37,766 nucleotides of DNA, taken from an uncultured Lachnospiraceae bacterium. Lineage in GTDB: Bacteria > Bacillota > Clostridia > Lachnospirales > Lachnospiraceae. Within the stretch, counting starts at the first letter, position 1; each line of letters opens with the position of its first letter. Under the pieces are notes generated by a model, which saw only the letters and a list, made by a program, of their open reading frames with translations, was not told the origin of the DNA and made no database searches. The stretch spans positions 1-37,766 of the forward strand of contig CANOFW010000029.1 in assembly GCA_947565425.1 (NCBI GenBank), given 5' to 3'. The translations under genes and the position numbers were made by a program. This document shows positions 1-37,766 of this stretch, in pieces.

Positions 1-63
1 GGCCACTTCGATGAAGACGATCTCCGCTACATACGCAAAGAAATCAAACAGGGCGGGAGGTAA
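1..63 (+). CDS. C-terminal end of a probable HicA-type toxin (partial)
   Basis: The window opens inside a reading frame that runs to a TAA at 61-63 and encodes a charged tail, GHFDEDDLRYIRKEIKQGGR. It ends 33 bp before a HicB-like antitoxin on the same strand. In HicAB modules the small HicA mRNA-interferase gene commonly precedes hicB, so HicA is the likely identity. This rests on position only: the visible 20 residues hold none of the diagnostic HicA residues (the catalytic His and the double-stranded RNA-binding fold lie further upstream). Confidence 0.4.
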   Translation, partial: GHFDEDDLRYIRKEIKQGGR

Positions 64-96
64 ATCCTCCCTGACACCAGCAAAGGAGGATGACCT

Positions 97-504
97 ATGA
101 AATATATCTATACTGCAACATTCGTACCAAACGAAGACGGCACCAAATACTATTGCCGTGTTCCCGACCTTCCTGGGTGCATCACCACCGGGAACAGCAT
201 TGATGACGCCATTGAAATGATTACTGATGCCGCCAGCGGATGGCTAGTGGTGGCAGAGGATGAAGGAAACGACATTCCAGAGGCAACTCCACAACATGAG
301 TTAAACATTCCAGAAAAAGCAACCTGCTCCATCATACGCATTGACACATTCGCATACCGGGCGGCAACCGATACCAAGGCAGTCCGCAAAAACGTCTCCC
401 TTCCTGCATGGATGGCAACACTGGCAGAGAAAAGGGGGGTGAACTGCTCCCAGGTTCTTCAGGATGGACTTATACAGCTTCTTAATTCCAGCCATGCACG
501 ATAA
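97..504 (+). CDS. hicB: HicB family antitoxin
   Basis: A 135-residue protein with a partial RNase H-like HicB fold in residues 1-70 (YCRVPDLPGCITTGNSIDDA is the typical HicB signature) and a C-terminal DNA-binding part around residues 95-130, where VRKNVSLPAWMATLAEKRGV resembles the ribbon-helix-helix or HicB C-terminal domain. HicB antitoxins bind and neutralise the HicA mRNA interferase and repress their own operon. The start is supported by AAAGGAGG 10 bases upstream. The preceding frame probably encodes HicA. The family assignment is strong. Which toxin it pairs with is inferred because that gene is cut by the window edge. Confidence 0.85.
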   Translation: MKYIYTATFVPNEDGTKYYCRVPDLPGCITTGNSIDDAIEMITDAASGWLVVAEDEGNDIPEATPQHELNIPEKATCSIIRIDTFAYRAATDTKAVRKNVSLPAWMATLAEKRGVNCSQVLQDGLIQLLNSSHAR

Positions 505-538
505 CTGAATACAATAACCAAGAAAGGAAGTGGATATT

Positions 539-1099
539 ATGGCGCCAGCATTGGCACAAAAGAAATTCTATACCATTGACGATATCTACAGTTTGCCAGA
601 AGGCAGCAGGGCAGAACTAATTGACGGCCAGATTTACGATATGGCACCGCCTTCCAGAAAACATCAGGACATTACAGGGGAACTTTTTGGAATCATCCGG
701 GAATACATCCGTTCAAACAATGGCTCATGCCGACCATACATTGCCCCATTTGCCGTATTTTTGGATAAAAACGATACAAACTATGTTGAGCCGGATATAT
801 CCGTTATCTGCGATAAGTCAAAACTCACCGACAAAGGATGTTTTGGCGCTCCTGACTGGATAATTGAAATCGTATCACCAGGCAGCAGACGAATGGACTA
901 TTTCACGAAACTCTTTAAATACCGCACTGCTGGTATTAGGGAATACTGGATTGTCGATCCGGAAAAAAATCGTATTCTTGTTTACAATTTTGAATCAGAA
1001 GATACCGGGGACTATACTTTTGCCGATTCTGTAAAAGCCAATATCTACGATGATTTTTTTATCAACTTTTCGGATATTGCTGATCTGCTGAATATCTAG
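539..1099 (+). CDS. Uma2 family (DUF820) nuclease-fold protein
   Basis: A 186-residue protein of the Uma2/DUF820 family, which has a PD-(D/E)XK restriction-endonuclease fold. The expected motifs are visible: RAELIDGQIYDM near the N-terminus, VEPDISVIC (Asp), DWIIEIVSPGS (the Glu strand) and a following FTKLFKYRTAGIREYWIVDP block. The frame is open from a GTG at 530, but the AAGGAAG ribosome site overlaps that codon and is well spaced for the ATG at 539, so I start there. It lies 35 bp after hicB. Family members are abundant in cyanobacteria and some Firmicutes, and their cellular role is not established. A nuclease activity is inferred from the fold only. Confidence 0.85.
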   Translation: MAPALAQKKFYTIDDIYSLPEGSRAELIDGQIYDMAPPSRKHQDITGELFGIIREYIRSNNGSCRPYIAPFAVFLDKNDTNYVEPDISVICDKSKLTDKGCFGAPDWIIEIVSPGSRRMDYFTKLFKYRTAGIREYWIVDPEKNRILVYNFESEDTGDYTFADSVKANIYDDFFINFSDIADLLNI

Positions 1100-1111
1100 C
1101 CAAAAGAAAAG

Positions 1112-1144
1112 GGGGCTGTCGCACTAAGTTAAAGCGACAGCCCC
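1112..1144. terminator. Bidirectional hairpin terminator
   Basis: A perfect 11-bp inverted repeat, GGGGCTGTCGC and GCGACAGCCCC, separated by 11 bases. On the minus strand it is followed by a T-rich run (CTTTTCTTTT). It sits between the convergent Uma2 gene and the minus-strand small genes, so it probably ends transcripts from both sides. The GGGGCTGTCGCAC core recurs at 5096 in another hairpin. Confidence 0.65.
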
Positions 1145-1221
1145 AAGATAATTTTTGTACATGTTGTTTACATTACGAAGCAATGCAAACCTTTTGAACG
1201 AATCATAACTTATAATATATA

Positions 1222-1365
1222 TTATTGCGACACCACCATTATACTATTCTGTATTCTTTTCTCCAGTTCTTCACGTTTCTCCTTGCGCTTGCGGATGGCA
1301 TTTTCATATTCATACTTGCCCCCGCAAGGCCCACCATTGTTTTTGTATGCATAAATAATCTCCAT
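1222..1365 (-). CDS. Possible small hypothetical protein
   Basis: A 47-residue frame starting at ATG 1365 (MEIIYAYKNNGGPCGGKYEY...), rich in Lys and Glu in its second half, which looks helical. The frame is open back to 1413 and overlaps the end of the 167-residue gene upstream by a few codons. The ribosome site before 1365 is weak. It could be a real coupled gene, or the out-of-frame tail of the upstream coiled-coil protein after a frameshift. I do not recognise it. Confidence 0.25.
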   Translation of the reverse strand: MEIIYAYKNNGGPCGGKYEYENAIRKRKEKREELEKRIQNSIMVVSQ

Positions 1366-1375
1366 TTCGTTTTCT

Positions 1376-1879
1376 TTAAGAAAAAACCGTATGCTGCCTT
1401 CTGTAGTTATCATTATCTTTCTGGCTTAATTCCTGCTCTACTTGCGCCAGTTTTTTCTCCAGCTCCCGGATTTTCTTTTCATCCCCGGAAGCTGACTGGA
1501 TTTTCTGCTCTAACTGCTGCTTTTTCTCTTTCAGTTTTTTGATTTCCTGTTCTACCTTATCGGTATCACCGACACATATCTCTGGTTTTGGCTCTTCCTT
1601 CCCATCCGCACGGTCAGCCTTATGCGGATCCTCAAAAAAGATTTGGCGGTTGCCATTCTCATCCTGTACTACCCGATAAAGCCCGCTAGGTTTTTTCCCC
1701 GATTTTTCACTGCCGATATATTCATCCCGGAGCTCAGACAGACGCCTCGATTCTTTTATATCTGTGGCACTGTCCGCTTCTGTTGCTTTGGGGACCCTAT
1801 CAGCAGCCTGTTTTTCCCTCACCTTTTCTACATAATTGGTCTGGAAACGGTCATAGTTTTCGTTAATCTGCATTGCCAT
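1376..1879 (-). CDS. Hypothetical coiled-coil protein
   Basis: A 167-residue soluble, highly charged protein with no signal peptide or membrane segment. Residues about 105-155 form a strong heptad-like coiled coil (VEQEIKKLKEKKQQLEQKIQ and the Lys/Glu-rich stretch after it). The middle contains SGLYRVVQDENGNRQIFFED, which looks like a small beta hairpin. The start has a clear GAAGGAGG site 7-8 bases upstream. I recognise it as the kind of short conserved protein seen in Lachnospiraceae genomes but cannot give a family with confidence. Function unknown. Its transcript would end at the 1112-1144 hairpin. Confidence 0.6.
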   Translation of the reverse strand: MAMQINENYDRFQTNYVEKVREKQAADRVPKATEADSATDIKESRRLSELRDEYIGSEKSGKKPSGLYRVVQDENGNRQIFFEDPHKADRADGKEEPKPEICVGDTDKVEQEIKKLKEKKQQLEQKIQSASGDEKKIRELEKKLAQVEQELSQKDNDNYRRQHTVFS

Positions 1880-2010
1880 AAGTCTTCCTCCTTCGATTTT
1901 CTATTGTCGGACAGCGCTGTTTACAAATAGCTGTCGTTTTCTGTTTCGGCTGTAGGAAGAAGCAGATTCATTCATTTGCTGTGAGATGCTTTGCGGATGA
2001 TGTAAAATGT

Positions 2011-2334
2011 TCAGCGCTGAGCCTCCAACCGCCGAGCAGTGTCAGTTTGCAGCTTGGCAGCATACCGACGCAGAAAATCCCCGCAATCCAGTATTTCCAA
2101 GTGTTCCATCATCTCTCTGCGCCAGATAAGAAGATCCATGTTTACCGCGGTAGACAAAGAACAACTCCGAATACACATACCATAGGAATCTACCATATCC
2201 AATGGAATCGGCGACACCCACATATACGCCCCCGGCAAGCGCTGTAATAAATCAATCTGGCTACCTCTGTCATATACATAAATACGGCGAGGCGGCATAC
2301 CATGCAAATGGGGATTAATACGCGCCATACTCAT
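2011..2334 (-). CDS. Hypothetical protein, coupled to the gene before it
   Basis: A 107-residue protein, His- and Arg-rich at the start (ARINPHLHGMPPRRIYVYD), without a recognised domain, signal peptide or membrane span. Its ATG overlaps the last codons of the preceding 80-residue gene by 4 bases, the usual sign of translational coupling. Nothing in it allows a functional assignment. The coupling and the matched strand make it more likely to be real than a chance frame. Confidence 0.5.
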   Translation of the reverse strand: MSMARINPHLHGMPPRRIYVYDRGSQIDLLQRLPGAYMWVSPIPLDMVDSYGMCIRSCSLSTAVNMDLLIWRREMMEHLEILDCGDFLRRYAAKLQTDTARRLEAQR

Positions 2335-2573
2335 AAGGTTATTGTATAAGCCAGATAATTTATATTCGGATTATCTCTAAGTGCAATATCTTTTGCCTCG
2401 GTTATCCATTCTGTTATCCAATTGCTACAGTCTTTGCCAATACTACAATCGTTTAAGGTTCCGTCTGCCGTCATTATGGCAAATGGTATTGCATCATCTA
2501 ATTCCATTTTTAATTCTCTCTCTTCCTCCTCCAACAAATTTTTAACCTGAGTTCGAGATAGCCCTAACATCAA
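2331..2573 (-). CDS. Hypothetical protein
   Basis: An 80-residue acidic protein. The N-terminal MMLGLSRTQVKNLLEEEERE could be a short helix-turn-helix-like or helical hairpin segment, and the rest (AKDIALRDNPNINYLAYTITL) looks alpha/beta. No known family is recognised. It is the first gene of a two-gene unit with the 107-residue gene, which overlaps its end by 4 bases. Confidence 0.45.
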   Translation of the reverse strand: MMLGLSRTQVKNLLEEEERELKMELDDAIPFAIMTADGTLNDCSIGKDCSNWITEWITEAKDIALRDNPNINYLAYTITL

Positions 2574-2813
2574 AATAACATAGATTTCTCTGCTCCTTTT
2601 AAGGCGTCAAAGCATCCGCCAGGCTATTTGTTGTCCTTACAGTCGCCATCAAGCGATTTTTATCTCTGCGATATTTTAAATAAGTATAAGTAGGTACGAA
2701 ATTGGTGTAAAACCATACAGATCTATGCATAACAGGATGACATCTAACGGTTTACGTGATAAAATAATTATTGTTCAGAAAAAGATAAATTGTCAGATGT
2801 GGAGAATATTCAT

Positions 2814-3154
2814 ATGAGTTCTTTATTGCCATCGACAAGAAACACACGCATATTATCTACAGGTACAATGAAATACACCTGGAGTGATTGCCCTGAGAAT
2901 CTGACTGAGCAGGAAGTTCGCTGGCTGTTGGATAATGATGTAACCATTATTGTAGATTTGCGTTCAGATGAAGAGGCTGCTAAGAAACCATTCTTTCTTA
3001 AAGGAAAAAAATAATTCATACAATTATGAATGCAGAATCCAAAGTAATGTATTTTTACACAGCAGGTAAAGACTGTACTGGTGTAGTGTCAGCAATTATC
3101 TTGAAAAGGTTTGGATTTAGTAACGAAGTAATGCTGCTTTTAAAGCAGTTATAA
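2814..3154 (+). pseudogene. Dead tyrosine phosphatase (Y_phosphatase3-like) remnant
   Basis: The first part (2814-3014) begins LLPSTRNTRI and has WLLDNDVTIIVDLRSDEEA, the N-terminal signature of the bacterial tyrosine/serine phosphatase family that carries an HCxxGKDRTG loop. A second fragment in a different frame (3026-3154) reads MYFYTAGKDCTGVVSAIILK and matches the region around the catalytic loop. Roughly 100 or more residues that normally separate these parts are missing, with a stop and frame change between them. In the loop the His, the nucleophilic Cys and the phosphate-binding Arg are replaced by Phe, Tyr and Cys, so no catalysis is expected. The start ATG at 2814 has GGAG 9 bases upstream; the frame is also open from a TTG at 2790. 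Confidence 0.75.
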
Positions 3155-3219
3155 CATTCGGTTTATTTAGAAAATGCAGCAGAATAATAAATCGAAAACA
3201 AAACAGAGCGAGGAGTTCA

Positions 3220-3918
3220 ATGATGATTAAAGCTATTGTGTTTGATATTGGACAGACACTGGTTGAGTATAAGATGCCTTTAAACTGGTCTAAGCTTTAT
3301 AGAGCTGCATTTGCAAGTGTCGCTGATGCGTGTGGATATACTTTTCTGGATAGTCAGTATCAATACGCAAGTCAGGTGTTGACTAAATATAATACGAGGA
3401 TAAATCCACGAGAGCATGAGATAACATCTGACCAGATTTTTGGTGAAATCATAAGAGGTATGGATATACCGGTGGAGGATATTGAGAAAGTTAAGTTCCA
3501 TTTTTACTCTTACTTCAAAAGAGATGCCCATGTATATCCGGAAGTTAGGGAAACGCTGAAAAGGCTGTTTGAAAAGAGAATATTATTAGGAACTTTATCT
3601 GATGTCGCATATGGTATGGATAACGTATATGCTATGGAGGATATCAGCGAAATTATAAAGTATATTGATTATCCGTTGACTTCCAATGATACCGGCTTCC
3701 GGAAACCCTGTGGGGAAGGATTAAAGATTTTATCCGATAAAATGCAGATTGGTGTTAAAGAAATGGCATTTGTCGGTGATGAAGAAAAAGATATCATGTG
3801 TGCGATCAATGCAGGCGTGTATTCAATCCTGATAAACAGAAGCGGCAATATTAAAAATTATGGACAAAATAAAGAGATAAGCTCATTAGGCGAATTATTA
3901 AATATATTTGACGGATAA
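3220..3918 (+). CDS. HAD superfamily hydrolase
   Basis: A 232-residue haloacid-dehalogenase-type hydrolase. Motif I is VFDIGQTL, in which the second Asp of DxDGT is Gly, a variation also found in some other HAD families. Motif II is the Ser/Thr of LGTLSDVAYG, motif III the Lys of GFRKPCGEG, and motif IV FVGDEEKDI. The cap is the helical C1 type between residues 15 and 100. HAD enzymes of this type usually remove phosphate from small metabolites; the substrate cannot be predicted. GAGGAG lies before two adjacent ATG codons (3220 and 3223). It appears intact, unlike its neighbours on both sides. Confidence 0.85.
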   Translation: MMIKAIVFDIGQTLVEYKMPLNWSKLYRAAFASVADACGYTFLDSQYQYASQVLTKYNTRINPREHEITSDQIFGEIIRGMDIPVEDIEKVKFHFYSYFKRDAHVYPEVRETLKRLFEKRILLGTLSDVAYGMDNVYAMEDISEIIKYIDYPLTSNDTGFRKPCGEGLKILSDKMQIGVKEMAFVGDEEKDIMCAINAGVYSILINRSGNIKNYGQNKEISSLGELLNIFDG

Positions 3919-3980
3919 AAATTTGAATGTAATTATGGCATTCTGTTAAAGGTACAAACAGGTATTTGAGGGCGCGGCTT

Positions 3981-4043
3981 ATGGGAACGGGAATTATTGT
4001 ATGCGGCTTAAATGGCAGTGGAAAGAGTACGTTTGGAAAATAT
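3981..4043 (+). pseudogene. N-terminal stub of a P-loop kinase or ATPase
   Basis: ATG at 3981 begins GTGIIVCGLNGSGKSTFGK, a clear Walker A motif at the very N-terminus as in small adenylate-kinase-like proteins. After about 21 residues the homology stops and the frame continues into sequence of different character, ending at a TAA at 4140-4142. The rest of the gene is absent and an IS256-type transposase begins about 100 bp later. Interruption by that element is the simplest explanation, although no clean terminal repeat was identified at the join. Confidence 0.65.
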
Positions 4044-4145
4044 CGGCTTCCTCGAGAGTACGAAAAAAACTCTGTAAAAACTGAATCGAAGTATTCTGAA
4101 AAGGTCTTCTATGATAAAATAAAAAATCATAGGAGGCCTTAAATT

Positions 4146-5062
4146 ATGGCAAACAGAAAAAAAGAAGTTTACAAACCAAAACCAATGACAGAGGGGAAAA
4201 GAAACGTCATCCAAGGTCTGCTCCGGGAGTATGACATTCATACGGTTTTGAGGTCAGCGAAGGCATGGTGTCAGACATCACCGACAAGCTGCTGCCGAAG
4301 ATCGAGGAATGGCAGAACCGCTCCTTGTCAGCGGTTTATCCGGTCGTGTTTATAGACGCCGTGCATTTCTCCGTCAGGGACGACGGAGTCATCCGGAAGC
4401 TGGCGGCTTATGTGGTTCTGGGGATCAATGAAGACGGGAAAAAAGAAGTCCTCACCATAACGATCGGGGAAAATGAAAGCAGCAAATACTGGCTGAGCGT
4501 GCTGAACAGCTTAAAAAACCGCGGCATAAAGGACATACGGATGCTCTGCTCTGACGGCCTGACGGGGAGCAAAGAGGCCATCACAGCTGCGTTCCCGTCA
4601 ACGAAGCAGCAGAGGCGCATCGTCCACATGGTGCGGAACACGCTGAAATATGTCGCAAACAAGGACCTGAAGGCATTTGCAAAAGACCTGAAGACAATCT
4701 ACACTGCGCCGGATGAAGAAAGCGCTTCTAAGCATCTGAAAACCGTGACGGAAAAATGGGAGGGACAGTACCCGAACGCGATGAACCGCTGGCACGACAA
4801 CTGGGATGCCGTATCCCCAATCTTCAAGTTTTCCAAAGACGTTAGGACGGCATTCTACACGACAAATGCAATAGAATCACTCAATTCCTCCTACTGCCGC
4901 CTAAACCGCCAGAGGAGCGTGTTTCCGAGTTCGCAGGCATTATAAAAAGCCCTGTATTTGGCAACATTTGAGAGCGTAAAAAAATGGACAGTCCCGATCC
5001 GGAACTGGGGAAAAATCCGGGGAGAGCTGGCACTCATGTACCCGGACAGGATGCCGGAGTAA
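4146..5062 (+). pseudogene. IS256 family transposase, internally deleted
   Basis: The coding sequence starts MANRKKEVYKPKPMTEGKRN, then near 4241 jumps frame into YGFEVSEGMVSDITDKLLPK, which in intact IS256 (mutator-type) transposases lies far downstream. Probably well over 100 residues are deleted. The catalytic core follows with its DDE residues: Asp in VFIDAVHFSVRDDG, Asp in CSDGLTGSKEA, Glu in TNAIESLNS. A TAA at 4943-4945 then interrupts SSQAL/KALYLATFESVKKW, and the expected ending (RNWGKIRGELALMYPDRMPE) continues in frame to 5062. The copy cannot transpose by itself. Terminal inverted repeats were not confidently located. Confidence 0.9.
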
Positions 5063-5095
5063 CAAAAAACGCCGGAATGCCAAGAGTAAATTCAC

Positions 5096-5130
5096 GGGGC
5101 TGTCGCACTAAGCAATTAGTGCGCAGCTCC
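5096..5130. repeat. Inverted repeat, possible terminator or insertion-element end
   Basis: GGGGCTGTCGCACTAA pairs imperfectly with TTAGTGCGCAGCTCC across a 4-base loop, followed by TTT on the plus strand. It lies 34 bp after the transposase stop. Its left arm shares GGGGCTGTCGCACTAA(G) with the repeat at 1112. It may be a terminator or part of the IS256-type end. Confidence 0.55.
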
Positions 5131-5238
5131 TTTAGAAAAACAAAACGATCCCGGTCTGCTTTTGGGCATTTTATGGATTAATATTTATTTATCATCTTAA
5201 ACCTGCTCTATTAATTCTTCTAACACTTTTTGCCCCTC

Positions 5239-5892
5239 CTATCCTACAATTTTCTGAAATTGTTTTATATTTTCCTGTATATTCCCTTGAAATATCGAGG
5301 AACCTGCAACCAGTATAGTCGCACCATATTGGATGCACTCTGCCGCATTTTCCATTGTAATTCCACCATCCACTCCAATCAGTGCGCTACACCCAGCCGC
5401 CTGCAAAAATCTCTTACATTCTCTTATTTTTTGCATCATACCTGATATAAATTTTTGCCCACCGAACCCAGGATTTACTGTCATCAATAATATCTGATCC
5501 ACATCCTGTAAGACATATCGCAAAGTTTCAAGAGATGTTGCCGGATTCAGCGCCACACCTGCATGACAGCGGTTTTCTTTTATTTCCTGGATTGTTCGCT
5601 GTAGATGCCTACAGGCTTCCTGATGGATAGTGATGGAATTTGCCCCCGCTAATACTGCATTCTTAATAAACCTTTCAGGATTCTCTATCATAAAATGTAC
5701 ATCAAATTCCATATCTGAGCAGGAGCGTATAGCGCTGATCACCGGAAATCCAATGGAAAGGTTTGGTACAAACACCCCATCCATCACATCAATATGAATT
5801 TTCTTAATACCTGCATCTTCTAAACCTCGAAGCTGTTTTTCCAGACACTTAAAATCTGCTGACAAAATAGATGGTGCAATCATCCCCGTCAT
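5239..5892 (-). CDS. rpe: Ribulose-phosphate 3-epimerase
   Basis: A 217-residue TIM-barrel enzyme that interconverts D-ribulose 5-phosphate and D-xylulose 5-phosphate. Family motifs are all visible: IAPSILSADF at the start, HIDVMDGVFVPNLSIG with the metal-binding His/Asp, FDVHFMIENPE, the loop MTVNPGFGGQKFI, and the phosphate-binding GVDGGITMENA and LVAGSSIF near the end. Length is normal and it looks intact. AGGAGG lies 7 bases before the ATG. It is the last gene of the decayed minus-strand pentose cluster, 113 bp after the ulaE-like gene. It may be a pathway-specific paralogue rather than the housekeeping copy. Confidence 0.95.
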   Translation of the reverse strand: MTGMIAPSILSADFKCLEKQLRGLEDAGIKKIHIDVMDGVFVPNLSIGFPVISAIRSCSDMEFDVHFMIENPERFIKNAVLAGANSITIHQEACRHLQRTIQEIKENRCHAGVALNPATSLETLRYVLQDVDQILLMTVNPGFGGQKFISGMMQKIRECKRFLQAAGCSALIGVDGGITMENAAECIQYGATILVAGSSIFQGNIQENIKQFQKIVG

Positions 5893-6005
5893 TACAAATC
5901 CTCCTAAAAATGTATATCTTGCAATTTGATTTATTTCGTAATTTGTTGTAATCAGGATATTCTCCTCTTCATAAATATACCCCTATGTATTTTGAGCCCC
6001 ATTTT

Positions 6006-6707
6006 TTACTCCCCCAAGACTTCCATTCCTGCTTCCTGCATTTTTTCAATAACAAACTGATATGCCTCTGCTATTTTTTTCGTAGCCTGCTCAATTGACT
6101 GGCATGTGCTGTTATCTGCCCACATTTCAATCAGGAACATTCCCTGATAATTCAATTCTTTTAACTTCCAGAAAATCTCTTTAAACCTTACTTCACCTTC
6201 TCCAAACGGAACTTCCTTAAAAATGCCAGGCTTTGTTTCTTTTACATGAATTGCAACCGTTTCAGAAAGTCCCAATTCAAATTCCCCACCAACATCTTTA
6301 CTAAAATTACTTAAATTCCCCATATCCGGGTAAATTTTAAAATATGGAGATGGTATCTCTTTCAGATAATGCATTGCTCTCACAATGGTTCCTACAAACT
6401 CTGTATCCATGATTTCTATTGCTCTTGCTCTAATTTTGGGATCCTTACTACCGAATGGATATTTTCTATGCCCACTCAGACACATGGTTGGAATGGAAAT
6501 TCCAGTAAACCGCATTACCGAACGAAATGTTTCTATCTCTTCGTCTGTCCAGTTAAGCCTCGCAAGCCTTTCATCCGATTCATCAATAGATATCTCCATA
6601 TAATCAAATCCTGCTTTTTTCGCCGCCATGAATTTTTCTTCCCATGTAAAGGAATTAGGCAGAGCTTTTTCATAAATCCCAATTGGATTTTTATGAATAT
6701 TATACAT
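6006..6707 (-). CDS. L-ribulose/L-xylulose 5-phosphate 3-epimerase (UlaE-like), internally shortened
   Basis: A 233-residue member of the UlaE/SgbU sugar-phosphate 3-epimerase family (TIM barrel), normally about 280-290 residues. The start (NPIGIYEKALPNSFTWEEKF), SGHRKYPFGSKDP, YPDMGNLSNF, VAIHVKETKPGIFKEVPFGEG and FLIEMWAD are all typical. Between RARAIEIMD and TEFVGT about 50 residues are missing without a frame change. In the family both sides of this segment carry an EIM(D/E)-like sequence, so the gene probably recombined between them. The metal ligands (Glu of EIMDTEF, Asp of YPDMGN, His of VHVKET, Glu of IEMW) remain, but one strand-helix unit of the barrel is lost, so activity is doubtful. 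GGAAGGAG precedes the ATG. Confidence 0.85.
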   Translation of the reverse strand: MYNIHKNPIGIYEKALPNSFTWEEKFMAAKKAGFDYMEISIDESDERLARLNWTDEEIETFRSVMRFTGISIPTMCLSGHRKYPFGSKDPKIRARAIEIMDTEFVGTIVRAMHYLKEIPSPYFKIYPDMGNLSNFSKDVGGEFELGLSETVAIHVKETKPGIFKEVPFGEGEVRFKEIFWKLKELNYQGMFLIEMWADNSTCQSIEQATKKIAEAYQFVIEKMQEAGMEVLGE

Positions 6708-6723
6708 ATCCCATACTCCTTCC

Positions 6724-6803
6724 TTACCATTCTCTTGTTACTCTAAAAATAATACTTCCAAAACAAAAGTCATCCATGAATTTCAAATGAATTTTTCCAT
6801 TCC
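6724..6803 (-). pseudogene. C-terminal scrap of an unidentified gene
   Basis: In the minus-strand frame a short open stretch reads GKIHLKFMDDFCFGSIIFRV and ends TREW, TAA at 6724-6726, immediately before the ribosome site of the ulaE-like gene. It has the look of a real protein C-terminus fused by deletion to the AraD remnant. I cannot identify the parent protein. Confidence 0.3.
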
Positions 6804-6881
6804 GTATGTATAGAAAACCCGATTATATGCTGGCAGTTTTTCGTTTGCTTTCCAGACTTTTTGTTTTAAATTGTCTAACAT
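6783..6881 (-). pseudogene. N-terminal remnant of L-ribulose-5-phosphate 4-epimerase
   Basis: ATG at 6881 overlaps the TAG of the HAD fragment, as in a coupled operon. It encodes MLDNLKQKVWKANEKLPAYN followed by RVFYTYG, which aligns with the start of AraD/UlaF/SgbE epimerases (MLExLKxxVxxANxxLPxxxLVTxTWG). Homology ends after about 27 residues and a TGA follows five codons later. The remaining 200 or so residues, including the zinc-binding His residues, are gone. Identification rests on a short stretch but fits the pathway of the flanking genes. Confidence 0.6.
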
Positions 6882-7277
6882 CTTTTCTCAATAATTTCTT
6901 TTAAATTTCTAATGACCCCATCGGCACTTGACAAGTCCTGATTTCCTGATGACTTGTTTCTATACCCATAACAAAATATCCCTGCTGCTTTTGCTGCTTT
7001 AATACCTGTCTCTGAATCCTCCACCGCAATTGCTTTATTTTGTTTCAAACCCGCCAGATTTAAAACTTTTTCGTATATATCTGGCGCAGGCTTCTTATTT
7101 ATCACTTCATCACCACATACAATTACATCAAAATACTTTTTGATTTTCAGGGAATTCAGTATCTGCTCCACCAGCCTTCGTGTAGATGATGAAGCAAGTC
7201 CGATTAACCAGCCGTTCTGAACACACCAACAAAGCACTTCTTCCAGACCTTCTGACTTAACCTGTACGTTATTTTTG
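6875..7277 (-). pseudogene. HAD hydrolase, C-terminal half (beta-phosphoglucomutase-like)
   Basis: The frame shows LEEVLCWCVQNGWLIGLASS (motif II), then GDEVINKKPAPDIYEKVL (motif III Lys) and AIAVEDSETGIKAAKAAGI (motif IV), typical of subfamily IA sugar phosphatases and phosphomutases. The N-terminal third with the nucleophile motif DxDGT and most of the cap is missing. Upstream, reading as FKNNVQVKSEGLEEV, homology can be followed to about 7277, where the sequence becomes the alcohol dehydrogenase in another frame. The fragment cannot be active. The gene probably belonged to the pentose operon between the dehydrogenase and AraD. Confidence 0.8.
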
Positions 7278-7968
7278 AACCAAATACACTAAATTCCACA
7301 AATCTTCCTAATTTTCTTGTGATCGTAAGTCCCTGCACAACACTAGATGGATGCCCAGTTGCTTCAATATAAACATCGCATCCATAGTCATCAGTCAGCG
7401 CTTTGATTTCTTTCTCAATATCACATTTACTTGGATTAAATACCAAGTCAGCTCCAAATTCTTTTGCCTTTTCCAAACGTTTATCTTGCATGTCCAGCAC
7501 AACAAGAAGTTTCGGATTTTTCATTCTAGCATATGTAATCATTCCAAGTCCCAGTGTTCCTGCTCCTGAAATCACAACAACATCCTCATTTGTGATGTTC
7601 CCACGGTCAACAGCATGTTTAGAACAACCATAAGGTTCCACCAGAAGAGCCTGCTCCAGTGTCATATCTTCTGGAACTCTGCTGATTACACAGTTTTTCG
7701 GATAACGCACATATTCTGCCATTCCTCCATTTGTATAAGACATAAAACCTAGCATATCATGCGGCTGGCACATCCAGTAATGCCCGTCTTTACAGAATTT
7801 ACATTTTCCACAAGGCACAATCTGATCTGCAATGATTCTATCGCCCAGTTCATACCCTTCTACATTCTCGCCCATTTTTACAATACGGCCAAAAAATTCA
7901 TGTCCTGGGATAAATGGTGGTTTTACCTACGACGGCTGTGTCTCATCACCCCAAAACATTGCTGCTCC
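7277..7968 (-). pseudogene. Zinc-dependent alcohol/polyol dehydrogenase, truncated both ends
   Basis: A medium-chain dehydrogenase. The core shows FIPGHEFFGRIVKMGENVEG, the structural zinc site CGKCKFCKDGHYWMC, EPYGCSKHAV, and the NAD-binding loop ISGAGTLGLGMI followed by VVLDMQDKRL. Homology extends upstream of the ATG at 7875 as NHGAAMFWGDETQPS, then a TAG (7927-7929) where the family usually has Tyr, then VKPPFIPGHEF. About 40 N-terminal residues are missing at the kinase junction near 7968. The C-terminus ends at VEFSVFGS near 7277, where it joins the HAD fragment out of frame, losing roughly 90 residues. So two deletions and one nonsense change are present. Substrate is likely a sugar or polyol. 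Confidence 0.85.
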
Positions 7969-8632
7969 ATGATTACATTATCAAGTGCATTGCTCACTGC
8001 CATATATTTCTCATATTTTTTGTTATATATTTCATTTTTTTCATAGTTCGGATATATTTTTTCCGATATATGAACCATATATTTTGCCGCTTCCTGATAA
8101 TCTTTGTACACACCAGAAGCTACTGCAGCAGCCATTGCACAACCAAGCGCTCCCAACTCTTTTGCTTCCACTGTTTCTATTGGAAGTCCAAGTACATCCG
8201 CAAACATATGTACCCACACCTTTGATTGAACCGGTCCTCCAGCCATACGGACTGCTTCCGGTTTTGTTCTGGTTTTGAGAAGCCTGTCTATATGCCGTCG
8301 ATGCGAAAATACGACTCCCTCATACAACGCCCTCAGCATATGAGCCGTATTGTTATAAGTGGTAAGTCCAATAAATGCTGCTTTTCCAAGAGGATGTGCA
8401 TTAGAACCATATAGAAATGGAAGATAATAGACATCACTTTCCTCCGGCGCTACACTTTCTATCATGCTGTTTGCATAGTCAAATACACTTGTTCCTTCCA
8501 GTATATTTTCTTTATTGATGCAGTTCTCCAAATACCAATTCAGATTACCCGAAGACGTTGCGCTGCATTCTTCTGCCAGATAATACCCTGGAATTGCGAA
8601 CAGTGAATTCATCGCAATACTTCCATTCCATT
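7923..8632 (-). pseudogene. FGGY sugar kinase, C-terminal half
   Basis: The frame carries the C-terminal FGGY kinase domain: SLFAIPGYYLAEECSATSSG, the substrate/ATP-site blocks YYLPFLYGSNAHPLGKAAFI, HMLRALYEGVVFSHRRHID, the VRMAGGPVQSKVWVHMFADV motif (the usual GG...S.x.W/Q block) and KELGALGCAMAAAVASGVY. About 280 N-terminal residues, including the first ATPase half, are absent. Homology begins abruptly near 8632, next to a ROK fragment on the other strand. The end is clipped near 7968, so the last residues (MRHSRRR) are foreign. By neighbourhood the parent was probably an L-xylulose or similar pentulose kinase. Confidence 0.85.
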
Positions 8633-8853
8633 CGGATCAAAAATCCGTGTGCTTTATGACTGTCCGATAATTCTTGGAGGATATGTGGGCGCTTATATGG
8701 AAGATTATCTTGATGGCTTAAAAAAAAATATTAGACAATTATAATTCTTTTGACAGTAATTCTGATTATGTCGTAGCCTGTAAATATAAAACTGAGGCGA
8801 TTGCTGCTGGTTCCGCTCTATCTTTTATTAAGGTATTTCTGGCAGAAGTCTGA
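8633..8853 (+). pseudogene. ROK family regulator/kinase, C-terminal fragment with frameshift
   Basis: Plus-strand frame one reads VLYDCPIILGGYVGAYMEDY and DGLKKN. After a run of nine A residues near 8722 the homology continues in another frame as YNSFDSNSDYVVACKYKTEA, ending in ALSFIKVFLAEV and TGA at 8851-8853. This is the C-terminal end of a ROK-type transcriptional regulator. The DNA-binding part and most of the ROK domain are missing. The gene must have been divergent from the kinase, so one deletion at about 8633 removed both N-terminal parts and the shared promoter region. Confidence 0.7.
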
Positions 8854-8859
8854 TAAGTT

Positions 8860-8892
8860 ACCAACCGCCGGTTCAACTGGTGGTTGGTTTTT
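8860..8892 (+). terminator. Rho-independent terminator after the ROK remnant
   Basis: ACCAACCGCC and GGTGGTTGGT form a 10-bp stem (one G-T pair) with a 9-base loop and are followed by TTTT. It lies 7 bp after the ROK stop and would end that transcript. Confidence 0.85.
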
Positions 8893-9193
8893 AACCCTCC
8901 ATGTTCCGGGGCGTTTTCTCCGGTAAGGCACGCAAAGACGTACACTCACTCCCGGGTATCAATCTGGGCAGGGTATGAAATTTTCAAGGTACGACAAAAG
9001 GGGAAATTTTTGAATTGCAGTAGTTGGATATTTTCAGCGATATTAACCCTTTCGCAATTCGCAGACTGACGAGGGCAAAATACAAGTAAATTTAAAAATT
9101 CTCCCCAAAAAATCAGATTAATTAGATTGGACGATCTCTTTGAGTCATGGTAAAATAAAATTAATAAATAAATTTGAAAGGAAATAGACTTAA
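8893..9193. other. Intergenic stretch with no recognised gene
   Basis: About 300 bp between the ROK terminator and the cyclase gene. The first half is more GC-rich (around CGGGGCGTTTTCTCCGG and ACTCCCGGGTATC) and shows short self-complementary pieces but no riboswitch I can name. The second half is AT-rich and contains the cyclase promoter and ribosome site. No coding frame here is convincing. Confidence 0.5.
9127..9156 (+). promoter_or_regulatory. Probable sigma-A promoter of the cyclase gene
   Basis: TTGGAC (9127-9132) and TAAAAT (9151-9156) are separated by 18 bases, in an AT-rich context about 40 bp before the GTG start at 9194. Confidence 0.55.
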
Positions 9194-9838
9194 GTGAAAG
9201 TAATTGACCTGACCCATACAATCAAAGAGGATATGCCTGTTTATCCTGGAACTGATACGCCTAAATTTATTCCTGCAAACAGCTATGAAAAAGACGGATT
9301 CAAAGAAACATTATTGCAGATGTATACACATACTGGAACTCATATGGATCCACCCGCTCACCTTTTTGCAGGAAGAACCACACTGGATCAGTTTCCTGTG
9401 GAACAATTTATTGGAATGGCTTTGGTTATAGATTGCCGGGATTTGAAAGAAGGGCAATCTATTTCGATAGAACATATTTGTAATAATAGGGACAAAGTAG
9501 ACAAAGCAGATTTCTTACTGTTTAATCTTGGCTGGGATAAGTGGTGGGGAACAAAAACTTATTTTGGAAATTATCCTTGTATTGATGATGATGTGTTGGA
9601 TTTTGTGATATCTGGCAATTATAAAGGAATTGGTTTTGATGTAATAGGCCTTGATCCTATTATAGATGAGAACTTGACGCGCCACAAAAAATTGTTTCAA
9701 AAATGTAATATTGTAAACATAGAAAATCTGAAGAACCTAGAATTGTGCGGCAGTGATTTGTTTTGGTTCAGTTGTTTTCCATTGAAACTCAATAATTGTG
9801 ATGGTTCTCCGATAAGAGCAGTTGCATGGTTTGAATAG
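9194..9838 (+). CDS. Cyclase family protein (kynurenine formamidase-like hydrolase)
   Basis: A 214-residue member of the cyclase/KynB-like metal-dependent hydrolase family. It begins MKVIDLTHTIKEDMPVYPGT, the usual start, and has the metal-binding signature MYTHTGTHMDPPAHLF (HxGTHxDxPxH) around residue 50. GFDVIGLDPI and the terminal FPLKLNNCDGSPIRAVAWFE are also typical. Family members hydrolyse amides such as N-formylkynurenine, or other cyclic or acyl substrates; which one applies here cannot be told. The start is GTG with AAGGAA about 10 bases upstream, and a promoter lies ahead of it. It is full length and appears intact among broken neighbours. Confidence 0.9.
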   Translation: MKVIDLTHTIKEDMPVYPGTDTPKFIPANSYEKDGFKETLLQMYTHTGTHMDPPAHLFAGRTTLDQFPVEQFIGMALVIDCRDLKEGQSISIEHICNNRDKVDKADFLLFNLGWDKWWGTKTYFGNYPCIDDDVLDFVISGNYKGIGFDVIGLDPIIDENLTRHKKLFQKCNIVNIENLKNLELCGSDLFWFSCFPLKLNNCDGSPIRAVAWFE

Positions 9839-9851
9839 AGGAGACCATTGA

Positions 9852-10127
9852 CTACCGATTAAAAAGGTCCCCCTGAATCCCCTGTTCTTTCATCTTCTGA
9901 TGCAGTTCTTTTAATATTCGTTTCCGGCGGTTTTGTATCGTTTTCCGGCCGCATCTCTTCTTGTATCACTGCTAATCCCAAGGCAATATACCAAGTGCCT
10001 TATGGCGCTCATCCTGGTATCTACATTTCTACAGATATTCCTTATAGAAATCTCCGTGTTCCTTGTTTTTGAAAGTAATTGTGCGAGCATCTTCCCTTTT
10101 TGCACCTTTCGCCGTATTTGCTGCCAT
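9852..10127 (-). pseudogene. Broken small mobile-element gene (possibly DUF6075-like)
   Basis: From an ATG at 10127 with AGAGGA upstream the frame reads ITFKNKEHGDFYKEYL, a stop, then KCRYQDERHKAL. The expected continuation LVYCLGISSDTRR is found in a different frame. The NKEHxxFYxExLxKCxxxDxxHKALxYxLGIxxDTR pattern recalls a family of small proteins common in clostridial mobile elements, which I recall as DUF6075. The name is from memory and should be confirmed. One nonsense codon, one frameshift and a probably shortened C-terminus make it non-functional. Confidence 0.4.
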
Positions 10128-10348
10128 AGCTTATCCTCTCTATATCCTATCTACCTTGAATTTCTTTATTCTTGGGAACTGCACTCTCAAACCCTTGTGA
10201 AATTCGTGCTGCCAGTTCCCCAAAAATCGGCTAACTATCAACCCGAATTTTCTTTTAATTACAGAGGCGTACAAGACAAACGCATGGTGGAGCTCCTGCT
10301 CTAGTAAAATGGAAGCTCGTACTCTCCCGCATTATAGGTCATACAGAC

Positions 10349-10389
10349 AGAAGAGCCAAATGTTCGCTCTGTACACCCCTGGCTCTTCT
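10349..10389. repeat. Perfect 10-bp inverted repeat
   Basis: AGAAGAGCCA and TGGCTCTTCT are separated by 21 bases, 34 bp beyond the stop of the RhuM remnant. There is no T-run directly after it on either strand, so a terminator role is uncertain. The surrounding 10128-10422 stretch shows no other gene, only a second looser pairing (GGGAACTG with CAGTTCCC, near 10180-10220). Confidence 0.5.
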
Positions 10390-10422
10390 CCGATATCTTA
10401 TGTCTGAAATAACGGACATTTT

Positions 10423-11068
10423 TTATCCCTCTGTCAGGATAACATATTGACCACATAGTTCACACATGTATAAGCCGCTTGCCACTGAAACAGTTCCACC
10501 TGGATGCCGCCTCGCCTGTCTTTCTGCATAGTCAAGATACATAGTAACAAACTGGTTTAAATCCTGCAATTCTTCACTCGTCAGATAATTCTTTGCGATA
10601 CTTACATCCGCTTTCACTATTTTACCCGTTGGGGCATTTTTCCAGGAAGTCAATCCCATATGCTCTTTTCTATGGTCTGCACGCTCTACAATCACTTCTG
10701 CCGCCGTATGTTGATGAATTGCATAATGCATATTCCTCATCAAATATCTGGCCATTTTCAAGACGCTTTTTATCCAGCACATATCCTTGGACAGTAAAAG
10801 TTTTCAACACTTTCGTTGCCCACTGCCTGATTTGGGTTGCACGAATCGAATTAATTCTATAACCCACAGAGATAATCGCATCAAGATTATAAAACTTCAT
10901 CATATATTTTTTGCCATCAGAAGCAGTTGCCGAGGATTTCTCGGTAACTGCTTCTGCACTCAGCTCTCCACTGGCAAAAATACTTTTCAAATGTAAGCTG
11001 ATATTATCTGTTGAGCAGTCGAAAAGCTTAGCCATGCTCTTTATAGAAAAACGTTTGAAATACAACAT
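10423..11068 (-). pseudogene. RhuM family protein, deleted and frameshifted
   Basis: The first frame (from 11068) has SMAKLFDCSTDNISLHLKSI, FYNLDAIISVGYRINSIRAT, QIRQWATKVLK and GYVLDKKRLENGQIFDEEY, all typical of the RhuM (virulence protein RhuM-like) family. At about 10745 the homology jumps frame and resumes much later in the family as HYAIHQHTAAEVIVERADH, then SIAKNYLTSEELQDLNQFVT and MYLDYAERQARRH. Some 50-60 residues are missing at the junction. After ARRH the family sequence stops and an unrelated zinc-ribbon-like tail follows (GLYMCELCGQYVILTEG). The N-terminus also lacks the usual first 20-30 residues. Non-functional. RhuM genes are frequent on genomic islands. Confidence 0.8.
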
Positions 11069-11152
11069 TCCCTATAACAAATATATAGATCCAACAAATC
11101 TCAAACCTCAAGCTTTGCTGAATCTATATGTCATTTTTCTTTGGAACACAAA

Positions 11153-12472
11153 TCACCCCGGCAAACTATCCCTCAAACACAACACGCCCCAGCCAATCTG
11201 TGGATTTGGATACTCCGGCAATATCGGCAGATGCCTTGCGCCTTTGAGTAAATACGCTTTCACTTTCTCCCCATATAGATAAGGATCATTCCCATTGACA
11301 ATCCCCCATTGCATCAAAAGTGCTGCGCTGCCCGTAACAAACGGCGTCGCCATGGACGTCCCGCTGCGCACTGCATAACCGCCACCTGGCGACGCTGAAT
11401 TGATGTCTACACCCGGCGCCGCCAGGTCCGGCTTTACCTGGTTTGTCTGCCTCGTATAACCACGTCCGGAAAATTCTGCAAGTCGGTCGTATCTAGCGTC
11501 ATAGGCAGCCACGGAAACTACCTTTTCCGCTGTAGAAGGAATTGTCAGGGTCGTTTCCTCCGTCGGATACAAAAATCCGGTTCCCTGGTTAAGTACTGTC
11601 TGTCCCGGAAGCCATAAATCATAATTTCCCCGCACAATTCGCTCCGGCATCAAGATTACGCGCCAAACCCCAGAATCAATGTAAGAGGAGGCTGGCAGAA
11701 AATCTATATATATTTCTTGATAAAGATTATAGGGGCTCGGTTCCCCATAATAGAGCAGGATTTCTGTCTGCCCTAATACAAACCGCTGCGGTCCTTGAAT
11801 CTGCTGTATTGGTCCAATACGTCTGCCAGAAGGATGTTCCAACAATATATCATAATCATCTACATAGGATTTCCATATTTGCAGGTTCAACGCCGTCTCA
11901 TAAGCGCCCACCCCCAACTCAATATCTCTCTCCTGCCCTTGCGTAAGAATTCCCGAAGTATGCCCCCTCGCTGCCCCTTCATTCCCGGTCCCCACAGAAA
12001 TCACGGTCTTCCAATAATTTGACATATCATTGATATAACTCTCAAGCAACGCTGTCCCGCTGTGTGAACCGTAATTGTTGCCAAAACTCATATTGACTGC
12101 CATAGGCATTTTTAGCTGTAAAGCTTTTTCGACAACGTAATCCAGGGCGCGCATAAGCTGAGTTGTCCGCGGAAATCCATCTGGTTCCGCCGTTCCCAAC
12201 TTCACGATTAGCAAAGGGCTCTCATATGCAATTCCGCGATTAACACCAGCGGAAGCTCTGCCGTTTCCCGCCGCAATACCGGCTACATGTGTGCCATGGC
12301 CGGAGGTATCACGGCTGGGCACAAGACGGAAACGTTCCTGCTCATTTGGCGCATTTATAGCTTCATTAATCTGTTCTGCTGTAAATTCTCTGTCCAACGT
12401 CTCATCATACAATGCCAGAATCCTTGTACTGCCATCTGCATTGCGAAAATCGGGGTGACTGTAATCAATCCC
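11153..12472 (-). CDS. S8 (subtilisin-like) peptidase, C-terminal part of a split gene
   Basis: This part encodes the bulk of an S8 serine peptidase: GIDYSHPDFRNADG just after the junction, catalytic His in DTSGHGTHVAGIAAGN, the Asn region SVGTGNEGAARG, a large insertion domain, and the catalytic Ser in VRSGTSMATPFVTGSAALLM. The end (NPQIGWGVLCLRDSLPG) is typical of the large clostridial Csp-like S8 peptidases. The N-terminal prodomain and catalytic Asp are 10.2 kb away at 22705-23097. Upstream of the junction the frame meets a TGA (12476-12478), so only internal starts such as ATG 12412 are available. Joined precisely, the two parts give 569 residues with His at about 189 and Ser at about 503. 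Confidence 0.9.
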   Translation of the reverse strand, partial: GIDYSHPDFRNADGSTRILALYDETLDREFTAEQINEAINAPNEQERFRLVPSRDTSGHGTHVAGIAAGNGRASAGVNRGIAYESPLLIVKLGTAEPDGFPRTTQLMRALDYVVEKALQLKMPMAVNMSFGNNYGSHSGTALLESYINDMSNYWKTVISVGTGNEGAARGHTSGILTQGQERDIELGVGAYETALNLQIWKSYVDDYDILLEHPSGRRIGPIQQIQGPQRFVLGQTEILLYYGEPSPYNLYQEIYIDFLPASSYIDSGVWRVILMPERIVRGNYDLWLPGQTVLNQGTGFLYPTEETTLTIPSTAEKVVSVAAYDARYDRLAEFSGRGYTRQTNQVKPDLAAPGVDINSASPGGGYAVRSGTSMATPFVTGSAALLMQWGIVNGNDPYLYGEKVKAYLLKGARHLPILPEYPNPQIGWGVLCLRDSLPG

Positions 12473-12491
12473 CTCTCATGTTAAACAGTTG
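12470..12491. other. Left attachment junction of the element
   Basis: Host S8 sequence ends at the CCCC run (12470-12473). Reading inward, the element begins TCTCA then TGTTA-N5-TTG (12479-12491). The same TGTTA-N5-TTG arm occurs in inverted orientation at the right end. Confidence 0.7.
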
Positions 12492-12513
12492 CTATAAGCT
12501 CCTGTCTGCCATG

Positions 12514-14058
12514 TTAAGTCCTCTTAGAAGCAGATTGCAGCGCTTTCCATTTAATTTCAATCTCTTTCTCATTATGAACTACGATTGTATCAATATACCG
12601 TTCCATCAGCTCCATTGCCAATAAAGCATTTTTTGCAAATGAAAATCCCCCTGATTGCAACTTATCAATCTGTTCCTCTATCTGAATCACTTGCTCCTGC
12701 AAAGCCCCGATAATCTCCTGCTTTTCCTCCATCTTTGCACGGAGGGAAGTAAACTCTGGTTGCTGCCCAAAAGAATACAACTGATAACGCTCATAATGCT
12801 CCTGCTTTAACTTGCCATACTCCCGCTTTGCCTGCTTCATTTTTCGTAACACTTGTTCACGTTTCCCATTCAAATCATTCTTATAGCAACGGGAAACCTC
12901 TGCTGCAAGGTTTTGTTCTTTCAAGTACTTTTCCAGCCGCAACCATACCGCCTGCTCCAGAAATTTGGCGTTTACTTTGCTGACGCATCCCTCCAATCCC
13001 GTCACATAACGATTATGACATGTAAAATAAGCATTGCATCCCTCTTTTATCTGTAAATTATGTTTACAGCATCCACACACTGCCCTGCCAATAAATGGAT
13101 GCCTGTTTCCTCTCGTTCCCTTTTGAATGCTTTTCCCCCTGTTTTTCTGAACTTTCTCAAAATCTTCCCTCGCTATAATGGGGGCATGGTGGTTCTTAAT
13201 CACCTTCCATTCTGTCCTTGCTTTTAAGATATTACAACCTCCTACCTGCTCTTTCTCTGTCTTACCATACTCCACATCCCCGACATATACCGGATTGCGC
13301 AAAATACTGCACACGGTACTGCTGCTCCAGTAGAACCTGTCACCCTTTGGTTTCCGTGAAGTCTTTCCCTTTCTGATCTTAAACTCCACCGGCGTAGGAA
13401 CCTTTCTTTGGTTTAGCTTCTTTGCCGTCTGAGAAGATGTCTCCCCCTGTAGGGCAAGGGTAAAAATCTCTCGCACCACCGCCGCCTCATCCTCACAGAT
13501 GATAAGCATATGCCGGTCACTGGGGGCTTTTTCATAGCCAAACGGGGCATTCGCACTGACATACTGACCGCTATCCTTCCTTGCCCGCAATGAAGTCTTC
13601 ACTTTCTTTGACAAATCCTTACTGTACAAATCATAGAGAAGGTTTTTGAAATTGACATCCAAATCAAAGCTCCTTCCTTGAACACTGGCGCTGTCGAAAT
13701 AGTCGTTAATGGAAATAAAACGAATGTTTAAAAAAGGAAATATCTGCTCCAGATACGAACCCACTTGCAGGTAATCCCTGCCAAACCGAGAAAAATCTTT
13801 TACCACCACGCAGTCAATCTTCTCGTTTCTGGCATCCTCTAAAAGTTTTTGCACGCCTGGACGGTTGAAATTAGTCCCCGAAAAACCGTCATCTTCATAC
13901 TCTATGATCTGGCAGGCGCCAAAATGGGCGGCGATATACTTTCGTATCAAAATACGCTGCATAGAAATACTATTGCTCTCTTCTTGCGCCTTTTCCTCTG
14001 ACTTGGAGAGACGCATATAAGCAGCAATGCGAATAGGATGTGTTACCTCTGTTCCCAT
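12514..14058 (-). CDS. Large serine recombinase A
   Basis: A 514-residue large serine recombinase. The resolvase-type catalytic domain holds the nucleophile Ser in AAYMRLSKSEE (about residue 18) and CVVVKDFSRFGRDYLQVGSY. A recombinase domain follows (SANAPFGYEKAPSDRHMLII onward), then a zinc ribbon (CGCCKHNLQIKEGC, then CHNRYVTGLEGC) and a coiled-coil region near residues 400-475. Such enzymes integrate and excise elements at short att sites. It is the last gene of the recombinase operon, 25 bp after recombinase B, and ends only 41 bp from the element boundary, the usual place for an integrase. It appears intact. Confidence 0.95.
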   Translation of the reverse strand: MGTEVTHPIRIAAYMRLSKSEEKAQEESNSISMQRILIRKYIAAHFGACQIIEYEDDGFSGTNFNRPGVQKLLEDARNEKIDCVVVKDFSRFGRDYLQVGSYLEQIFPFLNIRFISINDYFDSASVQGRSFDLDVNFKNLLYDLYSKDLSKKVKTSLRARKDSGQYVSANAPFGYEKAPSDRHMLIICEDEAAVVREIFTLALQGETSSQTAKKLNQRKVPTPVEFKIRKGKTSRKPKGDRFYWSSSTVCSILRNPVYVGDVEYGKTEKEQVGGCNILKARTEWKVIKNHHAPIIAREDFEKVQKNRGKSIQKGTRGNRHPFIGRAVCGCCKHNLQIKEGCNAYFTCHNRYVTGLEGCVSKVNAKFLEQAVWLRLEKYLKEQNLAAEVSRCYKNDLNGKREQVLRKMKQAKREYGKLKQEHYERYQLYSFGQQPEFTSLRAKMEEKQEIIGALQEQVIQIEEQIDKLQSGGFSFAKNALLAMELMERYIDTIVVHNEKEIEIKWKALQSASKRT

Positions 14059-14083
14059 AACAGATTGCTTTATTTCCCCATCT

Positions 14084-15694
14084 CTATCTCCCCCTTCCTA
14101 ATATGTAGCTTCTATCGAATAACTCATTCATGTGGAATGCGAAGATAATTTTCACCCGATTGTCCGTATACACATCAATCCGGTGAATCAAGGTATGTAT
14201 GGCATCTTTTGTCAATTTCGTCTTCTCCGTACATCTTATTAGATTTCTCAGAAACTCTCCTTGTTCCTTTATCGTGTGCTCCATGCTATCTAATCTGTGC
14301 TGCAATTCCTCTCTCCTCTCTGCCATTTGAGCGAGAGACTTCTCATTTTCTTTCTTTAAATGCTGAAATTCTTCCAGAGAAAGGCTGCCCAAACGGTACT
14401 TCCGATACAGCTCGCTTCCCCTCTTTTTTCCACTCTCCTGCTGTCTGCCACAGAGAACCATTTTCCGTCTGATTTTCTGCTTTTGTTCCTCCGCCTGGCT
14501 TTCATATTCCTTTACCAGCCTACCTGGACACAAATCTACCAGTGCAAATTGCTGATGCAATGCCGTTTTTACCAATTTATCCAGCACGCCCAGGCTTATG
14601 CTCTTTGCTGGACATCGCAAATCATCCAGCCTGCGGGAAGACGGACAATGATAACTATAGTGACGAACCATATCACCCGAGCTTAATCGTTTTGCATTTC
14701 CCACTCTTGCCATCTGTTTTCCGCAGTTCCCACAAAACAGCACGCCTGCGTAAATATCTTCCTCCAGAGGTGTTTTTGAGAAATAGGCATTTCTGTTAGC
14801 GAAAGTTGCCGCAGACTTTTCAAACATAGCCGCCACCCGAGAAAACACTTCTTCACCGACAAGAGGTTCATGAACTCCCTGCACCAGACCGCCCATATAA
14901 ACAGGATTTGTCAAAATCGACTTTACCGTCCCGACGCTCCACTGTTCCACAACCTCTCCCTGCTGGCGGTACACATGTCCTGTCTTTCTGTAAACGCCCG
15001 GTCGGTGAATTTCCCTTTGATACAACTCCCTGGCAATTTGACGCATATTTTTACCGGCTAAATACATTGCATACATCTCTTTTACTATCTTTGCTGTCTG
15101 CGGACAGCTGAAAAGACGTTTCTTCCCATCTACCCATTCCGCCCGATACCCATAGGGCGGTATCCCACCCGTATAACTCCCCTGTTCCTGGCTGCTGCGC
15201 CTGCTGGACTTTACCTTTTTCGCAATATCCCTCGCATACATCTCATTGATAAGATTCTTCAGGTTAAGCGCTATTTCATCCGTGCTGGATTTCGGCGCAA
15301 ACGTATCAATCCCATCTGTAAGAGCTATCAAACGTACACCCATAAAAGGGAAAATTTTCTGGATATAATTTCCCGCCTCAATATGGTTCCTGCCAAAACG
15401 GGATAGATCCTTGACGATCACACAGTCAATGCGTTTCTTCCTCACATCCTGCATCATACGCTCAAACCCTTCCCTCTTAAAGTTCGTTCCTGTTCTGCCC
15501 AAATCCGTATAACAGTCATAAAGCTCCATCTCCGGGTGTTCTTTCATATATTGCTTTGCAATGGCAATCTGCGTGTCAATAGACTCATTCTTTCTCTCTG
15601 TTCCTTCCACGGAAAGCCTTGCATAAATCCCCACACTAAAATGTCTGGAAAGGGGAATCTGTTTTGTTTTTTTCTTCTTAGAAGTACGCGCCAT
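14084..15694 (-). CDS. Large serine recombinase B
   Basis: A 536-residue large serine recombinase with a basic N-terminal extension (MARTSKKKKTKQIPLSRHFS). Then come the catalytic Ser in GIYARLSVEGTE, DCVIVKDLSRFGRNHIEAGN, the recombinase domain (GGIPPYGYRAEW), a zinc ribbon (CGNCGKQMARVG, CPSSRRLDDLRC) and a long coiled coil about residues 400-490. Its ATG lies 1 base after the stop of recombinase C and uses a GGGAGG site inside that gene, so the two are translationally linked. It is clearly divergent from A and C, so this is not a recent duplication. Intact by length and motifs. Confidence 0.95.
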   Translation of the reverse strand: MARTSKKKKTKQIPLSRHFSVGIYARLSVEGTERKNESIDTQIAIAKQYMKEHPEMELYDCYTDLGRTGTNFKREGFERMMQDVRKKRIDCVIVKDLSRFGRNHIEAGNYIQKIFPFMGVRLIALTDGIDTFAPKSSTDEIALNLKNLINEMYARDIAKKVKSSRRSSQEQGSYTGGIPPYGYRAEWVDGKKRLFSCPQTAKIVKEMYAMYLAGKNMRQIARELYQREIHRPGVYRKTGHVYRQQGEVVEQWSVGTVKSILTNPVYMGGLVQGVHEPLVGEEVFSRVAAMFEKSAATFANRNAYFSKTPLEEDIYAGVLFCGNCGKQMARVGNAKRLSSGDMVRHYSYHCPSSRRLDDLRCPAKSISLGVLDKLVKTALHQQFALVDLCPGRLVKEYESQAEEQKQKIRRKMVLCGRQQESGKKRGSELYRKYRLGSLSLEEFQHLKKENEKSLAQMAERREELQHRLDSMEHTIKEQGEFLRNLIRCTEKTKLTKDAIHTLIHRIDVYTDNRVKIIFAFHMNELFDRSYILGRGR

Positions 15695-15695
15695 A

Positions 15696-17366
15696 TTACG
15701 ATACCTCCCTTCCTCCCGGCGCCATTACCAGTATGTTTTCTTTACTTTCAAAAACATCTGCCCGCATCCGTATTTGCGCAAACATATCTTTTGCCCGAAA
15801 TTCCAGAAATACCCTCTTATCCTCATAAACAAGAATGCGGCTGATAAAGGTCACCAGAATATCCCGATTCAGCTCCGAAATTTCCAATGTGGACTTCAGC
15901 TTCTTTAGATTTTCCCCTGCTGCCACACTTGCCTTACATAAGTTGTACATTGCCTCCTTCTGCCGCCTGATCGCATCCGCCGCTGCCTGATACTGCATTT
16001 CGTATATCTGCCAAAAATCTCGAAAATCCTCTTTCGTGATGATTCCCCGTCTCAAATCCTCATACATTCCGGTATGCAAAGAGACATACTTTTCCTGCTC
16101 CTGGTAAAGTTTCTGGATTTCTCTATCGAACACTGCCACCTCGTCAAACGGTATCTCTATTTTTTCTATCTGCCTCAGTACATAACTCTTATCCAAAAAC
16201 AGCGCCAACTGCTGCTGTAAACCTGTCAATACCAGATGTTTCAATTCCTCTTCTGGAATGCTGTGCCTTGTGCAGCCAAGTCCCTTATTTCTGGCGGGAC
16301 AGATAAAATACACCTTATCCACTCCTTTATAACGGTTTACCCGCCGAATCATCGGCTCCCCGCAGTCCCCGCAATATAAAAATCCTGTAAACATATGACA
16401 CCCGGCTTTTCCAGCAGAAGCTCTTGTGTCTACCTCTAATAATTTCTGGACAATCTGAAAATCTTCTGTCGACACTATCGCCTCATGAGTATCCCGTACC
16501 CGCACCCATTCCTCCCTGGGCTTTTCCACCGAGCATTTGACTTTGTGACTAACCTTTTCGTTTTTTCCCTGCACCATCATCCCCGTATATAGCTCATTGG
16601 TAAGAATGCGTTTTACCGCCACTGCCGACCACTGCGCCTTTACATGTGTGAAAAACCCCGTCGAAAACTTTTCACCCTGCGACTTTTTGTATTCCAATGG
16701 AGAGAGAATACCCATTCCTTCCAGCTTTTTTGCTATAGCAAGATTACTGAGCCCGGCAATTTTCCATGCAAATATTTTTTTCACAATCCCGGCTGCATAC
16801 GCGTCGATTAGCAAACGATTGCTATTGTGCGGGTCCTTGCGATAACCATACACTGCAAAGGCGCCGATAAAATCGCCTCTTTCCCTCTTCACTTGCTGAT
16901 GGCTCCTCACTTTTTGGGAAATATCGCTGCAATACGCATCATTAACAAAATTCTTGACTGGCAGCACCAGCGTTTTTTCATTAAAATCGGCAGTCAGTGA
17001 ATCAAAATTATCATTCAGCGCAATAAACCGCACAGAAAAAGCCGGGAAGGTTTTTTGAATCAACCGCCCGGCTTCTATATAATCTCGTCCAAACCTGGAT
17101 AAGTCCTTGACGATCACACAATCAATGTGTCCCGCCTCTATATCTTCCATCATCCGCTTGAAAGCAGGTCTGTCAAAATTTGCCCCCGACCATCCGTCAT
17201 CTACATAGATGTCATAAATTTCCATATCGTCCTGCCCCCGAAGATAGGAACGGATCATATCTCTCTGGGAACGAATACTGTTACTCTCTGCACTGCCGCT
17301 GTCAGAAGCGTCATCCCGGCTCAGGCGAAGATACACAGCAACGTTATAAAAATCTTTCGCTTTCAT
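15696..17366 (-). CDS. Large serine recombinase C
   Basis: A 556-residue large serine recombinase. The catalytic Ser lies in VAVYLRLSRDDASDSG, followed by DGWSGANFDRPAFKRMMEDI and DCVIVKDLSRFGRDYIEAGR. Recombinase-domain blocks include GAFAVYGYRKDPHNSNRLLI and AVAVKRILTNELYTGMMVQG. The zinc ribbon is CGDCGEPMIRR with CPARNKGLGC, and a coiled coil occupies about residues 420-500. It is the first recombinase in the operon, 18 bp after the small DUF6870-like gene. Intact. Whether A, B and C act together or serve different sites cannot be read from sequence. Confidence 0.95.
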   Translation of the reverse strand: MKAKDFYNVAVYLRLSRDDASDSGSAESNSIRSQRDMIRSYLRGQDDMEIYDIYVDDGWSGANFDRPAFKRMMEDIEAGHIDCVIVKDLSRFGRDYIEAGRLIQKTFPAFSVRFIALNDNFDSLTADFNEKTLVLPVKNFVNDAYCSDISQKVRSHQQVKRERGDFIGAFAVYGYRKDPHNSNRLLIDAYAAGIVKKIFAWKIAGLSNLAIAKKLEGMGILSPLEYKKSQGEKFSTGFFTHVKAQWSAVAVKRILTNELYTGMMVQGKNEKVSHKVKCSVEKPREEWVRVRDTHEAIVSTEDFQIVQKLLEVDTRASAGKAGCHMFTGFLYCGDCGEPMIRRVNRYKGVDKVYFICPARNKGLGCTRHSIPEEELKHLVLTGLQQQLALFLDKSYVLRQIEKIEIPFDEVAVFDREIQKLYQEQEKYVSLHTGMYEDLRRGIITKEDFRDFWQIYEMQYQAAADAIRRQKEAMYNLCKASVAAGENLKKLKSTLEISELNRDILVTFISRILVYEDKRVFLEFRAKDMFAQIRMRADVFESKENILVMAPGGREVS

Positions 17367-17384
17367 CTTGCACTCCTCCTGATC

Positions 17385-17654
17385 TTATATTATGACAGTC
17401 TGCTTTCTGGCAAGCAGCACCATACGGTCATCCAGTGAATCTTCTGCCCCTTCCAAATAGCCAATCTGCAAAATATATTCTCCGACATTCTGTGCAAAGG
17501 GATTCTTTACCTGCTCCAAAAAGGACAGTACCCGCTGGTTGAGATTTTTGGATGAATCTATCTCAACCTCTTCTGCGTCCGACAACATTTCTCGCCTAAG
17601 TTCCATAATTGGGATTTCCTTTTGTTCCCATAATTTTTCAAGTGTCACCTGCAC
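17385..17654 (-). CDS. Small conserved protein upstream of the recombinases (DUF6870-like)
   Basis: An 89-residue acidic protein. The segment EEVEIDSSKNLNQRVLSFLE, then QVKNPFAQNVGEYILQIGYL and AEDSLDDRMVLLAR, resembles a family of small proteins found beside serine recombinases in clostridial elements. I recall it as DUF6870 (pattern IDxSLPxxERxxxFxxQIKNPYxxxxGxxxVxxxFxxxxxTLEDR). The family name is from memory. The start is GTG with a strong GAGGGGG site a few bases upstream. It is the first gene of the four-gene recombinase operon. A role as a directionality or regulatory factor is possible but only guessed from position. Confidence 0.65.
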   Translation of the reverse strand: MQVTLEKLWEQKEIPIMELRREMLSDAEEVEIDSSKNLNQRVLSFLEQVKNPFAQNVGEYILQIGYLEGAEDSLDDRMVLLARKQTVII

Positions 17655-17723
17655 GTCACCCCCTCTTACTTATTTTATTGAGGAGACTGCCTGTCTTATG
17701 ACTTCTCATGAACACTGCGCAGC

Positions 17724-17744
17724 AAGAACGCCGATGGCGTTCTT
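17724..17744. repeat. Perfect 9-bp hairpin ahead of the recombinase operon
   Basis: AAGAACGCC-GAT-GGCGTTCTT, a perfect palindrome with a 3-base loop, about 70 bp upstream of the first gene of the recombinase operon. There is no T-run after it in the direction of that operon. It could be an operator or a structured leader element. Confidence 0.5.
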
Positions 17745-17783
17745 GAATTTCCTGAAAAAACAAAATATTTCCTGCTAAGATAA

Positions 17784-17842
17784 AAATGAGGATGTCGCAC
17801 GAATCACAGCTCGTAATTTATGTTCGTGCGACGTCCCCATTT
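17784..17842 (-). terminator. Terminator of the SGNH esterase gene
   Basis: An imperfect 20-bp inverted repeat (AAATGAGGATGTCGCACGAA with TTCGTGCGACGTCCCCATTT) around a 19-base loop. On the minus strand the stem is followed by TTTTT. It lies about 60 bp after the SGNH stop and separates that transcript from the recombinase operon. Confidence 0.8.
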
Positions 17843-17900
17843 TTTATTCGTTTACAGGTAACTGACCTTTTCAGATTACTAAATTTGCATTATATTTCTA

Positions 17901-20561
17901 TTACTTAATCTTAACGCTAGATGCCTGCCCTTTTCTTTTCAACACTCTTTCATAGGCTTTCTTCTTACTCTTGGGCACTTTGATAGATGCCTTCTTGTTT
18001 ATGCCTTTGAGCGCTTTTGAGCCTACTGTTTTCAGCTTTGTACCCTTGACGGTTATCTTTTTCAGCTTCTTGCAGTTATAGAATGCCTTAGAACCAATCT
18101 TAGTGACATTCTTTCCAATCGTCGCGCTTGTAGCTTTGCTGCATCCTGAAAATGCACTGTTGCCAATGGAAGTGACAAGGAACTTTTTGCCTCCGATTGT
18201 GACGGTGTCAGCCACCTTGATGCTCTTGCCCTTCTTGCTCTTGACACCGCTCAAGACAACTGTGCCCTTCCCATTTGTCTTTGCATTCGTTATTTTGTAT
18301 TTGTAATTTCCAACCGTATAGCTTGCATTCTTTTTAACGGTAATCTTGAACGTTTTGGAAACTTCTCCTGTATAATCTCCTATTCCTTTGATCGTTACAG
18401 ACGCCATTCCAATCTTTGTGTTATTCTTGTAGCTCACCGTATAGTCTTTGTTGACCTTTAAACTGCTGCCCGCATACGTTATGGTAAGGGACGGATACTT
18501 TGCCTTGCCCGTGTAGTACTGATCTGCAATCTTGTTCACGACAGCCTTCGTAATACTGATTTTTACCGCAGGCTTCTCCGGCTCCTCCGGCGTAAGGCTC
18601 TTATATTTTGCCTCCGCTTCCGTCAGTACCGCATAATTATCCACCAGAGCCTTCTGAGCGTCCGTCAGTTTGTCGTACGCTTCCCTTGCAGCATCAATTT
18701 TCTCCTTGCTGGCATTGTCATAAACTACTTCTCCAATGGCATCAATTAACGATTTCACATCCTCTACCGCCTGGTCTACCGGCACATAATCCGTCTGATA
18801 GCCAATCGCGTACAATGTAAACTTCTTCGCTTCATCTCCCGCTGCCATTTTTAATTCGATTTTATGCATGGCAGACTCTTTTTCCTGTAAGGCAATGCAT
18901 ACTTTTCCATTATTCCAACCTGACGAATTGTGACAATGCAAAGTAGATTTCTTCACACCATCCACATACAAATCGGCGGAACCGTAGGCATTCTCACTTG
19001 TTTCCTTATATACGAGCATAAATGTCTGGCAATTGACTTCAATCGTCAACGGATCATTCGTGCCATTTCCAGCATACATCCAGTTATTCGGAAACCATTT
19101 TTCTCCCTTAATGCCATTATACAAATACTGGTATGTCGGAACATTGTTGTCCTTGCTGCTAAATCCTCCTGCATTGATAGCGTTAATTGCCGGATCAGAA
19201 TCGGCGGTTGTCGTCGAATCAATCATCTTAATTCCTTCAAAGGAAGAGGACGTCACAGCTTGGATGGAATCCACATTTGTCGCATTATCAGCCTCTGCTT
19301 CTTCTTTATCAACACGATCCATTAATTCCAAAATGCAATCCGCCATAAGTTTGTAGCCATTTGCATTGGGATGAAGCGTATCGTTATAAAACCAGTCATA
19401 AAAACCGGGTTCCTGATAAACGTCCTTGATCGCGTCTGCTGTGCTAATCATCGGCAGATCATACGCTACTCCATATTTGCGGTAATTCATCTCTTCTACG
19501 CGGTTTAAATTGTTAAATACGGAAAATACCAAAACAACCGCTGAGCCCGATTTCAACGCCTGGCGAATCAAACCTTCGTATGCGCCACCCTTCGTCTCAC
19601 AACCGGCATCATTTACAGCAAACTCAATAAACAAAACGTCTGGATGACTGCTGCCCTCCGGCAGACGGTCTACCACATCACGATTGTAGCGGATAATACC
19701 GATATCCGACGGTGTACCGCTCATGCCTGCATTGATAAAATGAACGTTCTTGCCCTCATTTACACCATATTTCTTAGCAAAAGCCTTCGCAGAAACTTCT
19801 GCATAACATGCGGAATTCGGATTGTAGCCGCCGCCCTCCGTGATGGAACCTCCAATATAAGCCAACGATACATCTTTTCCATCGCGTGCCTTTTGAATAG
19901 CCGTCTTCAGGCGTGCATTGTTACCAGTTGAAAAAACGCTTCCCTTAACCATTTTGCTATAAAGTTCTTCATCCGGCTTAAATTCATTGAGTGTTGCCGG
20001 AATACCAGAAATCGACAAATCATCTACAAAGAAATCTGCTGTGTCAGAGGTAGAACACTGAAGATACAAAGCAATTTCATTCGCAGTTTCCGGAACTTTA
20101 AAGGAACCTCTCAGCTCCGTCCACTCACCACTCGCGCATGCTCTACCATATCCAACAATCGAATCATACTTCGTTTCTCCGCTGGCGTCCTTATACTGTA
20201 CCCCCAGGTCGCATGTCTGTTCCGTACCCGTATCCTGTTTTACATAGACTTTGAAATCATATGTGTTCCCAGATGTTACAAGCCGTGCAAGCGACAACTG
20301 AATGCCATGCCATGTCGCCGTACGTCCGCTGACCGACAAGCTGTTGTTGCCTACGTCATGATGTACCGAAGTGGAGACTTCCAGCGTTACCGATCCACGT
20401 CCCATAATCCCCTGGTATTCCCCATCTTCAAAACCATTTCTGTAAATTTCTTTTTTCTCATCCTCTGCCCGTACATCTGCCGGAAGCATCGTCAATGTCA
20501 TTGCTGCCGCCAGAATTACAGCGCATACACGTTTCCATCCTCTCTTCATCACGTTCTTCAC
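17901..20561 (-). CDS. Secreted multidomain SGNH-hydrolase (probable carbohydrate esterase)
   Basis: An 886-residue exported protein. A signal peptide (VCAVILAAAMTLTMLPADVRA, residues 12-32) is followed by a carbohydrate-binding beta-sandwich at about 40-190 (CBM4/9-like by pattern). The SGNH catalytic domain lies at about 205-415: block I YIGGSITEGGG (Ser 239), block II GMSGTPSD, block III EFAVND, block V NDTLHPNANGY (Asp/His). Then come a second beta-rich domain (about 430-595), a helical segment (about 600-665), an Ig-like domain and C-terminal BspA-type leucine-rich repeats (IGNSAFSGCSKATSATIGKN, about 780-860). Such enzymes typically remove acetyl groups from plant polysaccharides. The GTG start has AAAGGAG 6 bases upstream. 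No LPXTG anchor is seen. It is intact cargo of the integrative element. Confidence 0.9.
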   Translation of the reverse strand: MKNVMKRGWKRVCAVILAAAMTLTMLPADVRAEDEKKEIYRNGFEDGEYQGIMGRGSVTLEVSTSVHHDVGNNSLSVSGRTATWHGIQLSLARLVTSGNTYDFKVYVKQDTGTEQTCDLGVQYKDASGETKYDSIVGYGRACASGEWTELRGSFKVPETANEIALYLQCSTSDTADFFVDDLSISGIPATLNEFKPDEELYSKMVKGSVFSTGNNARLKTAIQKARDGKDVSLAYIGGSITEGGGYNPNSACYAEVSAKAFAKKYGVNEGKNVHFINAGMSGTPSDIGIIRYNRDVVDRLPEGSSHPDVLFIEFAVNDAGCETKGGAYEGLIRQALKSGSAVVLVFSVFNNLNRVEEMNYRKYGVAYDLPMISTADAIKDVYQEPGFYDWFYNDTLHPNANGYKLMADCILELMDRVDKEEAEADNATNVDSIQAVTSSSFEGIKMIDSTTTADSDPAINAINAGGFSSKDNNVPTYQYLYNGIKGEKWFPNNWMYAGNGTNDPLTIEVNCQTFMLVYKETSENAYGSADLYVDGVKKSTLHCHNSSGWNNGKVCIALQEKESAMHKIELKMAAGDEAKKFTLYAIGYQTDYVPVDQAVEDVKSLIDAIGEVVYDNASKEKIDAAREAYDKLTDAQKALVDNYAVLTEAEAKYKSLTPEEPEKPAVKISITKAVVNKIADQYYTGKAKYPSLTITYAGSSLKVNKDYTVSYKNNTKIGMASVTIKGIGDYTGEVSKTFKITVKKNASYTVGNYKYKITNAKTNGKGTVVLSGVKSKKGKSIKVADTVTIGGKKFLVTSIGNSAFSGCSKATSATIGKNVTKIGSKAFYNCKKLKKITVKGTKLKTVGSKALKGINKKASIKVPKSKKKAYERVLKRKGQASSVKIK

Positions 20562-20785
20562 ATTTTACTCCTTTCATTAACAAAGAAGGATTGCAGAAAC
20601 TTCATGGTCAAAAGTCCTCAATCCTTGCTAAATTTATAGATAATTTATTATAGTATGTTATATTATCTTTTTCACCCCCAAAAACTATAGATTTTTCACA
20701 AAAACTTGTTACAAATATTTAGTTTTTTACACATTATGCCAAAAACCAGCCATAACTTTTTTGAACGCAGGTTATAAGAGCGTAT

Positions 20786-21685
20786 TTATCGTGCATTTTT
20801 ATAAATTTCTACTGCATCATCTACCGTTAATTTTTTTGCAGAACCAGTATCGTTTCCACTGGCAATCATACACCGGTTCGCCATATCAAGAATCTGTTCA
20901 TCCGATGGCATAATACCTAATTCACGCATATTTGTAGGCATACCAATAGTACGATAAAACTGTTCCATAGCACTTATACCAGCCTCTGCAATCTCCTTAT
21001 CTGTACCCTCTAACATGATACCCATAACATTTCTTGCAAAACGGACAAAGCGGGGCATACAGTTCTCATAAACATGTCTTGCCCAACTTGGCCAGATTGC
21101 GGCAAGGCCAGCTCCATGTGTTACATCAAACATTCCTCCCATTTCATGTTCAAGCTTATGTGTCATAAAATCACCACCGTCATTTCCTCACCCAGTTAAA
21201 TCATTATGCGCCAGGCTTCCAGCCCACATAATTTCGGAACGGGCGTCATAATTATCCGGATTCTCATGTAAAATAATTGCGTTTTCCATAACCGTACGCA
21301 ACAAAGCCTCGGCAATCACGTCTGTAATTTCTAAATTACCGCCATTTGTAAAATAACGCTCCATTGTATGCATCATAATATCAACACATCCTGACTCCGT
21401 CTGATAATCAGGAAGTGATTTGGTATATTCGGGATTCATAATAGCAAACTTTGGCCGAGCAAAATCATCATCATAAGCACGTTTTTCACCCGTTTTCTCG
21501 TTCGTAATAACACATCCTTTGGAAGTTTCGCAGCCAGCGGCAGCAATCATTAGTATACTCGCTACGGGAAGACATTTTTTTGCAGTCCTTATATGCAAAA
21601 ACAAGTCCCATACATCATGTTCCGGTTCCGCCAATCCATAAGCTATGGCTTTTGCGGTATCAATAACACTCCCGCACAATTATGA
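20786..21685 (-). pseudogene. Iron-containing alcohol dehydrogenase, truncated, with in-frame TGA
   Basis: The sequence reads CGSVIDTAKAIAYGL at its beginning, which is the GGGSVID NAD-binding loop normally near residue 95, so about 90 N-terminal residues are missing. Homology continues through ESGCVDIMMHTMERYFTNGG to LAHNDLTG, a TGA at 21188-21190, then GNDGGDFMTHKLEHEMGGMF with the iron-ligand His residues, and on to the normal C-terminus. Family members usually have Cys at the TGA position (LTGCGNDGGD). The truncated end abuts the promoter region of the divergent araC-type gene. No hairpin typical of a selenocysteine insertion element follows the TGA, and the missing N-terminus argues for decay. 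Confidence 0.85.
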
Positions 21686-21734
21686 TATAATAATTCTAAT
21701 TATTACGATATGACATTGACAGGGGGATACGTAT

Positions 21735-22610
21735 ATGAAATCATTTTTTATTGATGAAAATCAAGTGGAACAAATAGAAGGTATGACCACAGAATACCCC
21801 TATTGTCTACATCAGCGTGATTTGACGGACTTTATTATTCCCTGGCATTGGCATGAAGAGTTAGAACTTGGCTACATTCAAGAAGGCACCAGCCAAATCA
21901 CCACAGTTGGAGCAGAATATATCATCCATCAAGGAGATGGGTTCTTTATCAACAGTAATGTAATGGATATGAAAAAAAATGCAACTCCTGGAAAAAGGGT
22001 ACTGGAAATCAACCATATATTCCACCCTATTTTTTTGAGTGGACATTTCAAAAGCCGTTTTGAGAAAAAATATCTGACCCCTATCATCAATAATCACCAG
22101 ATTGAAGTTTATATTATACGAAGAGGGCAATTAATATCCGATAAAATTCTTACAAATCTTTGTCGTCTAAAGGAATTACAATCACATGAAAATATGGAAT
22201 TTCAAACTAGAAATATTCTATCTGAAACATGGCTATTACTTTTAGAAGATTTGCGGATAAATTTTAGAATGAATAAGACTTTGAAATTTGAACAACCAGA
22301 CAGAATGCGGAATATGCTTTCTTTTATTCATAATCATTATAAAGACAAAATTACCATAGCGCAAATTGCCGCTGCCACAGGCATAAGTGAGCGGGAAGCT
22401 ATGCGCAGTTTTCGCAAAAACCTGAATCAAACTCCTATAGAATATCTAATCTCCTACAGACTTAATGAGGCAAAAAAAATGTTGTTGAACAGCGAGCTGC
22501 CTATCACTGAAATTTGCTATCAATGCGGATTCTCTGACAGTTCCTATTTTGGTAAAGCATTCCGCAAAGCTTATGGAATCACTCCAAGGGAATTTCGTTC
22601 TCATCATTAA
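21735..22610 (+). CDS. AraC family transcriptional regulator
   Basis: A 291-residue regulator with an N-terminal cupin sensor (IIPWHWHEELELGYIQEGTS, then EYIIHQGDGFFINSN) and a C-terminal double helix-turn-helix (ITIAQIAAATGISEREAMRS; then the signature LPITEICYQCGFSDSSYFGK, AFRKAYGITPREFRSHH). Such proteins usually sense a sugar or small molecule and activate neighbouring catabolic genes. AGGGGG lies about 8 bases before the ATG. It is divergent from the broken iron dehydrogenase, its most likely former target; the esterase gene further left is another candidate. It lies inside the integrative element, about 95 bp from the right boundary, and appears intact. Confidence 0.95.
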   Translation: MKSFFIDENQVEQIEGMTTEYPYCLHQRDLTDFIIPWHWHEELELGYIQEGTSQITTVGAEYIIHQGDGFFINSNVMDMKKNATPGKRVLEINHIFHPIFLSGHFKSRFEKKYLTPIINNHQIEVYIIRRGQLISDKILTNLCRLKELQSHENMEFQTRNILSETWLLLLEDLRINFRMNKTLKFEQPDRMRNMLSFIHNHYKDKITIAQIAAATGISEREAMRSFRKNLNQTPIEYLISYRLNEAKKMLLNSELPITEICYQCGFSDSSYFGKAFRKAYGITPREFRSHH

Positions 22611-22677
22611 TTTTCCTCCTAATTTCGCATTCCTCAGCATTTTATTATCTTCCTGCGGTTTGCACAAGAAGATTTTT

Positions 22678-23097
22678 CTAATATGACAATATAATAACAC
22701 GCTCCCCGGAATCAAGAACCGCCACAATCACGTCCTGTCCCGTCAAGTTATACCTTGCACTCTGAAGCGGCGTGATACAGGACGCCTGCTTGCCCTCCCG
22801 CACAGCAAAATACAGTCGTTTCGGCTTCTCCACATATTCCACCTCCACCGCATCTGCCACCTCGTCCATAGCCGACTCCGGTACGTTTAAAATGGCATAC
22901 TCATTGCTCAGTTCATCCACACGGATTTGCGGATTCTCCCTTGAGAGCCGCATAATATCACCGGAATATTTCACAATCAGCTCCCAGCGTTTCTCTTGCG
23001 AATCATAACCCACACCGAGATTTAAGGACTTCTCCCGCTCACGCTCTGTAGCGTCCAAGGCAAGATTTAAAAGATTCTCAAATTTTTCACTTTCCAT
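22678..23097 (-). CDS. S8 peptidase, N-terminal prodomain part of the split gene
   Basis: The frame encodes a prodomain-like region (EILVKYSGDIMRL-type strands and ELSNEYAILNVPESAMDEVA) followed by the start of the catalytic domain, ARYNLTGQDVIVAVLDSG with catalytic Asp at residue 129. At 22704 host sequence gives way to the element and the frame ends nine codons later (ERVIILSY, TAG). As it stands it encodes about 139 residues, a free prodomain without His or Ser. The start ATG at 23097 has GGAAGGAAAA upstream and is preferred to 23124. The matching remainder of the gene is at 11153-12472. Confidence 0.85.
   Translation of the reverse strand: MESEKFENLLNLALDATEREREKSLNLGVGYDSQEKRWELIVKYSGDIMRLSRENPQIRVDELSNEYAILNVPESAMDEVADAVEVEYVEKPKRLYFAVREGKQASCITPLQSARYNLTGQDVIVAVLDSGERVIILSY
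22687..22707. other. Right attachment junction of the element
   Basis: Host S8 sequence ends at the G run (plus-strand CCCC, 22704-22707). Reading inward on the minus strand, the element begins AGCG then TGTTA-N5-TTG (22699 to 22687), mirroring the left end. Confidence 0.7.
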
Positions 23098-23160
23098 GCT
23101 ATTTTCCTTCCCATGATACAACAATCATAACATAAATTAAAATGTCTCCATTAATCTTCA

Positions 23161-23222
23161 AACAGTCCAGCCGATTGCCTGCTTCCCGTAACGGAACGGA
23201 AAGAAACAATCGCTGAACTGTT
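23161..23222. repeat. Long imperfect inverted repeat upstream of the S8 gene
   Basis: AACAGT-CAGC-GATTG arms pair with CAATC-CTG-ACTGTT over 62 bases, with an inner TTCC/GGAA pairing. A TATAAT-like sequence lies just before it on the minus strand, so it would be part of the S8 mRNA leader, or a terminator read from the kinase gene. It lacks a T-run. Confidence 0.55.
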
Positions 23223-23282
23223 AAATTATATCATGGCATTCGCAAATATATACGTTAGAAACTGGTTGATTGCTTATTTCCT

Positions 23283-25982
23283 TTATTCCAGCATCTCCTC
23301 CCATTTGCGCAACGTCTCTTCACACTGGTCTACGTCCACTTCCTCTACCGCTTCCTTGAGCTGTCTGAATAATTCAACCTGTTTGCCCCGATAGCGGAAA
23401 TGATTCATCTCATGAATCACCTCTTCCATATGGTCAATATCCAAGTCCTCCACCGCTGCCGTCATTTTGGCAAAATACTCTTTCAATGTGCTGTTTGAGA
23501 TATCCTCCTTGCCGGCCTCATCCTCTTCTTCCTCTGCACAAAACGGCTCTAACACTGGCAGATAATTAAGATATTGCTCTAACATTGCGTCTGTATCTTT
23601 ATGTATCGTTTCTACGTCTCTGGCATTCCCCGCTTTCTCCAAAGCTGCCGCCTTCTCAGACAAAGACACCGCGCCTATTTGTTTGGACGCGCTTTTTAAT
23701 GCATGAACTTCAATTGTATACCCCGTCCAGTCCTTCTGCTCCACCATAGCTCTGATCGTCTCCGCTTTCTTCTGAATCCCACGGTAATATACTTTCAGTG
23801 TCTTCCAGAATAAATCCTCACTGACCAGTAAGCCCAGAGCCAAGTCAATATCCAGATCTCCCACCACAATCGGCTCTGAACTTTGGCGCCTCTTATTTGC
23901 ATCATGTGTATCACAAATCAACGACACTTTCTTAATCTTCTCCACCGGCAGCCATTGCCTTACCTTATCTACCATAATGCGAATTTCAATCGGCTTGGCA
24001 ATAAAATCGTTCATTCCTTCCCGGCAGAACATCTCCTTCGTTCCCTCCACAGCATTTGCCGTAAAAGCAATAATCGGCACGTCATTATATTCCGAATGGA
24101 AACGCCGAATAATATGCGTCGTCTCCACACCATCTATCTCCGGCATCATATGATCCATAAAAATGATGTCGTAATGGAAACTGGCAATTTTATTGATAGC
24201 GGCAGGACCGCTGGTAACGGTATCAATCTGCATTTTCAAAGGCTCCAAAAGCCCTTCCGCCACCGTCAGGTTGACGGGATTATCATCGACAATCAACACA
24301 TGAGCATCCGGCGCAATGAAATCAAATTCCTTCTCCTCCTCGTCATTCTCAAAATGCAGGCGTTCCCCATTGAGGATTAAGGCAATATTTAACGCGAACA
24401 AGGGCTTTTTTACCACCAAAAGATTGGGGATGTTATATTCCACATGGTCGTAAAAACCAACCAGCAAAATAGCGGTAATCTGTGGATGGCTTCTGACATA
24501 GCCCTCCACCAGTTCCGTAAACATCGGATATTCTATAAACAAAAAATTTCTCTTATCATCGGGAAGCTGGTCAAATTCTTTTGCGGAAAGCAGTCTGATG
24601 CACTCTACGCCAAGCCGCTCGGCGTCGGAACACAAGCGCTCCCAAACGTATGGATTCGATATCAACCCCGCCAACAATACCGTGTCCGGCTCTTTAATCA
24701 CTATGCTCGGAGATTCATCGACAATATTCTGTGGTATGACAAAGGAAAATCTGCTTCCCTTCCCATATTCACTCTCCACCCAGATATTTCCATTCATCAG
24801 CGTCAATAAACTCTTACAGATGGCAAGTCCCAGCCCTGTGCCTTCGATATTGCGGTTTCTTTTACTGTCTACCTGCTGGAATGACTGGAACAATTTACCC
24901 AAATCTTCTTTTTTGACCCCGATCCCGGTGTCTTCAACGGAAATATCCAATACCACTTGATCAGAAGCCGTTTTGAAATAATCAATTTTTAAGATAATTC
25001 TTCCCTGCGAGGTAAACTTCACTGCATTGTTCGTAAGATTCAGCAGAATCTGCTTAATTCTCAGATTATCTCCCCACAGCTTATTCGGCAAATCCGGCAC
25101 AATGTCAACAATCAATTCCACATCTTTTTCTTTTAGCCTTGCCATCACAATGTTGGCGACATCATAGACCATGGACATCAACTCGTATTCCACTTCATTG
25201 ATATCCATCTTCCCGGACTCAATTTTAGAAAAATCTAAAATATCGTTAATAATCGTCAGCAAGGATTTACCGGCATCTTTAATCTGATTAATATAATTCT
25301 TTGCCGCCGGCGGCAATTCCTCCCTGAGCGCCATCTCCGCCATACCAATCACCGCGTTCATAGGCGTTCTGATTTCATGACTCATATTAGCAAGGAAATC
25401 CGACTTCATATGCGACGACCGCTCAAGTTCCTGATTGGCGCGATAGACAAGATACTTACTATAAGCCATTTCTGAGAGAACGTCGGCAATCATATAGAGG
25501 AATTTTGCGGCGCTGTCAATTGTTTTCTGCTCTATAATATTAACATGTTCCACCGCCTTTAGATATTCTTGCCCATCCACGCCAATCTCTTCCGCAATCG
25601 CCAGCACCTGCTCAGGATCTGGCGGTTCCGTCAGCACCTGGCCACCGATAAAACAGCCCACCATCTTATCTTCCGCCATAATCGGAGCGGCAAAATCCAT
25701 TAACCCGGCATGGCAGAAATAAACTACGGATTCACCCCGCTCCAACGCCAGGCTAGCGCCCTGACTGTCGCACTGTTTACAGCGTTCACAGCCAATTTTA
25801 GACCCTCTCGTGTATTGCATACAGAACTCTGAAAAATTACTGCCCTTCGTCACTGCCGTACCGTCCGTTTCCGTTGTCAGCGCAGCCATGCCTGTCATGT
25901 TGGCAAAACCGTCCTGTACCTTTTGCAAAATCTCTGTATCTATGAGATCCGTTAATTTCATTTCTCCATAATCTATCTTCAT
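23283..25982 (-). CDS. Hybrid sensor histidine kinase with PocR, receiver and HPt domains
   Basis: An approximately 899-residue cytoplasmic hybrid kinase. Residues 10-180 form a PocR-type ligand-binding domain with clustered cysteines (GCERCKQCDSQGASLA, VVYFCHAGLMDFAAPI). The HisKA domain has its phospho-His in FLANMSHEIRTPMNAVIG (about 202), and the ATPase domain shows QILLNLTNNAVKFTSQG, DTGIGV and EGTGLGLAICKSL. After a degenerate receiver-like linker, a true receiver (HVLIVDDNPVNL, IIFMDHMMPEIDG, FIAKPIE) and an HPt domain (IEVHALKSASKQIG) follow. No membrane span is seen. I start at ATG 25982, because AGGGGG is well spaced for it and too close to 25991. It follows the response regulator by 21 bp in one operon. 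Confidence 0.95.
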   Translation of the reverse strand: MKIDYGEMKLTDLIDTEILQKVQDGFANMTGMAALTTETDGTAVTKGSNFSEFCMQYTRGSKIGCERCKQCDSQGASLALERGESVVYFCHAGLMDFAAPIMAEDKMVGCFIGGQVLTEPPDPEQVLAIAEEIGVDGQEYLKAVEHVNIIEQKTIDSAAKFLYMIADVLSEMAYSKYLVYRANQELERSSHMKSDFLANMSHEIRTPMNAVIGMAEMALREELPPAAKNYINQIKDAGKSLLTIINDILDFSKIESGKMDINEVEYELMSMVYDVANIVMARLKEKDVELIVDIVPDLPNKLWGDNLRIKQILLNLTNNAVKFTSQGRIILKIDYFKTASDQVVLDISVEDTGIGVKKEDLGKLFQSFQQVDSKRNRNIEGTGLGLAICKSLLTLMNGNIWVESEYGKGSRFSFVIPQNIVDESPSIVIKEPDTVLLAGLISNPYVWERLCSDAERLGVECIRLLSAKEFDQLPDDKRNFLFIEYPMFTELVEGYVRSHPQITAILLVGFYDHVEYNIPNLLVVKKPLFALNIALILNGERLHFENDEEEKEFDFIAPDAHVLIVDDNPVNLTVAEGLLEPLKMQIDTVTSGPAAINKIASFHYDIIFMDHMMPEIDGVETTHIIRRFHSEYNDVPIIAFTANAVEGTKEMFCREGMNDFIAKPIEIRIMVDKVRQWLPVEKIKKVSLICDTHDANKRRQSSEPIVVGDLDIDLALGLLVSEDLFWKTLKVYYRGIQKKAETIRAMVEQKDWTGYTIEVHALKSASKQIGAVSLSEKAAALEKAGNARDVETIHKDTDAMLEQYLNYLPVLEPFCAEEEEDEAGKEDISNSTLKEYFAKMTAAVEDLDIDHMEEVIHEMNHFRYRGKQVELFRQLKEAVEEVDVDQCEETLRKWEEMLE

Positions 25983-26003
25983 AAGCCGCATCCCCCTTCT
26001 GTC

Positions 26004-26849
26004 TTATCCGATAAACTTGGCAATCTCCTCCAGCAATTTGTCATGGTCGACTGGCTTCAGCAAATAGCCCTGCGGCTTTAAGCAGAGAGCCTCCTTAATC
26101 TTCTTACGCTCCGTCACCCCGGTCAGAAAAATGACCGGAATATCCTTTGTTTCCTCTTTGGCACGCAGTTTCTCCAAAATAGTAGTGCCATTTTCCTGCG
26201 GCATGATATAATCAAGCAAAATCAAATCTGTCGATCTTCTCTCTAAGAATTTCAAAGCAACTTTGCCGCTCACAGCAGTGGCAACGTCATATTTCTCATG
26301 CAAATGCTCCTTGATCACTTTCAGCATCATCACATTATCGTCCACCACAAGCACATGTTTTTTCGGTATTATGGGTTCGATATCGTCTGCATTCTGCACC
26401 GTCGCATCACCCTCAAAAACAGCAGACGAATCCGGCTCACCCACCGGCAAATCGTCCTCATTTACCTTCCCCTTTGCACGCCGTTCTTCCATAAACTTGA
26501 GAATTCTCTCTTGAATAACTGTTGCAGAAAGCGGCCTATGTAAAACTAAACTCGCGACGCCTACCGCAATCCGCTCAAACTCATCACAGTCATCTTTGGT
26601 GCCAAGAATCACACATGGAATACCCGAACGTATCAGCCTGGAATTGATACTTAACATCTGTACAATGTTATCCCGCGATTCATTGTACAAACAATACACA
26701 AATACATGCGGTACAAAATAATCTATATGGCCCACAATGTCTTCATAACGCGTTGAGGTACTGAGAACGACAAAACTGTCTGTAATATGCTCAAAAAATG
26801 CAGTAATTGCAGACTCATTCTTCCCTGTCACCAGAACCTTATATCTCAT
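26004..26849 (-). CDS. Response regulator with a degenerate and a true receiver
   Basis: A 281-residue protein without a DNA-binding domain. Residues 1-115 look like a receiver fold that lacks the acidic pocket and the phospho-acceptor (VLVTGKNES, HVFVYCLYNE). After an acidic linker (about 120-155) a complete receiver follows: HVLVVDDNVMMLKV, DLILLDYIMPQENG with the acceptor Asp, VIFLTGV and YLLKPVDHD. I start at ATG 26849, exactly placed after AGGAGG with 6 spacer bases. It is the first gene of the operon with the PocR hybrid kinase, which probably phosphorylates it or is regulated through it. The output is unknown; protein-protein control is likely as there is no effector domain. Confidence 0.9.
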   Translation of the reverse strand: MRYKVLVTGKNESAITAFFEHITDSFVVLSTSTRYEDIVGHIDYFVPHVFVYCLYNESRDNIVQMLSINSRLIRSGIPCVILGTKDDCDEFERIAVGVASLVLHRPLSATVIQERILKFMEERRAKGKVNEDDLPVGEPDSSAVFEGDATVQNADDIEPIIPKKHVLVVDDNVMMLKVIKEHLHEKYDVATAVSGKVALKFLERRSTDLILLDYIMPQENGTTILEKLRAKEETKDIPVIFLTGVTERKKIKEALCLKPQGYLLKPVDHDKLLEEIAKFIG

Positions 26850-26911
26850 AACAAACCTCCTTGCTGTCATTCATTTTTGTTAAACATGTAAAAACGAGAA
26901 ATTTCAAAATA

Positions 26912-26940
26912 ATTATAGCATTGATTTTTGCCGAAAGCAA
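26912..26940 (-). promoter_or_regulatory. Promoter of the response regulator / kinase operon
   Basis: On the minus strand, TTGCTT (26940-26935) and TATAAT (26917-26912) with a 17-base spacer, about 60 bp before the response-regulator start. It overlaps the promoter of the divergent gene. Confidence 0.65.
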
Positions 26941-26949
26941 TGATATAAT
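26921..26949 (+). promoter_or_regulatory. Promoter of the small membrane protein gene
   Basis: TTGATT (26921-26926) and a perfect TATAAT (26944-26949) with a 17-base spacer, about 38 bp before the TTG start at 26987. It overlaps the oppositely oriented promoter almost completely. Confidence 0.7.
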
Positions 26950-26986
26950 GCTGAGTGGATTCTAATGAATAGGAGGGTTCTTTACA

Positions 26987-27448
26987 TTGAAAACTTGGCA
27001 AATCGTTTTAATTGTCATTCTGGTTATTCTTGTGGCAGCGATTGTTGCACTTTACATACTCGGCAAGAAAGCGCAGAAGAAGAGAGAAGAACAGGCAGCT
27101 CAAATCGCCGCTGCCGCACAGACCATATCCATGCTTGTTATTGACAAGAAGCACATGAAGCTAAAGGACTCCGGGCTTCCCGCAGCCATCTTAGAACAGA
27201 CGCCTAAGCTGATGCGCCGTTCAAAAATGCCCATTGTCAAGGCAAAGGTCGGTCCAAGAATTATGACTTTCATTTGTGAGGATTCCATTTTTGATATGAT
27301 CCCCACTAAAAAGGAAGTAAAAGCCGTTGTCAGCGGTCTCTACATTACCAAAGTAAAAGGGCTCCGCGGTGGTGTAGAACAGGCGCCCAAGAAGTCCAAG
27401 TTCTGGCAGAAATTTGACCAGATCAAACAACAACGAGGAATGAAATAA
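26987..27448 (+). CDS. Membrane-anchored protein of unknown function
   Basis: A 153-residue protein with one N-terminal membrane segment (IVLIVILVILVAAIVALYIL, residues 6-25) followed by a basic stop-transfer stretch and a cytoplasmic domain (MLVIDKKHMKLKDSGLPAAI, KVGPRIMTFICEDSIFDMIP, GLYITKVKGLRGG). This type of small conserved protein is common in Lachnospiraceae; I know no function. The TTG start is supported by AGGAGG 10 bases upstream. It has its own promoter and terminator, so it is a single-gene transcript, divergent from the regulator-kinase operon. Confidence 0.8.
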   Translation: MKTWQIVLIVILVILVAAIVALYILGKKAQKKREEQAAQIAAAAQTISMLVIDKKHMKLKDSGLPAAILEQTPKLMRRSKMPIVKAKVGPRIMTFICEDSIFDMIPTKKEVKAVVSGLYITKVKGLRGGVEQAPKKSKFWQKFDQIKQQRGMK

Positions 27449-27454
27449 TCACGG

Positions 27455-27492
27455 CCACATCCTGCGAATTTTCGCTGCGGATGTGGTTTTTT
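27455..27492 (+). terminator. Rho-independent terminator
   Basis: CCACATCC and GGATGTGG form the core stem (extended by further pairs) followed by TTTTTT. It lies 7 bp after the membrane protein stop. Confidence 0.9.
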
Positions 27493-27577
27493 GTCTTCTA
27501 AAAAAGACCTTGTCACGCGAAAGCGTGAGCGGAATTGGACTTGCCCACTTTGTTTCATTCTCAAAAAACTCTTGTTC

Positions 27578-28360
27578 CTATAAACTCCCCTCTTCCTTAG
27601 ACGCGCACTTTGCAAATCTCTTTGCCCGGTACTCTTTCGGCGAAACCCCCACCTGCCTTGTAAAATCTCTGGAAAAATGTTGTGGATTTTCCCGATAGCC
27701 AACCTTAGACGCCACCTGTTTTATCTTCATAGAAGAATTTTCCAAATATTCCTTCGCGCACTCCATACGATACCAAAGCAAATACGATGAAAATGATTTG
27801 CCGGTATGCTCCCGAAACAATTTGCCAAAACTGCTGTAACTGACCGCCATTTTGCGCGCCAGCTCCGAAGCGCTCAACTTCTCTCCCACATGCTGCTGAA
27901 TATACTCCACCACATCATCCATCGCAAACACGCACTTCTTATCCGCGACATCTGCACACTGCCTCCTGCCGCAAGCCTCTTTTTCGGCAAGCACTTTCTT
28001 TGCCAATTTGCACACGCAGTTTTCAAATTCAGAAAATGCCAGCGGCTTTAAAATATAATCCCAGGCGCCCATCGTAAAAGCATTCCTCACATACTCAAAA
28101 TTATCATAAGCGCTGAGTACCAAAAGCGCGCAAGCGGGATTATGCTTATGGATTTCTGATACCAGAATCAACCCGGACCCACCCGGCATATTGATATCTG
28201 TAATCACAATCTGAGGCTCCTCGCGGTAATAAATATCCTGTGCCGCCGTCACCGATTGCGCCGCAAACACCTCATACTCCCAGGGATGCGCCATCCGTGC
28301 AAAATCTGCCTTTATACTCTCGCAGATAATCTGCTCGTCATCAACAATCAATACTTTCAT
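27578..28360 (-). CDS. YesN-type response regulator (receiver plus AraC DNA-binding domain)
   Basis: A 260-residue regulator. The receiver domain (1-120) has VLIVDDEQIICESIK, the acceptor Asp in IVITDINMPGGSG (about residue 54), LLVLSAYDNFEYVRNAF and DYILKPLAF. The C-terminal AraC domain (150-250) has LSASELARKMAVSYSSFGKL and IKQVASKVGYRENPQHFSRD, then TRQVGVSPKEYRAKRF. Proteins of this type are phosphorylated by YesM-family kinases and activate carbohydrate-uptake genes. The cognate kinase is the divergent gene at 28477. Likely targets are the solute-binding protein and galactanase genes to the right, an inference from position. Confidence 0.95.
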   Translation of the reverse strand: MKVLIVDDEQIICESIKADFARMAHPWEYEVFAAQSVTAAQDIYYREEPQIVITDINMPGGSGLILVSEIHKHNPACALLVLSAYDNFEYVRNAFTMGAWDYILKPLAFSEFENCVCKLAKKVLAEKEACGRRQCADVADKKCVFAMDDVVEYIQQHVGEKLSASELARKMAVSYSSFGKLFREHTGKSFSSYLLWYRMECAKEYLENSSMKIKQVASKVGYRENPQHFSRDFTRQVGVSPKEYRAKRFAKCASKEEGSL

Positions 28361-28476
28361 CTTTCCTATCCTTTTTCTTTTTGATATACTTTACAAAGAA
28401 GCAATGTGCCGTGCCAAAGCAAACGTTTGACACTACACATTTCATCCGAACTACAGGCGCAAAGGAGACGCAGCTT

Positions 28477-30207
28477 ATGAAAACACATTCTTTCTGGGAT
28501 TCCATTTATACGAAATTCTTACTACAACTCCTCTTTTTGGCATTCATCCCCATCGTGCTTGTTATCAGTATCTTTTTTTATATGAACCAACAGAACAATG
28601 CCGGTTCAAAATATGAGCTGAACGACCGTGTAACCGACTCTATCATTGCCAATATCAACAACAACCGGGACTTTACTACCAGAACTACCCAATCACTGCT
28701 TTCCAGCAGCGAACTGATTTCCTTTTTAAACAACAGTTATTCCATGGAAAGAGATTACGATCGTTATATCTCCTCCATTCAAAGTTACCTTCAGGCAACC
28801 ATCAACGCCGACCCCCGCTCCGATATTTACATTTATATGGATAATCCCACCATTCCCATGAGCATGGACGTATTTTATCACTTATCTGATATCGCCAAAG
28901 AAGCGCCCATCGCTGAATTTTTAGAGAGCAGTAATGTCGAACAATGGTTGTGCGAGTCCGACTTTTCTGGCATCTATAACCCTTATTTATTTTCAACAGA
29001 AAAATGCTTCGTCTATCTGCGCAAGGCCTACGATTTCCGCAAAAATTTTCTCGGCATCATTGTCTTTTCCATCCCTGAGAAATACTTTCTCTCCTTTGAA
29101 AACGAGAGCAGTGAAACCGTCATTTCTTCGGGAACTAACCGCATAATCAACCTCAGCGGCGATGATTTAACAAAAGACGCCCTTATCCAAATTGAAGCTT
29201 TGGACATGCCGCAGTCACAGATGAACGGTTACCTTGTGACCCTAAACCGTCCGCAAAATTTTCCGGTCTCCGTCATCACCGTGACAAAAAATTCCAACAT
29301 GGGGCAGCTTGTAGGCATTTTCCTGCTCATCTTGGGATTCTTTGCCATCCTCTCCATATTTCTTTGTCTGCGCAGCTTACGACAGCTTGATTTCCAGATG
29401 AACCAATGCCTCACGGCCATGGACGCGTCCATCAGCAACAATTATAAGACGCAGGTTCCCGTCAGTGGGAACAATGAAATCTCTCATATCTGCCGCCGTA
29501 TCAATCTGCTGCTCACACAGGCATCAGAGCTATCCAGGCAAAATATCCTCAAAGAAACTTCTAACAAGGAGAGCCGTCTGATTGCTTTACAACATCAGAT
29601 AAATCCTCATTTTATCTATAATACCATGGAAGTTTTTTCTTCAAAAATGAAATTATATGGGCACTATGAAGAATCTGACTGTCTGGTCGCTTTTGCCAAT
29701 ATTTTTCGCTATAATATTTCCACCAACGACGCCCTGGTGCAAATCCGCGTGGAATTAGAACAGCTTCACAACTATCTGCGCATCCAACAACTGCGCTACC
29801 CGCAGCTCACCTTTCACAGTGATATACCCCAAGAACTAATGACTGCGCTGCTGCCCAAATTTACACTCCAGCCTCTCATGGAAAATGCTATTTCTCATGG
29901 CATTAAAGACGGCTGCCATCCGCTGTCCGTCACTGTTACAATCACGAAAACAGGCGAACGCCTGCTATTTTGCATGAGGGATGACGGCGTCGGCATCTCC
30001 CCAGAGAAATTATCAGAATTAAACCGTACGCTTAACACTATAGAACCATCGCCAGAAATCAGTTGCGATGGACATTCTGTAGGGCTTAGAAATGTCAATG
30101 CACGATTAGCGTTATATTTTGGCAAAGACAGCCACCTGTCCCTGTCGGGCGCTCCCGGAACGGGCACTTGCGTGCGCTTTGAAATCCCGTACCGCCTGCA
30201 AAAATAA
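28477..30207 (+). CDS. YesM-type sensor histidine kinase
   Basis: A 576-residue membrane kinase. A first membrane span (FLLQLLFLAFIPIVLVISIF) is followed by an extracellular sensor domain (about 35-270) and a second span (LVGIFLLILGFFAILSIFLC). HAMP and the His_kinase domain follow, with the phospho-His in LIALQHQINPHFIYNTMEV. The ATPase domain has LQPLMENAISHGIKDG, MRDDGVGISPEKL and HSVGLRNVNARLALYFG. The frame is open from 28381, but AAAGGAG ahead of ATG 28477, directly before MKTHSFWDSIYTKF, marks the likely start. Divergent from its presumed partner yesN; such pairs are more often co-transcribed. The ligand is probably an oligosaccharide or its binding protein. Confidence 0.95.
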   Translation: MKTHSFWDSIYTKFLLQLLFLAFIPIVLVISIFFYMNQQNNAGSKYELNDRVTDSIIANINNNRDFTTRTTQSLLSSSELISFLNNSYSMERDYDRYISSIQSYLQATINADPRSDIYIYMDNPTIPMSMDVFYHLSDIAKEAPIAEFLESSNVEQWLCESDFSGIYNPYLFSTEKCFVYLRKAYDFRKNFLGIIVFSIPEKYFLSFENESSETVISSGTNRIINLSGDDLTKDALIQIEALDMPQSQMNGYLVTLNRPQNFPVSVITVTKNSNMGQLVGIFLLILGFFAILSIFLCLRSLRQLDFQMNQCLTAMDASISNNYKTQVPVSGNNEISHICRRINLLLTQASELSRQNILKETSNKESRLIALQHQINPHFIYNTMEVFSSKMKLYGHYEESDCLVAFANIFRYNISTNDALVQIRVELEQLHNYLRIQQLRYPQLTFHSDIPQELMTALLPKFTLQPLMENAISHGIKDGCHPLSVTVTITKTGERLLFCMRDDGVGISPEKLSELNRTLNTIEPSPEISCDGHSVGLRNVNARLALYFGKDSHLSLSGAPGTGTCVRFEIPYRLQK

Positions 30208-30269
30208 CAAATGCTGTTTAGACATAAATCTTCTTGCCAGCTTGCTGAAATTCTGCTGCAACGCAAGAT

Positions 30270-31811
30270 TCATTCGCCCATCTTCTGTTTTGCCGCCTGA
30301 TACTGCCGGATCTCGTATGCTTCAAGCTCCTTTAAGCCCATCTTTTCCATCTGCTGTATAGTCTCCTGGTATTTCTGTGTACACTGTTCCAGAGAATCAC
30401 TGGTGAGAATATCAATCTCTGCATTCTCGTAATAATTATCTATCTTCTCTTTCAACAACTGCATCTCATTATTGCTGCTGACAGACACAGCGGCATCCAC
30501 CGCCTTACTGTCATATATCTTACAGCCTTTATACTGTTTGCGAAAATCCTCCCGCTCGGACGGCGGCTGATACTTCTGCACAATTGTCCAGTCTACAAAA
30601 AATTCCAGATTCAAATAATATTTCTCTGCCGCCTGTTCATAATCTTCCTCAAATTCCTTCCTGACAGAATCTCGCAGCACATAGCTATCGCCCACAATAT
30701 CATACGTTTCCGTACCGATGGACGGCGCCGCGTCTAAGGTTGCCTCCTCCTTCGTCATATAAGAGAGAAACTTTGCAATCTCCTTTTGATGCTGCGTCCC
30801 CGCATAAACCATCGTAACTGTCCAACCGCCAGAAGAGACTGATTTCAAATTCGGCATATTGCCCGCATCGCCCCGTACCTGCCCAACATACACCATCTGC
30901 GCATTCTTATCGTAGCTATACAAAATATCCTTTGCATCTTGTACATTAGAATATCCGGTGCAAAAGAAAGTTCTCCCCGATTGTACCTGTTTTCTTCTCT
31001 GACTAAGACTCTCAGTAAACTCCTCTGGAAGCATCAGCCCTTCCCGGTAGAGTTGGTTGCCGAACTGCAACGCTTCTATCCACTCGGGCTGGCGGTATTT
31101 CGACAGGTAATTTCCCTCCTCGTCTTCCACTTTCATGCCAAACTGCTCCGCCATGTTCCTTGTCCACCAACCGGCATAGGGAATGACTGTCTGTTCTTTA
31201 TACGTCAATGTTTTCGCCGCTCGCAAAGCGGTTAGCAGCCCCTCTTTGGTCCGCAAATCTTCCATCGGCACCCCGGTTTGTGCCAAAAGATCGCTGCGCA
31301 CATAATTATTGTTATGTGTTCCCAGATAGCCTCCATACTGCGGGTTTACACGCTCCGGCCCATAATAATAGCTCGCGATGGCATACCAGTTTCCATCTTC
31401 ATTGCGATACCACTCTTTCATGGATTCTGGGATATTGACATCCGGCGCATATTGCTCAAACAACGGCTCTAGGGGCACTGCCAAACCGGAATTTTCTATC
31501 AGCAGCCGTTCCGCCGTTCCCGCCTCCACGGTAATCAAATCGGGAAGGGAATCGGTAGCAATCAATGCATCTAAATCCGTCAAATCCCCGGATTTTATTT
31601 CCAGATTTACACCTGTATTTCTGAGGATTTTACCATCCGCTACATTTTCCTGAGGATTCCATACTTTCGTATATCCCTCCTCCGCCACAAACCAGGTAAG
31701 TGTGACCGGCTCCTCACGCCGAACCTGTTCCTCTTTCGTCGACACTCCCGCTAAGACGCACAATACGCCTGCGAGCAACACGATCAGAAACGCCCGGATA
31801 ACTTTTTTCAT
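30270..31811 (-). CDS. Extracellular solute-binding protein of a sugar ABC transporter
   Basis: A 513-residue exported protein of the LplA/extracellular solute-binding family 1 type: TLTWFVAEEGYTKVWNPQEN after the signal region, DLPDLITVEAGT-like and EWYRNEDGNWYAIASYYYGP, VTMVYAGTQHQKEIAKFLSY. The N-terminus (VIRAFLIVLLAGVLCVLAGV) looks like a lipoprotein signal, but the lipobox has Val where LAGC is expected (GTG instead of TGC/TGT), so lipid anchoring is doubtful unless another Cys serves. I start at ATG 31811 (AAGGGG upstream) rather than the GTG at 31814. No permease or ATPase genes are adjacent. Galacto-oligosaccharides are a plausible ligand because the GH53 galactanase gene is next to it. 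Confidence 0.9.
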   Translation of the reverse strand: MKKVIRAFLIVLLAGVLCVLAGVSTKEEQVRREEPVTLTWFVAEEGYTKVWNPQENVADGKILRNTGVNLEIKSGDLTDLDALIATDSLPDLITVEAGTAERLLIENSGLAVPLEPLFEQYAPDVNIPESMKEWYRNEDGNWYAIASYYYGPERVNPQYGGYLGTHNNNYVRSDLLAQTGVPMEDLRTKEGLLTALRAAKTLTYKEQTVIPYAGWWTRNMAEQFGMKVEDEEGNYLSKYRQPEWIEALQFGNQLYREGLMLPEEFTESLSQRRKQVQSGRTFFCTGYSNVQDAKDILYSYDKNAQMVYVGQVRGDAGNMPNLKSVSSGGWTVTMVYAGTQHQKEIAKFLSYMTKEEATLDAAPSIGTETYDIVGDSYVLRDSVRKEFEEDYEQAAEKYYLNLEFFVDWTIVQKYQPPSEREDFRKQYKGCKIYDSKAVDAAVSVSSNNEMQLLKEKIDNYYENAEIDILTSDSLEQCTQKYQETIQQMEKMGLKELEAYEIRQYQAAKQKMGE

Positions 31812-31850
31812 CACCGTCCCCTTTCTGTATCTGTTTTTTATGAGCGGAAA

Positions 31851-31872
31851 AGAGGTTTCCTGCGAAACCTCT
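31851..31872 (-). terminator. Hairpin between the galactanase and solute-binding protein genes
   Basis: AGAGGTTTC-CTGC-GAAACCTCT, a perfect 9-bp stem followed on the minus strand by TTTT. It would end or attenuate the galactanase transcript about 40 bp before the solute-binding protein start. Confidence 0.7.
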
Positions 31873-31879
31873 CCTCCCT

Positions 31880-31973
31880 TTTATCGGCAAGTCTTTGCTC
31901 TTATTTCTTTATCGACAAATCTTTGCCCTTTCTCTTATTTCTTTATCGGCAAATCTTAGCCTTTGCTTTTATT
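31880..31973. repeat. Three tandem copies of a 28-34 bp unit
   Basis: Units of the form TTTATCGGCAAATCTTTGC followed by a T/C-rich ATTTC start at about 31880, 31908 and 31942, with small differences (GTC for ATC, GAC for GGC, TTAGC for TTTGC). The third unit runs into the stop codon of the galactanase gene, so the array lies in its 3' untranslated region. Confidence 0.8.
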
Positions 31974-34900
31974 TTTTTATGGTAACCTTTACAATCGGAC
32001 TATATTTACCGCAAACTTTTTTACCTGCACTGTCCTTTTTGTAAGCGCACACTTTCACATAATATGTCTTGCCTTTTTTCAACTTTTTAATAATCTTCGG
32101 TGATTTCGATGCTGTTGTATTCTTTACTGTTCCCTTCTTAAACTTCTTGGAAGTGGAATAAGTAATCTGATAACCATTGGCTCCTTTTACCTTATGAAAC
32201 GTTACCTTCATCGCTTTCTTGGCGGAATTCTTAACGGAAGGCTTCTTTACCCTGCCCGGTTTGATAACTTTCTTCCAGCGCGCATACAGCGTTGTGTTCT
32301 TTGTAAGCTTCACCGTACTGTTTGCTGTAATCTTTGTGCCCTTTGTCCTAGCTGTATACCAACCTGTGAACGTATAGCCCACCCGTTTGGGAGAGGCAAG
32401 CAATCCATATTTCTTGCCATACGTAACTGTCTTGCTCTTAACCTTTAACGCTTTCCCACCATTCACATTGTAAGTCACTTGATAAGTCTTTGCCGCCACG
32501 ACCGGCAGAGCTCCCTGCCGCATCAAACTGATATCATCAACAACAACCCAAGGAGCAAGCCCTGTGGCGCCCGCACAGGAAAGTCTGCTTCCCACCTTGA
32601 CGCTCTTAACATTTCCATCCACCGGAATATCCGTGATAATCGCCTGATAGAAATCCTTCCATACGTTGTTTATCTTAATCTTGGTCTTATAATTTTTTAC
32701 CGTACCATCCTTGTACGTCACAACTGCATACAAGCCAGCGGTATCTTTTACTTCCCCTACGGAAGTTCCCTGATACCAGGCAAACAACGTATACAAGCCT
32801 GTGGGCAATGTCTGTGAAATTGTCTGTTCTACCTTGAAGTCAATATCCTTTCCTACCTCTGCCCAACCAGTGTAATAGTAAGAACCAGATTTAGCATTAG
32901 AGGAATTCGGCTTATCTATGAATGCATTGTTATAATCGTTGACTTCCATATAATTGGTGAGCGTCCATCCTGTCGCGTTCTTGCCATCGTTCTCCTCAAA
33001 GCTTCCGTTTGTCACATAATTTTTGCCAGTGATATTCACCAGGCAAGTCGTTCTCCATGTATTTGCCTCCACAGGAATCGTACTGCCGTCGCCGGCATTG
33101 GTATAGGAAAATGCACCGATGGAACCGTCAATTGTGTACTCGCCAAAAGATGCTGTTTTCAGTTTTGCCACCTGTGTAGCATTCCAGGTGACTGGAACGT
33201 CAATGGCCGTGCCATCATTTAAGTTCGCCTTGACAGTGACCGGAAGCCTGGGTGTTTCTTTATAGCCCATCTCACAGACAGCAGTATCTACCGTGCTCAC
33301 CCTGGTGGGGCCTTCCGCTCCCGTATAAACCCATTTATATACATTGATGGAAGGAAGCGCCTTGCCGGTAAAATCAAAAAGCGCTTGGTTGTTCCATTCA
33401 CTTCCGTTCCGATCGTCCTTAATCTCTGGATCTGTCTCCTTTGCATAGATGGAACCCCAGCCGGAACCATAAAGCCTCCAGGCCTTCATATTGGACGCCA
33501 GTACTTCTTCTGCGTTTGCCGCGCCTTCCTCATACACTGCGGGCGGTACCCATGCCGGCTCCCAATAGAATGTACCGATACCTTTATCGCCAATTGCCGC
33601 CACTGCTGCAATCGCATCACGGACTGCCGCCGCCTGGCCTTCCGCATCGACCGGATAGTTAAATTCCATATCGCCTGCGCCTTCAAATACTTTATCGGGA
33701 TAACCGTCGCCGTCCTTATAGGTCCAGGCATAGGAAATCTCCGCCACCATAACTTTCTTGTTATATTTCTCTGCAATCTTCTTTAAGTTCGTCGTCAAGG
33801 TCTGCGCCGTACCATGCCAGAATGGATAGAAAGAGCTTGCAAACACGTCATAGTCTACGTTCTGATAATTGAGCGCGTCCGCCTTGCCCATCTGATAACT
33901 CTCGCTCTGCGGGTCTGTATAATGGATGGCAATGAGGATATTTGGGTCTATGGCGCGAACTGCCGCGCTTCCCGCCTTTAAAAGCTTGAAGACATTGTCG
34001 TCATTTGTCTCACCTGCCATGCCGTTATTAATCTCATTACCAATCTGCACCATTCCCACATCTACGCCTGCCTCTCGCAGCGTATGAATGCTGTCTGTCG
34101 TAAATTTTGTGAGCGCCGCGGTCTTCTGCTCTAAATTCATGCCCTTCCATTCCTTAGGCACACTCTGCTTCTTGGGGTCTGCCCAGAAATCGGAATAATG
34201 GAAATCGAGCAGCACCTTCATGCCATAGTAGGTGGCAATCTTGCCCATCTCGGTCACGTTCTCAATACCGCAATTACCGGCTCCATAACCTTCACGGTAT
34301 ACCTGCGTACCGTTTGCCAGGAAATATTCATCATATCCTGCACCTTCAAAATACGAAGGGTCATCCGGTAATACATCCGTGCGCGGCTCAACAATCCATC
34401 TCTTTTCCGTCTTAGCCACCTGGCTGGCTTTGTACTCATTGCCAACCTCATCCACATATTTATAATTGCCCTCCTCATCCACAACGTATGGACAGTTCCA
34501 GAGACGCAAACGCACATAATTGACGCCGGAATCTTTTAATATCTGAAAAAGATTCTTTTCCGTTCCATTCTCGTCATAATATTTGACGCCGCTTTGCACC
34601 TCGCTGATATAAGTGGAGACGTCCACACCGTGAATGAAATCACTGGAAAGCCCGTCAACTTTCTGTACGGTTATCGGCGCATTTTTCACCGCCTGGCTTG
34701 CCTCCAACGATACATTTTTAATGCCATACCATTCACCCGCCGGCACTTCTCCGCTAATCGTAACAGTCACGCTCTGTCCCTCTGCGACAGCCACTGTTTT
34801 CGTAGAGATAATATTGTTCGTTCCCCAGTTATCATCCCATCCATTCTGAATGAGAGGCGCCGTTTCTTCTGTTCCACTCTGATTATTCTTGATTGTCAAT

Positions 34901-35223
34901 TTTAGAGGGTTTGACGCACCTTCATTTCCGACGATCGCAGCTTTCGCCACGTAATCGCCCTCCGCCATGTTATCAACTGTCTGGCTAATCGAAAACAATC
35001 CTGCATTTTCCCCCCACAGGCTCAAGTTTCCATTTTCAAACTTGTATCCATAGGTTCCTGTACTGGTCCAACCGTCCAAATTTTCTGCCAAAGCGCCATT
35101 TTGCAACGTACCGTTTGCCGCTGCCATCACGCTATTAGGCAAGTTGCCGTCAATGGGAAATGACAAAAGCAGCAGACACAAACTGAGAAGTATGCCTACT
35201 GCTTTTTTTAATCTTTTCTTCAT
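31969..35223 (-). CDS. Secreted arabinogalactan endo-beta-1,4-galactanase (GH53) with multiple modules
   Basis: A 1084-residue exported enzyme that cuts beta-1,4-galactan side chains of plant pectin. Signal peptide: AVGILLSLCLLLLSFPIDG. A beta-sandwich module at about 35-185 precedes the GH53 barrel at about 195-630, with HGVDVSTYISEV, VNYVRLRLWN, LLDFHYSDFWADP, the acid/base Glu in VQIGNEINNG (about 396) and the nucleophile Glu in VMVAEISYAW (about 494). Then come an Ig-like domain (641-731), a CBM61-like galactan-binding module (NYVTNGSFEENDG onward, about 733-904), an InlB-type repeat (914-984) and a fibronectin-like end (988-1084). I start at ATG 35223, which follows AAGGAGG; the longer frame from 35289 has no signal. 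No LPXTG sorting signal. Confidence 0.95.
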   Translation of the reverse strand: MKKRLKKAVGILLSLCLLLLSFPIDGNLPNSVMAAANGTLQNGALAENLDGWTSTGTYGYKFENGNLSLWGENAGLFSISQTVDNMAEGDYVAKAAIVGNEGASNPLKLTIKNNQSGTEETAPLIQNGWDDNWGTNNIISTKTVAVAEGQSVTVTISGEVPAGEWYGIKNVSLEASQAVKNAPITVQKVDGLSSDFIHGVDVSTYISEVQSGVKYYDENGTEKNLFQILKDSGVNYVRLRLWNCPYVVDEEGNYKYVDEVGNEYKASQVAKTEKRWIVEPRTDVLPDDPSYFEGAGYDEYFLANGTQVYREGYGAGNCGIENVTEMGKIATYYGMKVLLDFHYSDFWADPKKQSVPKEWKGMNLEQKTAALTKFTTDSIHTLREAGVDVGMVQIGNEINNGMAGETNDDNVFKLLKAGSAAVRAIDPNILIAIHYTDPQSESYQMGKADALNYQNVDYDVFASSFYPFWHGTAQTLTTNLKKIAEKYNKKVMVAEISYAWTYKDGDGYPDKVFEGAGDMEFNYPVDAEGQAAAVRDAIAAVAAIGDKGIGTFYWEPAWVPPAVYEEGAANAEEVLASNMKAWRLYGSGWGSIYAKETDPEIKDDRNGSEWNNQALFDFTGKALPSINVYKWVYTGAEGPTRVSTVDTAVCEMGYKETPRLPVTVKANLNDGTAIDVPVTWNATQVAKLKTASFGEYTIDGSIGAFSYTNAGDGSTIPVEANTWRTTCLVNITGKNYVTNGSFEENDGKNATGWTLTNYMEVNDYNNAFIDKPNSSNAKSGSYYYTGWAEVGKDIDFKVEQTISQTLPTGLYTLFAWYQGTSVGEVKDTAGLYAVVTYKDGTVKNYKTKIKINNVWKDFYQAIITDIPVDGNVKSVKVGSRLSCAGATGLAPWVVVDDISLMRQGALPVVAAKTYQVTYNVNGGKALKVKSKTVTYGKKYGLLASPKRVGYTFTGWYTARTKGTKITANSTVKLTKNTTLYARWKKVIKPGRVKKPSVKNSAKKAMKVTFHKVKGANGYQITYSTSKKFKKGTVKNTTASKSPKIIKKLKKGKTYYVKVCAYKKDSAGKKVCGKYSPIVKVTIKK

Positions 35224-35243
35224 CCTGTTCTCCTCCTTATCCT

Positions 35244-35280
35244 CCTGCCCACTACAACTTATTTGGTAGAACTGGGCAGG
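35244..35280 (-). promoter_or_regulatory. Leader hairpin of the galactanase mRNA
   Basis: CCTGCCCA and TGGGCAGG form a perfect 8-bp stem with a 21-base loop, just upstream of the AAGGAGG site of the galactanase gene. No T-run follows, so it is more likely a stability or translation control element than a terminator. Confidence 0.5.
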
Positions 35281-35433
35281 TCTTTTCAATCTACTCTTTC
35301 ATGATAAGAAGAAGCATCCCGGAAAAAAAGACCATTTTTATGAAAAAGATACCATTATTTATATAATTTAAAAACATTCGCCATTCGCTTCGGACGCACC
35401 GGCAAAACATTACTCTTGGCAGATAACGAACCA

Positions 35434-36327
35434 TTAATCATATTCAATCATCTGATCCACATTCTCATGAAGACGGCTCAGATATTCCTCCATCTCCTCC
35501 CTGAGCTCCTCGCGGCGCAGCGCAAATTCAATATTGGCCTGGATAAATCCAACCTTACTGCCCACATCATAACGATGCCCCTTAAAATCATACGCATACA
35601 TCGCCTGTTCCTTCGCCAACCGTTTGAGCGCGTCCGTCAGTTGAATCTCCCCGCCTTTGCCCGCATCCTGCGTCTCCAGAAAACGGAAAATTTCTGGCGT
35701 AATAATATATCTGCCCAACACTGCCACATTGGAAGGCGCCTCCTCCACCGAAGGCTTCTCTACCATATCATTTACCTTGTAGACACGATCATCCACTTGT
35801 TTGCCGGCAATGATTCCGTATTTATTGACAACTTCATGCGCTACTGTCTGTACACCGAGGATGGACGTCTGATATTCCTTAAAAACATCAAGCATCTGCC
35901 CCAGACAAGGTTGTTTGGAAATCACCACGTCATCTCCAAGAAGCACGGCAAACGGCTCGTCGCCAATAAAATGCTGCGCAGCAAGAATTGCATGGCCAAG
36001 GCCCCTAGGCTCCTTCTGGCGAATATAATGGATATTCGCCATTTCAGAAATACCCCTTACCATGTCTAGCATATCCTGTTTGTCGCCTTTTTCAAGCTCC
36101 AATTCCAGTTCAATTGAGCGGTCAAAATGATCCTCAATGGAACGTTTATTCCTTCCAGTTACAACAATGATATCCTGGATTCCCGCCTCCACTGCCTCTT
36201 CGATAATATACTGGATCGTAGGCTTGTCTACAATCGGCAGCATTTCCTTGGGCTGTGCTTTCGTCGCTGGCAGAAACCTCGTCCCCAAACCCGCCGCTGG
36301 GATAATGGCTTTTCTTACATTCATCAT
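35434..36327 (-). CDS. galU: UTP-glucose-1-phosphate uridylyltransferase
   Basis: A 297-residue nucleotidyltransferase making UDP-glucose from UTP and glucose 1-phosphate. The diagnostic N-terminus KAIIPAAGLGTRFLPATKAQ with PKEMLPIVDKPTIQYIIEEA is present, as are IRQKEPRGLGHAILAA, VLLGDDVVISK, VEKPSVEEAPSN, GEIQLTDALK and YDFKGHRYDVGSKVGF. Length is normal and it looks intact. GGAG lies 9 bases before the first of two adjacent ATG codons. It follows the DUF1934 gene by 19 bp, so it is part of the murI operon. UDP-glucose feeds envelope polysaccharides and the Leloir pathway. Confidence 0.97.
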   Translation of the reverse strand: MMNVRKAIIPAAGLGTRFLPATKAQPKEMLPIVDKPTIQYIIEEAVEAGIQDIIVVTGRNKRSIEDHFDRSIELELELEKGDKQDMLDMVRGISEMANIHYIRQKEPRGLGHAILAAQHFIGDEPFAVLLGDDVVISKQPCLGQMLDVFKEYQTSILGVQTVAHEVVNKYGIIAGKQVDDRVYKVNDMVEKPSVEEAPSNVAVLGRYIITPEIFRFLETQDAGKGGEIQLTDALKRLAKEQAMYAYDFKGHRYDVGSKVGFIQANIEFALRREELREEMEEYLSRLHENVDQMIEYD

Positions 36328-36346
36328 ATCGTATGTCTCCTTCTCA

Positions 36347-36799
36347 CTAGGAAAGCGTAAATTCTCCTGATTCCTTCGACTTAATATTCATAATGATGGA
36401 ACAATCTGCCAAATGCTCATAATTCACTTCCAGATTGTATTTCACCTTTACGTCAATATTGTCTTCCGTCTCCGCTATGTCCACGCTCTTAGCGTCAATG
36501 CCAATTAAAAGGCTTCCAAAAGGGGTGTTGTAATAAGATACGTTTTTCTTATTCTTCTCAAACACCATATGTACGTTAGAAACGCCCTTTTTCGTAATAT
36601 CCAAAGAATCGTCCGTGAGCTTAATGATATTGCGCGTATTCCCATCAAACCCTTCCATCACTTCATCGTATAAGATATAGTGTTTTCCGTTTTTCTTGTA
36701 GTAATCCCCGGCAGTAATCACCTCTACCGGCTCCACATCTTCTTCGTCCTGGGCTGCAAATTGCAGGCCGCTGATAGACAACAGCACATCTTTCGTCAT
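36347..36799 (-). CDS. DUF1934 domain-containing protein (YwiB-like)
   Basis: A 150-residue soluble protein of the DUF1934/YwiB family with a calycin-like beta-barrel. Features include VLLSISGLQFAAQDEEDVEP at the start, VEVITAGDYYKKNGKHYILY, then DEVMEGFDGNTRNIIKLTDD, YYNTPFGSLLIGIDAK and KVKYNLEVNYEHLADCSIIM. The biochemical role of the family is not known. GAGGAG at the very end of murI serves as the ribosome site, giving tight translational coupling (the stop and start are 2 bases apart). It is the middle gene of murI - DUF1934 - galU. Confidence 0.9.
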   Translation of the reverse strand: MTKDVLLSISGLQFAAQDEEDVEPVEVITAGDYYKKNGKHYILYDEVMEGFDGNTRNIIKLTDDSLDITKKGVSNVHMVFEKNKKNVSYYNTPFGSLLIGIDAKSVDIAETEDNIDVKVKYNLEVNYEHLADCSIIMNIKSKESGEFTLS

Positions 36800-36801
36800 A
36801 T

Positions 36802-37632
36802 CTACTCCTCAATATGTATCAACTGCGCCTCTTCAATCTCGCAGGGTAAAATTGAATTAGCAAAATTTTTAAACTTCTCTGCTGCATCGCTGACATAAAA
36901 CTGATACATTGGCTCCCCGAGCATCCCGCCGTCATTAGCAATCTCATGCTGCTCTAACAGCCGTTTCAATCCCTGCGCCGTCTCATACGCCGGATTCACC
37001 AGATTCACACGCTCACCCATGATCTCACGAATCATAGCACGCAGCAATGGGTAATGAGTGCACCCCAAAATCAGAGTATCTATATCCGATTCTTGAAAAT
37101 ACACAAGGTAACGTTTTGCCACCTGAACGGTAATGGGATCTTTGAGCCATCCTTCTTCCACCAGAGGAACAAACAACGGACACGCCTTACCTAAAACCGT
37201 TGCCTCTGGATTATGCATATGAATCATCTCTGTATAAATATGGCTCCCCACGGTCCCTTCCGTGCCAATCACGCCGATTCTGCCGTTCTGCGTGATTTCT
37301 GCCGCGACCTTTGCCCCCGGCTTGACAACACCGATGATGGGCATCTTCATTTCCGGCCGGATTTTCTCAAGGGCAAACGCACTCGCCGTATTGCACGCCA
37401 CCACAATCGCTTTCACACCCTTGGACTCCAGGAAATGTATGATTTGTCGGGAATAACGGACAATTGTTTCCCTGGACTTACTTCCATAAGGCACACGTGC
37501 CGTATCGCCAAAATAGATGATTCGCTCCTGCGGAAGCTGGCGCATAATTTCACGCGCCACGGTCAGCCCTCCCACGCCGGAATCAAAGACCCCTATGGGC
37601 GCATATTTCTGATTTTCAAAAGATTCACTCAT
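36802..37632 (-). CDS. murI: Glutamate racemase
   Basis: A 276-residue enzyme converting L- to D-glutamate for peptidoglycan. IGVFDSGVGGLTVAREIMRQ, then YFGDTARVPYGSKSRETI, the first catalytic Cys in IVVACNTASAFAL, GTEGTVGS and the second catalytic Cys in LILGCTHYPLLR are all present. The frame is open to 37722, but TGGAG directly before ATG 37632 and the position of the family N-terminus favour 37632, giving a normal length. A promoter lies about 35 bp upstream. First gene of a three-gene operon, at the right end of the window. Confidence 0.97.
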   Translation of the reverse strand: MSESFENQKYAPIGVFDSGVGGLTVAREIMRQLPQERIIYFGDTARVPYGSKSRETIVRYSRQIIHFLESKGVKAIVVACNTASAFALEKIRPEMKMPIIGVVKPGAKVAAEITQNGRIGVIGTEGTVGSHIYTEMIHMHNPEATVLGKACPLFVPLVEEGWLKDPITVQVAKRYLVYFQESDIDTLILGCTHYPLLRAMIREIMGERVNLVNPAYETAQGLKRLLEQHEIANDGGMLGEPMYQFYVSDAAEKFKNFANSILPCEIEEAQLIHIEE

Positions 37633-37666
37633 CTCATTTTCTCCACAAAATTGGTTATACACATGT

Positions 37667-37695
37667 ATATTAACCGTTTTGGTGGGAAAATGCAA
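37667..37695 (-). promoter_or_regulatory. Probable promoter of the murI operon
   Basis: On the minus strand, TTGCAT (37695-37690) and TAATAT (37672-37667) with a 17-base spacer, about 35 bp before the murI ATG. Confidence 0.6.
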
Positions 37696-37766
37696 GTGGT
37701 TGGAAAGATTTGTTTGTGTCAAGTAATCGTTGGCAACTTTCCACTTTATTTTTCTCTATGATATTT

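Follow-up and report, generated by a model that had tools for sequence, protein, structure and literature searches.

The window, a stretch of 37,766 nucleotides from a mouse-gut relative of Clostridium, contains a gene for a CspB-type germination protease (csp) that is interrupted at the codon for its catalytic Asp by a 10.2 kb element, which is very probably (we put this at close to 0.9) a site-specific integrative cassette inserted into the G run of that codon by a module made up of a DUF6870 gene and three large serine recombinase (LSR) genes. It is better regarded as belonging to a family of LSR-triplet cassettes that is widespread, moves horizontally and has csp genes as its attachment genes.

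The interrupted csp gene

The N-terminal half of csp is found in a minus-strand open reading frame (22678-23124, ATG at 23097) whose csp-derived part (22705..23097) encodes the prodomain and the catalytic Asp (DSG) and matches CspB_prodomain PF18425 (profile search, E 1.7e-34); its last residues, ...VAVLDSG, are followed by the element-encoded ERVIILSY and a stop. The C-terminal half (minus strand, 11153..12472, in an open frame of 11153-12475) includes the catalytic His and Ser in the motifs HGTHV and GTSMATP and matches Peptidase_S8 (PF00082) as well as the CspBA model NF040809 (E 5e-112; 375 bits, which is under the curated cut-off of 1250 of this model, whose 1099 positions represent the fused protein). 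The CspB prodomain and the S8 catalytic domain with Asp, His and Ser predicted for a Csp germination protease are thus spread over the two halves, and the putative function of the gene in the window is assigned by homology. An earlier note had suggested a single Csp-like S8 peptidase gene in two parts, and this is borne out by both profiles and by an uninterrupted csp gene of a related species (genome G024, contig L010), a single open frame of 603 residues with 91% identity to each half. The two alignments to it adjoin (query 1-140 to 3326-3745, 2-440 to 3743-5059), and as both halves align best to this one protein they do not come from different paralogues, nor are relatives devoid of an intact S8 gene.

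With the break marked by a slash, the left junction in the window reads GATTCCGGGG/agcgtg and the right one catgagaGGGG/ATTGAT (longer form AGAGGGGATTGAT), the uninterrupted counterpart in L010 being GATTCCGGG/ATTGAT (longer form GATTCCGGGATTGAT). Comparison of the junctions places attL, consisting of GATTCCGGGG and the arm AGCGTGTTATTATATTGTCA, at 22684..22713, and attR, consisting of the arm TTAACATGAGA, GGGG and ATTGATTAC, at 12461..12486 (both minus strand; attR also by an arm pattern match). The G run alone is common to both junctions, which fits the expectation for a serine recombinase and, together with the three LSRs inside, upholds the idea of a site-specific serine-recombinase element as the agent of the split. 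When the frame across the junction was assessed against intact relatives, the junction phases agreed with theirs, and the element is in principle excisable, as had been proposed.

The neighbourhood of csp is mostly unconserved among the 28 loci compared: the gene upstream of csp in the window is kept at high identity solely in L009 (75.5%), and L009 and L016 are the only loci in which the GDSL gene is the next one after csp. The expectation of an intact homologue at this position therefore holds for the gene and hardly for the place. Just downstream of csp the window also contains what looks by eye like RhuM-like debris (10423-11068), 313 bases of which are 95-97% identical to stretches in G006 and G008 that bear D-type cassettes (site D is described below).

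Content of the element

From the N half of csp to its C half, the element carries an AraC-family regulator (21735..22610, plus strand; PF12833, E 6e-26), a broken iron-containing alcohol dehydrogenase in two fragments with the N terminus missing (20786..21679; PF25137, PF00465), a large GDSL hydrolase that also has CBM and LRR_5 repeats (17901..20561; PF13472, PF02018, PF13306), the small DUF6870 protein (17385..17654; PF21757, E 1.8e-18) and the tandem recombinases LSR1 (15696..17366), LSR2 (14084..15694) and LSR3 (12514..14058), each matching PF00239, PF07508 and PF13408; all except the AraC gene are on the minus strand. Three adjacent LSRs in one orientation, a short shared core and a disrupted target are the features of an LSR-triplet integrative element. 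In the profile search, which covered the eight larger ORFs of the element, no conjugation or phage genes were found, and the LSRs do not qualify as CcrA, CcrB or CcrC of the SCC elements (94-102 bits for CcrB against a cut-off of 900, lower for the other two). The GDSL gene, which is inside the element in the window (17901-20561), stands downstream of csp in L009 (11534-14191) and L016 (11727-14366).

An LSR match was found on 27 of the 30 DUF6870 loci examined out of 55 matches, and the position of DUF6870 makes it a candidate regulator, directionality factor or accessory factor. No PDB structure matched its structural model (pLDDT 84) at an E value under 6, and the literature search, limited to CC-licensed PMC papers, returned no match for it. 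Among the recombinases LSR1 may be the main enzyme: across the 13 site-A-type rows of the tree (the G268 element included) it is 527-579 residues long, and of the three LSRs it has the lowest dN in the distant pairs compared, but in G008 it is split.

An alignment of 14 elements revealed a conserved motif, CATARGACA-N-AATAWAAT, upstream of the DUF6870 and LSR genes (17672..17700, minus strand), with one match in the window's own genome. A role as a promoter used in sporulation, or as a SpoIIID site, was considered for it and rejected, given this single match and its presence before LSR triplets at site B, at site D and at some further targets; it thus offers no evidence that the element is controlled by sporulation. 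The csp upstream regions are too divergent in alignment for a sporulation promoter to be called. A viral origin and a plasmid or phage origin were likewise rejected, P0005 having no match in viral_contigs and none at 60% identity or above in plasmid and phage records; the attR pattern occurred in five stretches of viral_contigs, none of which had a csp match.

Insertions at the Asp codon within the genus

A csp orthologue is present in 27 of the 29 genomes of the genus, and in seven of these 27 (G000, G023, G009, G012, G015, G025 and G028) it is cut at the Asp codon, hereafter site A, the match starting at the junction residue within a frame that is short. Recurrence of the junction at this residue in seven genomes of the genus and in other genera is not a matter of chance. 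The N half lies far from the C half in six of the seven carriers, and none was found for G028.

The junction arms are conserved among the carriers of the genus (the attL arm of the window recurs unchanged in G023 and almost so in G009, G012 and G015, and G025 has a different arm), while the size and cargo of the inserts vary: about 5 kb with DUF6870, LSRs and no other cargo in G015, about 7.8 kb with an MCP-like protein in G023, about 10.8 kb with AraC, beta-galactosidase and an MFS_2 sugar transporter in G012, and about 18.8 kb with an NRPS of 2995 residues in G009. The insert of G025 (about 4.1 kb; L025 5912-10007) has the csp attachment junctions and encodes FIST-GGDEF and GGDEF-EAL proteins; no LSR was found inside it and an LSR triplet is present on another contig, L107, so this insert may be moved in trans.

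Other genera and horizontal movement

Among 396 family genomes (Lachnospiraceae) searched, with three candidates scored per genome, LSR3 relatives were found in 14 at E 1e-110. A csp-type C half directly follows LSR3 in the window genome, G193, G262, G144, G296, G197 and G363; in G316 the csp N half, DUF6870 and LSRs lie together at one end, 11 kb separating LSR3 from the C half that comes after it; G415 is cut at site B (see below) and G268 in another S8 gene; and in four of the 14 (G123, G348, G375 and G399) no csp was found beside the LSR3 relative. The attR-arm pattern was detected in 11 of 397 family genomes. A csp-type gene follows immediately in 10 of these, G095 being the exception; the reversed pattern, used as a control, was detected in one genome among the matches listed. 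The insertions at the Asp codon outside the genus have conserved attachment arms and different cargo. The right junction is also carried by the second csp paralogue of G027. Shortened recombinase genes occur in several members of the family: LSR3 in G015, G268 and G316, and LSR2 in G262.

By their profile matches, all below the cut-offs, the C halves fall into two groups: G197, G193, G316 and G363 resemble the CspB part of CspBA, and G144, G296, G262, G027 and G468 resemble CspC and the CspA part of CspBA. Both protease-type and pseudoprotease-type csp genes are thus targeted. In G268 a related element lies at the Asp motif of an S8 gene that is not a csp (130 bits for mycosin against 79 bits for CspBA), and the site may therefore be set by the DNA motif rather than by the role of the gene.

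Transfer is seen in G028 and G197, which belong to different genera and have elements 99.84% identical over 10,558 bases, the identity ending about 25 bases inside csp. As their csp genes are dissimilar (81% and 53% identity, respectively, to that of the window), the family evidently moves horizontally. In the pair G009 and G023, LSR dS is 0.55-0.74 versus a csp dS of 1.35. For G000 and G023 the LSR dS of 0.79-1.14 is near that of csp (0.80, 0.95), a divergence compatible with either a shared insertion or separate ones.

Further sites in csp

The 3' ends of csp could be read in 26 of the 27 genus genomes and in G005. Counting each genome once, 13 of the 27 csp genes of the genus are cut at one at least of four sites, A to D. 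Site B (QWG/IV) is occupied in G008, where LSR1 is split between two places, and its right junction is also present in G029, for which the csp tail alone was found, and in G415, for which the N part ends at residue 391 on another contig. Site C (NDPYLY/GEK) is cut in G011, G033, G007, G012, G005 and G009, and site D (PN..G/WGVLC) in G006, G021 and G015, both leaving the catalytic triad intact and removing the tail alone. Right junctions with adjacent LSR triplets were identified in G009 and G033 for site C and in G006, G012, G015 and G021 for site D, a duplicated csp tail being found instead in G020 (D) and G022 (C). In the LSR1 tree the rows of sites A and B are intermingled and those of C and D form separate supported clades.

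Contigs L111 and L108 each have two D-type csp tails, suggesting stacked cassettes. Another contig of the window's own genome (C56; L211 7100-7320) carries a C-clade LSR triplet followed by a csp-like tail, GERLKANLIRGAQPLSG...GWGSLCVARSLPGG, so that the genome may hold another csp-type gene interrupted at site C, one whose front part was not found.

Selection on interrupted csp genes

Interrupted csp genes have low dN/dS values that overlap those of the other csp genes, and relaxed selection was for this reason rejected as a general test. In this comparison "intact" means uninterrupted at site A only, so that G008, G011, G033, G007, G006 and G021 are in the intact set though cut at B, C or D. 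The C half of G028 has the same low dN/dS despite its absent N half, and a low value alone therefore cannot prove that a gene is in use.

The strongest evidence on whether csp is still used is offered by G012 and G005, both of which have the site A right junction and differ little in LSR3 (dS 0.04) and csp (dS 0.037). The csp part has accumulated 2 nonsynonymous and 11 synonymous changes (p=1.1e-5 versus neutrality), and LSR3 14 and 13; five of the 13 changed csp codons are at 390-395, beside site C, and without these 1 nonsynonymous and 7 synonymous changes are left. At the sequence level this is indicative of strong purifying selection on the interrupted csp part in this pair, though independent insertion or strain variation within each species may also explain the contrast. 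The N half of G005 was not found, the best match (48%, in a frame of 722 residues) probably being a paralogue.

Insertion, possible excision and alternative explanations

From the comparison of junctions, an attP deduced to have inverted arms (TTGACA...GGG...TGTCA) very probably recombined into the G run of the Asp-Ser-Gly codons through the action of the DUF6870 and LSR module, and the reverse reaction would restore the csp frame. Related cassettes with other cargo dock in csp, at four codon sites in the genus, and pass between genera, as the comparisons show. Excision may then take place in some cells, with csp restored during sporulation much as excision of gin restores gerE, a proposal made by analogy, for and against which we consider the odds to be even; both reversibility and timing in sporulation are inferred. 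The purifying selection in G012 and G005 and the precedent of gin make regulated excision plausible, and with it the developmental or phase switch suggested in the note. Spo0A scores over the cut-off in 26 of the 29 genus genomes, G000 among them, and of the seven site A carriers it is missing just in G023, which is 82% complete.

An obligate switch of the skin or gin type, in which excision would be restricted to the mother cell, csp would be silent before it and the host would depend on the element, is unlikely. It would accord with the three serine recombinases of gin in gerE (as outlined in PMC5595907), with the sigma-E-dependent, mother-cell-expressed csp operon described for C. difficile in PMC3789822, with the selection seen in G012 and G005 and with junction phases that restore the frame at the two-sided loci read; however, the elements have a patchy distribution and varying cargo, one of them was recently transferred between genera, G028 lacks an N half, an AraC gene in the opposite orientation stands between the csp N half and the LSR genes in the window, and neither the motif nor the alignment of csp upstream regions gave a sporulation promoter. 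The missing N half of G028, the shortened LSRs and the insertion in a non-Csp S8 gene all argue against a universal switch of this kind.

At the other extreme, the element could be a plain mobile cassette that inactivates csp, its carriers germinating poorly or by means of another Csp and the open halves reflecting recent insertion. We regard this as possible though doubtful: the G028/G197 transfer, the N half missing from G028, the lone csp tail of G029 and the presence of at least two S8 matches at E 1e-40 in most family genomes with a match among the 150 places listed would be accounted for, but csp is used repeatedly, at four sites, and G012 and G005 share an insertion (LSR3 dS 0.04) and yet retain a 2:11 ratio of nonsynonymous to synonymous changes in csp (p=1.1e-5). 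That the split gene is an assembly chimera or a pair of unrelated paralogue fragments is a thought invited by the many MAGs among the genomes, and may be set aside as extremely improbable, given the 91% identity of both halves to one gene and the recurrence of the junction across separate assemblies, that of G009 consisting of four contigs.

More tentatively, and with slightly less than even confidence, we suggest that csp is a dedicated docking gene for a DUF6870-LSR superfamily in gut Lachnospiraceae, whose silent cassettes would be excised in the mother cell, rebuilding the protease. As csp would be needed only in the mother cell, cassettes, even those stacked at several codons, could ride silently in vegetative cells and spores.

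Relation to known elements and significance

The closest counterpart is gin, a non-phage element in gerE of Bacillus cereus that is excised during sporulation and, in the account of PMC5595907, resembles the csp element in having three serine recombinase genes, splitting a sporulation-stage gene, sharing a short core at its junctions and being variable in gene content (between strains in the case of gin). According to the same source gin is 28.6 kb long, has a girAB operon and a separate girC, uses GirX as an additional factor and has had its excision demonstrated; the csp element, in contrast, has three adjacent LSRs behind DUF6870, targets csp at several sites in many genera and is known from sequence alone. 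The elements skin in sigK, SPbeta in spsM and yin in yabG also bear recombinases and reside in sporulation genes but are prophages or prophage-like (PMC10747680, PMC5595907), and such intervening elements are described in the latter as having a single recombinase gene for the rearrangement. Serine-integrase triplets are reported in PMC4701971 for streptococcal ICEs and dICEs, which are conjugative or derived from conjugative elements and occupy mutT, traG and hsdM, whereas no conjugation gene was found among the eight ORFs scanned here and the target is csp. Staphylococcal cassette chromosome (SCC) elements with Ccr recombinases resemble the csp element in their LSR cassettes, changing cargo and composites at one gene (in part after PMC5595907), but differ in their site and in recombinases whose NCBIfam cut-offs are far above the scores obtained here.

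With a sporulation or germination gene (by homology) split and a recombinase inside, the element can provisionally be counted as gene-intervening. LSR-triplet elements and intervening elements of sporulation genes are known kinds; the new point is csp as a docking gene with multiple sites, and no earlier report of csp as an insertion target was found among the matches listed in the CC-licensed PMC literature (titles and beginnings of abstracts).

Sporulation and germination govern the transmission of gut commensals, and the locus connects the development of spores with the horizontal spread of metabolic genes as cargo. Carrier bacteria may be able to form working spores only once excision has restored csp, and if the gene is often interrupted in one genus and sporadically elsewhere in the family, annotation would score genomes as having no germination protease although the gene may be rebuildable. 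Should the docking reading be true, germination competence in many commensals would hinge on programmed recombination, and the silent cargo would comprise metabolic, signalling and biosynthetic genes. The locus further offers LSR clades whose arms are related but whose sites within one gene differ, a setting in which changes of specificity in serine integrases can be studied. A further arrangement was observed in another clostridium (L085 9149-17050), in which a second csp is split a few codons past the Asp by an insert with a single distant LSR and genes that, named by eye, resemble those for metal uptake.
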